NCBI GenBank assembly: GCA_947627995.1
Contig: CANQYE010000004.1
Location: 1 to 60,403, forward strand
DNA: 60,403 nucleotides
Direction of reading: 5' to 3'
Origin: an uncultured Bacilli bacterium
GTDB lineage: Bacteria; Bacillota_I; Bacilli_A; RF39; UBA660
Every line of letters starts with the position of its first letter. Position 1 is the first letter of the stretch. Positions 1 through 60,403 of this stretch are shown here, one piece after another. The notes under the pieces were generated by a model that saw only the letters and a program-made list of their open reading frames with translations, ran no database searches and was not told the origin of the DNA. A program made the position numbers and the translations under genes.

Positions 1-93
1 TGGCGGAGGAAAAGGGATTCGAACCCCTGCGCCGGTTACCCGACCTCCTGGTTTTCAAGACCAGTCCCTTCAACCAGACTTGGGTATTCCTCC
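1..93 (-). tRNA. tRNA-Ser (UGA anticodon)
   Basis: Read on the minus strand this folds as a class II tRNA. The 5' acceptor GGAGGAA pairs with TTCCTCC, followed by G and an encoded CCA at the window edge. The anticodon stem CTGGT/ACCAG encloses a loop with TGA, and a long variable arm is present, as expected for serine tRNA. Confidence 0.95.
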
Positions 94-119
94 AGTATCA
101 TTTTTATAACGACAAGTTG

Positions 120-149
120 ATTATATCACATTGATATTTTAAAAGTCAA
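120..149 (-). promoter_or_regulatory. promoter of tRNA-Ser
   Basis: On the minus strand TTGACT and TATAAT are separated by 18 bases and lie about 27 bases upstream of the tRNA 5' end. This matches a housekeeping sigma-A promoter. Confidence 0.7.
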
Positions 150-207
150 CCTTAATATAAAAATAAAATTTTTTACATATATTAAAAAAAATATTTGCTA
201 AAAACAC

Positions 208-236
208 TTGTCAAAATTTATTTTTTGCGATATACT
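208..236 (+). promoter_or_regulatory. promoter of tRNA-Leu
   Basis: TTGTCA and TATACT are separated by exactly 17 bases, and the -10 ends 39 bases before the tRNA 5' end. It is a near-consensus sigma-A promoter. Confidence 0.8.
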
Positions 237-275
237 TCTAATAGCTTGTCTAATTAAATTAGAAAAGCAGTGCCT

Positions 276-364
276 GCCCAAGTGGCGGAATAGGTAGACG
301 CACAGGACTTAAAATCCTGCGGGAGTCAAATCCCGTGCCGGTTCAAGTCCGGCCTTGGGCACCA
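276..364 (+). tRNA. tRNA-Leu (UAA anticodon)
   Basis: The acceptor GCCCAAG pairs with CTTGGGC, followed by A and an encoded CCA. The anticodon stem CAGGA/TCCTG encloses a loop with TAA, and there is a long variable arm (class II tRNA). Confidence 0.96.
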
Positions 365-375
365 TTATGAAAATG

Positions 376-400
376 AACTCCCATAAATAGGGGGTTTTTA
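376..400 (+). terminator. terminator of tRNA-Leu
   Basis: The short hairpin ACTCCC/AGGGGGT is followed by a T run directly after the tRNA. From here to the next gene at 605 I see only AT-rich sequence and a TATAAT at about 573. Confidence 0.6.
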
Positions 401-604
401 TTATACAATAATTTTACTCTCCTTATTTATCGTTTATTTCTTTTTCAGAAATATCGCACATAAATTTTTTAGTGTGGCTTAATTTTCATTTTATTAAAAA
501 ATAGCTAGATTCCTTAATATTTAAGAGTCTTAATCAATTTTAAAATCTTATAAAATATAAAACTCATATGTGTTATAATATTAATAGATCTGAGGTGATA
601 AAAA

Positions 605-1501
605 ATGATAAAAGTATCAGTTATTGTTCCCGTTTATAACACATCTAAATATTTATCTAAATGCATAGATAGTTTAATTAATCAAACTTTAGAAGATATA
701 GAAATAATAATTATAAATGATTGTAGTCCTGATAATTCAAAATTAATATTAGATAAATATAAAAATATAAAAAAAATAAATATTATTCATAATAAAGTCA
801 ATAAAGGAATTGGATACACTAGAAATTTAGGATTGAAAAAAGCTAAAGGAGAATATATTGCTTTTATAGATAGTGATGATTTTGTTGATATAAATATGTT
901 TGAAAAAATGTACAAAAAAGCTAAAAAAGATGATTTAGATTTAGTTGTATGCAGATTTCATAAATTGCTAGAAAAACAAAATGGAGTTTTAGAAGAAATA
1001 AATCCTAACTTTACCATCCCCTATTTTAAAAACACTTCGTTAAAAGATTGTCCAAAGCTTTTATTAGAAATAAATTCAGCACCTTGGAATAAACTTTATA
1101 AAAGATCTTTATTCTCTAAAGATGTTAGATTTCCAGAAAATTTAAAATATGAAGATGCCATTGTTTGTGTAAAAATACTAGCAAAAGCTAAAAAAATTGG
1201 GATGGTAGAAGATAAATTTAATTATTATTTAGTAAGAGATAAAAGTGAATCAACAGCTATGGATATAAGAGTTTTTGATATTATTGAAATTAATAATCAA
1301 AAATTACAATTCTTAAAAAAATTAGATTATTATGATTCAATAAAAGAATATGTAGAAATTAAAATAATCCGCAGTTTAACCAATTATATTAAACAGCAAA
1401 AATATCAAAAAGATAAAATAATTGCTAATAATTTCAAACAAAAAGCTATTGATTATTTAAATAGCAATTTCCCTAATTGGAAAAGAATCAAAAATATATA
1501 A
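605..1501 (+). CDS. family 2 glycosyltransferase
   Basis: This is a 298-residue GT-A fold glycosyltransferase of the GT2 family. The N-terminus has the usual VSVIVPVYNTSKYL strand with a CIDSLINQTL helix. A nucleotide/metal region DSDDF lies near residue 90, and an EDA-type acceptor motif (KYEDAI) near residue 183. Enzymes of this type move a sugar from a nucleotide donor onto cell-surface glycans at the cytoplasmic face of the membrane. No membrane segment is visible. The start follows a GAGGTGAT ribosome site. The gene stands alone and is followed by a convergent S1-domain gene, so the glycan it serves cannot be told. Confidence 0.85.
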   Translation: MIKVSVIVPVYNTSKYLSKCIDSLINQTLEDIEIIIINDCSPDNSKLILDKYKNIKKINIIHNKVNKGIGYTRNLGLKKAKGEYIAFIDSDDFVDINMFEKMYKKAKKDDLDLVVCRFHKLLEKQNGVLEEINPNFTIPYFKNTSLKDCPKLLLEINSAPWNKLYKRSLFSKDVRFPENLKYEDAIVCVKILAKAKKIGMVEDKFNYYLVRDKSESTAMDIRVFDIIEINNQKLQFLKKLDYYDSIKEYVEIKIIRSLTNYIKQQKYQKDKIIANNFKQKAIDYLNSNFPNWKRIKNI

Positions 1502-1535
1502 ATATAGTTTATTTTAAATTTCTTTTACCAATTTC

Positions 1536-1871
1536 TTATTCATTATTGAATTGTTTTAATTTTTCCTCAATCCATATTGGTAATTTTTCTGCTAAAGGAC
1601 TAAAGCCATTTATTGATTCGTCAATGCTATTTTTTTCAAAATCTTTAATTGATAATTTTAATTTTTTTTGTTCATCATCTATTTCAATAATTTTAGCTGT
1701 TATTTCTTCATTTAAATTTACGTAATCAGAAACATTTTTAACAAATCCTGATGAAATTTCTGAAATATGTATTAAACCAGTATATTCATTATTTATATTT
1801 ACAAAAATACCATAATTTTCTATACCTGTTACTATACCTTTTATTACCTCTCCTACTTTATATTTTTTCAT
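1536..1871 (-). CDS. S1 RNA-binding domain protein (GSP13/CvfD type)
   Basis: This 111-residue protein carries one S1 domain over residues 5-75. The GxVTGIENYGIFVNI strand and GLIHISEIS motif typical of S1 folds are followed by KLKLSIKD. A short charged helical tail comes after. Size and layout match the general stress protein 13/CvfD family of Firmicutes, which binds RNA or ribosomes and affects gene expression after transcription. It is monocistronic, with an AGGTGG ribosome site. Confidence 0.82.
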   Translation of the reverse strand: MKKYKVGEVIKGIVTGIENYGIFVNINNEYTGLIHISEISSGFVKNVSDYVNLNEEITAKIIEIDDEQKKLKLSIKDFEKNSIDESINGFSPLAEKLPIWIEEKLKQFNNE

Positions 1872-1902
1872 AATCCACCTCTATATAATTATATCACTTA
1901 TA

Positions 1903-1931
1903 TTGATGTAATTAAACATTTTTGGTATAAT
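1903..1931 (+). promoter_or_regulatory. promoter of the NifU-like gene
   Basis: TTGATG and TATAAT are separated by 17 bases. The predicted +1 falls at about 1938, on the ribosome site of the gene starting at 1947, so the mRNA leader would be under 10 bases. Confidence 0.65.
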
Positions 1932-1946
1932 TTATTTGGTGATAAA

Positions 1947-2177
1947 ATGAAAAATACAGAAAAAATTAAAGCCATAATTGAAGAAATTCGACCATATTTA
2001 AATGGAGATGGCGGAGATATTGAGTTTATAAAATATGAAGAGAATTATGTTTACATAAAATTATATGGTCATTGTCAACATTGTATTTACAAAAATGAGA
2101 CCATAGAAAATGGTATACTTGAAAATATAAAAGAACAAGTACCAGAAGTTAAAGGTATTATCAATGTTGAATTTTAA
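1947..2177 (+). CDS. NifU C-terminal domain protein (Fe-S scaffold)
   Basis: At 76 residues this is a stand-alone NifU C-terminal (Nfu) domain. It keeps the family pattern: IRPYLNGDGGDIEF near residues 14-28, then the CxxC pair in GHCQHC (around residues 46-49) that binds a transient Fe-S cluster. Free Nfu proteins carry Fe-S clusters to target enzymes; MiaB in this window is one possible client (inference). Its stop overlaps by four bases the stop of the convergent gene. Confidence 0.88.
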   Translation: MKNTEKIKAIIEEIRPYLNGDGGDIEFIKYEENYVYIKLYGHCQHCIYKNETIENGILENIKEQVPEVKGIINVEF

Positions 2178-3091
2178 TTTATCCAATCTATTTTAGGAAT
2201 TGGATTTTTTTTATTTAAAATATTATATATTTTATTTAATAAAATTTCATAATCATCAACTAAATCTGTAATATTAAATAATTCTTCTTCATTTGCTTCA
2301 TTATTCACAATTTTTTCATAACAATCAAAATAATATGAAGGAAAAAGTAATCTTGCATAAAGCATCCTAGAGGCATAAGTATCCATTGGAAATTTTAATA
2401 AAAAACTTTCTACTTCATTCCAAATTAATTCTTTATTAAAAAAACTATACTTAATATACTCAGCAATATCTCGAACATTTAAATCAATAATAAAACTTAA
2501 TGGATTAAAAAAATTAAGTGCATAATTCGGCGAAAAAATACGCTTATGTGATAATGTTAAGATAGGATTAAAGTCGGCAGGAATTTCATTAACTGTTTCA
2601 TTTGCATAAGCAATTGCATTTTCTGCTAACCCAATATAATAACTAAAACTATTAGCTATAATTTTCCTTTCTTTACCCATTCTACTAATTTGATATTCAA
2701 AATAATCTATCTTTTCACTCCATAGTTTACCCCAGTTATTACGATAAAGTTTACTTTTTTTATTCTCTACTTTTAATTTTGATTCAATTTTAATAATATC
2801 AAATAAACTTAACTCTTGTTTTTCGTCAATTAATATTTTAAACAATATATAATTTTTATCATTTACATTTGTTATTAAATAATTTTTATTATTTAAAATA
2901 AGGATATGACTAGGGATTTTTTTTAATAATAGTTCATTAGCTATATTATAAATATCTTCTAAATCTTCTATGGGTCTTTTATATGGAACAAAGTAATATT
3001 TTTCAAAATTATAAAAAAAATAATATATATCATTTATATTCTCTAAGTTTGTTATTTTTAAATTATAATTAGCCTCAATTATTTTTTTCAT
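2174..3091 (-). CDS. probable YutH/CotS-type spore coat kinase-fold protein
   Basis: This 305-residue protein resembles the spore-coat-associated, kinase-like YutH/CotS family. A WGKLWSEKIDYFEYQ helix near residue 130 is followed by LSHKRIFSPNYALNFFNP, where a catalytic-loop-like HK sits. IIDLNVRDIAEYIKY then matches the 'D..RD.AEYI' signature of these proteins. The nearby YutD-like gene is a genomic neighbour of yutH in Bacillus, which supports the call. The canonical kinase Asp residues are not clearly conserved, so activity is doubtful. I chose ATG at 3091 because GAGGGAT lies before it. Confidence 0.55.
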   Translation of the reverse strand: MKKIIEANYNLKITNLENINDIYYFFYNFEKYYFVPYKRPIEDLEDIYNIANELLLKKIPSHILILNNKNYLITNVNDKNYILFKILIDEKQELSLFDIIKIESKLKVENKKSKLYRNNWGKLWSEKIDYFEYQISRMGKERKIIANSFSYYIGLAENAIAYANETVNEIPADFNPILTLSHKRIFSPNYALNFFNPLSFIIDLNVRDIAEYIKYSFFNKELIWNEVESFLLKFPMDTYASRMLYARLLFPSYYFDCYEKIVNNEANEEELFNITDLVDDYEILLNKIYNILNKKNPIPKIDWIN

Positions 3092-3134
3092 ATAATCCCT
3101 CAATAAATTATATAAAAAAAAACAACTTTTATGA

Positions 3135-3758
3135 TTAAGCTGCTTTTTTAAATGGATTAAATGTATTATCCATATTGATGTTATTATTAATAGCTTCTTG
3201 TCCTTTATTATATAGCTCGATTTGACTTTGTTGACGTTCTTTTTGTTCTTTTGCTAGTAATATGTATTTTCCAAGTTCACTACTAACAATATTCATTGTC
3301 GGTATTATACATTCTTCTACTAAAGTTTTAGCATCTTCTAAAGTTCTAACTAATTCATCATCTGATAATGCTGCTAAATTATCTGGAATATCTAACGTTT
3401 TCATTGTTCCTGTTTGATTAATATTTACATTTTGAGATGTTGATTTAATCATCGATTCAGAATTCTTATTTTCAACCGGTTTATTAACTGAAAAATTAGA
3501 CTCATCTGGAGTATTTCCAAATGGATTTATTACGGCCGTATCCTCAATTTTATCATTAGATGGTGCTTCAGGTATTATTGGTGTATTAGGAATAAAATTA
3601 GGTTCACTAAATTCAGCTGGATTAGGAATTACTGGTTCTTTTTGGGAAACTAAATATAATATTTTTCCTTTTGCATCGATTGGTACAGCTATTGGATTTG
3701 TACCACTTATTACATAATTTGAATTTTTTAATTCTATATCTTTATAATTACTATTCAT
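3135..3758 (-). CDS. uncharacterised protein with Pro/Asn-rich middle
   Basis: I do not recognise this 207-residue protein. The N-terminal 50 residues look folded (IAVPIDAKGKILYLVSQ). Residues 50-125 are low-complexity and rich in Pro, Asn and Ser, and the C-terminal third is helical (LSDDELVRTLEDAKTLVEEC). No signal peptide or membrane segment is seen. The chosen start is the ATG at 3758, preceded by GGTG. It overlaps the end of the upstream DUF1292-like gene by eight bases, which suggests translational coupling in the yutD-to-yutH cluster. Confidence 0.6.
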   Translation of the reverse strand: MNSNYKDIELKNSNYVISGTNPIAVPIDAKGKILYLVSQKEPVIPNPAEFSEPNFIPNTPIIPEAPSNDKIEDTAVINPFGNTPDESNFSVNKPVENKNSESMIKSTSQNVNINQTGTMKTLDIPDNLAALSDDELVRTLEDAKTLVEECIIPTMNIVSSELGKYILLAKEQKERQQSQIELYNKGQEAINNNINMDNTFNPFKKAA

Positions 3759-3990
3759 TGTTAACACCATTTATCCAATTTCTCATAAATTGTTTTATTT
3801 CTTCCCATTTTGATTGTTCTACATTCACAAGTCTATTCCCATCAACTTGTGATACATATAATTTTAACATATTATTATCTATTTCATTTTTTGTATAAAT
3901 AATATATGTTTTATTATCAAGTTCAAATGAACGCAATAGTTCAGCTTCAAATGTTCCAGTTGAATCACTTAATTTTAATTTATTGTTCAT
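3751..3990 (-). CDS. DUF1292-like small protein
   Basis: This 79-residue protein begins with a short acidic/polar strand. It then has the pattern of DUF1292 (YrzB) proteins: FELDNKTYIIYTKNE, then LKLYVSQVDG, then a WEEIKQFM helix. The family's function is unknown. The start follows GAGGGATATATTC. It overlaps the next gene by eight bases. Confidence 0.5.
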   Translation of the reverse strand: MNNKLKLSDSTGTFEAELLRSFELDNKTYIIYTKNEIDNNMLKLYVSQVDGNRLVNVEQSKWEEIKQFMRNWINGVNNE

Positions 3991-4039
3991 GAATATATCC
4001 CTCTATTCTAATAATATTATATCATATTAAAGATTATTA

Positions 4040-4321
4040 TCAATCTTTTATTTTTTCTAATATAAAATATCTACAATTATAAGCACAATAATTTTTAATA
4101 TAATCTTTCATTTTTTTAAAATCATTTATTTCATTAAATTGTTTATTATCTTCTTTATTAAATCCTTTCAAACGAATCTTACCATAAGCCCAATCGCCAA
4201 CTATAAAATCATAATCATAAAAGTAATCAGTTATTTTTTCCAAAACAACTTCTTCATCAAATCCTTCTTTTATATTTTCAATTAACTTATATTTTTGATT
4301 ATTTATAACTATATTTTTCAT
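4040..4321 (-). CDS. yutD: YutD family protein
   Basis: This 93-residue protein has the strongly conserved YutD core (YDFIVGDWAYGKIRLKGF) near residues 38-55 and ends with the Cys-containing CAYNCRYFILE. The molecular role is unknown. In Bacillus the yutD gene lies beside yutH, and here the YutH-like gene is three genes downstream. The start ATG overlaps the stop of the upstream gene (TAATG), so the two are coupled. Confidence 0.78.
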   Translation of the reverse strand: MKNIVINNQKYKLIENIKEGFDEEVVLEKITDYFYDYDFIVGDWAYGKIRLKGFNKEDNKQFNEINDFKKMKDYIKNYCAYNCRYFILEKIKD

Positions 4322-5145
4322 TATTTTACCCCAAAATATATACAGATTACTACAATAATCATTATAATTGTTGCAATAATACCAGTAAGGAGTAAAGCAT
4401 CAACAAAACCACTACCACTAGCATTACCTTCTTGTGGTTTTAAAACTTTTGTAATCATATCGGATATAGTTGTTGTTCTTCCACCATTACTTGCGCTATT
4501 ATTATCAGTAATTGTTAATATTGTTTCATTTAATTTAGCTAAAGTATCGTCGTCCATATTTTTAACTTCATCTAATTTTAAACCATTATTAATATAATAT
4601 TCATCAGGTAAAAAATCTGGCTTTTTTCTAATTAATTTTGTTCTATTCATAGAATTTAATAAAAAATTATAATAATTAATTGTTGCATTTTGATCCTTAG
4701 AATATGTAATATCTAATGCAGAAAATATTTTTCGTGGATTTGTTAGAACATATAGTTCTTTTTCAAAGCTTTTAAAATAAGTACTATCTAAATTATTATA
4801 TTTACATTTTAACATTAACATATCTAAAAGTTTTTTTTCAATATCACTTATTATATAAGTTTTATTTTTTACTTTCATCCATTCGCCAAGTTCTTCAAAA
4901 GTTAATATAAAATCATTAAATGTTCCTTCTAACAAACCATATTGTTTTACAATTTGTAAAAAACCACTTTTATCTTTTTTTAAAAAAGGACCCAAAAGTT
5001 CATTATCATAAATCTTATCTAAAATTTCAATAAAGTGTATACCAAATTCATTAGCATTTACATTCTTTTTATTGCTTTTTATATTAGCATATTTATTTAG
5101 ACAATCTTCAAAAAAACTACCAAAAAAAATATTAACACTATTCAT
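4321..5145 (-). CDS. tail-anchored membrane protein of unknown function
   Basis: I do not recognise this 274-residue protein. Residues 1-245 are soluble and mostly helical, with no signal peptide. A single hydrophobic segment at about 250-272 (LLLTGIIATIIMIIVVICIY) ends three residues before the C-terminus, so the protein should be tail-anchored with its bulk in the cytoplasm. A Ser/Gly/Asn-rich linker (around 218-245) precedes the anchor. It is first in the run leading to YutD, with a one-base overlap. Confidence 0.65.
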   Translation of the reverse strand: MNSVNIFFGSFFEDCLNKYANIKSNKKNVNANEFGIHFIEILDKIYDNELLGPFLKKDKSGFLQIVKQYGLLEGTFNDFILTFEELGEWMKVKNKTYIISDIEKKLLDMLMLKCKYNNLDSTYFKSFEKELYVLTNPRKIFSALDITYSKDQNATINYYNFLLNSMNRTKLIRKKPDFLPDEYYINNGLKLDEVKNMDDDTLAKLNETILTITDNNSASNGGRTTTISDMITKVLKPQEGNASGSGFVDALLLTGIIATIIMIIVVICIYFGVK

Positions 5146-5200
5146 AGCATCACCCTATCTTAGTAATTATACCATAAAAAAAAGTATACAACAATACTTT

Positions 5201-5497
5201 TTACTTAATCTCATCTATTATTTTCATAAGTTCTTCTTCGCTATGAAAGCCAACTATACTTTTTACTACTTTCTTGTTTTTAAAAAAAATAATATTTGGA
5301 ATCGACATTATTCCATATTTAGATGCTAAATCACTATGAGTATCTACATTAACTTTTATTATTTTTAATTTATCTTCGATTTTTTCTAAAACTTTACTCA
5401 ACATTTTACAAGGACCACACCAATCTGCATAAAAATCTACTAATACTAATTCATCAGTAATTAAATCATCCAAATTTTCATTATTTAAATATATCAT
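5201..5497 (-). CDS. trxA: thioredoxin
   Basis: A 98-residue thioredoxin with the intact active site ADWCGPCKML near residues 26-35. The cis-proline loop SIPNIIFFK is near residue 65. It reduces cytoplasmic disulfides and works with thioredoxin reductase, which is not in this window. Its start lies inside the end of the CvpA-family gene (17-base overlap), so the two are co-translated. Confidence 0.92.
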   Translation of the reverse strand: MIYLNNENLDDLITDELVLVDFYADWCGPCKMLSKVLEKIEDKLKIIKVNVDTHSDLASKYGIMSIPNIIFFKNKKVVKSIVGFHSEEELMKIIDEIK

Positions 5498-6212
5498 TTT
5501 CTTTTCCTTTCATTTCATTAATTATTTTATTTATATTATTTATTTTAATGCTACCTCTGTTGACTAATCTTTTAGCATTTTCTTCGCTAATTATATCATA
5601 TTTTAATAAAATAATAAACGCTTTTTGATTACATGATATTTTATCTTTACAATTCTTTAATTCATATATTTCTGCTACAGCTTTTAATTCCGGTTCTATT
5701 ATTTTGGAAAAAACCGGTGTTTTTTTCAATATTACATTAGCTATTTTACTTTGATTTATTAAAATATTAGTTGACTTTATAGAATTAATCATAAATAATC
5801 CAATAATAATTATCAAAAGCGTTTCTAATAATCCAAAAATCAATCCTAACAATTTTAAAGGCAACGTTAAAACGAGTGTACTTTTTAATATTTTATCTAC
5901 TATTCCGGTTATTCTTAAAATAATTTTGAAAATAAAATATAAAATGGCAAAAACTATTAAAAAAGAAATAGCTTCATAAATTAAAATATTTAAAATAGTA
6001 ATCTCATTAAATATTTTAATAATATTTAAAAATGGTAAATAAGTATAAAAAAATACAGAGAGAGGATTTTTTAAAAAAAATGATAATATTACTATAATAA
6101 TAAGTCCAATAAAAGAAACTGAACTTTTAATTATTCCCTTTTTAAAGCCAATTAATCCACCTATAAATAACATTATCAAAATGATTATATCTAATATATT
6201 TAATCCTATCAT
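5481..6212 (-). CDS. CvpA family membrane protein
   Basis: This 243-residue protein opens with the CvpA pattern LDIIILIMLFIGGLIGFKKG. Four hydrophobic segments follow in the first 150 residues, then a cytoplasmic tail of about 90 residues with two Cys (CKDKISC). CvpA proteins are inner-membrane proteins linked in Firmicutes to envelope or division phenotypes; the mechanism is unknown. The start follows GGAGGCGCAA. It forms a two-gene operon with trxA. Confidence 0.8.
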   Translation of the reverse strand: MIGLNILDIIILIMLFIGGLIGFKKGIIKSSVSFIGLIIIVILSFFLKNPLSVFFYTYLPFLNIIKIFNEITILNILIYEAISFLIVFAILYFIFKIILRITGIVDKILKSTLVLTLPLKLLGLIFGLLETLLIIIIGLFMINSIKSTNILINQSKIANVILKKTPVFSKIIEPELKAVAEIYELKNCKDKISCNQKAFIILLKYDIISEENAKRLVNRGSIKINNINKIINEMKGKENDIFK

Positions 6213-6291
6213 TTGCGCCTCCAGTTCAATTATATTATAACAATGATGAAATTAAAAGTTATTTATGATAAAATTATATTGAGGTGTATTT

Positions 6292-7224
6292 ATGACTATA
6301 GTTTTTAAACCAAGCGAAAATATAAAAAAGAAAATAATTGAATATTATAAGGATTTAAAAAAGAAGAAAACCCCACCTTATGCTATTTTCCAAGCTGTTG
6401 AAGCAGATACAGTTATTACATTATATGAATCTGGAAAAGTAATGTTTCAAGGAATTTCGGCAGATATTGATGCTAATATTTGGATTGATTTAGAACGTAG
6501 TTTAAATAATAGAATAATAAATATAGAAGAAAAAGAAAATAAAAAAGAAAAAAATAAAAAGTTATTAACTATATCATCCATTGGAAGCGATGAAGTAGGT
6601 ACAGGGGATTTCTTTGGACCAATTGTAGTTTGTGCTTGCTATATTAATAAAAGTCAAACTGATTTACTACTAAATCTTGGTATAAAAGATTCTAAAAAAA
6701 TATCAGATGAGAAAATTATTAAACTTGCTCCCCAAATAATAAAATTAGTACCATATTCTTGTTTCATTTTAGATAATAAAACGTATAACTCTCAGTATAA
6801 TTCCGAGTTTAATATGAACAAAATTAAAGCAATACTTCACAATAAAGTTATTACTACCCTTTTAAAAAAAGATAATTTTGTATTTGATAAAATAGTTATC
6901 GATCAATTTGTATATCCTAAAAAATATTTTGAACATTTAAAAGATCAAAAAGAAATTACTAAAAATATAACCTTTTTAACTCATGCTGAAGATCAAGTCT
7001 TAAGTGTAGCTTGTTCATCGATTATTAGTAGATATATTTTTTTAAAAGAACTTAAAAAAATTAGTGATGAATTAAGTATTGAGATACCAAAAGGTGCCGG
7101 CCCAAAAGTTGATGAAATAGGTTATCAAATTGTTCAAAAATATGGACTTAATAAATTAAAAGAAATTGCTAAATTAAACTTTAAAAATTTAGATAAAATA
7201 AAAAATTATTCTACCCATGAATAA
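6292..7224 (+). CDS. rnhC: ribonuclease HIII
   Basis: This 310-residue protein removes RNA from RNA-DNA hybrids. It has the N-terminal TBP-like substrate-binding domain of RNase HIII (residues 1-85, VITLYESGKVMFQG). The catalytic domain starts with SIGSDEVGTGDFFGPIVV, where the DE pair binds metal. Further acidic residues lie in IKDSKK and in VIDQFV. Length is normal for the family. The start follows GAGGTG. Confidence 0.93.
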   Translation: MTIVFKPSENIKKKIIEYYKDLKKKKTPPYAIFQAVEADTVITLYESGKVMFQGISADIDANIWIDLERSLNNRIINIEEKENKKEKNKKLLTISSIGSDEVGTGDFFGPIVVCACYINKSQTDLLLNLGIKDSKKISDEKIIKLAPQIIKLVPYSCFILDNKTYNSQYNSEFNMNKIKAILHNKVITTLLKKDNFVFDKIVIDQFVYPKKYFEHLKDQKEITKNITFLTHAEDQVLSVACSSIISRYIFLKELKKISDELSIEIPKGAGPKVDEIGYQIVQKYGLNKLKEIAKLNFKNLDKIKNYSTHE

Positions 7225-7232
7225 TTTTTTTA

Positions 7233-7751
7233 CTATTCAGCATAAATAACACCACTAAATGAAGCACCAACATTATCATTTTGATTATTATTTGTTTCTA
7301 AAAATTTGAAAGTAATTGTATATGTATGAGTTACACCACTAGCAATAGTTTGGTTATTTATAATTGTTCCCGTGTTAGAAGGAAGAATTGTTTGTGACAA
7401 TCCCGCACAAGATCCTGAAGAAGAAGAACAAGTTATAGAATAGACCAAATCATTTTTATCAACAAATTTATTAGTTAAACTTTGCCAAAATAAACGATAA
7501 GTAATAGAAGAAGTTCCTGTATTTTTAATTTTAATAGTTTTAGTAGTTGTCCACCCTGGCAATAAGTTTATTTCATTGATTGTAGAAGAATCAGTATAAT
7601 TTAAAATCAAATTTCCACTAGTAACACTGACATTATTTGTCGATGTATTACCAGAAATTAAAGATGAAAAATAAGCATATGACAGACCAATTAATAAAGC
7701 TAATAAAAAAATTATTATAATAATACTGGCAATCCTTTTAGTATTACTCAT
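7233..7751 (-). CDS. TasA/camelysin-like secreted protein
   Basis: This 172-residue exported protein has an N-terminal hydrophobic helix (residues 6-28) ending in SYAYFSS. A beta-rich domain follows (NVSVTSGNLILNYTD; LLPGWTTTKTIKIKNTGTSS). That order matches SipW-dependent TasA/camelysin surface proteins, which form fibres or surface layers. One Cys pair (CSSSSGSC) is present. I chose ATG 7751 because GGTG lies six bases upstream. No SipW-type signal peptidase is seen in the window. Confidence 0.65.
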   Translation of the reverse strand: MSNTKRIASIIIIIFLLALLIGLSYAYFSSLISGNTSTNNVSVTSGNLILNYTDSSTINEINLLPGWTTTKTIKIKNTGTSSITYRLFWQSLTNKFVDKNDLVYSITCSSSSGSCAGLSQTILPSNTGTIINNQTIASGVTHTYTITFKFLETNNNQNDNVGASFSGVIYAE

Positions 7752-7828
7752 ATAAATCACCTAAACACTTCTACTTTTATTATAACATGTATTTTTTTTT
7801 CTAAACAATAATATTACAAATACTTTAC

Positions 7829-7854
7829 AAAAAAAAGTTCATTTAGAACTTTTT
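7829..7854 (-). terminator. terminator of the rpsB-tsf operon
   Basis: On the minus strand AAAAAGTTC/GAACTTTTT with a 5-base loop is followed by a T run. It overlaps the stop codon of the small ORF behind tsf. Confidence 0.75.
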
Positions 7855-7942
7855 AAAAGAAAAATATTATAATTAATAAAATACCTACAAGAATCATAGT
7901 TATATCAATAGCTATTCTTACTTTTCTATTTTTATGATTCAT
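7853..7942 (-). CDS. possible 29-residue membrane peptide behind tsf
   Basis: An open frame of 29 codons starts two bases after the tsf stop (TAATAATG). It encodes a basic N-terminus (MNHKNRKVR) and one hydrophobic helix (IAIDITMILVGILLIIIFFF). The position suggests translational coupling to tsf, and the frame ends inside the operon terminator. The low-complexity AT-rich sequence means it could be chance. I assign no function. Confidence 0.35.
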   Translation of the reverse strand: MNHKNRKVRIAIDITMILVGILLIIIFFF

Positions 7943-7944
7943 TA

Positions 7945-8817
7945 TTACCCATTAATTTGATTCATTACTTCACTGGCGAAATCTTCATTTCTTTTTTCGA
8001 TGCCTTCACCAACTTCATAACGAACCATTAATTTTAGTTCCCCATTATTTTTAGCAATATATTGTGAAACATTCAAACTGGAATCTTTAATAAATTCTTG
8101 TTCAGATAAACATACTTCTTTATAAAACTTTTTAATTCTACCTTCAATCATTTTAACAGCGATTTCTTCAGGTTTTCCTTCATTCATTGCATTATTTTTA
8201 AATATTTCTCTTTCTCTTTCAATAACATCGTCTGGAATATCAGTTGGTACTAAATATTCAGGACGCATAGCTGCAGCTTGCATTGCAACATCTTTAGCTA
8301 CTTCTTCATTTCCGCCTTTTAAAACTGTTAAAACTGCTATTTTACCACCTAAATGCAAATAATTTCCAAAACATTCATCATCATTTTTAATTATAATTTC
8401 ACATCTTCTAAATGATATTTTTTCCCCTATTTTAGCAGTTGCAGCTACTATTAAATCAGAAACTTTTCCATCTTCAGTACAAACTTCTAGTGCTTCTTCA
8501 TAAGTTTTAGCATCGCTATTTAAAATTGCATTCCCAATTTTATCTAATAAATTAATAAATTCTTTATTTTTGCTTACGAAATCAGTTTCTGAGTTAATTT
8601 CAATAATAACGGCTTTATTTCCATTTGTATAAATATTAGCTAATCCTTCCGCAGCAATTCTTGATTCTTTTTTGGTAGCTTTAGCAATACCTTTTTCTTT
8701 AAGGTAATCAATAGCTTTTTCCATATCTCCATTAGTTTCTGCTAATGCTTTTTTACAATCCATCATTCCAGCGCCAGATTTTTCACGTAACTCTTTTACT
8801 AAACTTGCACTTATCAT
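7945..8817 (-). CDS. tsf: elongation factor Ts
   Basis: This 290-residue protein recycles EF-Tu by exchanging GDP. The N-terminal UBA-like domain (LVKELREKSGAGMMDCKKAL, residues 5-24) is intact, and the EF-Ts core has the TDFVSKN motif near residue 80. Length is normal. It lies ten bases downstream of rpsB in the usual rpsB-tsf operon, and a hairpin terminator follows. Confidence 0.96.
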   Translation of the reverse strand: MISASLVKELREKSGAGMMDCKKALAETNGDMEKAIDYLKEKGIAKATKKESRIAAEGLANIYTNGNKAVIIEINSETDFVSKNKEFINLLDKIGNAILNSDAKTYEEALEVCTEDGKVSDLIVAATAKIGEKISFRRCEIIIKNDDECFGNYLHLGGKIAVLTVLKGGNEEVAKDVAMQAAAMRPEYLVPTDIPDDVIEREREIFKNNAMNEGKPEEIAVKMIEGRIKKFYKEVCLSEQEFIKDSSLNVSQYIAKNNGELKLMVRYEVGEGIEKRNEDFASEVMNQING

Positions 8818-8827
8818 AAAATCTCTC

Positions 8828-9772
8828 CTATTTTTCTAAATTTTCAATTAATTCAGCTTTTTTCATTGTTGAATAACCTTTAATGCCTTGCTCTTTAGCT
8901 ATAGTTTTTAATTCTACTAAAGTCATTTTACTATAATCTTTTGTTGTTTTAGTATCAACCTTATTTTCACTTATTTCTTCTTTAACTGCTTTTTCTTTTG
9001 ATTCTTTTTTTATTTCGTCTTTTTCTTTTGTTTCTTCTTTAATAACACTTTTTTTGCTTTTTTCTTCTTCTGTTACATAATCAACTAATTCTAACCCTTT
9101 TGCTTCGCAAATTGCATTATTTAAAACTCCTAGTACTACTTTAACACTTCTAACCGCATCATCATTTCCAGGAATAACATAATCAACATCATCTGGATCA
9201 CAATTTGTATCTACTATACCAAATACAGGAATATTTAGTTTACGTGCTTCTCTTATAGCACTATATTCTTTTTTAGGATCAGTAATTATCATAGCATTTG
9301 GTAACTTATCCATTTTTCGAATACCACATAATAATTTATTTAATTTTTCGTACTCTTTTTTTATTCCGACAACTTCTTTTTTAGGAAGGACTTCAAAAAC
9401 TCCTTCTTTTTCCATTGTTTCTATTTCTTCTAATCTTTTAATTCTTCTTCTAATTGTTCTAAAATTAGTAAGTGTTCCTCCTAGCCAACGTTCAGTAACA
9501 TAAAAGCTTTCAGAACGAATAGCTTCATCACGTGATGCATCTTGAGCTTGTTTTTTTGTTCCAACAAAAATAAAACTTCCTCCATTTTCTGCAATTTCAC
9601 GTATTTTTTCGTATGCTATTTCCATACATTTTTGTGTTTTTTGTAAATCAATAATATATATGTCATCTCTTGATGTGTAAATAAATTCTTTCATTTTAGG
9701 ATTCCATCTTTTTGTTTGATGCCCAAAATGAACTCCAGCTTCAAGTAAATTACTCATTGAAACTATATTCAT
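8828..9772 (-). CDS. rpsB: ribosomal protein S2 with C-terminal Rho-N-like domain
   Basis: S2 of the small subunit, starting [18 protein letters not shown] after a perfect AGGAGG site. The family core ends near residue 225. The protein then continues with a Lys/Glu-rich linker of about 50 residues and a terminal helical module ([20 protein letters not shown]..., residues about 281-314). That module matches the Rho N-terminal/SAP-like fold. Typical S2 is about 230-260 residues, so some 60-80 residues are extra. The same tail occurs on L20 in this window. Confidence 0.95.
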
Positions 9773-9890
9773 AATATTTCCTCCTTCGTTTTTTCTTCCA
9801 TATGTTTCAAATAACCATCACCAATTTGGCACTAGATAATTAAATTCACATATGTGTTTTTTGACTTTTTAAGTCCATTTTATTTTAACA
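9773..9890 (-). promoter_or_regulatory. 5' leader of rpsB
   Basis: The 118 bases before rpsB probably hold the promoter and an untranslated leader, likely for autogenous control by S2 as known in other bacteria. A perfect 10-base palindrome CACATATGTG lies at 9847-9856. CCAAATTGG and CATATG inverted repeats lie closer to the start. I cannot assign a -35/-10 pair with confidence. Confidence 0.4.
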
Positions 9891-9891
9891 A

Positions 9892-9926
9892 AAAAAAAGA
9901 ATAATAACAAGCTATTTTTTATTATT
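9892..9926 (-). terminator. terminator behind the membrane protein gene at 9912
   Basis: On the minus strand AATAATAA/TTATTATT with an 11-base loop is followed by CTTTTTTTT. The hairpin includes the stop codon of the upstream membrane-protein gene. Confidence 0.6.
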
Positions 9927-10397
9927 AATTTTAAAAATTAATAACTTTATAGTTGCTACTATAAAATATGCAAAATAAGCATAAATAAATAACCAAATAT
10001 AAGTATATTTTAATTTACTTGTTAAGAAATAAAATAAAAATGGCAAAGATATTAAACATAATATAATTACATACGTAAATTTATCTGTCTTTATTGTGTT
10101 ACTAATAGATTCTATTTTGTTATTAATTGCAAAATCAATACTAAGATAAAAACAAATTGTAAAAAATAACATTTTATTAACTAAAGTATTTTGAAAAAAA
10201 GAGAATATAATAAATATTAATATTAAAAAAGTAGGAAAAATTTTAAAAACTTTTTTATAATTTTGCTTAAATAAAGTTTTCAAAGTTGTTTTTTTATTAA
10301 TTTTATTATTTTTAATAGCATCTTTTATGACACAATAAAAATAAACTAACCAAATACAAAAAGTAAAAATACTAATAATTTTATTCAAAAACATCAC
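9912..10397 (-). CDS. small integral membrane protein, unknown
   Basis: This protein of about 160 residues has four or five hydrophobic helices (residues 5-23, 50-67, 72-88, 108-124, 132-153), and its termini and loops are Lys-rich. I do not recognise the family. The start is uncertain. GTG and ATG codons overlap the AAGGAAGTGA ribosome site, and a TTG nine bases downstream at 10388 has better spacing. It follows the small gene at 10409 and sits between obgE and rpsB. Confidence 0.6.
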   Translation of the reverse strand: MMFLNKIISIFTFCIWLVYFYCVIKDAIKNNKINKKTTLKTLFKQNYKKVFKIFPTFLILIFIIFSFFQNTLVNKMLFFTICFYLSIDFAINNKIESISNTIKTDKFTYVIILCLISLPFLFYFLTSKLKYTYIWLFIYAYFAYFIVATIKLLIFKINNKK

Positions 10398-10408
10398 TTC
10401 CTTAAAAT

Positions 10409-10633
10409 TTATTTAATAATTAATTTACCATTATATTTTTTATGATATTTATCACTAAATTTATTAAATATATCATTATTTGATTGATGATTTAATACAT
10501 TAATAACAATATTTGATATGTCATAATTTTCTAATATTTTAAAAACTCTATCATCCATTTTGTCTACTAAATGTCCATTTACTTCATCTAATAAATCTAC
10601 ATATAATGTTTTATTTGTATAATATATATCCAT
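10409..10633 (-). CDS. small protein, possibly a degenerate STAS domain
   Basis: This 74-residue protein has alternating strand and helix segments (LYVDLLDEVNGHLVDKMDDR; VFKILENYDISNIVINVL; NGKLIIK). These resemble a shortened STAS/anti-sigma-antagonist fold. The DSSG phosphoserine loop of classic antagonists is not present. I chose ATG 10633 because GGTGATAGGA lies before it. It lies between obgE and a small membrane protein gene. The fold assignment is tentative. Confidence 0.4.
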   Translation of the reverse strand: MDIYYTNKTLYVDLLDEVNGHLVDKMDDRVFKILENYDISNIVINVLNHQSNNDIFNKFSDKYHKKYNGKLIIK

Positions 10634-10701
10634 TCCTATCACCAATTGTAATGTAACAGATATTAATTTAATTTTCTATAACTTCGACAAAAGATCCTAA
10701 A

Positions 10702-11970
10702 TTATTCTTTAAAAATAAATATATTATCACATATAGATATTTCATCGCCTTTTTTAGCACCCAATTTTTCTAACTCTTCTTCTACCCCCATTTGACGAAG
10801 TTTACGACCAAATCTAATTACTGCATCATCTAAGTCAAAACGAGTCATTTTAAATAATCTTTCTATTTCATTACCAGAAACAATCCATAAATCATTTTCT
10901 TTTTTTATTTTAAATGGTTCTTTTTTTTCGAATTTAAATACCACTTCATCATTTTGATTTTTAATTGATGGCTTTAATTTTTCATCTTCTAAAGCATCTG
11001 CTAATTTAATTAATAATTCATCAATTCCGGCTCCAGTCATCGCACTTATTTCACAAATTTCAATGTCTGGATATTTATTTTTAAATTTTATTAAATTATC
11101 TTTAGCATTTTCCAAATCCATTTTATTAGCTATTACTATTTGCCTTTTTTGTACTAAACTTAAACTATATTGAGAAAGCTCAGTATTTATTTTTTCATAA
11201 TCTTCAATAGGATCACGATAATCAACTCCGGCCATATCAATAACATGGCCTATAACTTTTGTCCTTTTTGTATGTCTTAAAAATTGATGACCTAATCCTG
11301 CCCCTGATGCTGCTCCTTCAATTAAACCAGGTAAATCCGCCATTACAAATTTACGATGATCTTTTAATTGAACTACACCTAAATTGGGACTTAATGTTGT
11401 AAAATGATAAGCTGCAATTTTGGGTTTGGATGCACTTATTAAACTTAAAATAGAACTTTTCCCAACACTAGGAAAGCCTACCAAGCCAACATCGGCTAAT
11501 ACCTTTAATTCTAATTTTACAAATAACTCTTCTCCAGGCTCTCCTAATTCACAAATTTTTGGAGCAGGATTATCATGAGTTGCATAATATTTATTTCCAT
11601 GTCCCCCTCTTCCACCATGGGCAACTATAAATTCTTGCTCATCATTTACTAAATCTACTATTATTTTATTACTATCAATATTCGTAATAGTAGTTCCTTC
11701 CGGTACTTTTATAATTAAATCATCTGCATTTTTTCCGTGCCGATTAGATCCTTTACCATTTTCTCCTTTTTTACCTTTAATTATTTTTTGATATTTCAAA
11801 TCAAATAAAGTAGTTAAATTTCTATCCACTTTAAAAATAATATTGCTTCCTCGTCCACCATTTCCTCCGTCTGGTCCGCCCATAGGCACATATTTTTCAC
11901 GTCGAAAAGATGAACAACCATCTCCACCTTTTCCAGCAATTAATTTTATATTTATTTCATCAACGAACAT
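10702..11970 (-). CDS. obgE: GTPase Obg
   Basis: This 422-residue protein has all three Obg parts. The glycine-rich Obg fold covers residues 1-158 (FVDEINIKLIAGKGGDGC; GGDGGNGG-type loops). The G domain starts with the P-loop GFPSVGKSS, with DLPG and NKMD motifs. A C-terminal OCT domain (about 345-422) ends in ISICDNIFIF. Obg binds the 50S subunit and acts in ribosome assembly and the stringent and sporulation responses. The start follows TTAGGTGAGAGT. Confidence 0.96.
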   Translation of the reverse strand: MFVDEINIKLIAGKGGDGCSSFRREKYVPMGGPDGGNGGRGSNIIFKVDRNLTTLFDLKYQKIIKGKKGENGKGSNRHGKNADDLIIKVPEGTTITNIDSNKIIVDLVNDEQEFIVAHGGRGGHGNKYYATHDNPAPKICELGEPGEELFVKLELKVLADVGLVGFPSVGKSSILSLISASKPKIAAYHFTTLSPNLGVVQLKDHRKFVMADLPGLIEGAASGAGLGHQFLRHTKRTKVIGHVIDMAGVDYRDPIEDYEKINTELSQYSLSLVQKRQIVIANKMDLENAKDNLIKFKNKYPDIEICEISAMTGAGIDELLIKLADALEDEKLKPSIKNQNDEVVFKFEKKEPFKIKKENDLWIVSGNEIERLFKMTRFDLDDAVIRFGRKLRQMGVEEELEKLGAKKGDEISICDNIFIFKE

Positions 11971-12039
11971 ACTCTCACCTAAATTTAAATTTATGTATTC
12001 ATTATATTACAAAATGAATATATTTTAAAGAGGTATAAT

Positions 12040-13332
12040 ATGAAAAAAAACTTATTTGTAAAATCAACTATTATTTTAATTATAGGTAGCATGATTACTA
12101 AAGTATTAGGTTTTGTAATTAAAATAGCATACACAAGAATTATTGGAGAAAATGCAGTTTCTTTATACATGCTTTTAATGCCTACTTATTCGTTATTAGT
12201 GACCTTTTCATCTTTAGGATTACCGATTGCTATATCAAAGTTAGTAGCCGAAAAAAAAGCTCGATCATCAAAAATATTTTTTTCTATTTTTCCTATTATG
12301 ATTTTTCTAAATTTAGCTATTATAATACTTATAATTTTTTTAAGTCCATTTATCGCAAATACATTACTAAATGAACCCAAAACCCATTATTTAATTATAG
12401 CAATGAGTTTAGTTTTACCTTTTATATCCTTATCCAGCTTAATAAGAGGGTATTTTTTTGGAAAACAAAAAATGTTTCCTCATACTCTTTCAAACATCGT
12501 AGAACAAATTGTAAGAATTTTATTAATACTAATTATAATTCCTCGACTAATTAAAATTAGTGATGTTGCAGGGGTATTAGGTTTAATTCTGCTAAATATA
12601 ATTTCTGAAACAGTATCAATTATTATTTTTTTAATTTTTTTACCTAAAAATTTTAAAATAACAAAAAAAGATTTAACTCCTGATATTGCTACCATTAAAG
12701 ATGTTTTTAAAATTAGTCTTCCCTCAGTTTCTTCAAGAATAATAGGAAATATTGGTTATTTTTTTGAGCCCATTATTTTAACAAACTTAATGCTTTTTTC
12801 TGGGTATACTTCTACTTTTATAATTAAAGAATATGGAATATATAATGCTTATTCTTTACCTTTACTATTAGTCCCATCTTTTTTTATAACTTCCATTAAT
12901 ACAGCTTTAGTCCCAGAAATATCTAAATATCATGCCAAAAATAATAACTATATGGTTAAAAAAAGATTAAAACAAGGTCTATTTTATTCATTTTTAATTG
13001 GATTAATATTTACTATTATATTATTTATTTTTGCCAAAAATATTTTACAAATATTATATAATACCACTAGTGGTTTAATTTATTTTAAAGTATTAGCTCC
13101 ATTTTTCTTATTATTTTATCTCGAAGGACCACTAATAAGTGTATTACAAGCACTAAATAAAGCCGCCACTTCAATGAAAATAACAATTTATGGTGTAATA
13201 ATAAAAATTATTACTTTATCAATTTTTAGTTTATGTCATATCGGTTTATATGGTTTAGTTATATCTGAAATAACAAATATCATTTTTGTTGTATTATATA
13301 ATTTTAAAGAAGTAAAAAAAGAAATAAAATAA
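12040..13332 (+). CDS. SpoVB/MurJ-family lipid flippase-like protein
   Basis: This 430-residue polytopic protein is of the MVF/polysaccharide-transporter superfamily. The opening (STIILIIGSMITKVLGFVIKIAYTRIIG) is typical of SpoVB and its relatives, with about a dozen hydrophobic helices. SpoVB moves lipid-linked cortex precursors during sporulation; vegetative paralogues move other polyprenyl-linked sugars. At 430 residues it is shorter than SpoVB (just over 500), so the last helices may be missing. Divergent from obgE, with an AGAGG ribosome site. Confidence 0.75.
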   Translation: MKKNLFVKSTIILIIGSMITKVLGFVIKIAYTRIIGENAVSLYMLLMPTYSLLVTFSSLGLPIAISKLVAEKKARSSKIFFSIFPIMIFLNLAIIILIIFLSPFIANTLLNEPKTHYLIIAMSLVLPFISLSSLIRGYFFGKQKMFPHTLSNIVEQIVRILLILIIIPRLIKISDVAGVLGLILLNIISETVSIIIFLIFLPKNFKITKKDLTPDIATIKDVFKISLPSVSSRIIGNIGYFFEPIILTNLMLFSGYTSTFIIKEYGIYNAYSLPLLLVPSFFITSINTALVPEISKYHAKNNNYMVKKRLKQGLFYSFLIGLIFTIILFIFAKNILQILYNTTSGLIYFKVLAPFFLLFYLEGPLISVLQALNKAATSMKITIYGVIIKIITLSIFSLCHIGLYGLVISEITNIIFVVLYNFKEVKKEIK

Positions 13333-13333
13333 T

Positions 13334-14923
13334 TTATTTCTGAAATGCCTTTAAATCATATACTTTAGCTTTTTTCAAATTAGCGGGATTTTCAAAATCA
13401 GAATTTATACCCATTCTTTGAGCTAAAGTAAAATCATAATTTTTATTATCATATATACCATTTAGAAAATCTTGTAAATTAGCTTCCTGAATATCTTTAT
13501 ATGCTAAATATGCAAAACAATTTGCCAATATATTTATTGAAGAATCAGGATTTTGAAGTACTTGAAATTGATTTTTAATAATACGTTTACTTAATTTAAT
13601 TATATAAGTTAATAATTTATCCATTTCGGCAAAAGACATATTTATTTTTATATTAAATTCATTTTTATATATATAATCTTGTAATATTTGTTTTAAAACA
13701 TCTTGATTAGGCTCTTTTATTTCTAATAAATTAAATCTTCGAGAAAATGCTTTATCCGTAGAAAAAAATTTCATATACTCTTCTTTCGTAGTACATCCGA
13801 TAACTTTTATATTATTTTCAGAAATATATGGTTTTAAAATATTAGCAATGTCATTATTACTATCAATTGTCGTCCCATTACCAATAACACTATGTATTTC
13901 ATCTAAAAATAATATAACATCTTTTTTATTTTGAAGTGCAACACATAAGTTTTTAATTTTCTCTTCTAATGATCCTCGAAAATGTGTATCTGCTATAAGG
14001 CTAGAAATATTTACACTTAAAATTCCCTTATTTCTTAAAAATTTAGAAACTTCTCCTTTTCTAATTAAATATGCTAATCCTTTAACTAAAGCGGTTTTAC
14101 CTACGCCAGCCTCACCAATTAAAACTACCCCTTTATTAGGAATTAATATTAATTTTTGTAATTCATTAAGTTCTTCTTCCCTACCAATAGCTGGATTCGT
14201 TTTATATTCATTATCAGTTAAATAAAATCCGTTATCAATTTTATCTTTTAAATGCACTTCTGTATACTTATAATTATTTTGATTATCACATATTTCTTTA
14301 TTAACCTGATTTTCATTTTTTTGCACTTCTTCTGCACGCTTATAGTTATCTTGAATATCACATATTTCTTTATTAAACCATTCTCCATTTTCTAGCACTT
14401 CTATCGAAGTAACATCAAAATTTTCAAGTAATTTTAGTGAATCTGAAAACATTATCCCTCCATGTGTATGAGCACGCATAATTTTTGAAGCATAATTTTC
14501 ATTATTGAAATAACAATCTAAATTTTTAGATCTTTTATAATAAATAATTAAATAAATATCAACAATACCTTTAAGATATTTTAGTGCTTTACCTTTAAAT
14601 AATTCAACAAACTTAATAATTATTTCTTGTAAACAAAGTTTTTCTTCTTTAAGATTTTTAGGAAAATAAATATCTTTTACTTCAAGCAATTTTGCTTGAT
14701 TTATAATATCGTATTTAATAAAATAAATCCCTTTATTATTTTCAACTAGTTCAATATTTTTCAACGCTGGATGTTTAAAAAAAATTATATTTTCATTAAA
14801 AATATTTTCATCTAAAATACAATCTTGATCAGAAAAATGATAATCAGATCTTCCAAATAATCTTTTTTTAATATCATTAATTGTATAATCTTGGCCTTGA
14901 TAAACAATTAAAAATCCATTCAT
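13334..14923 (-). CDS. Clp-like single-ring AAA+ ATPase with novel N-terminus
   Basis: Residues 245-450 form one AAA+ module like the first ring of ClpA/B. Walker A is GEAGVGKT (270-277), Walker B VILFLDE (336-342), sensor 1 IGCTT and an arginine pair FSRRF (393-397). The 180-residue N-terminal part is unfamiliar and contains HTHGG (152-156). Between them is an imperfect 24-residue tandem duplication (NKEICD..., at 184 and 208). No second AAA ring or ClpP-binding loop is evident, so a role in remodelling rather than proteolysis is an inference. Function unknown. Confidence 0.7.
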   Translation of the reverse strand: MNGFLIVYQGQDYTINDIKKRLFGRSDYHFSDQDCILDENIFNENIIFFKHPALKNIELVENNKGIYFIKYDIINQAKLLEVKDIYFPKNLKEEKLCLQEIIIKFVELFKGKALKYLKGIVDIYLIIYYKRSKNLDCYFNNENYASKIMRAHTHGGIMFSDSLKLLENFDVTSIEVLENGEWFNKEICDIQDNYKRAEEVQKNENQVNKEICDNQNNYKYTEVHLKDKIDNGFYLTDNEYKTNPAIGREEELNELQKLILIPNKGVVLIGEAGVGKTALVKGLAYLIRKGEVSKFLRNKGILSVNISSLIADTHFRGSLEEKIKNLCVALQNKKDVILFLDEIHSVIGNGTTIDSNNDIANILKPYISENNIKVIGCTTKEEYMKFFSTDKAFSRRFNLLEIKEPNQDVLKQILQDYIYKNEFNIKINMSFAEMDKLLTYIIKLSKRIIKNQFQVLQNPDSSINILANCFAYLAYKDIQEANLQDFLNGIYDNKNYDFTLAQRMGINSDFENPANLKKAKVYDLKAFQK

Positions 14924-15008
14924 ACTTCTTTCTCCTTTTAGAGTATTATTCTATTATAAAATTTTAAAAATAGCAATAAAAATAGATTTATAAAATTTAT
15001 TTTAACAA

Positions 15009-16427
15009 TTAATGAATTAATGAGGGTGAAACAATATGACCATCTAAGCTAAAACTTTTTACTTCTGTTATTTTGACATCAATAATTTTGCCAATATATT
15101 TTTTATCCGCTTTCACATTTACTAGTTTCATGGTATCTGTATATCCATATAGTTTTGTATCATCTTTTTCACTTATTCCTTGAATTAACACCTTAACCGT
15201 TTGATTTAATAATTTTTGATTATTTAATAATGAATATTTATTAACTACTAAATTTAATTGAGCAAGCCTTTTTTCTTTTTCTTCTTGGGATACTTTATCA
15301 TCTATTAAAGCAGCAGGAGTTCCTTCTCTTTTAGAATAAATAAATGTAAAAGCCCCATCAAATTGACATTTATTTACTATATCAATTGTTTCTTTAAAAT
15401 CATCATTAGTTTCATTAGGAAAACCTACAATTATGTCAGTAGTAATAGCAACATTATGAACTTTTTCTTTAATTTTATTAAATAAAATAAGATAATCTTC
15501 TTTAGTATAACGTCTTCCCATTAATTTCAAAATTCTATTACTTCCAGATTGAATTGGTAAATGTATATATGGCATTATATTTGCATTTCTTGCAATTACA
15601 TTAATCATTTCATCAGTAAAATCCCAAGGATGACTAGTTACAAACCGAATACGAGGAATACCTGTTTGGCTAACTAAATCTAATAACTCAGCAAATGATA
15701 TTTCATTTTCACTATCTTTTCCATATGCATTAACATTTTGTCCAAGTAAGGTTACTTCTTGATAATTTTTATCTATTAAATCATTTATTTCTTTTAAAAT
15801 ATCCTCATGTTTTCTACTTCTTTGTTTCCCTCTAGTATATGGAACTATACAATAAGTACAAAATTTATCACAACCATACATAATATTAACCCAAGCTGTA
15901 TACTTAGAATCTCTTTTATAAATATAATTTTCAAATACTCTACCCTCTTTGCTAAAAACATTTATATTAAGTTTATTATCATGTTCAATTAGCATTCGTG
16001 GTAAATCACTTATATTATGGGTTCCAAATACAATATCAATATATTTGTGTTTATTTAATATTTCTTTACATACTCCCTCTTCTTGAGCCATACATCCGCA
16101 TAAGCCTATAATAACATCTTTGTTTTGTTTTAAATGTTTACATCTGCCTAAAAATCCAAATACTTTGTCATGTACATTTTCCCTTATTGCACATGTATTT
16201 AATAAAATCAAATATGCATCATTCATATCATTTGTTTCAATGAAACCTAATTCTTCCAAATATCCTTTAATAATTTCAGAATCATGAACATTCATTTGAC
16301 AACCATATGTTTTTAAAAAATATTTTTTGTTTTTGAAATAATTTTTTGGATATTCTACTTTATCATAAATATATTCGGTTTCTTCAGCATTTCTTTGCTT
16401 AGCTTCTAAATAGTTTGGTAATTTCAT
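15009..16427 (-). CDS. miaB: tRNA methylthiotransferase MiaB
   Basis: This 472-residue radical-SAM enzyme adds a 2-methylthio group to N6-isopentenyl-adenosine-37 of tRNA. The N-terminal UPF0004 domain has the cluster-binding Cys (YGCQMNVHDSE, NTCAIRENV, GCMAQEE). The radical-SAM CxxxCxxC is CDKFCTYC near residue 190. The C-terminal TRAM domain carries VLIQGIS. Start after AGGAGG. It lies nine bases downstream of the acetyltransferase gene. Confidence 0.95.
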   Translation of the reverse strand: MKLPNYLEAKQRNAEETEYIYDKVEYPKNYFKNKKYFLKTYGCQMNVHDSEIIKGYLEELGFIETNDMNDAYLILLNTCAIRENVHDKVFGFLGRCKHLKQNKDVIIGLCGCMAQEEGVCKEILNKHKYIDIVFGTHNISDLPRMLIEHDNKLNINVFSKEGRVFENYIYKRDSKYTAWVNIMYGCDKFCTYCIVPYTRGKQRSRKHEDILKEINDLIDKNYQEVTLLGQNVNAYGKDSENEISFAELLDLVSQTGIPRIRFVTSHPWDFTDEMINVIARNANIMPYIHLPIQSGSNRILKLMGRRYTKEDYLILFNKIKEKVHNVAITTDIIVGFPNETNDDFKETIDIVNKCQFDGAFTFIYSKREGTPAALIDDKVSQEEKEKRLAQLNLVVNKYSLLNNQKLLNQTVKVLIQGISEKDDTKLYGYTDTMKLVNVKADKKYIGKIIDVKITEVKSFSLDGHIVSPSLIH

Positions 16428-16435
16428 ATATCCTC

Positions 16436-17020
16436 CTATATTTTATCTTCTCTTGGTTTATTTGTTTGTCTTTCCCTTGCAATAGCAAAAGTGTTTTCTG
16501 GTAATTCTTTATTTATAGTACTACCTGCTGCAATAAAAGAATTTTTACCTATTTTTATTGGAGCAATTAAAGTTGTATTACTACCAATAAATGAATTATC
16601 TTCAATTATAGTTTTATTTTTATTAATACCATCATAATTAGCTACAATTGTTCCTGCCCCTATATTGATATTGCTTCCTAAATCTGCATCTCCTACATAA
16701 GCTAAATGCGGAATTTTTGTATTCTCTTTAACTTTTACATTTTTTACTTCTACAAAACTGCCAATTTTAACATTATCTTCAGTTATTGTATTTTCCCTAA
16801 TATTGGAAAATGGCCCAATAATATTATTTCTGCCAATCTTACTTTTATTAATATAAGAACAAGAAATTTTTGTATTTTCTTTAATAATAGAATCTTTAAT
16901 AAAAGAATTAGATTCTATTATTACCCCAGCTTCAATCGTAGAATTTATAATTACTACATTCGGATATATTTTTGCATTTTTATCTATTTTATTATTACTA
17001 ATATTATTATCTATATTCAT
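16436..17020 (-). CDS. GlmU-like acetyltransferase domain alone
   Basis: This 194-residue protein is a left-handed beta-helix of hexapeptide repeats. It matches only the C-terminal half of GlmU: KIGSFVEVKN, then IPHLAYVGDADLGSNINIGAGT with the catalytic His, then VANYDGINK. The ending FIAAGSTINKELP is also GlmU-like. Whole GlmU is about 450 residues with an N-terminal uridylyltransferase, which is absent, and no in-frame remnant lies upstream. It likely acetylates glucosamine-1-phosphate for peptidoglycan. A separate uridylyltransferase would be needed elsewhere. Start after AGGTGAAATAA. Confidence 0.8.
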   Translation of the reverse strand: MNIDNNISNNKIDKNAKIYPNVVIINSTIEAGVIIESNSFIKDSIIKENTKISCSYINKSKIGRNNIIGPFSNIRENTITEDNVKIGSFVEVKNVKVKENTKIPHLAYVGDADLGSNINIGAGTIVANYDGINKNKTIIEDNSFIGSNTTLIAPIKIGKNSFIAAGSTINKELPENTFAIARERQTNKPREDKI

Positions 17021-17104
17021 TTATTTCACCTGCCAATATAATAACATATTTTATGCCTAGGCAAAAGAAATAAATACACATATATTATAAATGAGGTGTA
17101 AAAA

Positions 17105-17905
17105 ATGTTATATTTATCTAAAATTCCTTATCCATTGTTAGCTTTTTTTGCAGCAATTTTTACTTGGGGAATCACTGCCTTAGGGGCTTGTGTAGTATTT
17201 TTATTTAAAAAAATCAATAAAAATGTTATGGATGCAATGTTAGGATTTGCAGCCGGGGTTATGATTGCAGCCAGTTTTTTTTCTTTAATTTCTCCAGCTA
17301 TTGAAATGAGCGAAAATTTAAAATTAATTCCATGGATAGTCTGTTTTATCGGATTTATTTTAGGTGGGATTCTTTTATTTTCAGGAGATAAATTTTATGA
17401 TTTTTGGACTAAAAAAATAAAAAGAAAAACAACAGAAGCAAATTTAAAAAGAGTATGGCTTTTAGTTTTTTCAATAACCTTACATAATATTCCTGAAGGA
17501 TTAGCAATCGGTGTTGCCTTTGGTTCGTTAGCTTATCATATTGATGGGGCAACTTTGGCTAGTGCTTGTGCTTTAGCTCTTGGTATTGGAATCCAAAATT
17601 TTCCTGAAGGAAGTGCTGTTAGTGTTCCTCTCTTAAGAGAAGGATTTTCACGTCAAAAAGCCTTTTTTATTGGGCAATTAAGCGGAATAGTCGAACCAAT
17701 TAGTGCTTTAATCGGAGCCCTTTTGGTTATAAAAGCAAGAGTTCTATTACCATTTCTACTAGCTTTTGCAGCTGGAGCAATGATTTATGTTGTCGTAGAA
17801 GAATTAATCCCAGAAAGTCAAACTAATAAGAAAAAAGATTTAATGGCTCTATTCACATTAATTGGTTTTAGTATTATGATGATATTAGATTTAGCCTTAG
17901 GCTAG
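17105..17905 (+). CDS. ZIP family metal transporter
   Basis: This 266-residue membrane protein has eight predicted helices. The two ZIP metal-site motifs are HNIPEGLAIGVAFG (helix 4) and QNFPEGSAVSVPL (helix 5); the second lacks the common His but keeps NFPEG. Such transporters import zinc and other divalent metals. A basic cytosolic loop (TKKIKRKT) lies before helix 4. Start after GAGGTG. An 8-base palindrome GCCTAGGC lies in the divergent promoter gap upstream. Confidence 0.9.
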   Translation: MLYLSKIPYPLLAFFAAIFTWGITALGACVVFLFKKINKNVMDAMLGFAAGVMIAASFFSLISPAIEMSENLKLIPWIVCFIGFILGGILLFSGDKFYDFWTKKIKRKTTEANLKRVWLLVFSITLHNIPEGLAIGVAFGSLAYHIDGATLASACALALGIGIQNFPEGSAVSVPLLREGFSRQKAFFIGQLSGIVEPISALIGALLVIKARVLLPFLLAFAAGAMIYVVVEELIPESQTNKKKDLMALFTLIGFSIMMILDLALG

Positions 17906-17934
17906 ATTTTTTTTAAGCTGTTTTTTTTCAAAAT

Positions 17935-17960
17935 AAAAATTCATTTTAATAATGAATTTA
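17935..17960 (-). terminator. terminator of the PepSY gene
   Basis: On the minus strand AAATTCATT/AATGAATTT with a short loop is followed by T-rich sequence, just behind the stop at 17966. Confidence 0.6.
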
Positions 17961-17965
17961 TTTAA

Positions 17966-18331
17966 TTAATCTCTTTCTTTAAAAGAATGAATTATCTCAC
18001 CATTTACAGCATCTATATAATATTCATATTCGAATTCCATATAATTAAAATCTATTTCATAAACTGTTTGATTATATTTATAATCTAGTTCAACACTTAA
18101 ATCATGAATATCGCTTTGATTTATTTTTTCATTATTTAAAGCAATATTTAAAGCCTCTTCTTTAGATAAATAATTGTTATTATTTGTATTATTATCAATA
18201 CGAAAATTATTTTCGTAAGGTTTAGTATTTAAATTTGTTTTCATTATTAAAATGACAATAATAAATACTAATAAAGCAATAACAACTAATAAAATTGGTA
18301 AGATAATATTATTTTTATTTTTTTCTTTCAT
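17966..18331 (-). CDS. membrane-anchored PepSY domain protein
   Basis: This 121-residue protein has one N-terminal membrane helix (residues 9-30), an Asn-rich linker and a PepSY domain. The PepSY pattern is YLSKEEALNIALNNEKI, a Tyr-rich beta sheet (YEIDFNYMEFEYEYYID) and the closing DAVNGEIIH. PepSY domains are extracytoplasmic and are thought to inhibit proteases or act as sensors. The gene is monocistronic. Confidence 0.75.
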   Translation of the reverse strand: MKEKNKNNIILPILLVVIALLVFIIVILIMKTNLNTKPYENNFRIDNNTNNNNYLSKEEALNIALNNEKINQSDIHDLSVELDYKYNQTVYEIDFNYMEFEYEYYIDAVNGEIIHSFKERD

Positions 18332-18440
18332 TTAAAATTTCCTTTCTAATTAACAATCGCTACTATATTTATTTAATAAATTTTATAATTTTTATTTTTA
18401 GCTAGTCTTAATAAATTAAAATTTAAATGTTTATTTTTCT

Positions 18441-19063
18441 TCATCTATTTAGTTTTGATTTTTCAATAAAATCTATGTCAATATCATTTTTCTCACACAA
18501 CCCTTCGATTTGCAGTCTTATATCTTCTTTAGTAGTAAGTCCATAAATATTTAATATGACATTTGAACTATAATCTTCAAAATGATTTATATAAAGCTCT
18601 TTAAAGTATTTATCTCTTGTCTTCTCTCGCGTTTCAATTTCAGATAAACTACTCCCTCGATTAATTAAAGATTCTTTCCAACTATCTAATTCAGAATCAT
18701 CATATCCACGATAAATAAAAAATATAACAACACATTCAGGATAATCTTTTAGTATTTGCAAATAATTTTTATAATTAGGACAGACAACCATAGGTGATTT
18801 ACCACAAGCTAAAGCATCATCTAATTTAGATTTTTCTATTCCATACCATCTACCAGTTTCTGCTCCCTCATAATAATAATCTGTTTTTTTATATCATCTA
18901 TAGGTACAGAAAAGATAGAAGAAATAGAAGTATCCTCATTTCTTCTAGGATCACTAGAAATCAATCTTTTTATTATTTCGATATTATCATACTCATTAGC
19001 AACTGATAAGACAAAGTCTTTTCCAGAGCCACTATCTCCTACTAGCAAAATAATCTTGTTCAT
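18441..19063 (-). pseudogene. frameshifted guanylate-kinase-like P-loop kinase
   Basis: Two adjacent reading frames make one protein if joined. The first (from ATG 19063) has a P-loop GDSGSGKD and SSDPRRNED, like the TTRxPRxxE loop of guanylate kinases, and stops at 18836. From about 18890 the other frame gives YYYEGAETGRWYGI and continues to 18441. The break is at a run of seven A on the coding strand (18882-18888 region); eight would restore one frame of roughly 207 residues. Cause may be a real mutation, an assembly error or slippage. Downstream residues keep the kinase pattern (VIFFIYRG), so decay looks recent. Confidence 0.75.
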
Positions 19064-19149
19064 AATTGATCTTCCTTTTCTTGCAATTTCAATTTTAAAA
19101 GAATCACAATATATTTAATATTTATTTTTACAATCATTTAATAAAAATT

Positions 19150-20436
19150 TTATCCATTTACCTCTATTTTTTCTTTGCCACCCATGTATGGTTGTAATAC
19201 TTTAGGAATTTTGATTGAACCATCTTCCATATAATTATTTTCAATTAGTGCAATTAATCCTCTTGGAGATGCTACCACTGTATTATTTAAAGTTGATAAA
19301 AATTCATTACCACTTTCTGTTTTCATTCTTATTCCTAATCTTCTTGCTTGTGCATCTCCTAAAGTAGAACAAGAGCCAACTTCAAAATATTTTTGTTGTC
19401 TTGGACTCCAAGCTTCAACATCACAAGACTTAACTTTTAAATCGGCTAAATCACCACTACAACATTCAAGCTGTCTAACAGGAATATCTAAACTTCTAAA
19501 AAATTCAACAGTATATTTCCACATCTTGTTATACCAATCCATTGCATCTTCTGGTTTACAAAGTACTACCATTTCTTGTTTTTCAAATTGATGCACTCTA
19601 TAAAGACCTCGTTCTTCTAATCCATGAGCCCCTACTTCTTTTCTAAAACATGGAGAATAAGATGTCATAGCAATTGGCAAATCTTCTTCTTTTATAATTT
19701 GCCCTTTAAATTTACCAATCATAGAATGTTCACTAGTACCAATTAAATACAAATCTTCGCCCTCTATTTTATACATCATATTTTCCATTTCGGCAAAAGA
19801 CATAACCCCTGTAACAACATCACTTCTAATCATAAATGGTGGCAGACAATATGTAAAACCCTTATTTATCATGAAATCACGAGCATAAGCTATTATTGCC
19901 TCGTGTAGTCTAGCTATATCGCCAAGTAAATAATAAAAGCCATTCCCACTTGTCCTACCTGCACTATCTTTATCAAGACCATTTAATTTTTCGCATATAT
20001 CAGCATGATATGGTATTTCATAATTTGGAACAAAAGGTTCTCCAAATCTTTCTATTTCCACATTTTCACTATCATCTTTTCCAATTGGAACACTATCATC
20101 AATCATTTGGGGAATTACCATCATTTTTTCTTTTAATTGTGCTAATAATTCGCTTTCATCTTTTTCAATAGAAATTAAACGCTCATTTATTTCTACTACT
20201 TTTTGTTTTTTATCATTAGCTTCATCAATTTTTTTATCCCTCATTAATATTCCAATTTCATTACTAATATTGTTTCTTTCTTTTCTTAAGTTATCTCCTT
20301 CTAATTTTAATTTCCTAATTTTCTCATCTAAATAAATTACTTCATCGACTAACTTTAATTTATGATCTTGAAATTTTTTCTTAATATTTTCCTTTACTAA
20401 TTCTTTATTATCTCTTACAAATTTAATATCTAACAT
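19150..20436 (-). CDS. serS: seryl-tRNA synthetase
   Basis: This 428-residue class II synthetase charges tRNA-Ser. The N-terminal coiled-coil tRNA arm covers residues 25-105. The catalytic core has GTSEHS, a class II motif 2 region (CFRKEVGAHGLEERGLYRVHQFEKQE) and motif 3 near GLIALIENN. Length is normal. Its start overlaps the stop of the DUF1653 gene by one base (TAATG). Both genes lie behind a T-box leader with a serine-type specifier. Confidence 0.97.
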   Translation of the reverse strand: MLDIKFVRDNKELVKENIKKKFQDHKLKLVDEVIYLDEKIRKLKLEGDNLRKERNNISNEIGILMRDKKIDEANDKKQKVVEINERLISIEKDESELLAQLKEKMMVIPQMIDDSVPIGKDDSENVEIERFGEPFVPNYEIPYHADICEKLNGLDKDSAGRTSGNGFYYLLGDIARLHEAIIAYARDFMINKGFTYCLPPFMIRSDVVTGVMSFAEMENMMYKIEGEDLYLIGTSEHSMIGKFKGQIIKEEDLPIAMTSYSPCFRKEVGAHGLEERGLYRVHQFEKQEMVVLCKPEDAMDWYNKMWKYTVEFFRSLDIPVRQLECCSGDLADLKVKSCDVEAWSPRQQKYFEVGSCSTLGDAQARRLGIRMKTESGNEFLSTLNNTVVASPRGLIALIENNYMEDGSIKIPKVLQPYMGGKEKIEVNG

Positions 20437-20693
20437 TATTTTTTCTCCTTTTCATTTATTTTATTATTATCAATTAATATAAATCGATACTTTTGTTTAG
20501 TGACATTGTCTGCTCTATTGCTTACATCTTCAGTGTCCAAAAAAGAACTAATTGGTCGAGCCCATAATTTATTATTATGTTCGTATAAAACCATTTCCTC
20601 TAATGTTTCAGAATTTAACGCGATTCCTGTAACTTTCATTATTGATCCTTTAAAGTGTTGATAATATTTACCAATTTCGATTTTTTTATTCAA
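20436..20693 (-). CDS. DUF1653 protein in the serS operon
   Basis: This protein of about 85 residues has the DUF1653 pattern GKYYQHFKG, then VTGIALNSETLEEMVLYE, then LWARPISSFLD. It is predicted to be a small beta-barrel, of unknown biochemical role. The best start is TTG at 20693, five bases after AAGGAGG. Longer frames upstream run through the T-box terminator and are not credible. It is the first gene of the T-box operon and is coupled to serS. Confidence 0.78.
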   Translation of the reverse strand: MNKKIEIGKYYQHFKGSIMKVTGIALNSETLEEMVLYEHNNKLWARPISSFLDTEDVSNRADNVTKQKYRFILIDNNKINEKEKK

Positions 20694-20705
20694 TATTGCC
20701 TCCTT

Positions 20706-20905
20706 AAAAAAAACACCACAATATTTAAGGAGCAAATAATTGCGGTGCCATCCTTCATTTGACTTAATTTATATAACGGATTTTTCCGGTAGCTATTAAC
20801 TACTCTTAGAAAGGAGATTCATAATTATATTTTTATTAGTTTTCACCAACCACTAACTCTCTTTAAAAAAATAATAATTATTACTAATCTTTCTTCATCG
20901 ATTTA
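20706..20905 (-). promoter_or_regulatory. T-box riboswitch of the serS operon
   Basis: Minus-strand leader with the T-box features in order: an AGAGA/GTTGGTG stem I region (about 20840-20862), a GAATCTCC specifier stretch (20813-20820, with serine codons UCU and UCC overlapping), and the T-box TGGCACCGC (20742-20750). A terminator follows that pairs CACCGCAAT with ATTGTGGTG ahead of eight T (20706-20748). Uncharged tRNA-Ser should stabilise the antiterminator and switch on the operon. Confidence 0.93.
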
Positions 20906-20912
20906 TACTTAA

Positions 20913-20941
20913 ATTATACAATAAAAAAATAATGAACTCAA
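20913..20941 (-). promoter_or_regulatory. promoter of the serS T-box operon
   Basis: On the minus strand TTGAGT (20936-20941) and TATAAT (20913-20918) are separated by 17 bases. The -35 hexamer is exactly the loop of the rplT terminator hairpin. Confidence 0.75.
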
Positions 20942-20950
20942 TCATTATTT
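20922..20950 (-). terminator. terminator of the infC-rpmI-rplT operon
   Basis: Minus-strand stem AAATAATGA/TCATTATTT with a 6-base loop and trailing T run. The stem begins within the last codons and stop of rplT. Confidence 0.72.
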
Positions 20951-21481
20951 TAAATTAGCCAACAAATCAGCTTTTTTCATTGTTGAATAACCCTTAATTC
21001 CTTTTTCTTTTGCTAATGATTTTAATTCAGCTAATGATTTTGAAGATAAATCTTCTTTAATAGTTTCTTTAACATTATTTTCTTTTATTTTTTCTTCTTT
21101 AATTTCTTCTTTTTTAGATGTACCATTTTTTAAAGCATCTTTAGCAATAGCCACTAAATCTGTAAAAGAAGCAGGATTATCAATCGCTATTTCTGATAAC
21201 ATCTTACGATTTACTGTAATACCAGCAATATTTAAACCATTAATAAATTTTGAATAACTAATATCATTCATACGGCATGCGGCATTTATTCTAGTAATCC
21301 ATAATTTTCTAAACTCTCTTTTTTTAGCACGTCTATCACGGAATGCATATGCTCCAGAATGAAATAATTGTTCTTGAGCTGTTTTATATAATCTATGTTT
21401 TGATCCAAAATATCCTTTTGCTTGTTTTAAAACTTTTCTTCTTCTGTTTTTTGAAACAGTTCCACCTTTAACTCTTGTCAT
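20945..21481 (-). CDS. rplT: ribosomal protein L20 with C-terminal Rho-N-like domain
   Basis: L20 of the large subunit begins [23 protein letters not shown]; the family domain spans residues 1-117. Usual length is about 118 residues, and this one has 178. After a Lys/Glu-rich linker (about 118-143), residues 144-178 form a Rho-N/SAP-like module ([19 protein letters not shown]...). That module is nearly identical to the tail of S2, including 26 identical bases. Third gene of infC-rpmI-rplT. Confidence 0.95.
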
Positions 21482-21493
21482 TTTTTCACCCCA

Positions 21494-21691
21494 CTATATA
21501 ACAGATTTTAATCTGCTAACGTCTCCTTTACTTAATGTTCCTTTATTTCTTCTTTGTCTAACTTGTTTAGAACTATCTTTTTGTGTTTTATGGTTACCAT
21601 TTGATTTTTTATAAGTTAATGTACCATTTTTCTTCTTTTTAAAAATTTTGCTTGATGCTTTATGTGTTTTTTGTTTTGCTCCTTTAGCCAT
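21494..21691 (-). CDS. rpmI: ribosomal protein L35
   Basis: A 65-residue basic protein with the L35 pattern: KQKTHKASSKIFKKKKNG, then HKTQKDSSKQVRQRR, then LSKGDVSRLKSVI. Length is normal. It lies between infC and rplT with a strong AAAGGAGG site, in the standard order. Confidence 0.96.
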   Translation of the reverse strand: MAKGAKQKTHKASSKIFKKKKNGTLTYKKSNGNHKTQKDSSKQVRQRRNKGTLSKGDVSRLKSVI

Positions 21692-21705
21692 TATTTTTTC
21701 CTCCT

Positions 21706-22230
21706 TTATTTTTTTGGTGCTAATAACATATGCATTGTACGTCCTTCAAGACGGGGACTAGATTCAATTATACAAAATTCATTTAAAGATTCTGCAAAAC
21801 GCATTAATACATCTTGTCCTAATTCTGTATGAGCCATTTGACGACCCCTAAATAATATTGAAGCCTTAATTTTATGCCCCTTTTTTAAATAATTTTCAGC
21901 ATTTCTTCGACGAGTTTCAAAATCATGAACATCGATATTAATAGATAATTTATATTCTTTAATATCTTTATTAGCTTCTCTTTGTCGTTTTTGTTGTTCC
22001 TTAGTCTTTTTTTGACGTTCGTAACGATATTTATTATAATCCATTATTTTGGCAACTGCTGGTGTTGAATTTCCATTCATTAAGACTAAATCTAACCCTG
22101 CATAATTTGCAAGTGTCAAAGCGTCTGTTAAATTTTTAACACCCATTTGTTCACCATTTGGACCAATTACCATTAACTCTGCCACATTTATTTGATCATT
22201 AATTAAAAGATCATTGTTATTTTTTGCTAT
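21706..22230 (-). CDS. infC: translation initiation factor IF-3
   Basis: IF-3 keeps unpaired 30S subunits free and checks the start codon. The N-domain (LINDQINVAELMVIGPNGEQMG) and C-domain (DVHDFETRRRNAENYLKKGHKIKASILFRGRQMAH) are complete. Homology begins just after a GGAGGTG site at 22236-22243 whose only properly spaced codon is AUA at 22230. Rare start codons (AUU/AUA) are a conserved self-regulating feature of infC, so I chose it; the ATG at 22245 overlaps the ribosome site. Predicted length 174, normal for IF-3. Confidence 0.9.
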   Translation of the reverse strand: MAKNNNDLLINDQINVAELMVIGPNGEQMGVKNLTDALTLANYAGLDLVLMNGNSTPAVAKIMDYNKYRYERQKKTKEQQKRQREANKDIKEYKLSINIDVHDFETRRRNAENYLKKGHKIKASILFRGRQMAHTELGQDVLMRFAESLNEFCIIESSPRLEGRTMHMLLAPKK

Positions 22231-22244
22231 GCTAAGCACCTCCA

Positions 22245-22365
22245 TAAATATAAAAAGTGAATACAATGTATCCACTAAAAAACCTAATTTTAATTATAAA
22301 ATATTTGGCTTTTACCTATTACTTTAAGCAATCAGGTGGATGTGGATACATCGCTTTCCTTTTTA
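22245..22365 (-). promoter_or_regulatory. L20-type leader of infC-rpmI-rplT
   Basis: Two distant arms, ATGTATCCAC (22266-22275) and GTGGATACAT (22342-22351), are perfect 10-base complements. A competing hairpin AGCAAT/ATCGCT (22327-22355) uses the upstream arm, and a terminator-like stem with TTTTTT lies at about 22276-22310. Position and layout fit the L20-controlled attenuator known from Bacillus; I infer rather than see L20 binding. Confidence 0.65.
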
Positions 22366-22377
22366 ATAACATAATCA

Positions 22378-22406
22378 ATTATATATTTATTTTTATGCTT
22401 TGTCAA
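22378..22406 (-). promoter_or_regulatory. promoter of infC-rpmI-rplT
   Basis: A perfect consensus on the minus strand: TTGACA (22401-22406), 17 bases, TATAAT (22378-22383). Confidence 0.88.
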
Positions 22407-22434
22407 TTGTTTTTATGATTTTTATAAATTAAGC

Positions 22435-22463
22435 TTGCATTAACAATAATAATATGTTATTAT
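22435..22463 (+). promoter_or_regulatory. promoter of tRNA-Ala
   Basis: TTGCAT (22435-22440), 17 bases, TATTAT (22458-22463), 14 bases before the tRNA 5' end. Confidence 0.65.
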
Positions 22464-22477
22464 TAACTTACTGATTT

Positions 22478-22554
22478 GGGGAATTAGCTCAGCTGGCTAG
22501 AGCACCACGTTTGCACCGTGGGGGTCAAGGGTTCGAATCCCTTATTCTCCACCA
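22478..22554 (+). tRNA. tRNA-Ala (UGC anticodon)
   Basis: The acceptor GGGGAAT pairs with ATTCTCC, then A and an encoded CCA. The anticodon stem CCACG/CGTGG carries TGC. The D and T arms (TAGCTCAGCTGG, GGTTCGAATCC) are canonical. Confidence 0.97.
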
Positions 22555-22593
22555 AATTTGATAGGAAACTCGGACTTTATAGCTCGAGTTTTT
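22551..22593 (+). terminator. tRNA-Ala terminator, copy 1 of the tRNA-tail repeat
   Basis: ACCA plus ATTTGATAG leads into the hairpin AAACTCG/CGAGTTT with a T run. The same tail, from ACCA to the hairpin, recurs at 23103-23145 and 54399-54442. Confidence 0.75.
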
Positions 22594-22694
22594 AAAACAC
22601 TAAAATTTATGCTATTATTTTTATAGTTTGAATTAATACATAAATTAAAATAATGTACTATTATAAACACCAATTAAAGAGAGAGTGATTGTAA

Positions 22695-23087
22695 ATGATT
22701 AAATTTATAGATAGTGATATTATTATAGGGAAAGCATTAATATATAGTGGTTTAGAGTGTTTATCATTTGAACAAATATATCAATACTTAAATATTGTTG
22801 GCGTTATGTTACCTGAGGGATATATTATTAGTGGTTATGGATATAACGCTATTGAAAGTTTTTTCAGTAACTATACTTGTATAGTAACAAGAATACACGA
22901 TAAAATAGTCCTAAAGGAAAACAAAAATCATCAAATTATTGAGTTTTTAGAAACTGTTTTCCCGGAAATTAATGAAATATCAAAAAGGGCTACGGATATA
23001 TTTCAAGACTCTTCTTCACATATTATAGAAGATGAGCAAAAAAAAGATAAATCATTAGAGTTATTATACGAAAAAAAGAAATACTAA
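22695..23087 (+). CDS. hypothetical protein between two tRNA-tail repeats
   Basis: I do not recognise this 130-residue protein. It is acidic, with mixed strand and helix and no signal peptide or membrane segment. Its C-terminal 30 residues are highly charged (HIIEDEQKKDKSLELLYEKKKY). The start follows GAGAGAGTGATTG. It is the only gene between tRNA-Ala and an orphan copy of the tRNA tail at 23103, which suggests it came in with, or was trapped by, a tRNA-associated rearrangement. Confidence 0.6.
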   Translation: MIKFIDSDIIIGKALIYSGLECLSFEQIYQYLNIVGVMLPEGYIISGYGYNAIESFFSNYTCIVTRIHDKIVLKENKNHQIIEFLETVFPEINEISKRATDIFQDSSSHIIEDEQKKDKSLELLYEKKKY

Positions 23088-23102
23088 TTTATATATCTAC
23101 TT

Positions 23103-23145
23103 ACACCATATTGATAGAAAACTCGGGCTTTATAGTTCGAGTTTT
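23103..23145 (+). repeat. orphan copy 2 of the tRNA-tail repeat
   Basis: ACACCATATTGATAG is followed by the hairpin AAACTCG...CGAGTTT. It retains the CACCA that in copies 1 and 3 is the 3' end of a tRNA, yet no tRNA precedes it here. Confidence 0.7.
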
Positions 23146-23239
23146 AAAGTGCTTGTTTTTTTGATATAATATTATAAAATTAAAATTGATTTATGTCGAT
23201 TTTAAAAAATATTTATACATGTACAATTGAGGAGTTAAA

Positions 23240-23923
23240 ATGAAAAAAATAATAATAGGTATAGTTTCAAAGCATAACAATAAAGCGTCTATAAGACCTA
23301 ATATGTATATAAGAGATGAAGTTAAACAAGCTATCTTTGATAATGGAGCAATAGCAATTGGTATTTTACTACCCAAAAATGAAAAGTCAAAAGCGGGAGA
23401 TAAATGGTCTAATAATCTATCAGAAGATGAGTATAACTCATTAATCGCACAAATAAAGCTTTGTGATGGAATTATTTTTCAAGGCGGAGGAGCATGTGAT
23501 AATTATGAAATGATTATTGCAAAGTATTGTTATGATCATGATATTCCTACCTTAGGTATATGTTGTGGACAAAATGTAATTGTTAGAGCATTAGGTGGTA
23601 CGACCCTTAGAATTTCTAATCCTGATAAACATAATAAAATAAATGAAAATTATGTTCATAATATATTTATCAATCCATCTTCTAAGTTTTATAATATCGT
23701 AAAGCAAAAAGAAATAAAAGTAAATTCAAGACATACAAAAACTGTAGGTAACACGCCGTTACTAGAGAAAGTTGCATTTTGTGAAGATGGCTATGCAGAT
23801 GTAGTGGAATCAAAAATAAAAAGATTTTATATAGGAGTAAGATTCCATCCAGAAAGTTTATATAAATTTGATGAAAATATGAACAACATTTTTAAAAGTT
23901 TTATAGATTCATGCAAAAATTAA
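23240..23923 (+). CDS. class I glutamine amidotransferase-like hydrolase (peptidase C26 type)
   Basis: This 227-residue protein has the amidotransferase triad. The nucleophile Cys is in LGICCGQNV (near residue 113), and His-Glu are in VRFHPESLY (near residue 208). An oxyanion-type GIIFQGGG stretch is near residue 78. Stand-alone members such as PuuD-like enzymes hydrolyse gamma-glutamyl amides; the substrate here is unknown. Homologous positions are complete, so it is probably active. Start after GAGGAG, in the accessory patch behind tRNA-Ala. Confidence 0.8.
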   Translation: MKKIIIGIVSKHNNKASIRPNMYIRDEVKQAIFDNGAIAIGILLPKNEKSKAGDKWSNNLSEDEYNSLIAQIKLCDGIIFQGGGACDNYEMIIAKYCYDHDIPTLGICCGQNVIVRALGGTTLRISNPDKHNKINENYVHNIFINPSSKFYNIVKQKEIKVNSRHTKTVGNTPLLEKVAFCEDGYADVVESKIKRFYIGVRFHPESLYKFDENMNNIFKSFIDSCKN

Positions 23924-23979
23924 AGGTTTTATTCAATTTAATTTATATAATATAGTTAGAGATAATAGAAAGGATAACT

Positions 23980-24591
23980 ATGAAAAAAATTATTAATTTA
24001 ATGGATAATAATAAAGTATATACATATAATATTGAATTTACAGAGGATTTTTATATATTACTAGAAAGTTTTAAAAATAAATATAGTAAAGTAATGGAAA
24101 AAAAAGATATTAAAAATTTCATGTTCCAAAATGTGTCAAAAATTGAAGCAAATAAATATTTAGTTTTTCCAAAATTATACTCCATGATTCAAGCAGATAT
24201 TGAAAATTTCGATGAATATAGTTATGTAATTATTGCTTCTTATGTTAGTAATGAGCACTCTATGAATCAAGAACTTTTGCAATCATACGAAAATAACAGA
24301 TTATGTTTTAGTAATACTTTAGAATTTTTAAAATATGATCCAGAAATGCTAAAATATATACCTTTTTTAAGAAGACTTTTTGCAACTATTAAATTTACAA
24401 AATTAAAACCAAATGATAACCCTACCAATCAAGAAATTATGGAAGCTAAAATAAACTCTTGTTTAAAAGATAATTTAAATAATAAATATTTTAACAGAAT
24501 TTTATCTGAATTTGATTTTCAAAGTTTTACTAAAGAAACCATATATCGCACATATTTTGAAAAAGAAAATAATAATTATTCAAAAAAATAA
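23980..24591 (+). CDS. hypothetical protein
   Basis: I do not recognise this 203-residue soluble protein. It appears alpha/beta at the N-terminus and helical after residue 90, and has no signal or membrane segment. It follows the amidotransferase gene by 56 bases on the same strand, with its own AGAAAGGA site. It ends in a bidirectional terminator shared with the M23/SH3 gene. Confidence 0.6.
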   Translation: MKKIINLMDNNKVYTYNIEFTEDFYILLESFKNKYSKVMEKKDIKNFMFQNVSKIEANKYLVFPKLYSMIQADIENFDEYSYVIIASYVSNEHSMNQELLQSYENNRLCFSNTLEFLKYDPEMLKYIPFLRRLFATIKFTKLKPNDNPTNQEIMEAKINSCLKDNLNNKYFNRILSEFDFQSFTKETIYRTYFEKENNNYSKK

Positions 24592-24616
24592 GAAGATAAG
24601 CAACTACTTCTTATTT
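24586..24616. terminator. bidirectional terminator
   Basis: AAATAAGAAG/CTTCTTATTT with an 11-base loop between two convergent genes, overlapping both coding ends. Confidence 0.65.
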
Positions 24617-25444
24617 GAGATATTTTGATGAAACCCATCGTTCACTTACATTTGAAACCTTACTCCAAGATCCCTTTGTTTTATATACTTGTACTCGATC
24701 ACCATTAAAAAGCTTTCCTACTTTTTTACCCAAAATTGATGCTTTATTTCGTACATTTAATGGTTCGCTTGTTACCCCAGATACAGTTTTATATTTTGGT
24801 ATATCATTAGATAAATATTTTGATGAAACCCAGGAATTATCTGCAATTTTAGACCAATTGTTTTTATTATCTAAAACATTAACTTTCGAAGATGTTTGCA
24901 ATCTATTTATAATATTATATTGTGTTCCTGGACCACTTCGAACATTTAATCCTTCATCATCAACATTATATATATATTTTACATTTTTATCATTATAATA
25001 AATAAAATTATATTTATTTTTTGTATTTGGATCAATTACTTGATCATCATAAACATAAACATTTGTAAGTGGATTTAATTTATTAGATTCTTTAATTGTA
25101 TTAGATTTATATAAAGCAAAATGTAAGTGAAAGCCAGTAACTACTCCAGTATTACCCATATTACCAATTTTATCACCTAGATTAACACGGTCATTTACAT
25201 TAACTAAAACAGAGCCATCTTGCATATGTGCATATTCAGATACTTTTCCATCATCATGTAATATTCTTATAGTGTTTCCACCTTTAGTTTGTTTATATTT
25301 ATATATAACCTTTCCTGCATCACAAGCAAAGATTGGTTGATTTTTACCACCATAATTATCACTCCAACCTAAGTCCAACGCTTTGTGACTTTCTTGATAT
25401 GGTTGATTAATTTTTATATAATTAATTGGATATCTCGTAAACAT
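24611..25444 (-). CDS. M23 metallopeptidase with two SH3b domains (endolysin-like)
   Basis: This 277-residue cell-wall hydrolase has an N-terminal LytM/M23 peptidase, which normally cuts peptidoglycan cross-bridges. Its zinc ligands are visible in SHKALDLG (near residue 19) and in FHLHFAL (near residue 106). Two SH3b wall-binding domains follow: NVDDEGLNVRSGPGTQYN to SKYLS, and EPLNVRNKASILGKK to the end. No signal peptide is present, which is typical of phage endolysins released by a holin, but no holin or other phage gene is adjacent. The ribosome site AAGGAGG is only two bases from the ATG. Confidence 0.85.
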   Translation of the reverse strand: MFTRYPINYIKINQPYQESHKALDLGWSDNYGGKNQPIFACDAGKVIYKYKQTKGGNTIRILHDDGKVSEYAHMQDGSVLVNVNDRVNLGDKIGNMGNTGVVTGFHLHFALYKSNTIKESNKLNPLTNVYVYDDQVIDPNTKNKYNFIYYNDKNVKYIYNVDDEGLNVRSGPGTQYNIINRLQTSSKVNVLDNKNNWSKIADNSWVSSKYLSNDIPKYKTVSGVTSEPLNVRNKASILGKKVGKLFNGDRVQVYKTKGSWSKVSNVSERWVSSKYLK

Positions 25445-25520
25445 AACCTCCTTATTTTACATTTACATATTATAATTATATATGGTATTATATGTAATAA
25501 TTAAAAAAGGGAGTGGGATT

Positions 25521-25892
25521 ATGCTGAAAGAAATTAACAAATATAAATTAAACAATAATGTTACTATAAAAAAATTACTTCATCATGGTTTTGTAAGATT
25601 TAATGATTATTTGTTAGAAAAAAGTATATTATTAAGTGATAAATATCATATTTGGTTAAATATAAGAATAATTTTAGTAGATGGTGAAATCTCATTTAAT
25701 TTTTCTACAGAAAATAATATTACAATAATTGATGAAGAAAATGATACAAGTTATATTGCTTTTTATAAAGATAAAAAATTCCCAATACTAATGGAAATAA
25801 TTCAAAAATATAATCTTGTTTTAAATGATTTATGCGAAAAAAAAATATTAGAACGAATAAATGATGAACCTAAAAAAACGTTAACTTTGTAA
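25521..25892 (+). CDS. hypothetical protein
   Basis: I do not recognise this 123-residue soluble protein of mixed beta strand and helix. I chose ATG 25521 because GGGAGTGGG lies before it. Its last codons overlap the end of the convergent murE by 12 bases, and the shared terminator lies inside both coding ends. Confidence 0.6.
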   Translation: MLKEINKYKLNNNVTIKKLLHHGFVRFNDYLLEKSILLSDKYHIWLNIRIILVDGEISFNFSTENNITIIDEENDTSYIAFYKDKKFPILMEIIQKYNLVLNDLCEKKILERINDEPKKTLTL

Positions 25893-25901
25893 CGTTTTTT
25901 T
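25872..25901. terminator. bidirectional terminator inside two coding ends
   Basis: AAAAAAACGTTA/TAACGTTTTTTT with a 6-base loop. It encodes the final Lys-Lys-Thr-Leu residues of both convergent genes. Confidence 0.82.
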
Positions 25902-27239
25902 AATTATTTCCATATCGTCAAAGTGATGTTTTGTTGTCCCAATAATTTGGTAATCTTCATGTCCTTTGCCTAATACTAATAAAATATCATCTTTTTGAAT
26001 TAACGAAATGCCTTTTAAAATTGCATCTTCACGATTATATATAACTTCATAATTATCCTTTTTTGTTCCAGCTAAAATATCACTCATTATATTTTTTTCA
26101 TCTTCAGTTCGAGGATTATCGTTTGTAAATATTACATAATCAGAATTATCTGTAGCTATACCTCCCATAATTGGTCTTTTTTTAGGATCTCTATCTCCGC
26201 CACATCCAATTATAGTTATAATTTTACCTTTTTTATTTTCTTTAAAAGCTTCAATTATTTTTAATACCGCATCTGGTGTATGAGCATAATCAACTACTGC
26301 AATACCATTATTTATATTTATTTGTTCACATCTTCCTTTAGGAGCTTGAAGATATTTTGTATTATTCAAAATATCTTCAATACTATACCCTAAACTATTA
26401 ACTAAAGCTAAACAAGTAATATAATTGTATACATTAAATTTACTTTTTAAGTTTACGGTAACATTGTAATTTTTATTTAAATATGTAAAATTAATAGACA
26501 TTTTATCTTTTTGATCTGTATATTTATTTATACAATAATCACCTTTTTTAAAACTAATTGATTTTGTAATTTTGGATTTAAATAACCTTCCGTATTCATC
26601 ATCAAAATTCGTAACCATTGTAGCATCATTTTTTAAATAATTTAATATCTTCAATTTTGCTTGTAAATAATTTTGCATTGACCCATGATAATCTAAATGA
26701 TCTTGTGTTAAATTAGTAAATGCTGCAGCAGAAAATTTTAAACCATATATTCTTTCTTGTTCTAAAGCATGTGAACTAACTTCCATAACAACAATCTCAC
26801 AACCATGGTCAATAGCATTTAAAATCATATCATAAAGTTCTACTATATTAGGTGTAGTATTCTCTAATTCAACTTTTTCATCTAAATAATAATACCCTAT
26901 TGTACCTATATAAGCTACTTTTTTTCCTAATTTTTTTAATAATTGATAAGTTAAATAACAAGTAGTAGTTTTTCCATTTGTCCCAGTAACGCCAATTAAT
27001 TTGATTGAATTAATTTTATCACTATAATTATCTTTTAAATAATTAATTAGATAATCATTAGTATCTGGAACTACAATTTTTGGTATATCAAAATCCACGT
27101 CTTTAGAAACTACAATTTTTTTTGCGCCATTTTTAATTGCACTCTCAATATAATCATGGCCATCGACTTTAGAACCGACAATTGCTACAAAAGTATCATC
27201 TTTCTTTACTTTACGTGAATCAATTTTAATATTTAACAT
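25881..27239 (-). CDS. murE: UDP-MurNAc-tripeptide synthetase MurE
   Basis: This 452-residue Mur ligase adds the third amino acid of the peptidoglycan stem. The ATP loop is GVTGTNGKTTT near residue 85, and EVSSHALEQ and LTQDHLDYHG are present. The specificity motif is DNPR (TNDNPRTED), the form seen in meso-diaminopimelate-adding enzymes. It is a little short at the N-terminus compared with the usual 480-500 residues. Operon murD-murE, gap ten bases. Start after AGGAGG. Confidence 0.93.
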   Translation of the reverse strand: MLNIKIDSRKVKKDDTFVAIVGSKVDGHDYIESAIKNGAKKIVVSKDVDFDIPKIVVPDTNDYLINYLKDNYSDKINSIKLIGVTGTNGKTTTCYLTYQLLKKLGKKVAYIGTIGYYYLDEKVELENTTPNIVELYDMILNAIDHGCEIVVMEVSSHALEQERIYGLKFSAAAFTNLTQDHLDYHGSMQNYLQAKLKILNYLKNDATMVTNFDDEYGRLFKSKITKSISFKKGDYCINKYTDQKDKMSINFTYLNKNYNVTVNLKSKFNVYNYITCLALVNSLGYSIEDILNNTKYLQAPKGRCEQININNGIAVVDYAHTPDAVLKIIEAFKENKKGKIITIIGCGGDRDPKKRPIMGGIATDNSDYVIFTNDNPRTEDEKNIMSDILAGTKKDNYEVIYNREDAILKGISLIQKDDILLVLGKGHEDYQIIGTTKHHFDDMEIIKKTLQS

Positions 27240-27249
27240 AAAAATCCTC

Positions 27250-28581
27250 CTATTTTAATTTATTAACTATATCTTTAAAATATTTCCCGCGTTCCTCAAA
27301 ACTTTTAAATTGGTCCCATGATGCGCAAGCTGGACTTAAAAGAATTATATCATTTTCTTCACTTATTTCATAAGCTTTTTCTGTGGCTATCTTTAAATCT
27401 GATACCACGTGACAATCAATATTATTCTTCCTAGCAAATGCAAAAATTTTATCCTTTGTTTGTCCATAACTAATAATAGCTTTTACATTATGTAAATGAT
27501 CCCCTATTTCGTCAAAAGGAATATTTCGATCAAGTCCCCCCATTAAAAGTATTATTGGGCTTTTAAAAGAATCTAAAGCGATATTGGTGGATTTATTATT
27601 TGTAGCTTTAGAATCATTATAAAATTTTCGCTTATTTAAAGTTTTAACATATTCTATACGATGTTCTACTCCACCAAATTCTTTTAAAAATTCTTTTATA
27701 GCAGAATTTTGAATTCCAAATTGTTTAGCTATAATTATCCCTATCATAATATTTTCATAATTATGATTACCTTTTATTTTTATTTCACTACAATCAATAA
27801 TTTCTTCATTATTATAAATTATTTTATTATTTTTAAGATAAGCATCTGCTTTTATTTTAGATGAAAAATATAATTTTTTAGATGGTATATCTTTAGTTAA
27901 AGAAATTACATCTTTATCAGCAGCATTTAAAATAGCAATAGAATCTTTAGTATGATTATTAAAAATACGTTTTTTTATCTGTTTATAATTATCATATGTT
28001 TCATGAAAATCAATATGAACTTGACTTAAATTAGTAATTACACTAATATCTGTTTTAAATTCATACATATCTGCCAATTGAAAATTAGATATTTCTAATA
28101 CTAATAAATCTCCACTTTGTATTTTTTCGACGAAACTGGCTAATGGTATCCCCATATTGCCGCCAAAATGAACATTATAATTTGTTCTTTTTAATAACTC
28201 ATATGTTATTGTTGTTGTTGTTGTTTTGCCATTAGAACCAGTTATAGCAATTATTTTAACATTCTCCGGCAGAAATTTATAGCTTGCTTCAATTTCATTT
28301 ATAACAGGTATATTCAATCTTCTTGCTTTAACTACCGTATTATTTTTATTACTAATTGCTGGATTTTTAATAACTAAATCAAAACTTTCATCAAGTAAAT
28401 CTTCTTGATTTTTCTGAATTATTACATTAATGCCTAAATTAGTTAGTTCATATACTAATTTATCATCTTGTTTTGCGATATCAGTTAATATTATATCATT
28501 ATGGTATTTAATTAATAATTTAGCAGCAGCAACCCCACTCCTAGCCATTCCTAAAATTAATATTTTTTTATTTTGAATCAT
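27250..28581 (-). CDS. murD: UDP-MurNAc-alanine:D-glutamate ligase MurD
   Basis: This 443-residue Mur ligase adds D-glutamate to UDP-MurNAc-L-Ala. The N-terminal Rossmann-like domain is ILILGMARSGVAAAKLL, the ATP loop is AITGSNGKTTTTT near residue 115, and the C-domain has the YNDSKATN motif. The ending LSPACASWDQFKSFEERG is the MurD signature. First gene of murD-murE. Confidence 0.95.
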   Translation of the reverse strand: MIQNKKILILGMARSGVAAAKLLIKYHNDIILTDIAKQDDKLVYELTNLGINVIIQKNQEDLLDESFDLVIKNPAISNKNNTVVKARRLNIPVINEIEASYKFLPENVKIIAITGSNGKTTTTTITYELLKRTNYNVHFGGNMGIPLASFVEKIQSGDLLVLEISNFQLADMYEFKTDISVITNLSQVHIDFHETYDNYKQIKKRIFNNHTKDSIAILNAADKDVISLTKDIPSKKLYFSSKIKADAYLKNNKIIYNNEEIIDCSEIKIKGNHNYENIMIGIIIAKQFGIQNSAIKEFLKEFGGVEHRIEYVKTLNKRKFYNDSKATNNKSTNIALDSFKSPIILLMGGLDRNIPFDEIGDHLHNVKAIISYGQTKDKIFAFARKNNIDCHVVSDLKIATEKAYEISEENDIILLSPACASWDQFKSFEERGKYFKDIVNKLK

Positions 28582-28731
28582 AGGTCATCTCCTATAAATA
28601 TTATATCAAATTTTTTTTATAATTTAAAAAAACATTTATTATTTTAAAAATTATGTAAATGTAATTCAAATTTTTCATTTTTTAGTTATCAAATTATATT
28701 GTTTTTAATACATTTTATTAGGAGTGAGCAG

Positions 28732-29430
28732 ATGTTTTTAAATTTAATGATTGAAATAGTAAAAAACGCTATGTTTTTTACTGGAAGTTATTCAAATAAC
28801 GTATTTCCCGATACTTTGAGTAGTGAGGAAGAAAGTAAATGTATTGAGCTTATGAATAAAGGAGACCAAAACGCCAGAAATAAATTAATTGAACACAATT
28901 TACGTTTAGTAGCACACATTGTAAAAAAATTTGAAACTAAATATACCGATACAGATGATTTAATAAGTATTGGTACAATTGGACTTATTAAAGGAATAGA
29001 TTCATATTCTACTAATAAAAAAACTAAAATCACTACTTACGCAGCTAGATGTATAGAAAATGAAATTTTAATGTATTTTCGTGCCAACAAGAAAAATAAT
29101 AATAATGTAAGTTTAAATGATTCGATTGGTTATGATAAAGAAGGAAATGAAATAAATTTAATAGATATTTTAAAAGATCAATCTAAAGATATAGCCGAAA
29201 CTTTACATACCAAAAATAATATTGATTTATTAAATCAATATTTAAATAATTTAACAGAACGAGAAAGAGAAATTGTTATAAAACGATACGGTCTTTATAA
29301 CACTAAAGAAATGACGCAAAAAGAAATTGCCAAAGAATTAAATATTTCTAGAAGCTATGTTTCTAGAATTGAAAAAAGAGCTATAACTAAAATTTTAAGA
29401 GAATTTATAAAAAATCAAAATTCATTATAA
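28732..29430 (+). CDS. sigK: pro-sigma-K, late mother-cell sporulation sigma factor
   Basis: This 232-residue factor closely follows Bacillus sigma-K (LIEHNLRLVAHIVKKFE; DLISIGTIGLIKGI; TYAARCIENEILM). It also has the C-terminal TQKEIAKELNISRSYVSRIEKRA, which reads the -35. The first ~20 residues are a hydrophobic pro-sequence ending in GSYSNN, the known processing region, so SpoIVFB-type cleavage is expected. The gene is uninterrupted, without a skin-type insertion. Start ATG 28732 after TTAGGAGTG. Its presence implies a complete late sporulation programme. Confidence 0.93.
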   Translation: MFLNLMIEIVKNAMFFTGSYSNNVFPDTLSSEEESKCIELMNKGDQNARNKLIEHNLRLVAHIVKKFETKYTDTDDLISIGTIGLIKGIDSYSTNKKTKITTYAARCIENEILMYFRANKKNNNNVSLNDSIGYDKEGNEINLIDILKDQSKDIAETLHTKNNIDLLNQYLNNLTEREREIVIKRYGLYNTKEMTQKEIAKELNISRSYVSRIEKRAITKILREFIKNQNSL

Positions 29431-29458
29431 AAAAATTCTATTTTAAGCTAGTCAAGAA

Positions 29459-29497
29459 AAAAAGTAGACTGTTACCTTTTAACTCAGTCTACTTTTT
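29459..29497. terminator. bidirectional terminator between sigK and divIVA
   Basis: AAAAAGTAGACTG/CAGTCTACTTTTT, a perfect 13-base stem between convergent genes. Confidence 0.85.
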
Positions 29498-29523
29498 ATA
29501 AGTATTACTTCATTTAGAATTTT

Positions 29524-29952
29524 TTAATATTTAATATCATCTAAATCATCTAAAGAATTTAGTTGGTCTTCAATTAAAACTTTTAATCTTCTTTTATAAG
29601 ATATAACTCTTCTTTTAAGTTCCTCTGCCTCTGTTTCAACAGATTCAGCTTTTAAAAGCGCCTCATTTACAATTCTCGATGCATTTTTATGAGCATTATC
29701 TATTATATTTTGTCCTTCTTCTCTAGCTATTTTTTTTATTTGCATCGAAGACTCTTCTGCTACAAGCAGTGCTTTATTTAAAGTCTTTTCTAAATTTTGA
29801 TAATATTCTAATTTTTTTTCTTGTTCTTTTAAGGCTTGATCTTTTAGTTTCAATGCATCTAAAAGGCTACTATATTTGATAGTAAATTCTTTAACAAATA
29901 AATTAACTTCATTTTTATCATAACCATTTAGACTTTTACTAAATTTCTCCAT
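29524..29952 (-). CDS. divIVA: DivIVA cell-division/polarity protein
   Basis: This protein of about 142 residues has the DivIVA N-terminal membrane-binding motif (FSKSLNGYDKNEVNLFVKEF). A long coiled coil covers residues 30-130. DivIVA marks curved membranes at poles and septa and recruits division or sporulation partners. ATG 29952 is chosen over an earlier GTG that overlaps the GAGGTGA ribosome site. It lies 21 bases downstream of sepF. Confidence 0.9.
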   Translation of the reverse strand: MEKFSKSLNGYDKNEVNLFVKEFTIKYSSLLDALKLKDQALKEQEKKLEYYQNLEKTLNKALLVAEESSMQIKKIAREEGQNIIDNAHKNASRIVNEALLKAESVETEAEELKRRVISYKRRLKVLIEDQLNSLDDLDDIKY

Positions 29953-29973
29953 GATCTTCACCTCATAAATTTA

Positions 29974-30378
29974 TTACCACTCTATTTCGTCATCTTCTTG
30001 TTTTGTTTTACCATTTTCTTCAGTTATTTTACCTTGAATATTAACATTTCTAGGTGTACATAAATAAATTCCTGGGCCGATTTTTTGTAAATCTCCCCCA
30101 ATTGCATATACAGTTCCACTTAAAAAATCAATTATTCTTTTTGCTTGATCAGATGTCACTCTTTTTAAATTTACTACAACACTATTTCTATTTTTTAAAT
30201 GATCAGCGATTTGTTGAGATTCAGAATTTGCACGTGGTTCAATTAAAATCATTTTATTACCAGATTTATCAGCTTCTTTCAACGCTTCACTTTCACTTAG
30301 ATTATAAAATTCCTCTTCAGGAGCACTATTATCTTCTTCTTCAGCAAATAATACTTTTTTTAATTTATTAAAAGCCAT
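29974..30378 (-). CDS. sepF: SepF, FtsZ-membrane tether
   Basis: This 134-residue protein has an N-terminal amphipathic helix ([10 protein letters not shown]), an acidic linker and the SepF core. Visible core motifs are [22 protein letters not shown], then VVVNLKRV, then [21 protein letters not shown]. It aligns and bundles FtsZ filaments at the septum. Followed by divIVA as in other Bacilli. Length normal. Confidence 0.94.
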
Positions 30379-30498
30379 ATCACTACCTCCATATTATTTA
30401 GTCTAAATTCATTTTAACAAAAAAAATAAAATATTACAATATTTTATAGTCAATTAATTATAATATTTTATTTTGATTTAGATATTTCTATTCAGTAA

Positions 30499-30720
30499 TT
30501 AATTTAATGCATCTAAAATCGTACTTACTAGGTCAATATTATCAATGAAATCGTTAATTTTATCAGCCGGTTTTAATTTATATAATTCTTTCATTGAATT
30601 TTCAAAAATTTTATAATTTTGCGAATTACGATTTAGTTCTTTATACCAACTAGAATTTTCTCGAAGAAATTTAGCCATTTTAGAGTCGTTTTTTAATTTG
30701 TTTTGAATTATTATTTGCAC
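30499..30720 (-). CDS. ylbE: YlbE-like protein
   Basis: This 73-residue protein matches the YlbE-like pattern: LREN..WYKELNR, then a spaced helix, then KINDFIDNIDLVSTIL. Function is unknown. It begins with GTG directly after the ylbD stop (TAAGTG), so translation is coupled. The ylbD-ylbE pair is also adjacent in Bacillus. Confidence 0.75.
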   Translation of the reverse strand: MQIIIQNKLKNDSKMAKFLRENSSWYKELNRNSQNYKIFENSMKELYKLKPADKINDFIDNIDLVSTILDALN

Positions 30721-31083
30721 TTAATCCTCAAAAAATTTATTAATTGGTCTAGCTGTTGAAGGCCCTTTTATTGTGTTTGTAATATTATTGGTACTTGAAG
30801 GTTTTGATGTTAATTCTTGGATAACTCCTAAGGCTTTTTGAGCGGTATTTATATGTTTTTGAATAGAATCCATATCAATGTTTTTAATAAATTTCGGAAG
30901 TTCATTTAAACTAGTATTTCTACTTTCTTTAGTTTTAAAAAAAGATTCCCAAGCTTCATTATTTTCACCATATATATCATAAATTTCATAAAATTTTTGC
31001 CAAGTCATTTCTCCATTTTTTATAAAATTAGAAAGTTCAGGGTGCTTACTTGCAAAAATTTTAAATTCTTCTTTTTTATTCAT
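30721..31083 (-). CDS. ylbD: YlbD-like putative spore coat protein
   Basis: This 120-residue protein opens with KEEFKIFASKHPELSNFIKNGEMTWQKFYEIYDIYGEN, the YlbD coat-protein signature. The C-terminal part is helical and then Ser/Thr/Pro rich (SKPSSTNNITNTIKGPS). ATG 31083 follows ATAGGTGATC. Possible read-through from parC is suggested by the 43-base gap. Spore-coat location is inferred from the family. Confidence 0.78.
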   Translation of the reverse strand: MNKKEEFKIFASKHPELSNFIKNGEMTWQKFYEIYDIYGENNEAWESFFKTKESRNTSLNELPKFIKNIDMDSIQKHINTAQKALGVIQELTSKPSSTNNITNTIKGPSTARPINKFFED

Positions 31084-31126
31084 ATGATCACCTATTAAAT
31101 TATATGAAAAAAAATTTAGGTATTTC

Positions 31127-33619
31127 CTAAATTTTGAATTCATTAATAAAATCATCAATAGTTAATTCTTTTATTTCTTCTTTTTTTTCTTGATCATAAA
31201 CTTTTTCGGTATCTTTATTTTTATTAAAATTTAAATATTCTGCAATTTTATAAACATCTAAAATCTTTGTTTTAGAAAAATTACTTCCTGTACTAACTAA
31301 ATCCATGATTGGAATTTCACTATTTTTTATATTTAATAAATCTTTTTCAGTCTTAAGACCAATTAATGTTTTACTATTTGTAATAAATCCAAAAACGATC
31401 TCATAAGTAATTGTTTTAGTTTTTTTGAGCAAAAGATTACCTCTTTTAGCTCTTCCTAAGACATTTAAATCTTCTAATTTAATTCTTTTGGCAGTATTGT
31501 GATTTGTAAAAATATTTAAATAATCATCAGCATTTTTAATTACATCTCCAAAAGCGACCTCATCTTCTTTTAAATTTATGCCTTTAACTCCAGATGCTTT
31601 AGCACCAACAAGTGGCACTTCTTTTGCATCAAATGACAAATAATATCCATTTTTAGTAACAACTATTAATTGATTAGAACAAATTTTTACATTTAAAAGT
31701 TCATCATTTTCTTTTAATTTCATAGCTAATAGAGGTTTTGAATAACGAGAAACAACAAAATCTTCAAGCATACACCTTTTAACCATACCATTTTTAGTAA
31801 AGAAAATTATTTGCTCTTTTTTATCTTTTAAAACAATTGATGAAATGATTTTTTCGTTAGGTGATAGCATAATTATATTACTAATATGTTTTCCTAAGTC
31901 TTTCCATTTTCCTTCACCGATTTTGTAAACAGGAACATATAAATAATTTCCTAAATTTGTAAATAATAAAATAACATCTAAAGTATTAACTTCAAATATA
32001 TGTTTTACATAATCACCTGGTTTAACAGTAGTTTCCTCGTTAGAAGTTGAATATGATTTTAAATTAACTCTTTTAACATAACCCTCATTTGTAATAACAA
32101 CAATACATTTTTCCTTTGGAATCATTGCTTCCATATCTATTTTGATATCATCTATTTCATCTTGGATTATAGTTTTTCGTTCAGTTGCATATTCTTTTCT
32201 TACCATTTTAAGCTCTTTTTTCATCACATATTTTAATGCTTGTTCATCACTTAAAATAGCTTTTAATCCTTCGATCATTCTTTTTAAATTGGCCATTTCT
32301 TCTTCAAGTGCAACAACATCGGTATTAGTCAAACGATATAATTGTAAAATAACAATTGCTTCTGCTTGGTCTATGGTAAAGTTAAATTCTTGAACTAAAT
32401 TATCTTTAGCATCACTTTTATTTTTACTAGCACGAATTACTTTAATAACTTCATCTAAGATTGATAAACATTTTATTAATCCTTCAACTATATGCATTCT
32501 TTTTTCATAATTTGCTAAATCAAATTTACTACGGCGAATAATTACATCTCTAAAATGATTTATATAAGCATCTAAAACTTCTAGCAAACCTAAAGTTTTT
32601 GGTACTCTATTAACAATAGTTACCATATTATAATTATAATTAATTTGTAAATCTGTATTTTTAATTAAATAATTTAAAATTAATTCACTATTGGCATTAT
32701 TTTTCAAATCAATTACAATTCTAAGACCTTCTCGATCTGATTCATCCCTTACTTCCATAATACCTTCGATTTTTTTATTAATTCTAATATCTTCAATTTT
32801 CATAACTAATAATGATTTATTTACTTCAAAAGGTATTTCAGTAATAATAATTTTTTCTCTTCCTTTTTCTTTAATTATTGAATATTTTGACTTAATTACC
32901 ACTTTTCCTTTACCGGTTTTAAAAGCTTCTTTAATTCCATCTATCCCACAAGCAATTCCGCCAGTAGGAAAATCAGGACCTTTAACGATTTCTAAAATGG
33001 TATCTAAATGACAATTTGGTGAATCAATCCTTTTTATAGTAGCATCAATAACTTCCCCCAAATTATGTGGGGGTATATTAGTTGCATAACCAGCACTAAT
33101 TCCCATAGCACCATTTACAAGTAAATTTGGAAATTTTGCTGGCAAGACAGTTGGTTCTAATAATCTATCATCAAAATTTGGAGCAAACTCAACAGTATTT
33201 TTTTCTAAGTTTGCTAAAAGTTCATTACTGATTTTCGAAAGTCTTGCCTCAGTATAACGATAAGCTGCAGGAGGATCACCATCCATTGATCCATTATTAC
33301 CTTTCATATCAATTAAAATACAATTTTGTTTCCACCATTGGCTCATTCGAACCATAGCATCATAAACTGAAGAATCACCATGCGGATGATATTTACCTAA
33401 AACATCTCCAACAGTTGCAGCACTTTTAAGATATTTTTTGTCATGCGTGTTATTAGCTTTATACATTGCATATAAAATTCTTCTTTGAACTGGCTTTAAA
33501 CCATCGCGAACATCTGGGATAGCTCTATCTTGAATAATTTCTTTTGCATAAGACTCAAAACGTTCACTCATAATTTCTTCTAAAGCATAATCTTCTATTT
33601 TTTTTAATATCTCTTGCAT
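31127..33619 (-). CDS. parC: topoisomerase IV subunit A
   Basis: This 830-residue DNA-cutting subunit separates daughter chromosomes. The opening [28 protein letters not shown] and the catalytic Tyr in [10 protein letters not shown] (around residue 122) are intact. The C-terminal beta-pinwheel repeats run from about residue 500. No GyrA-box (QRRGGKG) is visible, which favours ParC over GyrA. It follows parE by 14 bases. Confidence 0.92.
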
Positions 33620-33633
33620 TATTTCACCATTTT

Positions 33634-35541
33634 CTAATCAATTCGATAATTATCTTCCATAGTAAATTCAATATTTTCTTCTATCCACTCTTTTCGTGGT
33701 TCAACTTTATCGCCCATTAATATACTAACTCTTTTTTCTGCTAAGGAAGCATCATAAATATTTACTCTAATTAAACTTCTAGTTTCAGGATTCATTGTGG
33801 TTTGCCAAAGTTCATCTGGATTCATTTCTCCTAAACCTTTATTTCGAGAAATATCTGGTTTACCTTGATTTTGAGAAACAATTTTAAAGCGTTCATCATC
33901 ACTATAAGCATAAAAATGTTTCTTACCATATTCTATTTTGTATAAAGGCGGTTTTGCTATATATAGTTTTCCAGCTTCAATTAATGGACGCATATATCGA
34001 TAAAAAAATGTTAATAAAAGAATTTGAATGTGAGAACCATCAACATCTGCATCTGTCATTATTATAACTTTATCATAATTAGACTCAGAAACATCAAAAT
34101 CTTGGCCTAAGCCAGCGCCGATTGTATGAATAATCGTATTTATTTCTTCATTTTTTAGAATATCATTCAAACTAGATTTCTCTGCATTAATAACTTTTCC
34201 ACGAAGTGGAAGAATTGCTTGATATTTACGATCACGTCCACCTTTAGCTGAACCACCAGCACTATCACCTTCAACTAAAAATAGCTCATTAATTTTTGGA
34301 TTCTTACTCGTTGCAGGTGATAACTTCCCAGATAAATTTTTTTCAATCGCTTTTTTTCCTTTACCATTTCGAGCTTCTTCACGGGCTTTACGGGCTGCTT
34401 CACGTGCTACTTTACTTTTCATAATTTTATCCATTAAAGTAGTAGCAGTTTCTTTATTTTCCTCTAGAAAAAATTGCAAATTTTCTGTTACGATATTTTC
34501 CACTACTGTTCTAGCAATAGGAGTTCCTAATTTACCTTTTGTTTGTCCTTCAAATTGTAACAAAGCTTCTGGAATTTTAAGATTAATTATTGCACTTAAT
34601 CCTTCTCTAGTATCACTACCCTCTAAATTTTTATCTTTTGCCTTTAAAAAACCATTTGATTTAGCATAATCATTAAAAACTCTAGTAAGAGCTGTTTTAA
34701 ATCCAACCTCATGAGTACCACCATCAATCGTTTTAACATTATTAACAAAAGAAATTATACTTTCTGAATAATTATCTGTATATTGGAAAGCAATTTCTAC
34801 ATCAATTTTATCTTTAGAACCTTTAAATAAAATAATATCATGTAAAGTTTTTTTATCTTCATTAATAAATTCAATAAAAGATTTCATTCCATTTTCAAAA
34901 TGAAATTTTTCTGTTTTTTGATCTTCTTCATCAATAACTTCGATAGTTAAACCACTTAATAAAAATGCACTTTCTCGCATTCTTTCACATACAGTTGTAA
35001 AAGAAAAATGAGTAGTTGAAAAAATTGTATCATCAGGCATAAATCTTACTTTAGTTCCGGTCTTATTTGTTTTATCTAATTTTTTTAATGGTGTATCAAC
35101 TTTTCCACCATCTTTAAAAGAAATATAATGTTCATATCCATCTTTTTTTATATAAACTTCCATCCATTTTGATAAAGCATTTACTACACTAGCTCCAACA
35201 CCATGTAATCCACCTGATACCTTATACCCACTTGTCTCAAATTTACCCCCAGCATGTAAAATAGTATATACGACTTCTGGCGTAGTTTTTCCACTAGCAT
35301 GCATCCCAACTGGAACCCCACGTCCTTCGTCTTCAATTGTTACAGAGTGATCTTTATGTAAAATAATTCTAATTTTATTACCATATCCATTAATTATTTC
35401 ATCAATTGCATTATCAACTATCTCCCAGATTAAATGATGCAATCCTCTTTTATCGGTAGAACCAATATACATTCCTGGTCTTTTACGAACAGCATCTAAT
35501 CCTTCTAATATTTTAATCGAGCTTTCATCATAGTTTGCCAT
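33634..35541 (-). CDS. parE: topoisomerase IV subunit B
   Basis: This protein of about 635 residues is the ATPase subunit of topoisomerase IV. GHKL motifs ([30 protein letters not shown]) and the TOPRIM region ([27 protein letters not shown]) are intact. I chose ATG 35541 ([15 protein letters not shown]) with GGTGATA before it; the longer frame runs into a terminator. Operon parE-parC. Confidence 0.93.
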
Positions 35542-35580
35542 ATTATCACCATAAATATTGTATAACATTTTTAAACAAAT

Positions 35581-35618
35581 AAAAAGTCTATTTGACAATT
35601 TCTATTGTCAAATAGACT
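35581..35618 (-). terminator. strong terminator behind the surface protein gene
   Basis: AGTCTATTTGACAAT/ATTGTCAAATAGACT, a perfect 15-base stem with a 4-base loop, then TTTTT on the minus strand. Confidence 0.92.
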
Positions 35619-35625
35619 TCCATTT

Positions 35626-37119
35626 TTAGGAAGTACATGTTATTTTTATTTTTTTAAAATTATCAGTATAACTTAATGGAGTACCAGCAGGACATAAATG
35701 TATATAATAAGTTGTTGTCGTCCCTGGTTTGCACTCTACATCAAGTAAATAACGTTCACTTGAAGTCGTGCTGCCTGAATAACAAGCTCGTGTATTTACA
35801 CTAGTAGATATACTATTAATATAATAGCCTTCCATCGTATGATAAAAGAAAAGATGTAAGTATTGATGACTAGTATTAGGTATTTTATACGTCAAAGTCC
35901 ATGGGTCACTGGTATAGTTTTGTGCTGTTATTGTCCCAGTATATGATGTCGCTGCAGCGGGTTCAATTCTTAAAATATCATCATTTATCTTTGTTTTATA
36001 TATTATTATATAAGTAGTAGAATTTGATCCTCTTGAAACTGTAATAGTAAATTTTAAAACTCCATTTACTGAGTTTCCACTAGCTACGAGTGCTCCTGTA
36101 CTTTGAGAACAACTAGTACTATCATTCACACAAATCTTTACCGTAGCGACAGAATCAGTTGCTGTAGCTCTAAACACACCTCCTACACTATTTAAACCAG
36201 TATAAATCTTTTCGTATGTAAGTTTAGAAGGTGAAAAATCAATTGGATCAGAACTTAAATCTGTAGAAGTCGGGTATGTAATAGACTTTAATGTTGTATC
36301 ATATGGTGCAGATTTTACTACAATAGTGTATTCTCTGGATGAATCATTTTCTTTTGTAACAGTAATTGTCAAACTTAAAGAAGTGTTTCCCATAAAAGCA
36401 TTTCCAAGAGTAGCAGAACCTGTTCCAGAATTACATGTTGTCGTTCCAGTCCAACATATTTTTACTGTAGCATTTGGATCTAGTGACTTAGCCGTTAATG
36501 TCAGACCACCATCTGTAGTACTAGCAGTATAATTATATGTTCCTGGTTTAAAGTCAATACTAAAACCAGTCGCAGTAGAAGTTATACTGCTTAAATTCGT
36601 CTCATTTATACCTGTCGTAATCTCTACATAACCAGAAGGTATTTCAATTTTAGAATAGTCATTATTTGTATATCCTCCAACTACTTTAAATACTTCATTT
36701 GTTTGATTATTAAAAGAACAGTCATTAATGTAAATTATTATTTGTTTAGTCTCACCGGCTTTTATCGTACCATAGGTTTGATTTCCAACAAGTTTTGAAT
36801 AATATACACCTATAGCATTTTTAGCATTAGAAAGCGCTACCAACTTATATTTGGTATCTATTTTATTATTAGAGGTAATAGTCAAAGTTACTCTCTCACT
36901 ATGAGCAACTATCTCTTTATTCTGTATTGTATAACTTAAATTTGCTACATCAATATTGGCAATATCACTTGATGATGAATTTTCAAAAATAGAATAAGTA
37001 ATAAAAATGCCTAAACTTAAAAATATAAACAAAAAAATAGCTAAAAAGATAACTCTTTTAGTTTTTTGTTCTTTTGTCAAAAACTTTGTAAGTTTTAATT
37101 TATTACTCTTCTTCCCCAT
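35626..37119 (-). CDS. membrane-anchored protein with cadherin-like beta-sandwich repeats
   Basis: This 497-residue extracellular protein has a basic N-terminus and one membrane helix (residues 23-45), then an Ig-like region. Two repeats follow, near residues 175-270 and 275-375. Each has SIDFKPGTYNYTAS-like or IDFSPSKLTYEKIYT-like strands, a short Cys pair, and an ending resembling TITVTKENDSSREYTIVVK. That matches the cadherin-like beta-sandwich domain. The C-terminal domain carries three more Cys and no LPXTG or second helix. Likely envelope or adhesion role (inference). Monocistronic, with a strong terminator. Confidence 0.75.
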   Translation of the reverse strand: MGKKSNKLKLTKFLTKEQKTKRVIFLAIFLFIFLSLGIFITYSIFENSSSSDIANIDVANLSYTIQNKEIVAHSERVTLTITSNNKIDTKYKLVALSNAKNAIGVYYSKLVGNQTYGTIKAGETKQIIIYINDCSFNNQTNEVFKVVGGYTNNDYSKIEIPSGYVEITTGINETNLSSITSTATGFSIDFKPGTYNYTASTTDGGLTLTAKSLDPNATVKICWTGTTTCNSGTGSATLGNAFMGNTSLSLTITVTKENDSSREYTIVVKSAPYDTTLKSITYPTSTDLSSDPIDFSPSKLTYEKIYTGLNSVGGVFRATATDSVATVKICVNDSTSCSQSTGALVASGNSVNGVLKFTITVSRGSNSTTYIIIYKTKINDDILRIEPAAATSYTGTITAQNYTSDPWTLTYKIPNTSHQYLHLFFYHTMEGYYINSISTSVNTRACYSGSTTSSERYLLDVECKPGTTTTYYIHLCPAGTPLSYTDNFKKIKITCTS

Positions 37120-37183
37120 AATTTAATCCTCACTATTATATTTTTATATTACAACTTAATAATACTTTTTGTCAATCAAATTA

Positions 37184-37206
37184 AAAAAAGCTGTATACAG
37201 CTTTTA
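37184..37206 (-). terminator. terminator of the gene at 37209
   Basis: Palindromic AAAAGCTGTA/TACAGCTTTT followed by T residues on the minus strand. Confidence 0.7.
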
Positions 37207-37208
37207 AT

Positions 37209-37982
37209 TTAATATGGATTTTGATTGTTATTTTGATTATTCGAATCTTCGTTTAGTTTTGGTAAATCAAAAGCAGGATTAACATTATTTACAGGTTGAT
37301 TATTTATTGGAGTTTGAGCTGTATTTTGTGTTTGATTACCAACAAAAACCGAACTAAATTGATCTGGTCTTGATACATCATTTATTTGCGAATTATTTAT
37401 TTGATTCATTTTATTTTGATCAATTACTTCTTCATCTCGAACAAATCCTTGATTTTGAATTGGTTTATTCATATCAGGAATAATTGGTTCAGGATTTACT
37501 GAAACTTCTTGATTTTCTGTTACTATAGGTAAATCATTATTAATACTATTCATACTATTCACATTATTCATACTATTAATATTATTCGTATTAGAAACAT
37601 TATTATCAAAAGCTTGTGTATCAAATAAATTTTGATTAAGTCCATTATTGATATTAGTACTTTCTAATATATTATCTTCTACTGGAGGGATTACAAATGC
37701 ATCACCTGTAGTTTCAGAATTAATATTATTATTTCCAATAGGACTTGATTCGATAGTATTAATTTCATTAACTGGAATATTTACAGAATCATTAATTGGT
37801 TCAGTATTTAAAGGTTCAGTATTTGTTTGACCCATATCATTTAAATTATCTTCTTTTTTATTTTTATTTTTCTTTTTACCACCTAATAATAAAATTAAAA
37901 ATATAACAGATAAAATTGCAATTAAAATAAATAAACCAATAGTAAAGTATTCGCTATTATAAATTTGCATAATTTTGTCCAT
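37209..37982 (-). CDS. membrane protein with Asn-rich disordered tail
   Basis: I do not recognise this 257-residue protein. A single membrane helix (residues 14-34) is followed by a basic KKKNKNKK patch, so the tail is probably cytoplasmic. The remaining 210 residues are disordered and rich in Asn, Pro and acidic residues. Short internal repeats occur (LNTEPIN; NSMNNVNSMNSINN), and no Cys. The start follows GAAGGTGGTG. Confidence 0.65.
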   Translation of the reverse strand: MDKIMQIYNSEYFTIGLFILIAILSVIFLILLLGGKKKNKNKKEDNLNDMGQTNTEPLNTEPINDSVNIPVNEINTIESSPIGNNNINSETTGDAFVIPPVEDNILESTNINNGLNQNLFDTQAFDNNVSNTNNINSMNNVNSMNSINNDLPIVTENQEVSVNPEPIIPDMNKPIQNQGFVRDEEVIDQNKMNQINNSQINDVSRPDQFSSVFVGNQTQNTAQTPINNQPVNNVNPAFDLPKLNEDSNNQNNNQNPY

Positions 37983-38046
37983 CTTTTCACCACCTTCATA
38001 TTCTAATAATAGAATAACATAATAAAAAAATTAAAGCAATAATTTT

Positions 38047-38262
38047 TTACATATACTTATTCATTTGATTCATCATTTGATTAACTTGTTTTTGTGATGG
38101 TTTTCTACCCATACTACTCATTAAAGCTCGAATCATTTTTTCATTCAATGGTGGATTTTCTTTTAAATATTTCTTAGTGTATTTACGGGAAATTAAAAAA
38201 CCAAGTATAATTCCTACTACTAGTCCAATTATAATATATAATATATCTAAAAAAATACTCAT
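38047..38262 (-). CDS. yneF: YneF family membrane protein
   Basis: This 71-residue protein has one N-terminal membrane helix and the UPF0154/YneF tail (RKYTKKYLKENPPLNEKMIRAL, GRKPSQKQVNQMM). Function is unknown. In Bacillus yneF directly follows sirA (yneE), and the same order is kept here. Confidence 0.88.
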   Translation of the reverse strand: MSIFLDILYIIIGLVVGIILGFLISRKYTKKYLKENPPLNEKMIRALMSSMGRKPSQKQVNQMMNQMNKYM

Positions 38263-38319
38263 TTATATCATCCTTTCTGTTTTATATTTTACTAAAATAA
38301 TATGAAAAACTCAAGGTTT

Positions 38320-38736
38320 TTAAACTCTTATTTCTTTTAACCAAAAATAATCTTGATTTTTGAAGTCACAAACAAATAAATTATTTTGTTTAGTTAAAAT
38401 TTTAAAATAAGTTGGAACATAATTTGTTGAAGTCAAAATTAAATGAGAATTTTTTATAGTTAAACGAGATTTTTCATCAGTATAATAATTGTTTATCATA
38501 TGTGTGTTATTAAATTTTGTGTAGTTTTCATCATTTTTAAACTCATTAAATATTTCAATATTTAATTCTCTTTTATTTATTGGCACAGCGATAGTTTCAA
38601 ACATTTTAAATGCTGTTTGTAAATCGCTTTTGTTTAAATAATAAATTTGTTCTAAAGTTTTAAATAAATTATAAGGGCTGTTCTTTAAAAGATTAGAAAA
38701 TTCTTTATTAATTTTAAAAATATAAAAAGTTCGCAT
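38320..38736 (-). CDS. sirA: sporulation inhibitor of replication SirA-like
   Basis: This 138-residue protein has the SirA layout: an opening MRTFYIFKINKEFSNLL, a Leu/Tyr-rich helix, then FKILTKQNNLFVCDFKNQDYFWLKEI at the end. In Bacillus SirA binds DnaA and blocks new rounds of replication as the cell enters sporulation. Sequence similarity is modest, but synteny with yneF supports the call. I chose ATG 38736 after GGTGATAATA. Confidence 0.7.
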   Translation of the reverse strand: MRTFYIFKINKEFSNLLKNSPYNLFKTLEQIYYLNKSDLQTAFKMFETIAVPINKRELNIEIFNEFKNDENYTKFNNTHMINNYYTDEKSRLTIKNSHLILTSTNYVPTYFKILTKQNNLFVCDFKNQDYFWLKEIRV

Positions 38737-38773
38737 TATTATCACCAATTTTATAATAACAACTATCAAAATA

Positions 38774-38811
38774 AAAAAATGTCGAATAAAACAATTATTT
38801 TCGACATTTTA
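38774..38811 (-). terminator. terminator of the gene at 38809
   Basis: AAAATGTCGAA/TTCGACATTTT stem overlapping the stop of the helical-bundle gene, with T residues on the minus strand. Confidence 0.65.
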
Positions 38812-39264
38812 TAAATACTTTTTAAATTCTTCTAAATTATGTTTTTCCATTTCTAATAACTTATTAGCTAATTCTATTACTTCTCCATCGCAATTATTAT
38901 AATCATTTAATTTTTCATTAATTTGAATTATTCCTTTATTAGAACCTTCCATCATCATTTTAGCTATGGTATGAATTTTATCACACTCATTTGTTTTATT
39001 TTTAATTTTCATATTAATCATCATATATGTAGAAATTTTTGACATTGTACTGATGTCTTTTTCTACTTTATTATATTTTATAAATAGTTCTGTAGTTTCT
39101 TTTACTATCTTTTCATATTCAGCTAATTGTTTTTTTAAAACTTTTAAAATATCTTCTGGCATTTCTTTTTCAATTAATTTATTAATACTTACTATTCCCA
39201 TTCTGGCATTTTGATATATATAATTTAAAAACTCTATACTTTGTGCATCACTATACTCATTCAT
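38809..39264 (-). CDS. four-helix-bundle protein, ferritin-like/CotF-like (tentative)
   Basis: This 151-residue protein is almost entirely helical: EYSDAQSIEFLNYIYQNARMGIVSIN, then MPEDILKVLKKQLAEYEKIVKE, then two further helices, ending MEKHNLEEFKKYL. The spacing looks like ferritin-like bundles such as DUF2383 or CotF, but the metal-ligand pattern is not obvious. ATG 39264 follows AAAGGAGCAACGAAGG. It overlaps the small upstream gene by eight bases (ATGAATGA). Confidence 0.55.
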   Translation of the reverse strand: MNEYSDAQSIEFLNYIYQNARMGIVSINKLIEKEMPEDILKVLKKQLAEYEKIVKETTELFIKYNKVEKDISTMSKISTYMMINMKIKNKTNECDKIHTIAKMMMEGSNKGIIQINEKLNDYNNCDGEVIELANKLLEMEKHNLEEFKKYL

Positions 39265-39430
39265 CCTTCGTTGCTCCTTTAAATTTAATTTCACTATAAT
39301 TACTATTTTTATTTTTAAAATTATAAGGATATTTGAAATCAAGCCCATAATCGTTAACAAAATCGTAAATTTTTCTATTTGTGTTATTCAAATCCCCTAA
39401 ATTAATTCCTTTATAACAAATATGATTCAT
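39257..39430 (-). CDS. hypothetical 57-residue protein
   Basis: I do not recognise this small soluble protein (begins MNHICYKGINLGDLNN). ATG 39430 follows TAATAGGTGATT. Its stop lies inside the start of the helical-bundle gene, so both are likely made together. Confidence 0.5.
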   Translation of the reverse strand: MNHICYKGINLGDLNNTNRKIYDFVNDYGLDFKYPYNFKNKNSNYSEIKFKGATKDE

Positions 39431-39465
39431 AATAATCACCTATTATTATATTGCCCTAAATTTTA

Positions 39466-40521
39466 TTATTTATTCCCTTTCTTTTTTTTAGTTTTTTTAG
39501 AAAGAAATAATATAATAAATATTCCGCTTAAAAGAATTAAAAATCCTAAATATAAATAAACTTCATTTTTAATTTTTCCCTCTTTTAAATTTTGCTGATT
39601 TTCTATCTTTATATTTATAATTTCTTTAGTATTAACTACTTCAAAAGTTTGTTTATTATCATTTAAAATATAACCATCAATTGTTGAAACTTCTTTAATA
39701 TAATATTTTCCTATAGGCAATTTTTCTACTATATGAGCATCATTTTCAGTAATAAAAGAATCGACTAAATGATTTTTAAAATCATAGATTTCTAATTTTA
39801 TACCACTTAACTTTTTAGACGTATTTGCATCGATAACATTAATAGCTACCTTTGTAAAATCTTTCTTATAATTTATAATAATTGTCTTCCCATTATCTGA
39901 TTCATTTAAACTAAATGTTTTTATTTCATTGTTTAAATATCCAGTTGGAATTTTTGTTTCTACTATCTTATAATTACCATTTGATAGATTTTGAAATATA
40001 CAAGGAGTTAAGTTATTAGTAGTACATTTATCAATTACCTCATCTTCTTCATTTCTTATTTCTAAAACATTGTCTTTTATTAATTCATTAGTAGACGTAT
40101 CTTGAACATATATTAAAACTTTTTTATTCTCACTTTTAGTATTAAGATATTGGAAATTTTGGATTTCTTTATTATCTTCTATATTAATTTCCATATCTTT
40201 ACCAATAGCATAATTATCAGGCGTCTCGTAATTTTTTAATATATAACTTCCCGGCTTAATATCATCAAATTCTATATAGCCTTTATTTATTCCTAAAGAA
40301 AAATATTTAATCGGCTCTTTATTTTCTTTATCAACAAGAACAAATTTAGAGTCGTTAACACTACTAGTTTCATTATCTGTTTCATCTAAATTATAAAATC
40401 TTACTTTTATCCCAGTAGTTTCTGATATTGCATAGCTACTATTAGTAATAATAATTGTTCCAATAATAATTGTTATGCCAAGTAAACATAACAAAATCCC
40501 CAACATTTTATTTTTCGTCAT
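39466..40521 (-). CDS. SpaA/Cna-B-type surface protein
   Basis: This 351-residue exported protein has an N-terminal signal/anchor helix (residues 7-30). Three prealbumin-like (SpaA/Cna-B) domains follow: about 37-125 (FDDIKPGSYILKNYETPDNY), 130-215 (NGNYKIVETKIPTGY) and 220-305 (LPIGKYYIKEVSTIDGY). A C-terminal membrane helix (321-342) and KKTKKKKG tail complete it. There is no LPXTG motif, so it is probably held by the helix. The E-box-like 'ETP/ETK/EVS' positions suggest possible internal isopeptide bonds. Surface stalk or adhesion role is inferred. Confidence 0.82.
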   Translation of the reverse strand: MTKNKMLGILLCLLGITIIIGTIIITNSSYAISETTGIKVRFYNLDETDNETSSVNDSKFVLVDKENKEPIKYFSLGINKGYIEFDDIKPGSYILKNYETPDNYAIGKDMEINIEDNKEIQNFQYLNTKSENKKVLIYVQDTSTNELIKDNVLEIRNEEDEVIDKCTTNNLTPCIFQNLSNGNYKIVETKIPTGYLNNEIKTFSLNESDNGKTIIINYKKDFTKVAINVIDANTSKKLSGIKLEIYDFKNHLVDSFITENDAHIVEKLPIGKYYIKEVSTIDGYILNDNKQTFEVVNTKEIINIKIENQQNLKEGKIKNEVYLYLGFLILLSGIFIILFLSKKTKKKKGNK

Positions 40522-40587
40522 TTACATCTACTTCCCTTATTTTTATTATTGGCAATTATTAAATGTTTATGTAAAAAAAAAGATCAA

Positions 40588-41781
40588 TTATAAAATATCT
40601 TCATATTTATTTTTTTGATCTTCATTTATACTAATTTTAATAATTTTCTCATTTATAATAGCATTTTTAATATAACTTTCATAATCAATAAGTTTCTCAT
40701 ATTCTTCACATTTTTCCTTTATAGGATTTATAACTGGATGTTTTGGGACAAAAATAGTACAGCAATCTTCATACGGCAAAATACTTGTCTTAAAAGTATC
40801 TATTTCTTGTGCTAAAGAAATTATTTCGCTTTTATCATAACATGCAACAGGTCTTATAACTGGTAAATCAGATACTTCATTAATAGCTTTCATACTTGTA
40901 AGAGTTTGACTAGCTACTTGTCCAATACTTTCCCCATTAATTAAAATATGACATTTGTTTTTATGAGCAATTTTAGTTGCTATTCTATACATCATTCTTC
41001 TTAAAATTGTAATTAAATAATCATGTGGAATATTTTTTAAAATTGCTTCTTGTAAATCAGTTATATTTACTACATGCAATTTTATATCCAAATTATATAT
41101 TGCAAGTTTAGAGGCAAGATTTATTACTTTGTTTCGTGCTTCAACACTTGTATGAGGTGGGCTTTCAAAATAAAGTGCTTCTATTTTTACCCCTCTTTTA
41201 ATACATAAATAACCAGCTACTGGAGAATCTATTCCTCCACTTAACATTAATAATCCTTTGCCAAGACTACTAACCGGATAACCACCTAATCCTTTTATTT
41301 CTTCAAAATAAATTAAAGTCTCATTTTTTCTAATTTCTATATTTAAAACAATATTAGGATTATGAACATCAACTTTTACATTTTCTTTGTTTTTTAAAAT
41401 AAATGCTCCTATATTTTTACTTATTTCTGGGCTAAGAAGAGGATAAGTTTTATCATTTCTTCTGCTTTCTACTTTAAAAGTCTTAAATTCGTAATCTTTT
41501 AATATATCTATACTAGCTTTTTTAATATCTTCTAAATCATTAGTATCTAGTTTATAGCCAATTACTATCTTGTGTATTCCGAAAACTTTTGTTAATTTTT
41601 CTGTAATTATTTCTAAATTATTACTAGGAATTATAAACATTCTTCCTTTATCATAATATGTCTCATGATCTATGTCATGCAAAATAAATTCAATATTATT
41701 TTTTAAATTTTTTATAAAAAAATTAATATTTTCTTTTTTGGTTGACAATTCTCCATACTTTAATATGATAATCTTTTTCAT
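40588..41781 (-). CDS. thiI: tRNA 4-thiouridine synthase ThiI
   Basis: This 397-residue enzyme makes 4-thiouridine at tRNA position 8. It has an N-terminal ferredoxin-like plus THUMP region (residues 1-165) and the PP-loop ATPase motif MLSGGIDSPVAGYL near residue 180. The C-terminal rhodanese domain of enterobacterial ThiI is absent, as usual in Firmicutes. I chose ATG 41781 after GGTGATTGAT. No cysteine desulfurase gene is adjacent. Confidence 0.93.
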   Translation of the reverse strand: MKKIIILKYGELSTKKENINFFIKNLKNNIEFILHDIDHETYYDKGRMFIIPSNNLEIITEKLTKVFGIHKIVIGYKLDTNDLEDIKKASIDILKDYEFKTFKVESRRNDKTYPLLSPEISKNIGAFILKNKENVKVDVHNPNIVLNIEIRKNETLIYFEEIKGLGGYPVSSLGKGLLMLSGGIDSPVAGYLCIKRGVKIEALYFESPPHTSVEARNKVINLASKLAIYNLDIKLHVVNITDLQEAILKNIPHDYLITILRRMMYRIATKIAHKNKCHILINGESIGQVASQTLTSMKAINEVSDLPVIRPVACYDKSEIISLAQEIDTFKTSILPYEDCCTIFVPKHPVINPIKEKCEEYEKLIDYESYIKNAIINEKIIKISINEDQKNKYEDIL

Positions 41782-41838
41782 ATCAATCACCAAAAATAAT
41801 TATACACAAAATAAAATGAAATAACAAATATATTTCAT

Positions 41839-42291
41839 CTATAACACAGCTTCAACTACAGCTTCGTATTTTTCTCCATGTGGTTGTAAAATTAAAACAC
41901 GAGTATTTTCATTAATCATTTTAAATTTAATATCTAATCTTTCTTCAGGTAAAAAATCTTTAATAATTTCAGACCATTCTATTATTGTTACTCCACCTTT
42001 ATTAAAATATTCTTCAAAGTCGATTGATAAATCATTACTATCCAAACGATAAACATCCATATGATATAAAGGCAACTCTCCTTGAGAGTATTCCTTAATT
42101 ATATTAAATGTTGGAGAAGTTATCGTTTCCTCAATTCCTAAAGCATTTGCAAAGCCTTTAACAAAGACAGTTTTTCCACTTCCAAGTTCACCATCTAAAC
42201 AAATTACCATATTAGAAAATTTTTCTGATTCAATATTTTCAGCTAAACGTAAAGTATCATTAATACTTTTAGATGTCCATTTATAATTCAT
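41839..42291 (-). CDS. tsaE: tRNA t6A synthesis ATPase TsaE
   Basis: This 150-residue P-loop ATPase drives the TsaBDE complex that makes t6A37 on ANN-decoding tRNAs. Walker A is CLDGELGSGKTVFVKG (near residue 35), followed by ITSPTFNIIKEY and the PLYHMDVYRL switch. Length normal. The ribosome site AAGGTGGTGA is unusually far from the ATG, with a hairpin in between. Confidence 0.93.
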   Translation of the reverse strand: MNYKWTSKSINDTLRLAENIESEKFSNMVICLDGELGSGKTVFVKGFANALGIEETITSPTFNIIKEYSQGELPLYHMDVYRLDSNDLSIDFEEYFNKGGVTIIEWSEIIKDFLPEERLDIKFKMINENTRVLILQPHGEKYEAVVEAVL

Positions 42292-42296
42292 AAATT

Positions 42297-42324
42297 TTCT
42301 GCCTAAGCAGAATCACCACCTTTT
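42297..42324 (-). promoter_or_regulatory. hairpin between ribosome site and start of tsaE
   Basis: AAGGTGGTGA (about 42314-42321) is 20-odd bases from the ATG. A perfect 6-base stem TTCTGC/GCAGAA (42297-42312) fills the gap, and folding it would bring the spacing to a normal 6-9 bases. Confidence 0.45.
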
Positions 42325-42415
42325 TTATTATATATTTCTTATTTTTATAATATCAAAATTAAATCCTATATACAATATATTAAATTAAAATTTATTAAAA
42401 AAAATGATTTAAATA

Positions 42416-42444
42416 TTGACAAATAAAATTTATAATGTTAAATT
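42416..42444 (+). promoter_or_regulatory. promoter of the leuA attenuator
   Basis: Perfect -35 TTGACA (42416-42421), 17 bases, TAAATT (42439-42444). A TATAAT nearby (42431-42436) is too close to the -35 to be its partner. Confidence 0.65.
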
Positions 42445-42467
42445 ATCTTAAACGAAAGGAGAAAATT

Positions 42468-42533
42468 ATGGTTAAATTTAATTCAAATATTACTAATATT
42501 TTACTCCTTGCTTTATTATTTTATAAGAAATAA
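42468..42533 (+). CDS. leucine-rich leader peptide of leuA
   Basis: A 21-codon frame begins with ATG seven bases after AAAGGAGAAAATT-type ribosome site sequence. It encodes ILLLALLF at codons 11-18, so five of six consecutive codons (42501-42518) are leucine: TTA, CTC, CTT, then TTA, TTA after one Ala. It ends two residues after a Lys pair. The stop at 42531-42533 lies within the antiterminator arm. The layout is that of a ribosome-stalling attenuation peptide sensing charged tRNA-Leu. Confidence 0.82.
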   Translation: MVKFNSNITNILLLALLFYKK

Positions 42534-42609
42534 TAAGGCTTATTCGTAATGGAAAAATATTTTATTTTACAAAAAAGGTCTTAATATTTCTTATATTAAG
42601 ATCTTTTTT
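42527..42609 (+). promoter_or_regulatory. leucine attenuator: antiterminator and terminator
   Basis: Terminator: AAGGTCTTAATAT (42575-42587) pairs with ATATTAAGATCTT (42593-42605), 13 base pairs with one G-U, then six T. Competing antiterminator: GAAATAATAAG (42527-42537) pairs 10 of 11 with CTTAATATTTC (42580-42590), which overlaps the terminator's left arm. A ribosome stalled on the Leu codons leaves 42527-42537 free. One reaching the stop covers it. Confidence 0.8.
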
Positions 42610-42624
42610 AGTTAGGAGGAGTTT

Positions 42625-43791
42625 ATGAAAAAAATTAAAATATTTGACACAACTTTAAGGGATGGAGAGCAATCACCTGGTTGCAGTATGACATTAGAAG
42701 AAAAAGTTTTATTTGCAAAACAATTGGAAAAATTAAATGTAGATGTTATAGAAGCTGGTTTTGCAGCTAGTAGCGATAAAGATTTAAAAGCTATTCAAGA
42801 AATTTCTAAAAATGTTACTACACCAATAATTACATCTCTTGCCCGCTGTAATTATAGTGATATTGACAAAGCATATGAATCATTAAAATTTGCAAAAAAG
42901 AAAAGAATTCATGTTTTTATTGCGACTTCTAATATTCATATGGAAAAGAAACTAAAAATGACTAAAGATGAAGTATTAATGAAAATAAAACAAATGGTAT
43001 CTTATGCTAAAAGTAAATGTAATGATATTGAGTTTTCTTTAGAAGATGCTACAAGAACTGAAGATAAATTTATGTTAGAAGCTATTGCAGTAGCAATTAA
43101 ATGTGGAGCTACTACTATAAATATCCCAGATACTGTTGGAAGAATCACACCAAAAGAATTTAATAGAATACTAAATTTAATTAAACAAAACGTACCAGGC
43201 ATTAATATGGTTGATTTATCAGTTCATTGTCATAATGATTTAGGATTAGCTGTTAGCAATTCTTTAGAAGCAATTGAATGTGGTGTTAATCAAGTTGAAT
43301 GTGCAATAAATGGTATCGGAGAACGTGCTGGTAACGCCGCTTTAGAAGAAATTGTTATGGCTTTAAAAGTTAGAAACGATTATTATCATGCAGAAACCAA
43401 TATTAATACTAAAGAAATAATAAATTCAAGTAAATTGTTAGTAGATATAACAGGCTCTTTAGTTCAAAATAACAAAGCTATAGTAGGAGCAAATTGTTTT
43501 CTACACGAAGCTGGGATTCATCAAGCAGGTGTTATAAATGATAAAAAAACATATGAAATTATTGATACAGAAGAACTTGGAATTGATGCTGATAATATTG
43601 TAATTGGTATACATTCTGGTAAACACGCATTAATAAGCAAATTAAAAAAACTAGGTATCGTTTTTGAAGAAGAAAAAATAAATGAATATCTTATGGAAAT
43701 AAAAAAATATTTGGAAGAAAATAAAACTATATCTGATGAAATGATTATTACAATAGTTAATAAAGAACGATGCAAAAAATTAGTACCATAA
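42625..43791 (+). CDS. leuA: 2-isopropylmalate synthase-like enzyme without regulatory domain
   Basis: This 388-residue DRE-TIM aldolase condenses acetyl-CoA with a 2-oxo acid. It has DTTLRDGEQSPGC at the start, the metal ligands in VHCHNDLG (near residue 200) and the NGIGERAGNAALEE motif. Full LeuA is about 510 residues; the C-terminal leucine-binding domain is absent. Homocitrate, citramalate and isopropylmalate synthases share this short form. The leucine leader peptide upstream argues for leucine synthesis. No leuBCD is in the window. Start after TTAGGAGGAG. Confidence 0.85.
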   Translation: MKKIKIFDTTLRDGEQSPGCSMTLEEKVLFAKQLEKLNVDVIEAGFAASSDKDLKAIQEISKNVTTPIITSLARCNYSDIDKAYESLKFAKKKRIHVFIATSNIHMEKKLKMTKDEVLMKIKQMVSYAKSKCNDIEFSLEDATRTEDKFMLEAIAVAIKCGATTINIPDTVGRITPKEFNRILNLIKQNVPGINMVDLSVHCHNDLGLAVSNSLEAIECGVNQVECAINGIGERAGNAALEEIVMALKVRNDYYHAETNINTKEIINSSKLLVDITGSLVQNNKAIVGANCFLHEAGIHQAGVINDKKTYEIIDTEELGIDADNIVIGIHSGKHALISKLKKLGIVFEEEKINEYLMEIKKYLEENKTISDEMIITIVNKERCKKLVP

Positions 43792-43868
43792 TTTAATATA
43801 TAAATTAATAATTTTAACATTTAAGGTTAATTTTTCATATTATGTATAACATTTTGCCATCAAATTTG

Positions 43869-43898
43869 TTGACAAAAAAACAATTGATACGCTAAAAT
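43869..43898 (+). promoter_or_regulatory. promoter of the gene at 43926
   Basis: TTGACA (43869-43874), 18 bases, TAAAAT (43893-43898). Confidence 0.7.
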
Positions 43899-43925
43899 AA
43901 TATTATATTTTAGGAGGTTTATTTA

Positions 43926-44306
43926 ATGGAAAACAAAAACATATGTGATATTTTAATGGAAATTGAAAGAGAAAATTTAACTATTGAAGAAATTAAATGT
44001 AAATATAATTTACAAAATGACGATATTATATTTAGAATTATATCATTAAAGCAATATATTGAAACAGAAAGACATAAGCATATGAGTTATAGTGAATTAC
44101 TAACATTTTTAAAATATTCAATGGAATATGATGATATGCAAATATATCTAATGAAAAAAGAAATAGAAGGTGTCGAATTAACTTTAGACGACAAATTAAA
44201 GAAATTTTTTGAGTTAAAATCTAATACTGATATTTTAATATCATATTATGCACAACAAAATTATGATCAAAATAATATAGATAGCCTTAGTAAGATTTTA
44301 AAATAA
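43926..44306 (+). CDS. hypothetical helical protein
   Basis: I do not recognise this 126-residue protein. It is predicted all-helical and acidic. An N-terminal segment (LTIEEIKCKYNLQNDDIIFRIISLK) is spaced like a helix-turn-helix, but no DNA-binding family is evident. It has its own promoter, a strong TTAGGAGG site and a terminator, so it is a monocistronic gene. Confidence 0.6.
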   Translation: MENKNICDILMEIERENLTIEEIKCKYNLQNDDIIFRIISLKQYIETERHKHMSYSELLTFLKYSMEYDDMQIYLMKKEIEGVELTLDDKLKKFFELKSNTDILISYYAQQNYDQNNIDSLSKILK

Positions 44307-44323
44307 AAATTATGAAAAAATGA

Positions 44324-44354
44324 GATAAAATTATATTTCAATTTTATCTTTTTC
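44324..44354 (+). terminator. terminator of the gene at 43926
   Basis: GATAAAATT/AATTTTATC with a 7-base loop followed by a T run. Confidence 0.75.
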
Positions 44355-44403
44355 TTTGCTTAAATTTTAAATAGCTTATCTAAAAGCATATATAAATAAA
44401 CCA

Positions 44404-44428
44404 TTAAAAAACTCGCAAAATACGAGTT
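44404..44428 (-). terminator. terminator of the gene at 44443
   Basis: On the minus strand AACTCG/CGAGTT with a 7-base loop, then TTTTTT. Confidence 0.7.
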
Positions 44429-44442
44429 AAAAGTAACTTAAT

Positions 44443-45342
44443 TTATCTAAAATATTTATATCTATCTTTTAATAGTACTAATTTTTTAATTGATTTAATT
44501 TCTTCTCCTAGAATTTTTTCTTTTTCACTTTGAAAAAATTCTGTATATGTTGGTTCTTGTTCAAATTTTAATAAATGATCATTCCATATATACCTAGGAA
44601 TTTTATGAATTGACCATTCCATTAATAAGTGGTTATAAAATCTTTCGTTTATATTATTATAAGATGTTGTAATTATTCTTGGTGTTCGGTAAAAATATGA
44701 ATCTGCATGCCTACCATAACTTGGGTATTCTCTTGGATCACTAGGAATATTTATTAATTCACCATTAGGTTGAAATCTTTCTATAGCATCATACCCTAAA
44801 TAACTTACTGCTATATCTTTAAAATGTTGCATTAATGATTGCATCAAATACAATACATAATGTTTTTTAGTAAAATCATATGGATCTATCCAACTATTTT
44901 TGCGCATAAACTCTTCCTCAGACATTACTTCTATTTTCCTACCAATCGCTTCAAAAAAATTTTTATTTGCATATACTTTTTTAAAAAATAAAAGAAATTG
45001 ATATCTAAATTGACCATATGTATCATCATAACTTGGAGGATATTTTAAATCTTTTTCTAATCTTTCTAGGAATTCGGCAAATTCTTCAGTGTTTTTATTT
45101 AAAAAAAATCCCATTCCTCTAACAACATATTCTTCTAACTCATTATTCTTTATAATATAACTTACATAGTCTAAAAATGTATTAGAAATTCTATTATCCC
45201 ATCCATCATGACCAGATTCTCCAAATGGTTTATTATAATTTATTAAATTACCATCAGGAGTAATATATCCAATATAAGGTTTACAATCATATGTTTCTTT
45301 TTCAGTAATCCAAAATTCCTCATTTATAAAATTTATAGTCAT
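44443..45342 (-). CDS. hypothetical protein, Tyr/Phe-rich
   Basis: I do not recognise this 299-residue soluble protein. It is rich in aromatic residues, and its N-terminal part reads YIGYITPDGNLINYNKPFGESGHDGWDN. Helices such as YDFTKKHYVLYLMQSLMQHFKDI follow. No signal or membrane segment. I chose ATG 45342 after AGAGGAAAAT; the longer frame begins close to the tRNA. It lies 80 bases downstream of tRNA-Met on the same strand and may be read through from it. Confidence 0.6.
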   Translation of the reverse strand: MTINFINEEFWITEKETYDCKPYIGYITPDGNLINYNKPFGESGHDGWDNRISNTFLDYVSYIIKNNELEEYVVRGMGFFLNKNTEEFAEFLERLEKDLKYPPSYDDTYGQFRYQFLLFFKKVYANKNFFEAIGRKIEVMSEEEFMRKNSWIDPYDFTKKHYVLYLMQSLMQHFKDIAVSYLGYDAIERFQPNGELINIPSDPREYPSYGRHADSYFYRTPRIITTSYNNINERFYNHLLMEWSIHKIPRYIWNDHLLKFEQEPTYTEFFQSEKEKILGEEIKSIKKLVLLKDRYKYFR

Positions 45343-45422
45343 ATTTTCCTCTAAAACAAGTGCTTTTCTAAACTCAAATATATTAAAATTCGAACTGTAA
45401 AAGTCCGAAACTATAATCAATT

Positions 45423-45499
45423 TGGTAGCGACGGAGGGGATCGAACCCCCGACCTACCGGGTATGAACCGGTCGCTCTAGCCAGCTGAGCTACATCGCC
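45423..45499 (-). tRNA. tRNA-Met, elongator type (CAU anticodon)
   Basis: On the minus strand the acceptor GGCGATG pairs with CGTCGCT, then A and CCA encoded. The anticodon loop is TTCATAC. The body (GTAGCTCAGCTGGCTAGAGC, GGTCGGGGGTTCGATC) closely resembles Bacillus elongator tRNA-Met rather than initiator. Confidence 0.92.
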
Positions 45500-45507
45500 A
45501 TAAGAAG

Positions 45508-45536
45508 ATTATAACAAAAAGAATTTATTTTGCCAA
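45508..45536 (-). promoter_or_regulatory. promoter of tRNA-Met
   Basis: Minus strand TTGGCA (45531-45536), 17 bases, TATAAT (45508-45513). Confidence 0.8.
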
Positions 45537-45552
45537 TATTTTTTAAAAAAAA

Positions 45553-45582
45553 AATTAAAAAAAACTGCAAATTTGCAGTTTT
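45553..45582 (-). terminator. terminator of the sorted surface protein
   Basis: AAAACTGCAA/TTTGCAGTTTT hairpin with a T run on the minus strand, just behind the stop at 45588. Confidence 0.8.
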
Positions 45583-45587
45583 AGAAA

Positions 45588-46307
45588 TTAAATTTTTGAA
45601 ATATCAGTTTTTCTTCTAATAGCAATTATTAAAGCAATTGCTGCAAGTGTACCCAAACCTATAAAAATATAATTTGAAAATACACCTGTTTGTGAATTAT
45701 CAACCGTAATAGTTAATATAAAACTTGGAAAGTTACAATTTTCATCTACGCTAAAAGAAGTATTAGTTCCTTCTGAAGTTGTTACTTGTGAATTAGCTTT
45801 ATCTAAAACCAACATAGTCTTATTATCAACTTCTTTTTCCATTCCCTCTTTTAAAGTTAAACGATAAGTTATAGATGCTTCTTCTCCAACATTTAAATCA
45901 AAATTACGCCATTGAATATCGTATTTTGGATTTTTATCTTCTTCAACAGTTTCCCCTTTTGATGGAGCATCATAACTTAAATTATAATATTCTTTAACAT
46001 CACTTGTTAAAGCAATATCTACTTCTACACCAGTTCTATTTTTAGTAAGTTCTGTAGAACCATTGTTAGCAATTTTAAGTTGAACTGTAATCTCCCTTTT
46101 TTCAACATCAATATTAGTAATTTCGGTATCCATTGTTGATCCATCGCCATCTCCGTCTGTACTAAAGATGTTAACAAATTGATCCCCTTTTTGTTTTACT
46201 GCTTTTAAATCGATAGTTTCGGCTGCATTAACATTTAATAAAAAACTTAATGCAAAACTTAAACATAACACTATCACGCTAGATAATTTCAATAACTTTT
46301 TCATCAT
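45588..46307 (-). CDS. secreted surface protein with NSQTG sorting signal
   Basis: This 239-residue protein has a cleavable signal peptide (MMKKLLKLSSVIVLCLSFALS, cut near VNA-AE). A beta-rich ectodomain follows, with an Asp/Gly patch STDGDGDGSTMD. The C-terminal sorting signal is NSQTG (residues 204-208), a hydrophobic segment (FIGLGTLAAIALIIAI) and the basic tail RRK. The motif resembles NPQTN/LPXTG signals recognised by sortases. The divergent neighbour is a class B sortase, so this is its likely substrate. Confidence 0.8.
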   Translation of the reverse strand: MMKKLLKLSSVIVLCLSFALSFLLNVNAAETIDLKAVKQKGDQFVNIFSTDGDGDGSTMDTEITNIDVEKREITVQLKIANNGSTELTKNRTGVEVDIALTSDVKEYYNLSYDAPSKGETVEEDKNPKYDIQWRNFDLNVGEEASITYRLTLKEGMEKEVDNKTMLVLDKANSQVTTSEGTNTSFSVDENCNFPSFILTITVDNSQTGVFSNYIFIGLGTLAAIALIIAIRRKTDISKI

Positions 46308-46453
46308 TAAAACTTCCCTTCTATTATTTGATACTCTAATAATATCATAACAAATTACAAAAATCTACAATTTTCTTGTTACATTACTTATTATTTACAT
46401 TTTATAAAAAATTATGTTATCATTATATATAGTTATAATAAGAAGGTGGTTAC

Positions 46454-48025
46454 ATGAAAAAAGTAGCAGTCAAAGTAAGTGAAAATAAAATATTTTTTTC
46501 GTATATTTATATTGACCCTACTATAATCAATGTAATAATCGAAGAAAATAGCAAAAATAAGTATATCTTTAGTGAAATATATTTAAAAAATAACTACAAA
46601 TTATTTTTTTCTTTTATAAATAATATTTTAACTACTAAAAATATTAAAACGATAGTTCTTGAAGATGTTAATTTATTACCATTAATTGTCAAAATAATCA
46701 ATGATATAAAGAAAAAAATATATTTGATAATAAGCGATGATGCTATTATTGATGATGATATTACTAAAATTTTGTTAAAAACAAAATATATAGAAAAATT
46801 GAATTGTTATGATATAACTAAAAAAAATGCCGAAATAATTGCTAATAATAATATTATTTTTAAAACCAGAAAAGAATTGCTTACATTAAGTAATTTTTCA
46901 ACTTCAAATGAATTGGATAATTTTAGTGATATATATTTTAAAGAAGACGTTAAAGTAATAAATAATTTTAATAATAACGACTTAGTTGATTTTGAAAATT
47001 TTTGCAAACAGAATAAAAATTTAAAAAATATATATTTTTATGGATTTCCCTCTCAAAATGCAGAATCAATATTGGATAATGTTAAATTTAATTATTTAAA
47101 TAAAATAAAAATATCATTATACGTTGATTCAAATAACATTGATATTTTTCGAAAATCTATTAAAAAAATTAAAAAATTAAAAAAAAGGTATAGTAAAAAT
47201 AAAAATATAAAATTCGAAGTTATATATTCGGAAGAATATTATAAAAAAAATTATTTTAAACAATTATCATTAATCACTTTGAAAGTCTGTTGTTTAGTAG
47301 GAATAGTTTTCGCTATATCAATAATAAGTATAATGGCTTATAATAATTATATGTCGAATAAATCAATAAAAGATATAAAAATTATTGCTACCCCTAAAAA
47401 AATAACGCTTACAGAACCTATTGTTGAACAATCAGAAACACAAGAACCAGAAACTTCCCAACAAGAATCTAAAGTCAATCTATCAGAAAATTATGATGAA
47501 TTATTAAAAATAAATCCAGATACCATAGGTTGGCTAAAAGTGAATAATACTAATGTGGATTTACCAATAGTTCAAACAACTGATAATGATTATTACTTAG
47601 ATTATAATTTTTATAAAAAAAGGAATTATAATGGTTGGGCCTTTGTAGATTATCGAAATGATATAAACAATTTAGATCAAAATACTATTATATATGGTCA
47701 TAATGGTACCATTTTTGGTTCTCTTTATAATACACTTAAAAATTATTGGTTAAATAATGAAAATAATTACATTATAACTTTCAATACTAGAACTGCTAAA
47801 ATGCAATTCCGTATATTTTCGATATATAAAACAACACCCGATTTTTATTATTTAAATATTAATTATCCAAGCGAGATTGATTTTATGAATTTTATATCTG
47901 AAACAAAAAATAGAAGTATTCATAATTTTAATACTGAAGTTACACAAAATGATCAAATATTGACTTTATCTACTTGTATAGAAAAAGGTACACAAAGAGT
48001 TGTAATTCATGCTAAAAGAATTTAA
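46454..48025 (+). CDS. class B sortase with large N-terminal cytoplasmic domain
   Basis: Residues 345-523 form a sortase B domain: NYDELLKINPDTIGWLKVNN, the catalytic His416 in YGHNGT, Cys508 in LSTC and Arg515 in TQRVVIHAK. A single membrane helix (271-296) and a Glu/Gln-rich linker (about 320-345) precede it. Residues 1-270, which would be cytoplasmic, form an unfamiliar alpha/beta region rich in Lys, Asn and Ile. Usual sortase B is about 230-250 residues, so about half of this protein is extra. Divergent from a protein with an NSQTG signal. Start after AAGGTGG. Confidence 0.87.
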   Translation: MKKVAVKVSENKIFFSYIYIDPTIINVIIEENSKNKYIFSEIYLKNNYKLFFSFINNILTTKNIKTIVLEDVNLLPLIVKIINDIKKKIYLIISDDAIIDDDITKILLKTKYIEKLNCYDITKKNAEIIANNNIIFKTRKELLTLSNFSTSNELDNFSDIYFKEDVKVINNFNNNDLVDFENFCKQNKNLKNIYFYGFPSQNAESILDNVKFNYLNKIKISLYVDSNNIDIFRKSIKKIKKLKKRYSKNKNIKFEVIYSEEYYKKNYFKQLSLITLKVCCLVGIVFAISIISIMAYNNYMSNKSIKDIKIIATPKKITLTEPIVEQSETQEPETSQQESKVNLSENYDELLKINPDTIGWLKVNNTNVDLPIVQTTDNDYYLDYNFYKKRNYNGWAFVDYRNDINNLDQNTIIYGHNGTIFGSLYNTLKNYWLNNENNYIITFNTRTAKMQFRIFSIYKTTPDFYYLNINYPSEIDFMNFISETKNRSIHNFNTEVTQNDQILTLSTCIEKGTQRVVIHAKRI

Positions 48026-48051
48026 AAAAGAGCTTTTACAAAAGCTCTTTT
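48025..48051. terminator. bidirectional terminator between sortase gene and cotE
   Basis: AAAAGAGCTTTT/AAAGCTCTTTT with a 3-base loop between convergent genes. Confidence 0.8.
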
Positions 48052-48583
48052 AAATATAATTTTCTTTTACTTCTTCTTCAATTTCTTTTTCGATTGTCTC
48101 ATCATCATTAACACTTTCTATTATATCATAATCTTCCATTTCATCTTCTATACTAACCCTAACTTTGGTATCTCCAACTATTTCAATGCCTAATTCTTTT
48201 TCTACTGTAATATTAACTTTTCCATTTTTTATTTCTACATCAGTGACTGTAGGTTGTTTTAGACTACGTACAATAATTTCAGAATTATTTGTTAAATTAT
48301 TATCCTCTTTTAAATTAACTTTCATATTTTCAGAATAATGAAATTTTTCAATACTAACAGTTGTTTTAGTATCATTATCATAGGAATACCATACGTTTAC
48401 ATCATAGTCACCTTCTACCCCTATTAATTCGCCTTTTTTCATACCTCTAAAATTATGATTTATAATCCAACAACCTAAGATAGTATTTGGAACTTCCTCA
48501 GTAGAAAACTCATAATTATTAACTAATGTTTTCTTTCCTTTTCCAATTACAGCTTTGGTAACTATTTCCTTAAAATTTGCCAA
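48050..48583 (-). CDS. cotE: outer spore coat morphogenetic protein CotE
   Basis: This 177-residue protein closely follows Bacillus CotE: FKEIVTKAVIGKGKK, then ILGCWIINHNF, then EGDYDVNVWYSYDNDTKT, then VRSLKQPTV, then an acidic C-terminal tail. CotE assembles the outer coat around the forespore. The start is TTG at 48583 after GGAGGGG. A sigma-E/K-like promoter lies 20-47 bases upstream. Confidence 0.94.
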   Translation of the reverse strand: MANFKEIVTKAVIGKGKKTLVNNYEFSTEEVPNTILGCWIINHNFRGMKKGELIGVEGDYDVNVWYSYDNDTKTTVSIEKFHYSENMKVNLKEDNNLTNNSEIIVRSLKQPTVTDVEIKNGKVNITVEKELGIEIVGDTKVRVSIEDEMEDYDIIESVNDDETIEKEIEEEVKENYI

Positions 48584-48602
48584 GATAACCCCTCCTCATT
48601 TT

Positions 48603-48630
48603 TAATGTATGCTTTAGCCCTAAAAAAAGT
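48603..48630 (-). promoter_or_regulatory. candidate sigma-E/sigma-K promoter of cotE
   Basis: On the minus strand the -10-like CATACATTA (48603-48611) fits CATANNNTA. A -35-like AC (48629-48630) is 17 bases upstream. Bacillus cotE is also read by mother-cell sigma factors. Confidence 0.55.
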
Positions 48631-48633
48631 AAC

Positions 48634-48656
48634 AAAAAAAATCTGGTTACCCAGAT
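48634..48656 (-). terminator. terminator of rpsU-yqeY
   Basis: ATCTGG/CCAGAT with a 4-base loop then seven T on the minus strand, overlapping the yqeY stop. Confidence 0.8.
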
Positions 48657-49078
48657 ATTTTTTCTTTTAATATTTTATTAACTTTTCCCATATCTGCTCG
48701 ACCAGCTAATTTTTTACTGATTTCTTTCATAGCTAAGCCGAATGTTGGATTATCCATATTATTTAAAATATTATCTATTTCTTTTATTAAATCTTCATCT
48801 GTCATTTCAGCAGGTAAATATGTTTTTAAAATTTCAATTTCTTTTTCTAAATTATTTGCTAAATCCAAACGATTATATTTAATATAATCTTCTTTTGAAG
48901 CATTTCTAATTTTAACTTGTTTCCTAATTACTGTTAAAACCTCTTCATCAGATAAATCTTTTTTAAGATTTATTTTTTCAAGTTGCAAAGCACTTTTTAA
49001 CATTCTTAACACAGATAAACGAAAACTATCTTTATTTTTTAAAGCATTTTTTAAGTCATTTTCTATTTTATTATACAT
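48647..49078 (-). CDS. yqeY: GatB/YqeY domain protein
   Basis: This 143-residue protein matches YqeY: an opening LKNALKNKDSFRLSVLRMLKSAL, then LSDEEVLTVIRKQVKIRNASKEDY, and a C-terminal half like the tail domain of GatB (MTDEDLIKEIDNIL). It may bind tRNA, but the role is unclear. It follows rpsU by eight bases in the usual rpsU-yqeY pair. Confidence 0.92.
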   Translation of the reverse strand: MYNKIENDLKNALKNKDSFRLSVLRMLKSALQLEKINLKKDLSDEEVLTVIRKQVKIRNASKEDYIKYNRLDLANNLEKEIEILKTYLPAEMTDEDLIKEIDNILNNMDNPTFGLAMKEISKKLAGRADMGKVNKILKEKISG

Positions 49079-49086
49079 ATTAATCC

Positions 49087-49278
49087 TTAATCTCTATCTC
49101 TATTTTTTTTTCTTGCATTTTTAATTTGTTCTTTTTTTTCATTACGTTTCTTTACGCCAGGTTTCTCATAATGCTTTCTTTTTTTTACTTCAGAAGGGAT
49201 TCCACTTCTAGCAACTTTAACTTTAAATCTTTTTAAAGCACCATCAATATTACCATTTTTAACTTCTACACTTGTCAT
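49087..49278 (-). CDS. rpsU: ribosomal protein S21
   Basis: This 63-residue basic protein has the S21 pattern VEVKNGNIDGALKRFKVKVARSGI followed by VKKRKHYEKPG. I chose ATG 49278 after GAAGGGAGGG; the longer frame runs through the promoter. First gene of rpsU-yqeY. Confidence 0.95.
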   Translation of the reverse strand: MTSVEVKNGNIDGALKRFKVKVARSGIPSEVKKRKHYEKPGVKKRNEKKEQIKNARKKNRDRD

Positions 49279-49303
49279 AATTTCCCTCCCTTCAACAATT
49301 AAA

Positions 49304-49332
49304 ATTATAACACTTATCCTTATTATTGACAA
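49304..49332 (-). promoter_or_regulatory. promoter of rpsU-yqeY
   Basis: Minus strand TTGTCA (49327-49332), 17 bases, TATAAT (49304-49309). The -35 sits immediately behind the bacteriocin terminator. Confidence 0.82.
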
Positions 49333-49333
49333 G

Positions 49334-49367
49334 AAAAAGTAAGAAAAATAATATTTTCTTACTTTTT
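49334..49367 (-). terminator. terminator of the bacteriocin operon
   Basis: Minus strand AAAAAGTAAGAAAA/TTTTCTTACTTTTT, a perfect 14-base stem with a 6-base loop. It overlaps the stop codon of the last peptide gene and separates the operon from rpsU. Confidence 0.85.
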
Positions 49368-49512
49368 AACCAAATGTGCAATTAATTAAGGTTCCTAAAT
49401 GTCGTCCTAATTTTAAAATAATTTCATAAATACTACCTATTCCACATAAAAGTATTGGGCTTAATAAAATAGTTATTATCAACTTTATTTTATTTTTAGA
49501 GACATTTAGCAT
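49366..49512 (-). CDS. third small peptide of the bacteriocin operon (peptide or immunity)
   Basis: A 48-codon frame whose ATG overlaps the stop of the preceding peptide gene by seven bases. It has a basic N-terminus (MLNVSKNKIK), a hydrophobic helix (residues 11-28) and a C-terminal segment LGRHLGTLINCTFG. That segment resembles IGRSLGTAIRRI in the preceding peptide. It lacks a double-glycine leader, so it may be a leaderless peptide or an immunity protein. The operon terminator starts at its stop. Confidence 0.62.
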   Translation of the reverse strand: MLNVSKNKIKLIITILLSPILLCGIGSIYEIILKLGRHLGTLINCTFG

Positions 49513-49670
49513 AAATCATTACCAATTATTCTTCTTATAGCTGTCCCTAAGCTTCTGCCAATATCTAAAAAGGAATTAACTGCTTTACTAATAGCACTAA
49601 TAAAAGAACCAGTTAAAAAATTAGTTGCGCCTCCCTTTATTAAAACTAAATCTTTCTTATCTAATCGCAT
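49506..49670 (-). CDS. double-glycine bacteriocin precursor B
   Basis: A 54-codon frame with the leader MRLDKKDLVLIKGG, which ends in the double glycine cut by C39 peptidases. The predicted core is 40 residues (ATNFLTGSFISAISKAV..., ending GNDLC), amphipathic, with a GRSLGTAIRRI segment. It starts two bases after the stop of precursor A without its own clear ribosome site, implying translational coupling. Core sequence is not one I recognise. Confidence 0.82.
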   Translation of the reverse strand: MRLDKKDLVLIKGGATNFLTGSFISAISKAVNSFLDIGRSLGTAIRRIIGNDLC

Positions 49671-49672
49671 AA

Positions 49673-49816
49673 TCAGCTATGACATTTAAGTGGTCTTACA
49701 ATACCATCTATAATACCAATTGCAAATGTTATAATAGCAGATATTCCTAAAACCACAGCCACATTTATTGCACCTCCTTTAATATTTTTTAATTCATCGT
49801 TTGTTAAATTACTCAT
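49673..49816 (-). CDS. double-glycine bacteriocin precursor A
   Basis: A 47-codon frame with a textbook class II leader, MSNLTNDELKNIKGG, cut after GG. The predicted 32-residue core is very hydrophobic (INVAVVLGISAIITFAIGI) and ends DGIVRPLKCHS with a single Cys. A strong AGGAGG site precedes the ATG. It lies eight bases behind the accessory gene in an operon with a peptidase-exporter. With precursor B it could form a two-peptide bacteriocin (inference). Confidence 0.88.
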   Translation of the reverse strand: MSNLTNDELKNIKGGAINVAVVLGISAIITFAIGIIDGIVRPLKCHS

Positions 49817-49824
49817 CAAACCTC

Positions 49825-50271
49825 CTAAAATAATATTTTTAATATTTTTTTATACATTTTTTGTTTATTTGTAAATATTTTAATTGGAATTACTAAATTA
49901 TTTTTTTGATATTTCATTGGCAAATTAATAGATATTTCAATTTTTTGAAAACTTATTTTATTAATTTCATCGACTTCATACTCTCCTACTCTATGAACGT
50001 GATAATTAAATATTTTGTTATCAATTTTAATCTTATTACCACTTAAAATATCTTTAGTAGTATTTAATTCGCTATATATATAATATTTAAAATCGTTATT
50101 TTCTTTTAAAACAATTATATTAGTATTAATAATATCGAAAATATTAACAAATATTATTATTATAAAACCCATAATAATAGTTACAATAATAAATATTATT
50201 AAAAATTTTAAATTAATTGGTTTTTGATTTAAAAATTTTTCTTTATTATAAAAAATATAATCATGAATCAT
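49825..50271 (-). CDS. short bacteriocin-export accessory-like membrane protein
   Basis: This 148-residue protein has a short cytoplasmic N-terminus, one membrane helix (about 23-45) and a beta-rich outer part ending MPMKYQ-like NLPMKYQKNNLVIPIKIF. Position and topology match the HlyD-like accessory proteins of class II bacteriocin exporters, but those are 400-470 residues with a long coiled coil that is missing here. It overlaps the exporter gene by four bases (ATGA). Confidence 0.6.
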   Translation of the reverse strand: MIHDYIFYNKEKFLNQKPINLKFLIIFIIVTIIMGFIIIIFVNIFDIINTNIIVLKENNDFKYYIYSELNTTKDILSGNKIKIDNKIFNYHVHRVGEYEVDEINKISFQKIEISINLPMKYQKNNLVIPIKIFTNKQKMYKKILKILF

Positions 50272-52340
50272 GCCAATTTATCATCACCAATTCTAATTAC
50301 TTTTTCAAATAATTTATCCATGTCTCTATGACAGACATAAATTAAAGTTTTATTATTTAAAAATTCCAATAAATCTTTTATTATAGCTTTCTCCAATTCT
50401 TTATCTACTTCAGATAATGCTTCATCTAATATAATAATATTATTATCTCTAGCCAATGCTCTAGCAAGTAAAATACGTTGCCTTTCTCCACCAGATAAAT
50501 TGATCCCATTTTCAGCTAAAAAAGTATCTAATCTTAATGGCTTATTATCTATTATTTTATCTATACGACAAATTTTAATAATTTTATTCAATTGTTCTAA
50601 AGTCAATTTCTGCTCTAAATCGATATTATTTTTAATAGTATCACTAAATATATTTTCTTTTTGTGATAAATAAGTGATATTTTTCCTAATAGTTTCTAAT
50701 GAATAATCTAAAATATTGATATTATTAACAATAATATTACCTTTTTTAGGTTTTATTAACCTATATAATAATTTACAAAATGTACTTTTTCCACCTCCTG
50801 ATTTGCCTTTAATCATGATTTTTTCATTTTTATTTATTTTTAATGAAAAATTTGAAAGAATATTATTATAATTATTATAAGTAAATGTAATATTTTTAAA
50901 TTCTATATCACCATTTAAAAATGATTCATTTTTAGGATTTAAATTTTCACAAGGAACATTATAAAAATCACTTAATTTGCGGAATACAAACTTAATAAAA
51001 CTTATTTTAGGTATTGTAACTGCTAAATTTTTCAGTGGTTCAAATATATAAAATATTAGAAAATTTATTGTAATTAAATCCACAATAACAAGTTCATTTT
51101 TTAAATATAAATATAAACCTAATGTCAAAATAATAAATAAACCAATCTCTATTATAAAATTTTGAAAAGCATTTTGTATATTTAATAAATGATTAAATGT
51201 AAAATTATGCTTTAAATATTTAATAAAACTATATTCTATTTTTTCCATGTATTTTTTTTCATAATTATTATTTTTAATAGTCTCCAAACTATTTATGCCT
51301 TCAATAAGTTTTGAATTAAAATCTGTTTCATATAATATGTTTTCTTGCAATTTTTTTTGAATAAATTTATTAAATATAAATGTTATAAAGATATAAAATA
51401 AAATAATGAATAGTATAATAATAAATATTTTATTATTTATCCTATATATAACAAAAAATGTAATAAATGCTAATAGTAAATCTAAAAACAAACTTATAAA
51501 TATTTTTGAAAATAATGTTTTTATCTCATTTAATTCAGATACCCGTGTGATAATTTCTCCAGGAGTTTTACTTTTAGCATAATTAGAAGGAAGATAAAAT
51601 ATATGATTCAAATATGGTATAAAAAGTTTTATATCAATATTTTTATTTAAAAAATTTTCTAAATAATTTCTAATTGATTGTAACAATATTTTCAATACAT
51701 AAATTATTAAAAATAGAACAACACTGATTTTAAATAGTATAAAATTGGTAGAATTATCAATTGCATTTACAGCTACTTTAAAATAAAAACTAGTAAATAT
51801 ATTGCAACCCATGAACAAAATAGATATAAGAATAATTTTTATTAACAGAGATTTATATTGAAAAAATAAATTTACTAAAATTTTTAAAATAGTATTTGTG
51901 TTTGTGATTTTTGGTATGATAGATATTGGAGTTACAATTATTACAAAGTTATTCCAAATATTTTTCCACTCATCATAGCTAATTGCTCTATTCCCGTAAG
52001 CCGGATCCATAATATGTATCTTTTTTTTTCGCTTATCTATTTTATAAATAACCACAAAATGGTCATATTTTTCATATATTGTAACATGAGCTATAACTGG
52101 TAAGTTAATTTTATCACATATCAAATATTCGAAATTAAGTTTTAAGCCTATAGCATCAAAGCCATATTTTTTTAAAGTCTCAATTATATGAAAAGCAGTT
52201 GTTCCATTAGAAGAAGTACAACTATCAATTTTTAACTTTTCTAATGGAACATAACCATTAAAATATTTAATTATTGACAACATACAACATGCACCGCAAT
52301 CTTTAAAATCTACTTGTTTTACCAAATATTTTCCTCGCAT
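50268..52340 (-). CDS. C39-peptidase bacteriocin ABC exporter
   Basis: This 690-residue protein both cleaves and exports double-glycine peptides. The N-terminal C39 peptidase has the catalytic Cys15 in QVDFKDCGACC, His in YDHFVVIYK and Asp in HIMDPAYGN. Six membrane helices cover about 150-430. The ABC domain has Walker A GKSGGGKST, signature LSGGERQRILLARAL and Walker B IIILDEALSEVD. ATG 52340 follows GAAGGGAGAG. It heads an operon ending with the three peptide genes, which supply its substrates. Confidence 0.93.
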   Translation of the reverse strand: MRGKYLVKQVDFKDCGACCMLSIIKYFNGYVPLEKLKIDSCTSSNGTTAFHIIETLKKYGFDAIGLKLNFEYLICDKINLPVIAHVTIYEKYDHFVVIYKIDKRKKKIHIMDPAYGNRAISYDEWKNIWNNFVIIVTPISIIPKITNTNTILKILVNLFFQYKSLLIKIILISILFMGCNIFTSFYFKVAVNAIDNSTNFILFKISVVLFLIIYVLKILLQSIRNYLENFLNKNIDIKLFIPYLNHIFYLPSNYAKSKTPGEIITRVSELNEIKTLFSKIFISLFLDLLLAFITFFVIYRINNKIFIIILFIILFYIFITFIFNKFIQKKLQENILYETDFNSKLIEGINSLETIKNNNYEKKYMEKIEYSFIKYLKHNFTFNHLLNIQNAFQNFIIEIGLFIILTLGLYLYLKNELVIVDLITINFLIFYIFEPLKNLAVTIPKISFIKFVFRKLSDFYNVPCENLNPKNESFLNGDIEFKNITFTYNNYNNILSNFSLKINKNEKIMIKGKSGGGKSTFCKLLYRLIKPKKGNIIVNNINILDYSLETIRKNITYLSQKENIFSDTIKNNIDLEQKLTLEQLNKIIKICRIDKIIDNKPLRLDTFLAENGINLSGGERQRILLARALARDNNIIILDEALSEVDKELEKAIIKDLLEFLNNKTLIYVCHRDMDKLFEKVIRIGDDKLA

Positions 52341-52449
52341 TTTCTCTCCCTTCAAAAGATATTTACGTTTTTTTTAGCATGTTTCCTTTTTTCTTGAATA
52401 TTTTTTTATTAAAATAATAAAATTTAATAGTACGAAAGGGAAGATAAAA

Positions 52450-52956
52450 ATGATTAACAAACAAAAACTATGGTTCTTAACATTATTTAGTTTAATTTTA
52501 GTATTAAGTATTTATTATATTACAATGCCAGAAGATGTTTTGAAAGACATTAAAACAGAAACAGTTTCCAAAGAAACTAAAAATAATAAGGCTACAATTG
52601 ATGTTGAGGAAAGTGAAGCATTAACAGCACTAAGAATTGAATCTGATGAAAAAGTAATTAAAGAAATGAATGCATTACAAGAAATATTACTTGACAAAAA
52701 ATCTACTACTGAAGATAAAAATAATGCATATGAGTCATTAAAAGATTTAAATTTAAATAAAGGAAAAGAAGAAAATTTAGAAAAATTAGTAAAAAACGAA
52801 TTAAAACTTAAAACATTTATTAAAATTAATAAAGATCAAATAAAAGTAGTAGTTGATGAAAAAAAACACGATGCTAAAATAGCTAATCAAATAATTAGAT
52901 TAATTCAAAAAGAATTTGATAATCAAATGTATATTACAGTTAAATTCCAAAGTTAG
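52450..52956 (+). CDS. spoIIIAH: stage III sporulation protein AH
   Basis: This 168-residue protein matches SpoIIIAH: a signal-anchor start INKQKLWFLTLFSLILVLSIYYITMP, a helical linker (ALTALRIESDEKVIKEMNALQEIL) and a C-terminal YscJ/FliF-like ring-building fold (FIKINKDQIKVVV, IANQIIRLIQKE). SpoIIIAH in the mother cell joins forespore SpoIIQ to form the feeding-tube channel. In Bacillus it ends the spoIIIA operon; here it stands alone. Confidence 0.85.
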   Translation: MINKQKLWFLTLFSLILVLSIYYITMPEDVLKDIKTETVSKETKNNKATIDVEESEALTALRIESDEKVIKEMNALQEILLDKKSTTEDKNNAYESLKDLNLNKGKEENLEKLVKNELKLKTFIKINKDQIKVVVDEKKHDAKIANQIIRLIQKEFDNQMYITVKFQS

Positions 52957-52978
52957 TCATTTTTAGGCATTAACTCTC

Positions 52979-53005
52979 ACTATCTTTAAAATAATTCATA
53001 AAATA
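52979..53005 (+). promoter_or_regulatory. candidate sigma-K promoter of gerE
   Basis: AC (52979-52980), 16 bases, CATAAAATA (52997-53005), a perfect CATANNNTA. Bacillus gerE is transcribed by sigma-K. Confidence 0.6.
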
Positions 53006-53048
53006 ATATGAAAGTTATTAAACCCATCTGAAGAAAGTGAGGGAAAAA

Positions 53049-53255
53049 ATGAAAAAAAGTATTTTAACTGATAGAGAACAAGAAGTATTTGAATTATTAG
53101 TTCAAAATAAATCAACTAAAGAAATAGCAAATGAATTAAATATAAGTGAAAAAACTGTGCGCAATCACATATCTAATGCCATGCAAAAATTAGGAGTAAA
53201 AGGACGTGCGCAAGCTGTAGTTGAATTATTAAAATTGGGTGAAATATCATTATAA
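53049..53255 (+). CDS. gerE: GerE, late sporulation transcription factor
   Basis: This 68-residue stand-alone LuxR-type helix-turn-helix protein is nearly the same as Bacillus GerE. LTDREQEVFELLVQNKSTKEIANEL, then NISEKTVRNHISNAMQKLGVKGRAQ, then VVELLKLGE are visible. GerE adjusts sigma-K genes for coat assembly. I chose ATG 53049 after GTGAGGG. A terminator and gerM follow. Confidence 0.93.
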   Translation: MKKSILTDREQEVFELLVQNKSTKEIANELNISEKTVRNHISNAMQKLGVKGRAQAVVELLKLGEISL

Positions 53256-53260
53256 ATTCG

Positions 53261-53283
53261 AGTCGATTTTTTCGACTTTTTTT
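53261..53283 (+). terminator. terminator of gerE
   Basis: AGTCGA/TCGACT with a 5-base loop followed by a T run. Confidence 0.7.
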
Positions 53284-53318
53284 AATTAAAATTTCATATT
53301 ATTAAGTAAGGTGATTAT

Positions 53319-54272
53319 ATGTTTAAAACATTATGTGTAAAAAGAATAACAATAGCAACTTTAGCTCTAATTATTTTAGGATTATTATGTTTATTTCCAA
53401 GTAAAAACAATAATTTAGAAATTGAACAAAAAACTAAATATAACAGCAACTATTTAGAAAATAGTATTTATCTATTAGATAAAGATGAATATGTTGCAAG
53501 AGTAAATATTCTTTATAAAAGTAATAATGATTTATCAAAAATAAAAGAAATTATAGAATCACTAACTATTAATAGTTCAAAAAAAGAATATATCCCCAAT
53601 GGGTTTACACCATTAATACCGGAAGGCACTAAACTTTTAAATTTTGATTTACAAAACAATATATTAAAAATAAATTTTTCTAAAGATATCTTAAAAGTAA
53701 ATCAAAATAATGAAGAAAAAATGATTGAAGCTCTAATCTATTCTTTAACAACAATTGATAGTGTTAAAAAGATTATGATATTCGTAGAAGGCAATCAATT
53801 ACAAGAATTACCTCATTCTAAAAAAAGTTTACCATTAACATTAGATAGAAATTATGGGATAAATAAAGTATATAATATTGATAATATTAAAAATACTACT
53901 AAAACAACAGTTTACTTTATCAATAAATTTAATGATTATTACTATTATGTACCTGTAACAAAAATTAATAATGAAAAAGCTAGTAAAATAGAAATAATAA
54001 TTGAAGAACTTAAAAGTTCTCCAAATATTCAAACAAATTTAATGAGTTTTTTAAATAGTAACACTGGGTTATTAAATTATGAAATTTTAGAAGATAGTAT
54101 AAACTTAAGCTTTAATAAATATTTACTTGATGACTTTGAAAAAGAAAATATTTTAGAAGAGGTTAAATACGCAATAGCCTTATCTGTTAAAGATAGTTAT
54201 GAAGTTTCGACTTTAAATTTTTATGTTAGTGATAAATTAATTGATTCATCTAATCTTTTAAATTTAGATTAA
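53319..54272 (+). CDS. gerM: GerM sporulation/germination protein
   Basis: This 317-residue protein has an N-terminal membrane helix (residues 9-27) and two GerMN domains. The first runs about 60-165 (IPEGTKLLNFDLQNNILKINFSKDI), the second about 195-305 (LLNYEILEDSINLSFNK). GerM is exported into the space between mother cell and forespore and helps assemble the SpoIIIA-SpoIIQ channel. That fits the nearby spoIIIAH. No lipobox Cys is evident. A CATATTATT site at 53295 may be a sigma-E/K -10. Confidence 0.85.
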   Translation: MFKTLCVKRITIATLALIILGLLCLFPSKNNNLEIEQKTKYNSNYLENSIYLLDKDEYVARVNILYKSNNDLSKIKEIIESLTINSSKKEYIPNGFTPLIPEGTKLLNFDLQNNILKINFSKDILKVNQNNEEKMIEALIYSLTTIDSVKKIMIFVEGNQLQELPHSKKSLPLTLDRNYGINKVYNIDNIKNTTKTTVYFINKFNDYYYYVPVTKINNEKASKIEIIIEELKSSPNIQTNLMSFLNSNTGLLNYEILEDSINLSFNKYLLDDFEKENILEEVKYAIALSVKDSYEVSTLNFYVSDKLIDSSNLLNLD

Positions 54273-54279
54273 AAAATAG

Positions 54280-54308
54280 TTGAAAGAATTTATAATATAT
54301 GGTATGAT
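54280..54308 (+). promoter_or_regulatory. promoter of tRNA-Arg
   Basis: TTGAAA (54280-54285), 17 bases, TATGAT (54303-54308). Confidence 0.72.
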
Positions 54309-54327
54309 TTATCCTGTAATGAATTAC

Positions 54328-54404
54328 GTCCTCGTAGCTCAGCTGGATAGAGCATACGCCTTCTAAGCGTACGGTCAAGTGTTCGAATCACTTCGGGGAC
54401 ACCA
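54328..54404 (+). tRNA. tRNA-Arg (UCU anticodon)
   Basis: The acceptor GTCCTCG pairs with CGGGGAC (one G-U), then A and an encoded CCA. The anticodon stem TACGC/GCGTA encloses a loop with TCT. D and T arms are canonical. Confidence 0.96.
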
Positions 54405-54442
54405 GATTGATAAAAAACTCAAACTTTTATAGTTTGAGTTTT
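54399..54442 (+). terminator. tRNA-Arg terminator, copy 3 of the tRNA-tail repeat
   Basis: ACACCAGATTGATA leads into the hairpin AAACTCAAA/TTTGAGTTTT. It closely resembles the tails at 22551 and 23103, with compensating changes in the stem. Confidence 0.75.
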
Positions 54443-54493
54443 AATATATATTTTTTTAATATAATATTTATAAATTTAAATTGAAATGATATT

Positions 54494-55105
54494 TTAATTA
54501 TTTAATAAGTTTAAAGATTTACTTTTTTGTTTTTGATAATCTGCTCTAATTCGAACTAAAATTTTATCTAAATCCGATGTTATAATTTTTCCACCATTAC
54601 TTGTTATCTTTTTTATCTCTTCATCCGTTAAATAATTAAATAATGGTTCACATTCATCAAAATGAATATATTCTGAGCAAATAGAGAGATGTTCTGATTT
54701 AGGATGCATTCTATACCAAGCTTCAAAGTCATTATGATATTCATAACATATACCATCATATGTTGTTGTGCATAATATATATAAATTTGTTTTATTATTT
54801 ATATTGGAATTTTCTATTACAATTAAATTTTTTACATCGAATGTTTCTTCTTTTTTTAGTTCTTCTTTTTGTTTCACTAAAGAATTTATATCTTTTTCTA
54901 GCTCTTCCCGTTTTGTAATATAATCAGTTAAATACTTATCGACTAATTCATTATCAATCATAAATTTAGTAGAATTATTTTTAGATGAATTATTATCTTT
55001 AGAATCTAATTTCCCTAATCCGAAACCGGATGCAACTAATACTAAACTTAATCCTCCTGATATTATTCTAGTTTTTAATTTTTCATTAATTCTAATATTT
55101 TTCAT
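54494..55105 (-). CDS. hypothetical membrane-anchored protein with coiled coil
   Basis: I do not recognise this 203-residue protein. It has an N-terminal helix (about 14-32, GGLSLVLVASGFGLGKLDS), a Ser/Asn linker, and a charged coiled coil (about 55-85, REELEKDINSLVKQKEELKKEE). The globular end contains four Cys (CTTTYDGICYEYH, SICSEY, DECEPL). The helix with its GFGLG end could be a signal peptide or an anchor. ATG 55105 follows CAAGGAGCTG. Convergent with tRNA-Arg. Confidence 0.6.
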   Translation of the reverse strand: MKNIRINEKLKTRIISGGLSLVLVASGFGLGKLDSKDNNSSKNNSTKFMIDNELVDKYLTDYITKREELEKDINSLVKQKEELKKEETFDVKNLIVIENSNINNKTNLYILCTTTYDGICYEYHNDFEAWYRMHPKSEHLSICSEYIHFDECEPLFNYLTDEEIKKITSNGGKIITSDLDKILVRIRADYQKQKSKSLNLLNN

Positions 55106-55241
55106 ATAATCAGCTCCTTGGACAAGTATTATATAAAAAAATATTCTAGCTGTCAAATTTAACAACTAGAATATTTTTTCTCTTAATTTAAATTTTAAAA
55201 ATATTTATAGCTTGATGTTTTATAAAATTTTTATTTTGTTT

Positions 55242-56534
55242 TTAATTATTTTTACTTGAAATCTCTAAAATACAATATTCGTCTAATTTTAAATAACTAA
55301 TAACTTCGTTCAATTCATCAATATTTAATTCTTTAATTGTATTATAAATATTTGTCTTTATTTTTCCATCAATTAATAAATTTTGTTGTAAAAGTATGTT
55401 TACAGCTTGGATGTTATCACTATTTATTATATAAGAGCTAATTAATACTCTTTTTCTTCTTTCAATAAATTCTTCGGGTATAATTATTTTACTTAATGCT
55501 TTGAAAATATGTTTTTTAAATTCTTCTTTATAATTAGTTTCCCCTATAATATTTATTATTATATAATCATGTTCTTTTTTTATAAAACTATCATAATCTA
55601 TTGGGATATTTAAAATGTTATTAGTTGTCAAATTTTCATATAAATCACTGGATGAACCAAATAAATACTCTAAAATCAAATTTAAATATGCTCCCAATGA
55701 ATAATCACTCATATTTAAATTTTGAAAATTTTTATAAGGGATTTTAAATGATATTTTTATTAAAGGCATACTAACATTCATAATATTTTTATCATATTTT
55801 TTAACAACTTTTATCGGTTCTTTCACGCGTTTCACTAATGGTTTTTGAAATTTTTTTATTTTAATGTTTTTCATTGATTCATTTACAATAGCTATTGCCT
55901 CATTTTTATTAAAATTACCCGTAATTATTAAAAACATATTTTCCGGCTGATAAAAAGTATTATAACAATCTTTTATATTTTTTAATTTTATTTTTTTTAT
56001 ATCTTCAATTTCTCCAGCTATACTATTTTTCATATTATCATTTTTAAATAACATACTATTTGTTTTATGAAACATATATGATCCTGGATTATCTTTCCCC
56101 ATTTTTATTTCTTCACTTATAATTCCAATTTCTGCTTTAATCATTTTTTCTGTAAAATATGGTGTATAAACATATTTCAATAAATATTCTAAATTTTCTT
56201 TAAACTTAGAATTTGCCAATACTTCATAATAAGTAAGACGGAAAGAAGTAGCTGCATTTATTTGTGACCCTAAATTTGCAAAGTGTTCATGAGCAGTTTC
56301 ATCAGGCATATAAAACATACAATGTTCTAAAAAATGTGCAATACCATTTGGAACTTTTTTATATTTTTTATCATTTTTAAATTTAAATTCCGTTTGTATA
56401 GAGCCATAATTAACATTTAAAGTAATATAAAAACTAGTAACCTTTTCATTTGGGACTAAATAAACATCTAGTCCTTGAGGATTTTTATAATAATAAACAT
56501 ATTGATTTATTCCGCTCAGTAAATATTCCTTCAT
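55242..56534 (-). CDS. M16 zinc peptidase, active subunit (YmfH type)
   Basis: This 430-residue M16 peptidase has the inverted zinc motif HFLEH (GIAHFLEHCMFY, near residue 68) and a downstream Glu in EIGIISEEIKMG. The second half is the inactive M16 domain. It overlaps a paralogue that lacks the motif; together they resemble the Bacillus YmfF/YmfH pair. Such pairs usually act as heterodimers on small peptides; the substrate is unknown. Start after GGGGTGAAATC. Confidence 0.87.
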   Translation of the reverse strand: MKEYLLSGINQYVYYYKNPQGLDVYLVPNEKVTSFYITLNVNYGSIQTEFKFKNDKKYKKVPNGIAHFLEHCMFYMPDETAHEHFANLGSQINAATSFRLTYYEVLANSKFKENLEYLLKYVYTPYFTEKMIKAEIGIISEEIKMGKDNPGSYMFHKTNSMLFKNDNMKNSIAGEIEDIKKIKLKNIKDCYNTFYQPENMFLIITGNFNKNEAIAIVNESMKNIKIKKFQKPLVKRVKEPIKVVKKYDKNIMNVSMPLIKISFKIPYKNFQNLNMSDYSLGAYLNLILEYLFGSSSDLYENLTTNNILNIPIDYDSFIKKEHDYIIINIIGETNYKEEFKKHIFKALSKIIIPEEFIERRKRVLISSYIINSDNIQAVNILLQQNLLIDGKIKTNIYNTIKELNIDELNEVISYLKLDEYCILEISSKNN

Positions 56535-57793
56535 GATTTCACCCCGTCACTTAACATAAATATAGTATTTATTTTTAGTTTTTGAGCAAGCTTAACAACA
56601 TCTTCTTTGGTAATATCTTGAAATTCTTTTATCCTTTTTTCAATTAATGGGACATTATCAAAAACATTAAAAATATAATTATTGACTAAAATATCCGGAT
56701 AATCGTAGGACATTTGTAAAGATGTTATGATATTTTTTTTGGCACTTTCAAGTTCCTCAAGAGTAATATTTCCTTCCTTTAATTCATTTATAGATTCGTA
56801 TATTAGATTACGAGCCTTTAAATAATTTTTTTTAGAAATACTAGAATTTATAATAATTATTGATGAGTACTTTTGGTATATACTTGAAACGTTATAACAT
56901 AATGAATTTTTTTGCCGTAAATTTACAGCAAGTTTACTGGATAAAGAATTGCCGCCTAAAATATTATTTAAAACAAACATTGTAATATTTTTTTCTTTAT
57001 TATTTAATTTTACTAAATTTATACCTATTACTAGCTTAGATTGTAATAATGAAGAATTTTCTTTTAGTTCCAATACTTTACTTCTAGTTGGCATCTTATT
57101 TACTAATTTTACTTCACCTAAAGCTTTTTTTAAATTAAATATTTTTTTTAATTTTAATACTACATCTTCCATGTCCAAATTTCCAATGACAAATAAATTC
57201 CAATCATCTTGTTTTAAAATCTTTAAATAAAATTTGTATAAATTTTCTTTGGTAATTTTTTCAAGATCATTTAAATTTCCATCCATATTTATTGATTCAA
57301 TTGAATTTTTTTTCATGCTTTCTAGCAATTTAAAAATACTATATCGCATAGGATCATCTTTTGTACTTAAAATATTGTTTCTAATTCTTTTTTTAACTAT
57401 TTCAAAATTTTTTTCATTAAAGCCATTATTATTAATATCTGGATTATTTATAATCTCATTAAATAATTCTAATATATCATCTATTTTTTCATTTTCAAAA
57501 TATATTGGATTTAAAAAATCAATTATATAACTGGTAAATATATATTTTCCAACTTTATTAATAGAGCTATATAACCCTGTATCATAAAGGTTTTCTAATT
57601 TTATTTTTAATTTTTTATTTGAATTATAATTTTTGGTTGATTCAATTAGCAATTCAGATAAAAAAGATCTTTTTGTTACTTCATCTTTAATAAGTTTACT
57701 TCTACTTATTAATTCTATTCGACAATTTTTAAATTTATCTGTTTTAATTGTATAAATATTAATATTTCTTGTTTTGTACTTTTTATATACCAA
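56531..57793 (-). CDS. M16 peptidase-like protein, inactive subunit (YmfF type)
   Basis: This protein of about 420 residues has the M16 fold (SKLAVNLRQKNSLCYNVSS; LEELESAKKNIITSLQMSYD). There is no HxxEH motif where the partner has one, so it is probably the non-catalytic half. It overlaps the active subunit by four bases. The start is uncertain: a GTG overlaps the GAGGTGA ribosome site, and I prefer TTG at 57793, six bases downstream of it. Confidence 0.83.
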   Translation of the reverse strand: MVYKKYKTRNINIYTIKTDKFKNCRIELISRSKLIKDEVTKRSFLSELLIESTKNYNSNKKLKIKLENLYDTGLYSSINKVGKYIFTSYIIDFLNPIYFENEKIDDILELFNEIINNPDINNNGFNEKNFEIVKKRIRNNILSTKDDPMRYSIFKLLESMKKNSIESINMDGNLNDLEKITKENLYKFYLKILKQDDWNLFVIGNLDMEDVVLKLKKIFNLKKALGEVKLVNKMPTRSKVLELKENSSLLQSKLVIGINLVKLNNKEKNITMFVLNNILGGNSLSSKLAVNLRQKNSLCYNVSSIYQKYSSIIIINSSISKKNYLKARNLIYESINELKEGNITLEELESAKKNIITSLQMSYDYPDILVNNYIFNVFDNVPLIEKRIKEFQDITKEDVVKLAQKLKINTIFMLSDGVKS

Positions 57794-57841
57794 AGAAATC
57801 ACCTCATTTCTTTAGTATACGTTCTTTTAAATATTTTATAA

Positions 57842-58957
57842 TTATTTTATATATTTATTATATTCCTTAATTATAAAATCATCAGTCATGCCAGCTAAAT
57901 AATCAATAACAATTCGAGCATTTGAATTATTTTGTAAATATTTTTCGGGCATTGTCATAATAAATAAATTATAAATATCACTTTCAGTATTTTTTTCATT
58001 TAAATCTTCTAAAAATTTTTGAAACAATTTTCTAAAAATATTTTTATAATATAAAATATCTTTCTTTGAATTTGCTTTATTATATATATTTTTATAATTA
58101 AAATCTTTTAACGATTTAATAGCATTATAAATTTTTGGACTTAATTTTATATAAGGCTTAGCAAAACTATTTTTAATAATATCTAAGACAATTGTATTTA
58201 TTATTTGACTATTATTAGATCCTAATATATTAGTAATTTCTTTAGGAATATCTTCAACTTTAAGTAAGTTTAAACGTATTGCATCTTCAATATCTCTACC
58301 TAAATATCCAATCATATCACTTATTCTAACAATGCATCCTTCTAAAGTCATTGGCTTTAATGTTTTAATAAAATTCTTATTTTTATATGATTTTTGATAT
58401 TCATCAAAAAAAATCTGTACATTCTTTTTTACTGGATAATATTTTCCTAAAATAAATTCACCATTATGGCACATTATAGCATCAAGAGTTTGTAAAGTAA
58501 TATTTTTGTTTTCAATGACCATTAAATTTCTCACACTTTGAATATTATGATTAAAATAACCTTCATTATTTTCTAAACTTATTTCATTTAAAATTGATTC
58601 CCCGATATGACCAAAAGGAACATGTCCAAGATCATGACCCAAAGAAGCCGCTTCAATTAAATCTTCATTCAAATTTAAAGCTCTACCAATTGTTCTTGCA
58701 ATTTTACTAACTAATTGTACATGAATTATTCTTTTTGATATATTATCATTATCATTTAAACTAAAAACTTGCGTTTTATCAATATATCGTGTATAGGAAA
58801 GAGAATATATAATTCTATCAACATCTTTAAAAAAAGATGGACGTATATCTTTTTTATCTTCATATAAGTACATTGCATCACTATTTTTAGTAGCGAATTT
58901 TGATAAATATTTATCTTTAAAGTTTAAGTTAGCTTTTAATTTACTATTAATATTCAT
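57842..58957 (-). CDS. dgt: dGTPase-like HD phosphohydrolase
   Basis: This 371-residue HD-domain protein resembles deoxyguanosine triphosphate triphosphohydrolases. It has RIIHVQLVSKIARTIGRAL and the metal motif SLGHDLGHVPFGHIGE. A second Asp lies in RISDMIGYLGRDIEDAI. These enzymes split dNTPs to nucleoside and triphosphate. ATG 58957 follows AGGTGA; the upstream GTG overlaps that site. Divergent from deoD, so both may serve purine recycling (inference). Confidence 0.85.
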   Translation of the reverse strand: MNINSKLKANLNFKDKYLSKFATKNSDAMYLYEDKKDIRPSFFKDVDRIIYSLSYTRYIDKTQVFSLNDNDNISKRIIHVQLVSKIARTIGRALNLNEDLIEAASLGHDLGHVPFGHIGESILNEISLENNEGYFNHNIQSVRNLMVIENKNITLQTLDAIMCHNGEFILGKYYPVKKNVQIFFDEYQKSYKNKNFIKTLKPMTLEGCIVRISDMIGYLGRDIEDAIRLNLLKVEDIPKEITNILGSNNSQIINTIVLDIIKNSFAKPYIKLSPKIYNAIKSLKDFNYKNIYNKANSKKDILYYKNIFRKLFQKFLEDLNEKNTESDIYNLFIMTMPEKYLQNNSNARIVIDYLAGMTDDFIIKEYNKYIK

Positions 58958-59026
58958 TTTTTTATTCACCTAAATTGATTATAACAAAAAAATATGATAT
59001 ATTCAAAATAGAAGGGGCTGAGCAAA

Positions 59027-59740
59027 ATGGAACCAGTACATTTTATCGCAAATAAAGAAAATGTAGCTGAAATAGTTTTAATGGCAGGAGATCCACTTAG
59101 AGCAAAATATATTGCGGAAAAATTTCTAACAAATGCAAAATGCATTAATGTTATAAGAAATATGCTTGCATTTACTGGCGAATACAAAGGTAAAAAAGTT
59201 ACTATAGCATCCTCAGGTATGGGATGCCCTAGTATGAGTATATATGCTTATGAACTTTTTCATTTTTACAATGTAAAAAAAATTATTCGCATTGGAACAT
59301 GTGCTTCATTATCAAAAAATATAAAAATAGGAACTAACATTATTGCTGATAAAGCTTTTAGTATTTCATCTATAGATTTAGCTATAAACAAAAAACACAA
59401 ATATTATTATGAAGCTGATATAGAAACAAACAATATATTAGAGAAAATTTTTAAAGATAAGAATTATAAATATGTAAGAGGTAACATATTAACAGGTGAT
59501 GTTTTTGATGTTTATTTTGATATATCGCATATTTTAGAATTTTTTAAAGATAAGAATTTAATCGCCGGAGAAATGGAAACTTTCGCATTATTTCTAATAG
59601 CAAAAAAAGAAAATAAAAAAGCAAGTTGTATTTTAACAACGGTTGATAGTAAATTTGAAAATTATATCATTTCACCAGAAGATAGAGAAAAACATCTTGA
59701 CGAGATGATAATATCTGCCTTAGAAAGCATATTATATTAA
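59027..59740 (+). CDS. deoD: purine nucleoside phosphorylase, DeoD type
   Basis: This 237-residue enzyme splits purine nucleosides with phosphate. The N-terminus has VLMAGDPLRAKYIAEKFL and the phosphate site SSGMGCPSMSIYAYEL. IRIGTCASL and the substrate-binding GEMETFALF near residue 180 follow. Near the end the usual catalytic Asp region is TTVDSKF. Length normal. Start after GAAGGGGCTG. Confidence 0.93.
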   Translation: MEPVHFIANKENVAEIVLMAGDPLRAKYIAEKFLTNAKCINVIRNMLAFTGEYKGKKVTIASSGMGCPSMSIYAYELFHFYNVKKIIRIGTCASLSKNIKIGTNIIADKAFSISSIDLAINKKHKYYYEADIETNNILEKIFKDKNYKYVRGNILTGDVFDVYFDISHILEFFKDKNLIAGEMETFALFLIAKKENKKASCILTTVDSKFENYIISPEDREKHLDEMIISALESILY

Positions 59741-59750
59741 TATTATAAAT

Positions 59751-59778
59751 AAAACACTTTTGTTTTCAAAAGTGTTTT
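59751..59778. terminator. bidirectional terminator behind deoD
   Basis: AAAACACTTTTG/CAAAAGTGTTTT with a 4-base loop between convergent genes. Confidence 0.85.
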
Positions 59779-59782
59779 AAAT

Positions 59783-60403
59783 TTACAAAGCATTATAATT
59801 TTTTAATACTTCATCTGCTGTTAATGCTCTATTATATACTTTTATATTGGATATTGTTCCTTTAAAATAATAATTTATATTGTTATAAAAAGTGTACCCA
59901 AGTTTTAAATTTTCCGTCGTAGATTTTATTTTTCCAGAAATAGATGTGGTTTTTACAAGTTTTCCATTTACATATAATTTTAAATCTGTCCCATCATATA
60001 CACCAGCTGCATGATATTTCCCTGGTGCAATTGTAGTTGGAATATATAAATGCTTGGAATCAAATACAAAATCAGCATACATATTACCATTTACATTAAG
60101 AGATAATGAATACCCACCTTTAATATTATCAACATTAGATATTATAAAAGAGCTATGTTTTTCACTATAGGAAAATTCTGCTTCAACTGTTACATAATCA
60201 TAATTAAGATTTCCTATTTCTACATAATCATTTGTTCCATCAAATGAAAGACCTTCACTTGTACTTGTTGCACCTTCTACTTTTCCATTATATCTATTTC
60301 CTGATTTGTCTATTAATGTATCATCCGCATTTTCTAAACTTCTTTTATTATATAAAAGCTCTAATCCTTCTCTTACTATACTTTTGTCTTTTTCTTCATA
60401 GCT
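59783..60403 (-). CDS. LamG-domain surface protein, C-terminal part (cut by window edge)
   Basis: The frame is open from the window end to the stop at 59783, giving the last 206 residues of a longer protein. It contains one laminin-G/concanavalin-A-like domain: GLSFDGTNDYVEIGN, then VTVEAEFSYSE, then APGKYHAAGVYDGTDLKLYVNGK, ending GTISNIKVYNRALTADEV. Such domains bind glycans or other cell-surface ligands. It ends without a sorting signal or membrane helix. An internal ATG at 60082 is not the true start. Confidence 0.8.
   Translation of the reverse strand, partial: SYEEKDKSIVREGLELLYNKRSLENADDTLIDKSGNRYNGKVEGATSTSEGLSFDGTNDYVEIGNLNYDYVTVEAEFSYSEKHSSFIISNVDNIKGGYSLSLNVNGNMYADFVFDSKHLYIPTTIAPGKYHAAGVYDGTDLKLYVNGKLVKTTSISGKIKSTTENLKLGYTFYNNINYYFKGTISNIKVYNRALTADEVLKNYNAL

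Follow-up and report, generated by a model that had tools for sequence, protein, structure and literature searches.

The cassette cibABC, universal in Streptococcus pneumoniae and controlled by competence (PMC13059744), is one of the described systems closest to the locus reported here. With regard to regulation, excerpts of three reports present sigma-H-family factors as drivers of competence genes in Lactobacillus sakei, Listeria and S. aureus (PMC3364868, PMC4754846, PMC3486894), and the published sigma-H boxes read RNAGGAWWW/RNNGAATWW (PMC8510167). As for the peptides, the class IIb bacteriocins lactobin A/cerein 7B (TIGR03949) and lactococcin G share with our locus the GG leader, the C39 exporter and a GxxxG motif in both cores, and for the immunity protein CbnZ the excerpted source gives one transmembrane domain with the N-terminus inside (PMC6957408). 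Our locus lies in a window of 60,403 nucleotides, the whole stretch of DNA that was analysed, from a member of the order GTDB RF39, whose widespread, uncultured and genome-reduced gut bacteria are predicted to form spores (PMC10868615). It is an operon of five genes on the minus strand (52340-49366), encoding an exporter, an accessory protein, the peptides A and B and a protein C, neighbours being separated by gaps or overlaps of 2-8 nt (Table 1). An earlier note made from the letters alone had described a compact operon of exporter, accessory protein and three short frames ending in a 14-bp terminator; its coordinates and spacing were recovered as such, and strand folding confirmed the hairpin, which a terminator consensus scan missed because of its A+T-richness. 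Directly after the hairpin stands a strong sigma-A-like promoter of rpsU (49332-49304). Across about 120 genera the genes keep the arrangement exporter-(accessory)-A-B-(C), and the operon is followed by rpsU and/or yqeY in approximately half of the loci. In the window, the trio spoIIIAH-gerE-gerM adjoins the cassette.

Table 1. Positions of the operon features within the window
Feature	Position	Strand	Details
C39-peptidase ABC exporter	52340-50268	minus	690 aa
Accessory protein	50271-49825	minus	148 aa; 4-nt overlap with exporter
Peptide A precursor	49816-49673	minus	47 codons; 8-nt gap after accessory
Peptide B precursor	49670-49506	minus	54 codons; 2-nt gap after A
Protein C	49512-49366	minus	48 codons; 7-nt overlap with B
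Operon-end hairpin	about 49334-49367	minus	14 base pairs, A+T-rich; dG -14.5 kcal/mol, z -5.9 (strand folding)
Operon promoter-like element	52357..52390	minus	AAAAGGAAAC (52390-52381), 13-nt spacer, CGTAAATATCT (52367-52357)

The exporter, which the earlier note had correctly taken for a C39-peptidase ABC transporter, carries all three domains of this type (Pfam Peptidase_C39 PF03412, ABC_membrane PF00664 and ABC_tran PF00005) together with the Walker and signature motifs. Its catalytic residues Q9, C15, H94 and D112 are intact and invariant in about 110 relatives, and its score against TIGR01193 (401 bits) falls under the subfamily cut-off of 524. It is the sole C39 protein found in the 0.97-Mb genome of the window and presents itself, as expected next to class IIb peptides, as a dedicated C39 ABC transporter whose protease residues are intact. 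The accessory protein consists of one transmembrane helix and a beta domain (AlphaFold2 pLDDT 91.7). Its best Foldseek matches, BesA, ZneB, Spr0693 and MacA, reach probabilities of 0.96-1.00 with E values of only 0.03-0.14, and these solved membrane fusion proteins, which come closest in fold, align over some 85 residues; we take this aligned part, as a fold-level lead from the model, for a putative beta-barrel domain. A weak but nearly full-length match was also obtained with NF045999 (MAG1140). Since only the helix and the barrel-like domain are present, and the lipoyl and hairpin domains are absent, the protein is not a full member of the HlyD-like adaptors, and may be a minimal adaptor that works like a membrane fusion protein.

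The peptide A precursor joins the leader MSNLTNDELKNIKGG to the core AINVAVVLGISAIITFAIGIIDGIVRPLKCHS, which is hydrophobic and contains GIIDG as GxxxG motif and one cysteine, and that of peptide B joins the leader MRLDKKDLVLIKGG to the core ATNFLTGSFISAISKAVNSFLDIGRSLGTAIRRIIGNDLC, which is cationic and contains GRSLG and likewise one cysteine. These cores measure 32 aa for A and 40 aa for B, with calculated monoisotopic masses of 3272.9 Da (reduced) and 4211.3 Da, and a disulfide dimer of A and B would come to 7482.1 Da. A leader-pattern scan of the whole 60-kb window returned two ORFs, A and B only, against an average of 0.04 in shuffled windows, in line with the two GG-leader peptides noticed before. 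Their cores had been called unrecognised. This no longer applies to A, which lies above the cut-off of TIGR03949, the lactobin A/cerein 7B family of class IIb (29.9 bits vs 21.5), and 23 of 33 relatives match this model at E 0.001, but the description still holds for B, for which the window's sequence gave zero NCBIfam matches at E 0.001, TIGR03949 included, and family searches essentially none. Profile HMMs find A in 117 of 121 loci and B in as many (117/121), both being detected, normally adjacent, in 109 loci. The GG leader is present in 222 of 227 precursors and the GxxxG motif in 111/113 A cores and 110/112 B cores; A cores are hydrophobic with a median of 31 aa, B cores are cationic with a median of 40 aa and a net charge of +3, and both mostly contain a single cysteine near the C-terminus. 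In the sampled alignments G34, G38 and C45 of A and G38, G42 and C54 of B are invariant. With adjacent short GG-leader genes and a GxxxG-type motif in both cores, A and B would qualify on sequence features as a candidate class IIb pair, the bacteriocin label itself depending on activity. Mollicute and other Bacilli leader matches, which are GG-leader ORFs, were set aside, as their cores are unrelated and a homologue of this exporter is absent nearby.

Protein C is leaderless and shows a basic N-terminus, a transmembrane stretch and a B-like core segment, LGRHLGT. Its family occupies this site in 53 of 113 loci, and in 48 of these the frame opens 7-17 nt before B ends. The members have a median charge of +3 in the 15 N-terminal residues, then a hydrophobic stretch and, resembling B, a G...GT segment. 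Profile comparison gave a probability of 92.5% for C versus B and 0.2% for C versus A, and database searches with C returned zero useful matches. We rejected C as a third core peptide on account of the missing leader and of a resemblance to the core of B only. The two-peptide bacteriocin suggested by the earlier note is thus retained as regards the GG leaders, the C39 exporter, the GxxxG motifs and the order-wide adjacency of A and B, while the third frame, a leaderless B-like membrane protein, stands outside the product. Because C is leaderless and places a B-core-like segment behind a basic membrane anchor, it is plausible that it represents a membrane-anchored imitation of B and a candidate immunity protein. 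It mostly co-occurs with the accessory gene (45/52, Fisher p 0.00016). C is not recognisable in about half of the loci, nor in the closest relative, and consequently many carriers are without a recognised immunity protein.

The distribution of the cassette is that of a core function. In the family, sampled with one genome per genus, the exporter was found in 130 of 145 genomes, as a single copy each at the threshold used. Of the order's 288 genomes, 270 contain B, which is thereby present in 97 of 102 genera; the carriers include Candidatus Faecisoma merdavium, which has been assigned to RF39 (PMC8035907). A sample of about 340 other Bacilli yielded no full-length B, and among 395 genomes of the class every full-length match to B falls within that same family, eleven others covering the leader region only. 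Distances between exporters correlate with those between YqeY proteins (Mantel r 0.59, p 0.0005), an indication of vertical descent; a phage or mobile origin was rejected, since viral contigs contained zero relatives of the peptides and PHROGs matches were limited to generic ABC transporters. Within six genera, pN/pS amounts to 0.36 and 0.40 for the A and B cores, 0.42 for the exporter, 0.50 and 0.56 for the leaders, 0.64 for C and 0.67 for the accessory protein, values that are rough because synonymous sites are near saturation. On this rough scale the cores of A and B are constrained like the exporter and more than the leaders, the accessory protein or C. The operon is a near-universal core-genome operon of the order and not a sporadic locus, and a bacteriocin locus in the usual strain-specific sense is not supported.

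Upstream of the exporter, at a distance of 15-25 nt from its start, lies a conserved element, AAAAGGAAWT-N13/14-CGAATAATATA, whose form fits the sigma-H boxes given above. Scored with a matrix that was trained on these same exporters, it passes the shuffled 95% level in 46/114 exporters vs 5/555 other genes. Its position and -35 box are conserved in relatives, and the window's own copy scores 3.9, under the shuffled 95% level of 6.4, its -10 part being weak. A sigma-A promoter for the exporter was rejected, as upstream matches amount to 0/113 against 5.7 expected and to 48/60 for rpsU, taken as sigma-A comparison. The raw pattern at three mismatches across all genomes is not clearly above the reversed control, and the regulon was therefore read in the few genomes with repeated close matches. 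In these genomes where it recurs, the element also precedes comEA-comEC, dnaG-sigA, recA, ruvB, topA and spoIIAA-sigF. At comEC loci, comEC being named from search and sequence and comEA from position, 9/30 pass the 95% threshold (binomial p 1e-5), in most cases with the match at the start of comEA just upstream. The element is missing before the classic sigma-H targets spo0A (0/30) and spoVG (0/29) in the order. Judged by the promoter in common with competence genes that a cibABC-like fratricide system would have, the picture is mixed: the element stands before comEA in several genomes and singles out exporters from other genes, but it is negative at spo0A and spoVG and weak in the window. 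A SigH-like factor is encoded after mrnC-rlmB in the window's genome (65-84 bits with SigH models, under their curated cut-offs), and 56 of the 58 genomes sampled possess a SigH homologue, so the ortholog that a sigma-H regulon presupposes is at hand. From these observations we infer a link of the operon to sigma-H.

It is worth asking whether the cassette belongs to sporulation proper. Sigma-E-type boxes were found at spoIIIAH (10/25) and sigma-K-type boxes at gerE (6/22), and the upstream regions of the exporter are without sigma-E/G/K-type boxes. The spoIIIAH-gerE-gerM trio is close to the operon in 26/119 loci. Moreover, seven genomes in which a clear SigF and a full Spo0A are absent retain SigH, ComEC and the peptides, meaning that the loss of sporulation does not remove the cassette. 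On these three grounds a sporulation-specific function was rejected as the main explanation, and retention of the cassette without sporulation genes favours a link to competence or the transition state. Some peptide carriers show zero comEC, their drafts being incomplete.

By analogy with pneumococcal cibABC, the explanation that we prefer, at close to even odds (probability about 0.48), is a fratricide-like system that belongs to the competence/transition state and whose two peptides act on membranes. The operon would yield a pair of unmodified peptides, which the C39 exporter would cleave after GG and export with the help of the minimal membrane-fusion-type adaptor. Outside the cell, hydrophobic A would pair with cationic B through their GxxxG helices, possibly with a disulfide between the single cysteines, and the pair would make membranes permeable in the manner of class IIb bacteriocins. 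If a sigma-H-type promoter turns on the operon together with comEA-comEC, recA, ruvB and spoIIAA-sigF, then peptide release would coincide with the competence/transition state, and sister or near-kin cells outside that state would be lysed, yielding DNA and nutrients as with cibABC, while C might protect the producers by occupying A or its target. Rather than an ordinary bacteriocin, the cassette may accordingly represent an inbuilt device for killing siblings or for signalling. It is tempting to go further and to see in it an order-wide defining part of the RF39 competence/transition programme instead of the usual weapon: two peptides, perhaps joined through their cysteines, would form a pore or act as a signal, and C would be a membrane-anchored decoy of one partner, a new kind of immunity by imitation; as a whole this extended proposal appears to us rather doubtful.

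Fratricide has to be weighed against other roles. That the operon is an ordinary class IIb bacteriocin aimed at other gut species and fixed in the order by chance seems unlikely, even if the leader, the exporter, the GxxxG pair and the membership of A in TIGR03949 speak for it, as does C, a short single-TM immunity candidate comparable to CbnZ as far as the excerpted source describes it (PMC6957408). Such a weapon fits poorly with a cassette that is near-universal and vertically inherited, with cores under purifying selection and with a full-length B that is absent both from the approximately 340 sampled Bacilli outside the order and from viral contigs. Bacteriocin loci usually differ among strains, which also counts against this explanation; S. 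mitis, for instance, has many Cab variants (PMC13059744).

Two further roles would dispense with killing, and we regard both as quite improbable. A and B could be a pheromone pair that synchronises entry into competence or sporulation: their cores are strongly conserved, GG leaders and C39 export are also those of ComC/CSP-type signals, and the promoter element is common to competence and sporulation genes. However, in the gene orders read, with neighbours partly annotated, a constant two-component receptor neighbour did not stand out, two long hydrophobic or cationic GxxxG peptides are unlike short pheromones, and signals nearly identical throughout the order would fail to discriminate species. 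A housekeeping structural pair on the envelope of the producer, where paired helices would form a channel or a scaffold serving DNA uptake or the remodelling of the envelope, would account for the core-genome status, for the one invariant cysteine per peptide and for the element in common with comEA-comEC; half of the carriers lack C, so that there may be zero toxicity to guard against. Against this stand the leader, the family likeness to bacteriocins and the very existence, where it is present, of the B-like protein C.

A near-universal secreted peptide pair, preserved through the genome reduction of RF39 and apparently tied to a promoter of competence and sporulation entry, would count as one of the few social behaviours predicted for these bacteria. 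The cassette offers a testable hypothesis of immunity by imitation, and its promoter element makes the transition regulon of the order readable from sequence. It also carries a warning, namely that a locus resembling those of bacteriocins can belong to the core genome instead of being an accessory weapon.

Comparison with known systems delimits what is particular to this cassette. In terms of export, the transporter is of the same kind as PCAT1 (with CtA, PDB 7s5j), and the leaders of A and B align weakly with that of CtA, but E values are only 0.13-0.17 and the cores are unrelated. The mycoplasma pair Mbov_0121/MAG1140 (NF045998/NF045999) likewise associates a C39 ABC exporter with an accessory protein of similar size, although the accessory match has an E value of only 0.7 and both proteins stay under the cut-offs. 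The Caulobacter bacteriocin (PMC5380434), compared by description from an excerpt, shares a two-protein glycine-zipper logic and differs in being alphaproteobacterial and contact-dependent. From lactobin A/cerein 7B and lactococcin G our peptides are distinguished by a B without family, by order-wide conservation and by a conserved single cysteine in each peptide. C is similar in size to CbnZ, BrcI, EnkIaz and AbpIM (42-55 aa), short immunity proteins that belong to two-peptide bacteriocins, and its basic N-terminus would be expected inside, as given for CbnZ; unlike C, none of those four is described, in the excerpted sources, as resembling a peptide of its own system. ComX/SigX belongs to the sigma-H family, and the promoter of the cassette would be of this family's type. 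By description, the likeness to cibABC extends to two peptides with an immunity gene (CibC there, a candidate here), to a tie with competence that is putative here and to lineage-wide presence; the cores of A and B form families of their own. What sets the RF39 cassette apart from cibABC is that its operon includes the exporter together with a minimal adaptor, that conservation spans an entire order and that C resembles B.

The exporter of the two-peptide cassette adjoins a divergent trio of sporulation genes (table), and among the relatives sigma-E-type boxes were present at spoIIIAH in 10 of 25 cases and sigma-K-type boxes at gerE in 6 of 22. It is worth mentioning that the GerE-like HTH protein beside the exporter is a stand-alone protein of 68 aa and that the GerM-like gene encodes a Germane domain.

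Features of the window and of loci from other genomes
Sequence	Position	Strand	Feature
Window	45588-46307		Secreted protein with C-terminal anchor, beside the 523-aa sortase-like protein (by eye)
Window	46454-48025	+	Membrane protein, 523 aa, C-terminal half sortase-like (by eye)
Window	52450-54272	+	spoIIIAH, GerE-like gene and GerM-like gene; divergent from and adjoining the exporter
L036	~10351-10921	exporter-forward orientation	Second A-B pair, in tandem; 2 A-like and 2 B-like ORFs
L308	~5544	reverse complement	GG-leader ORF
L326	~6086, ~6374	+	GG-leader ORFs

Downstream of the cassette, prepilin-like starts lie immediately 3' in several loci devoid of C, the candidate immunity gene, and it is possible that these genes encode type IV pilin-like proteins. 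Such starts (e.g., MKNKNGFISTSIMISFFMVF) follow peptide B in L034, L038, L043, and L057. Both A-B precursor pairs of L036 are degenerate with respect to the consensus.

The GG-leader ORFs of L308 and L326 belong to small-genome Bacilli of a different family (f4); their cores, of up to 139 aa, are unrelated, and no exporter homologue was found in the surroundings of those ORFs. The exporter-type promoter element also occurs at genes in L436, L444, and L445 (genomes G081, G041, and G006, respectively), which by eye look like BRO/KilA-N-type regulators.
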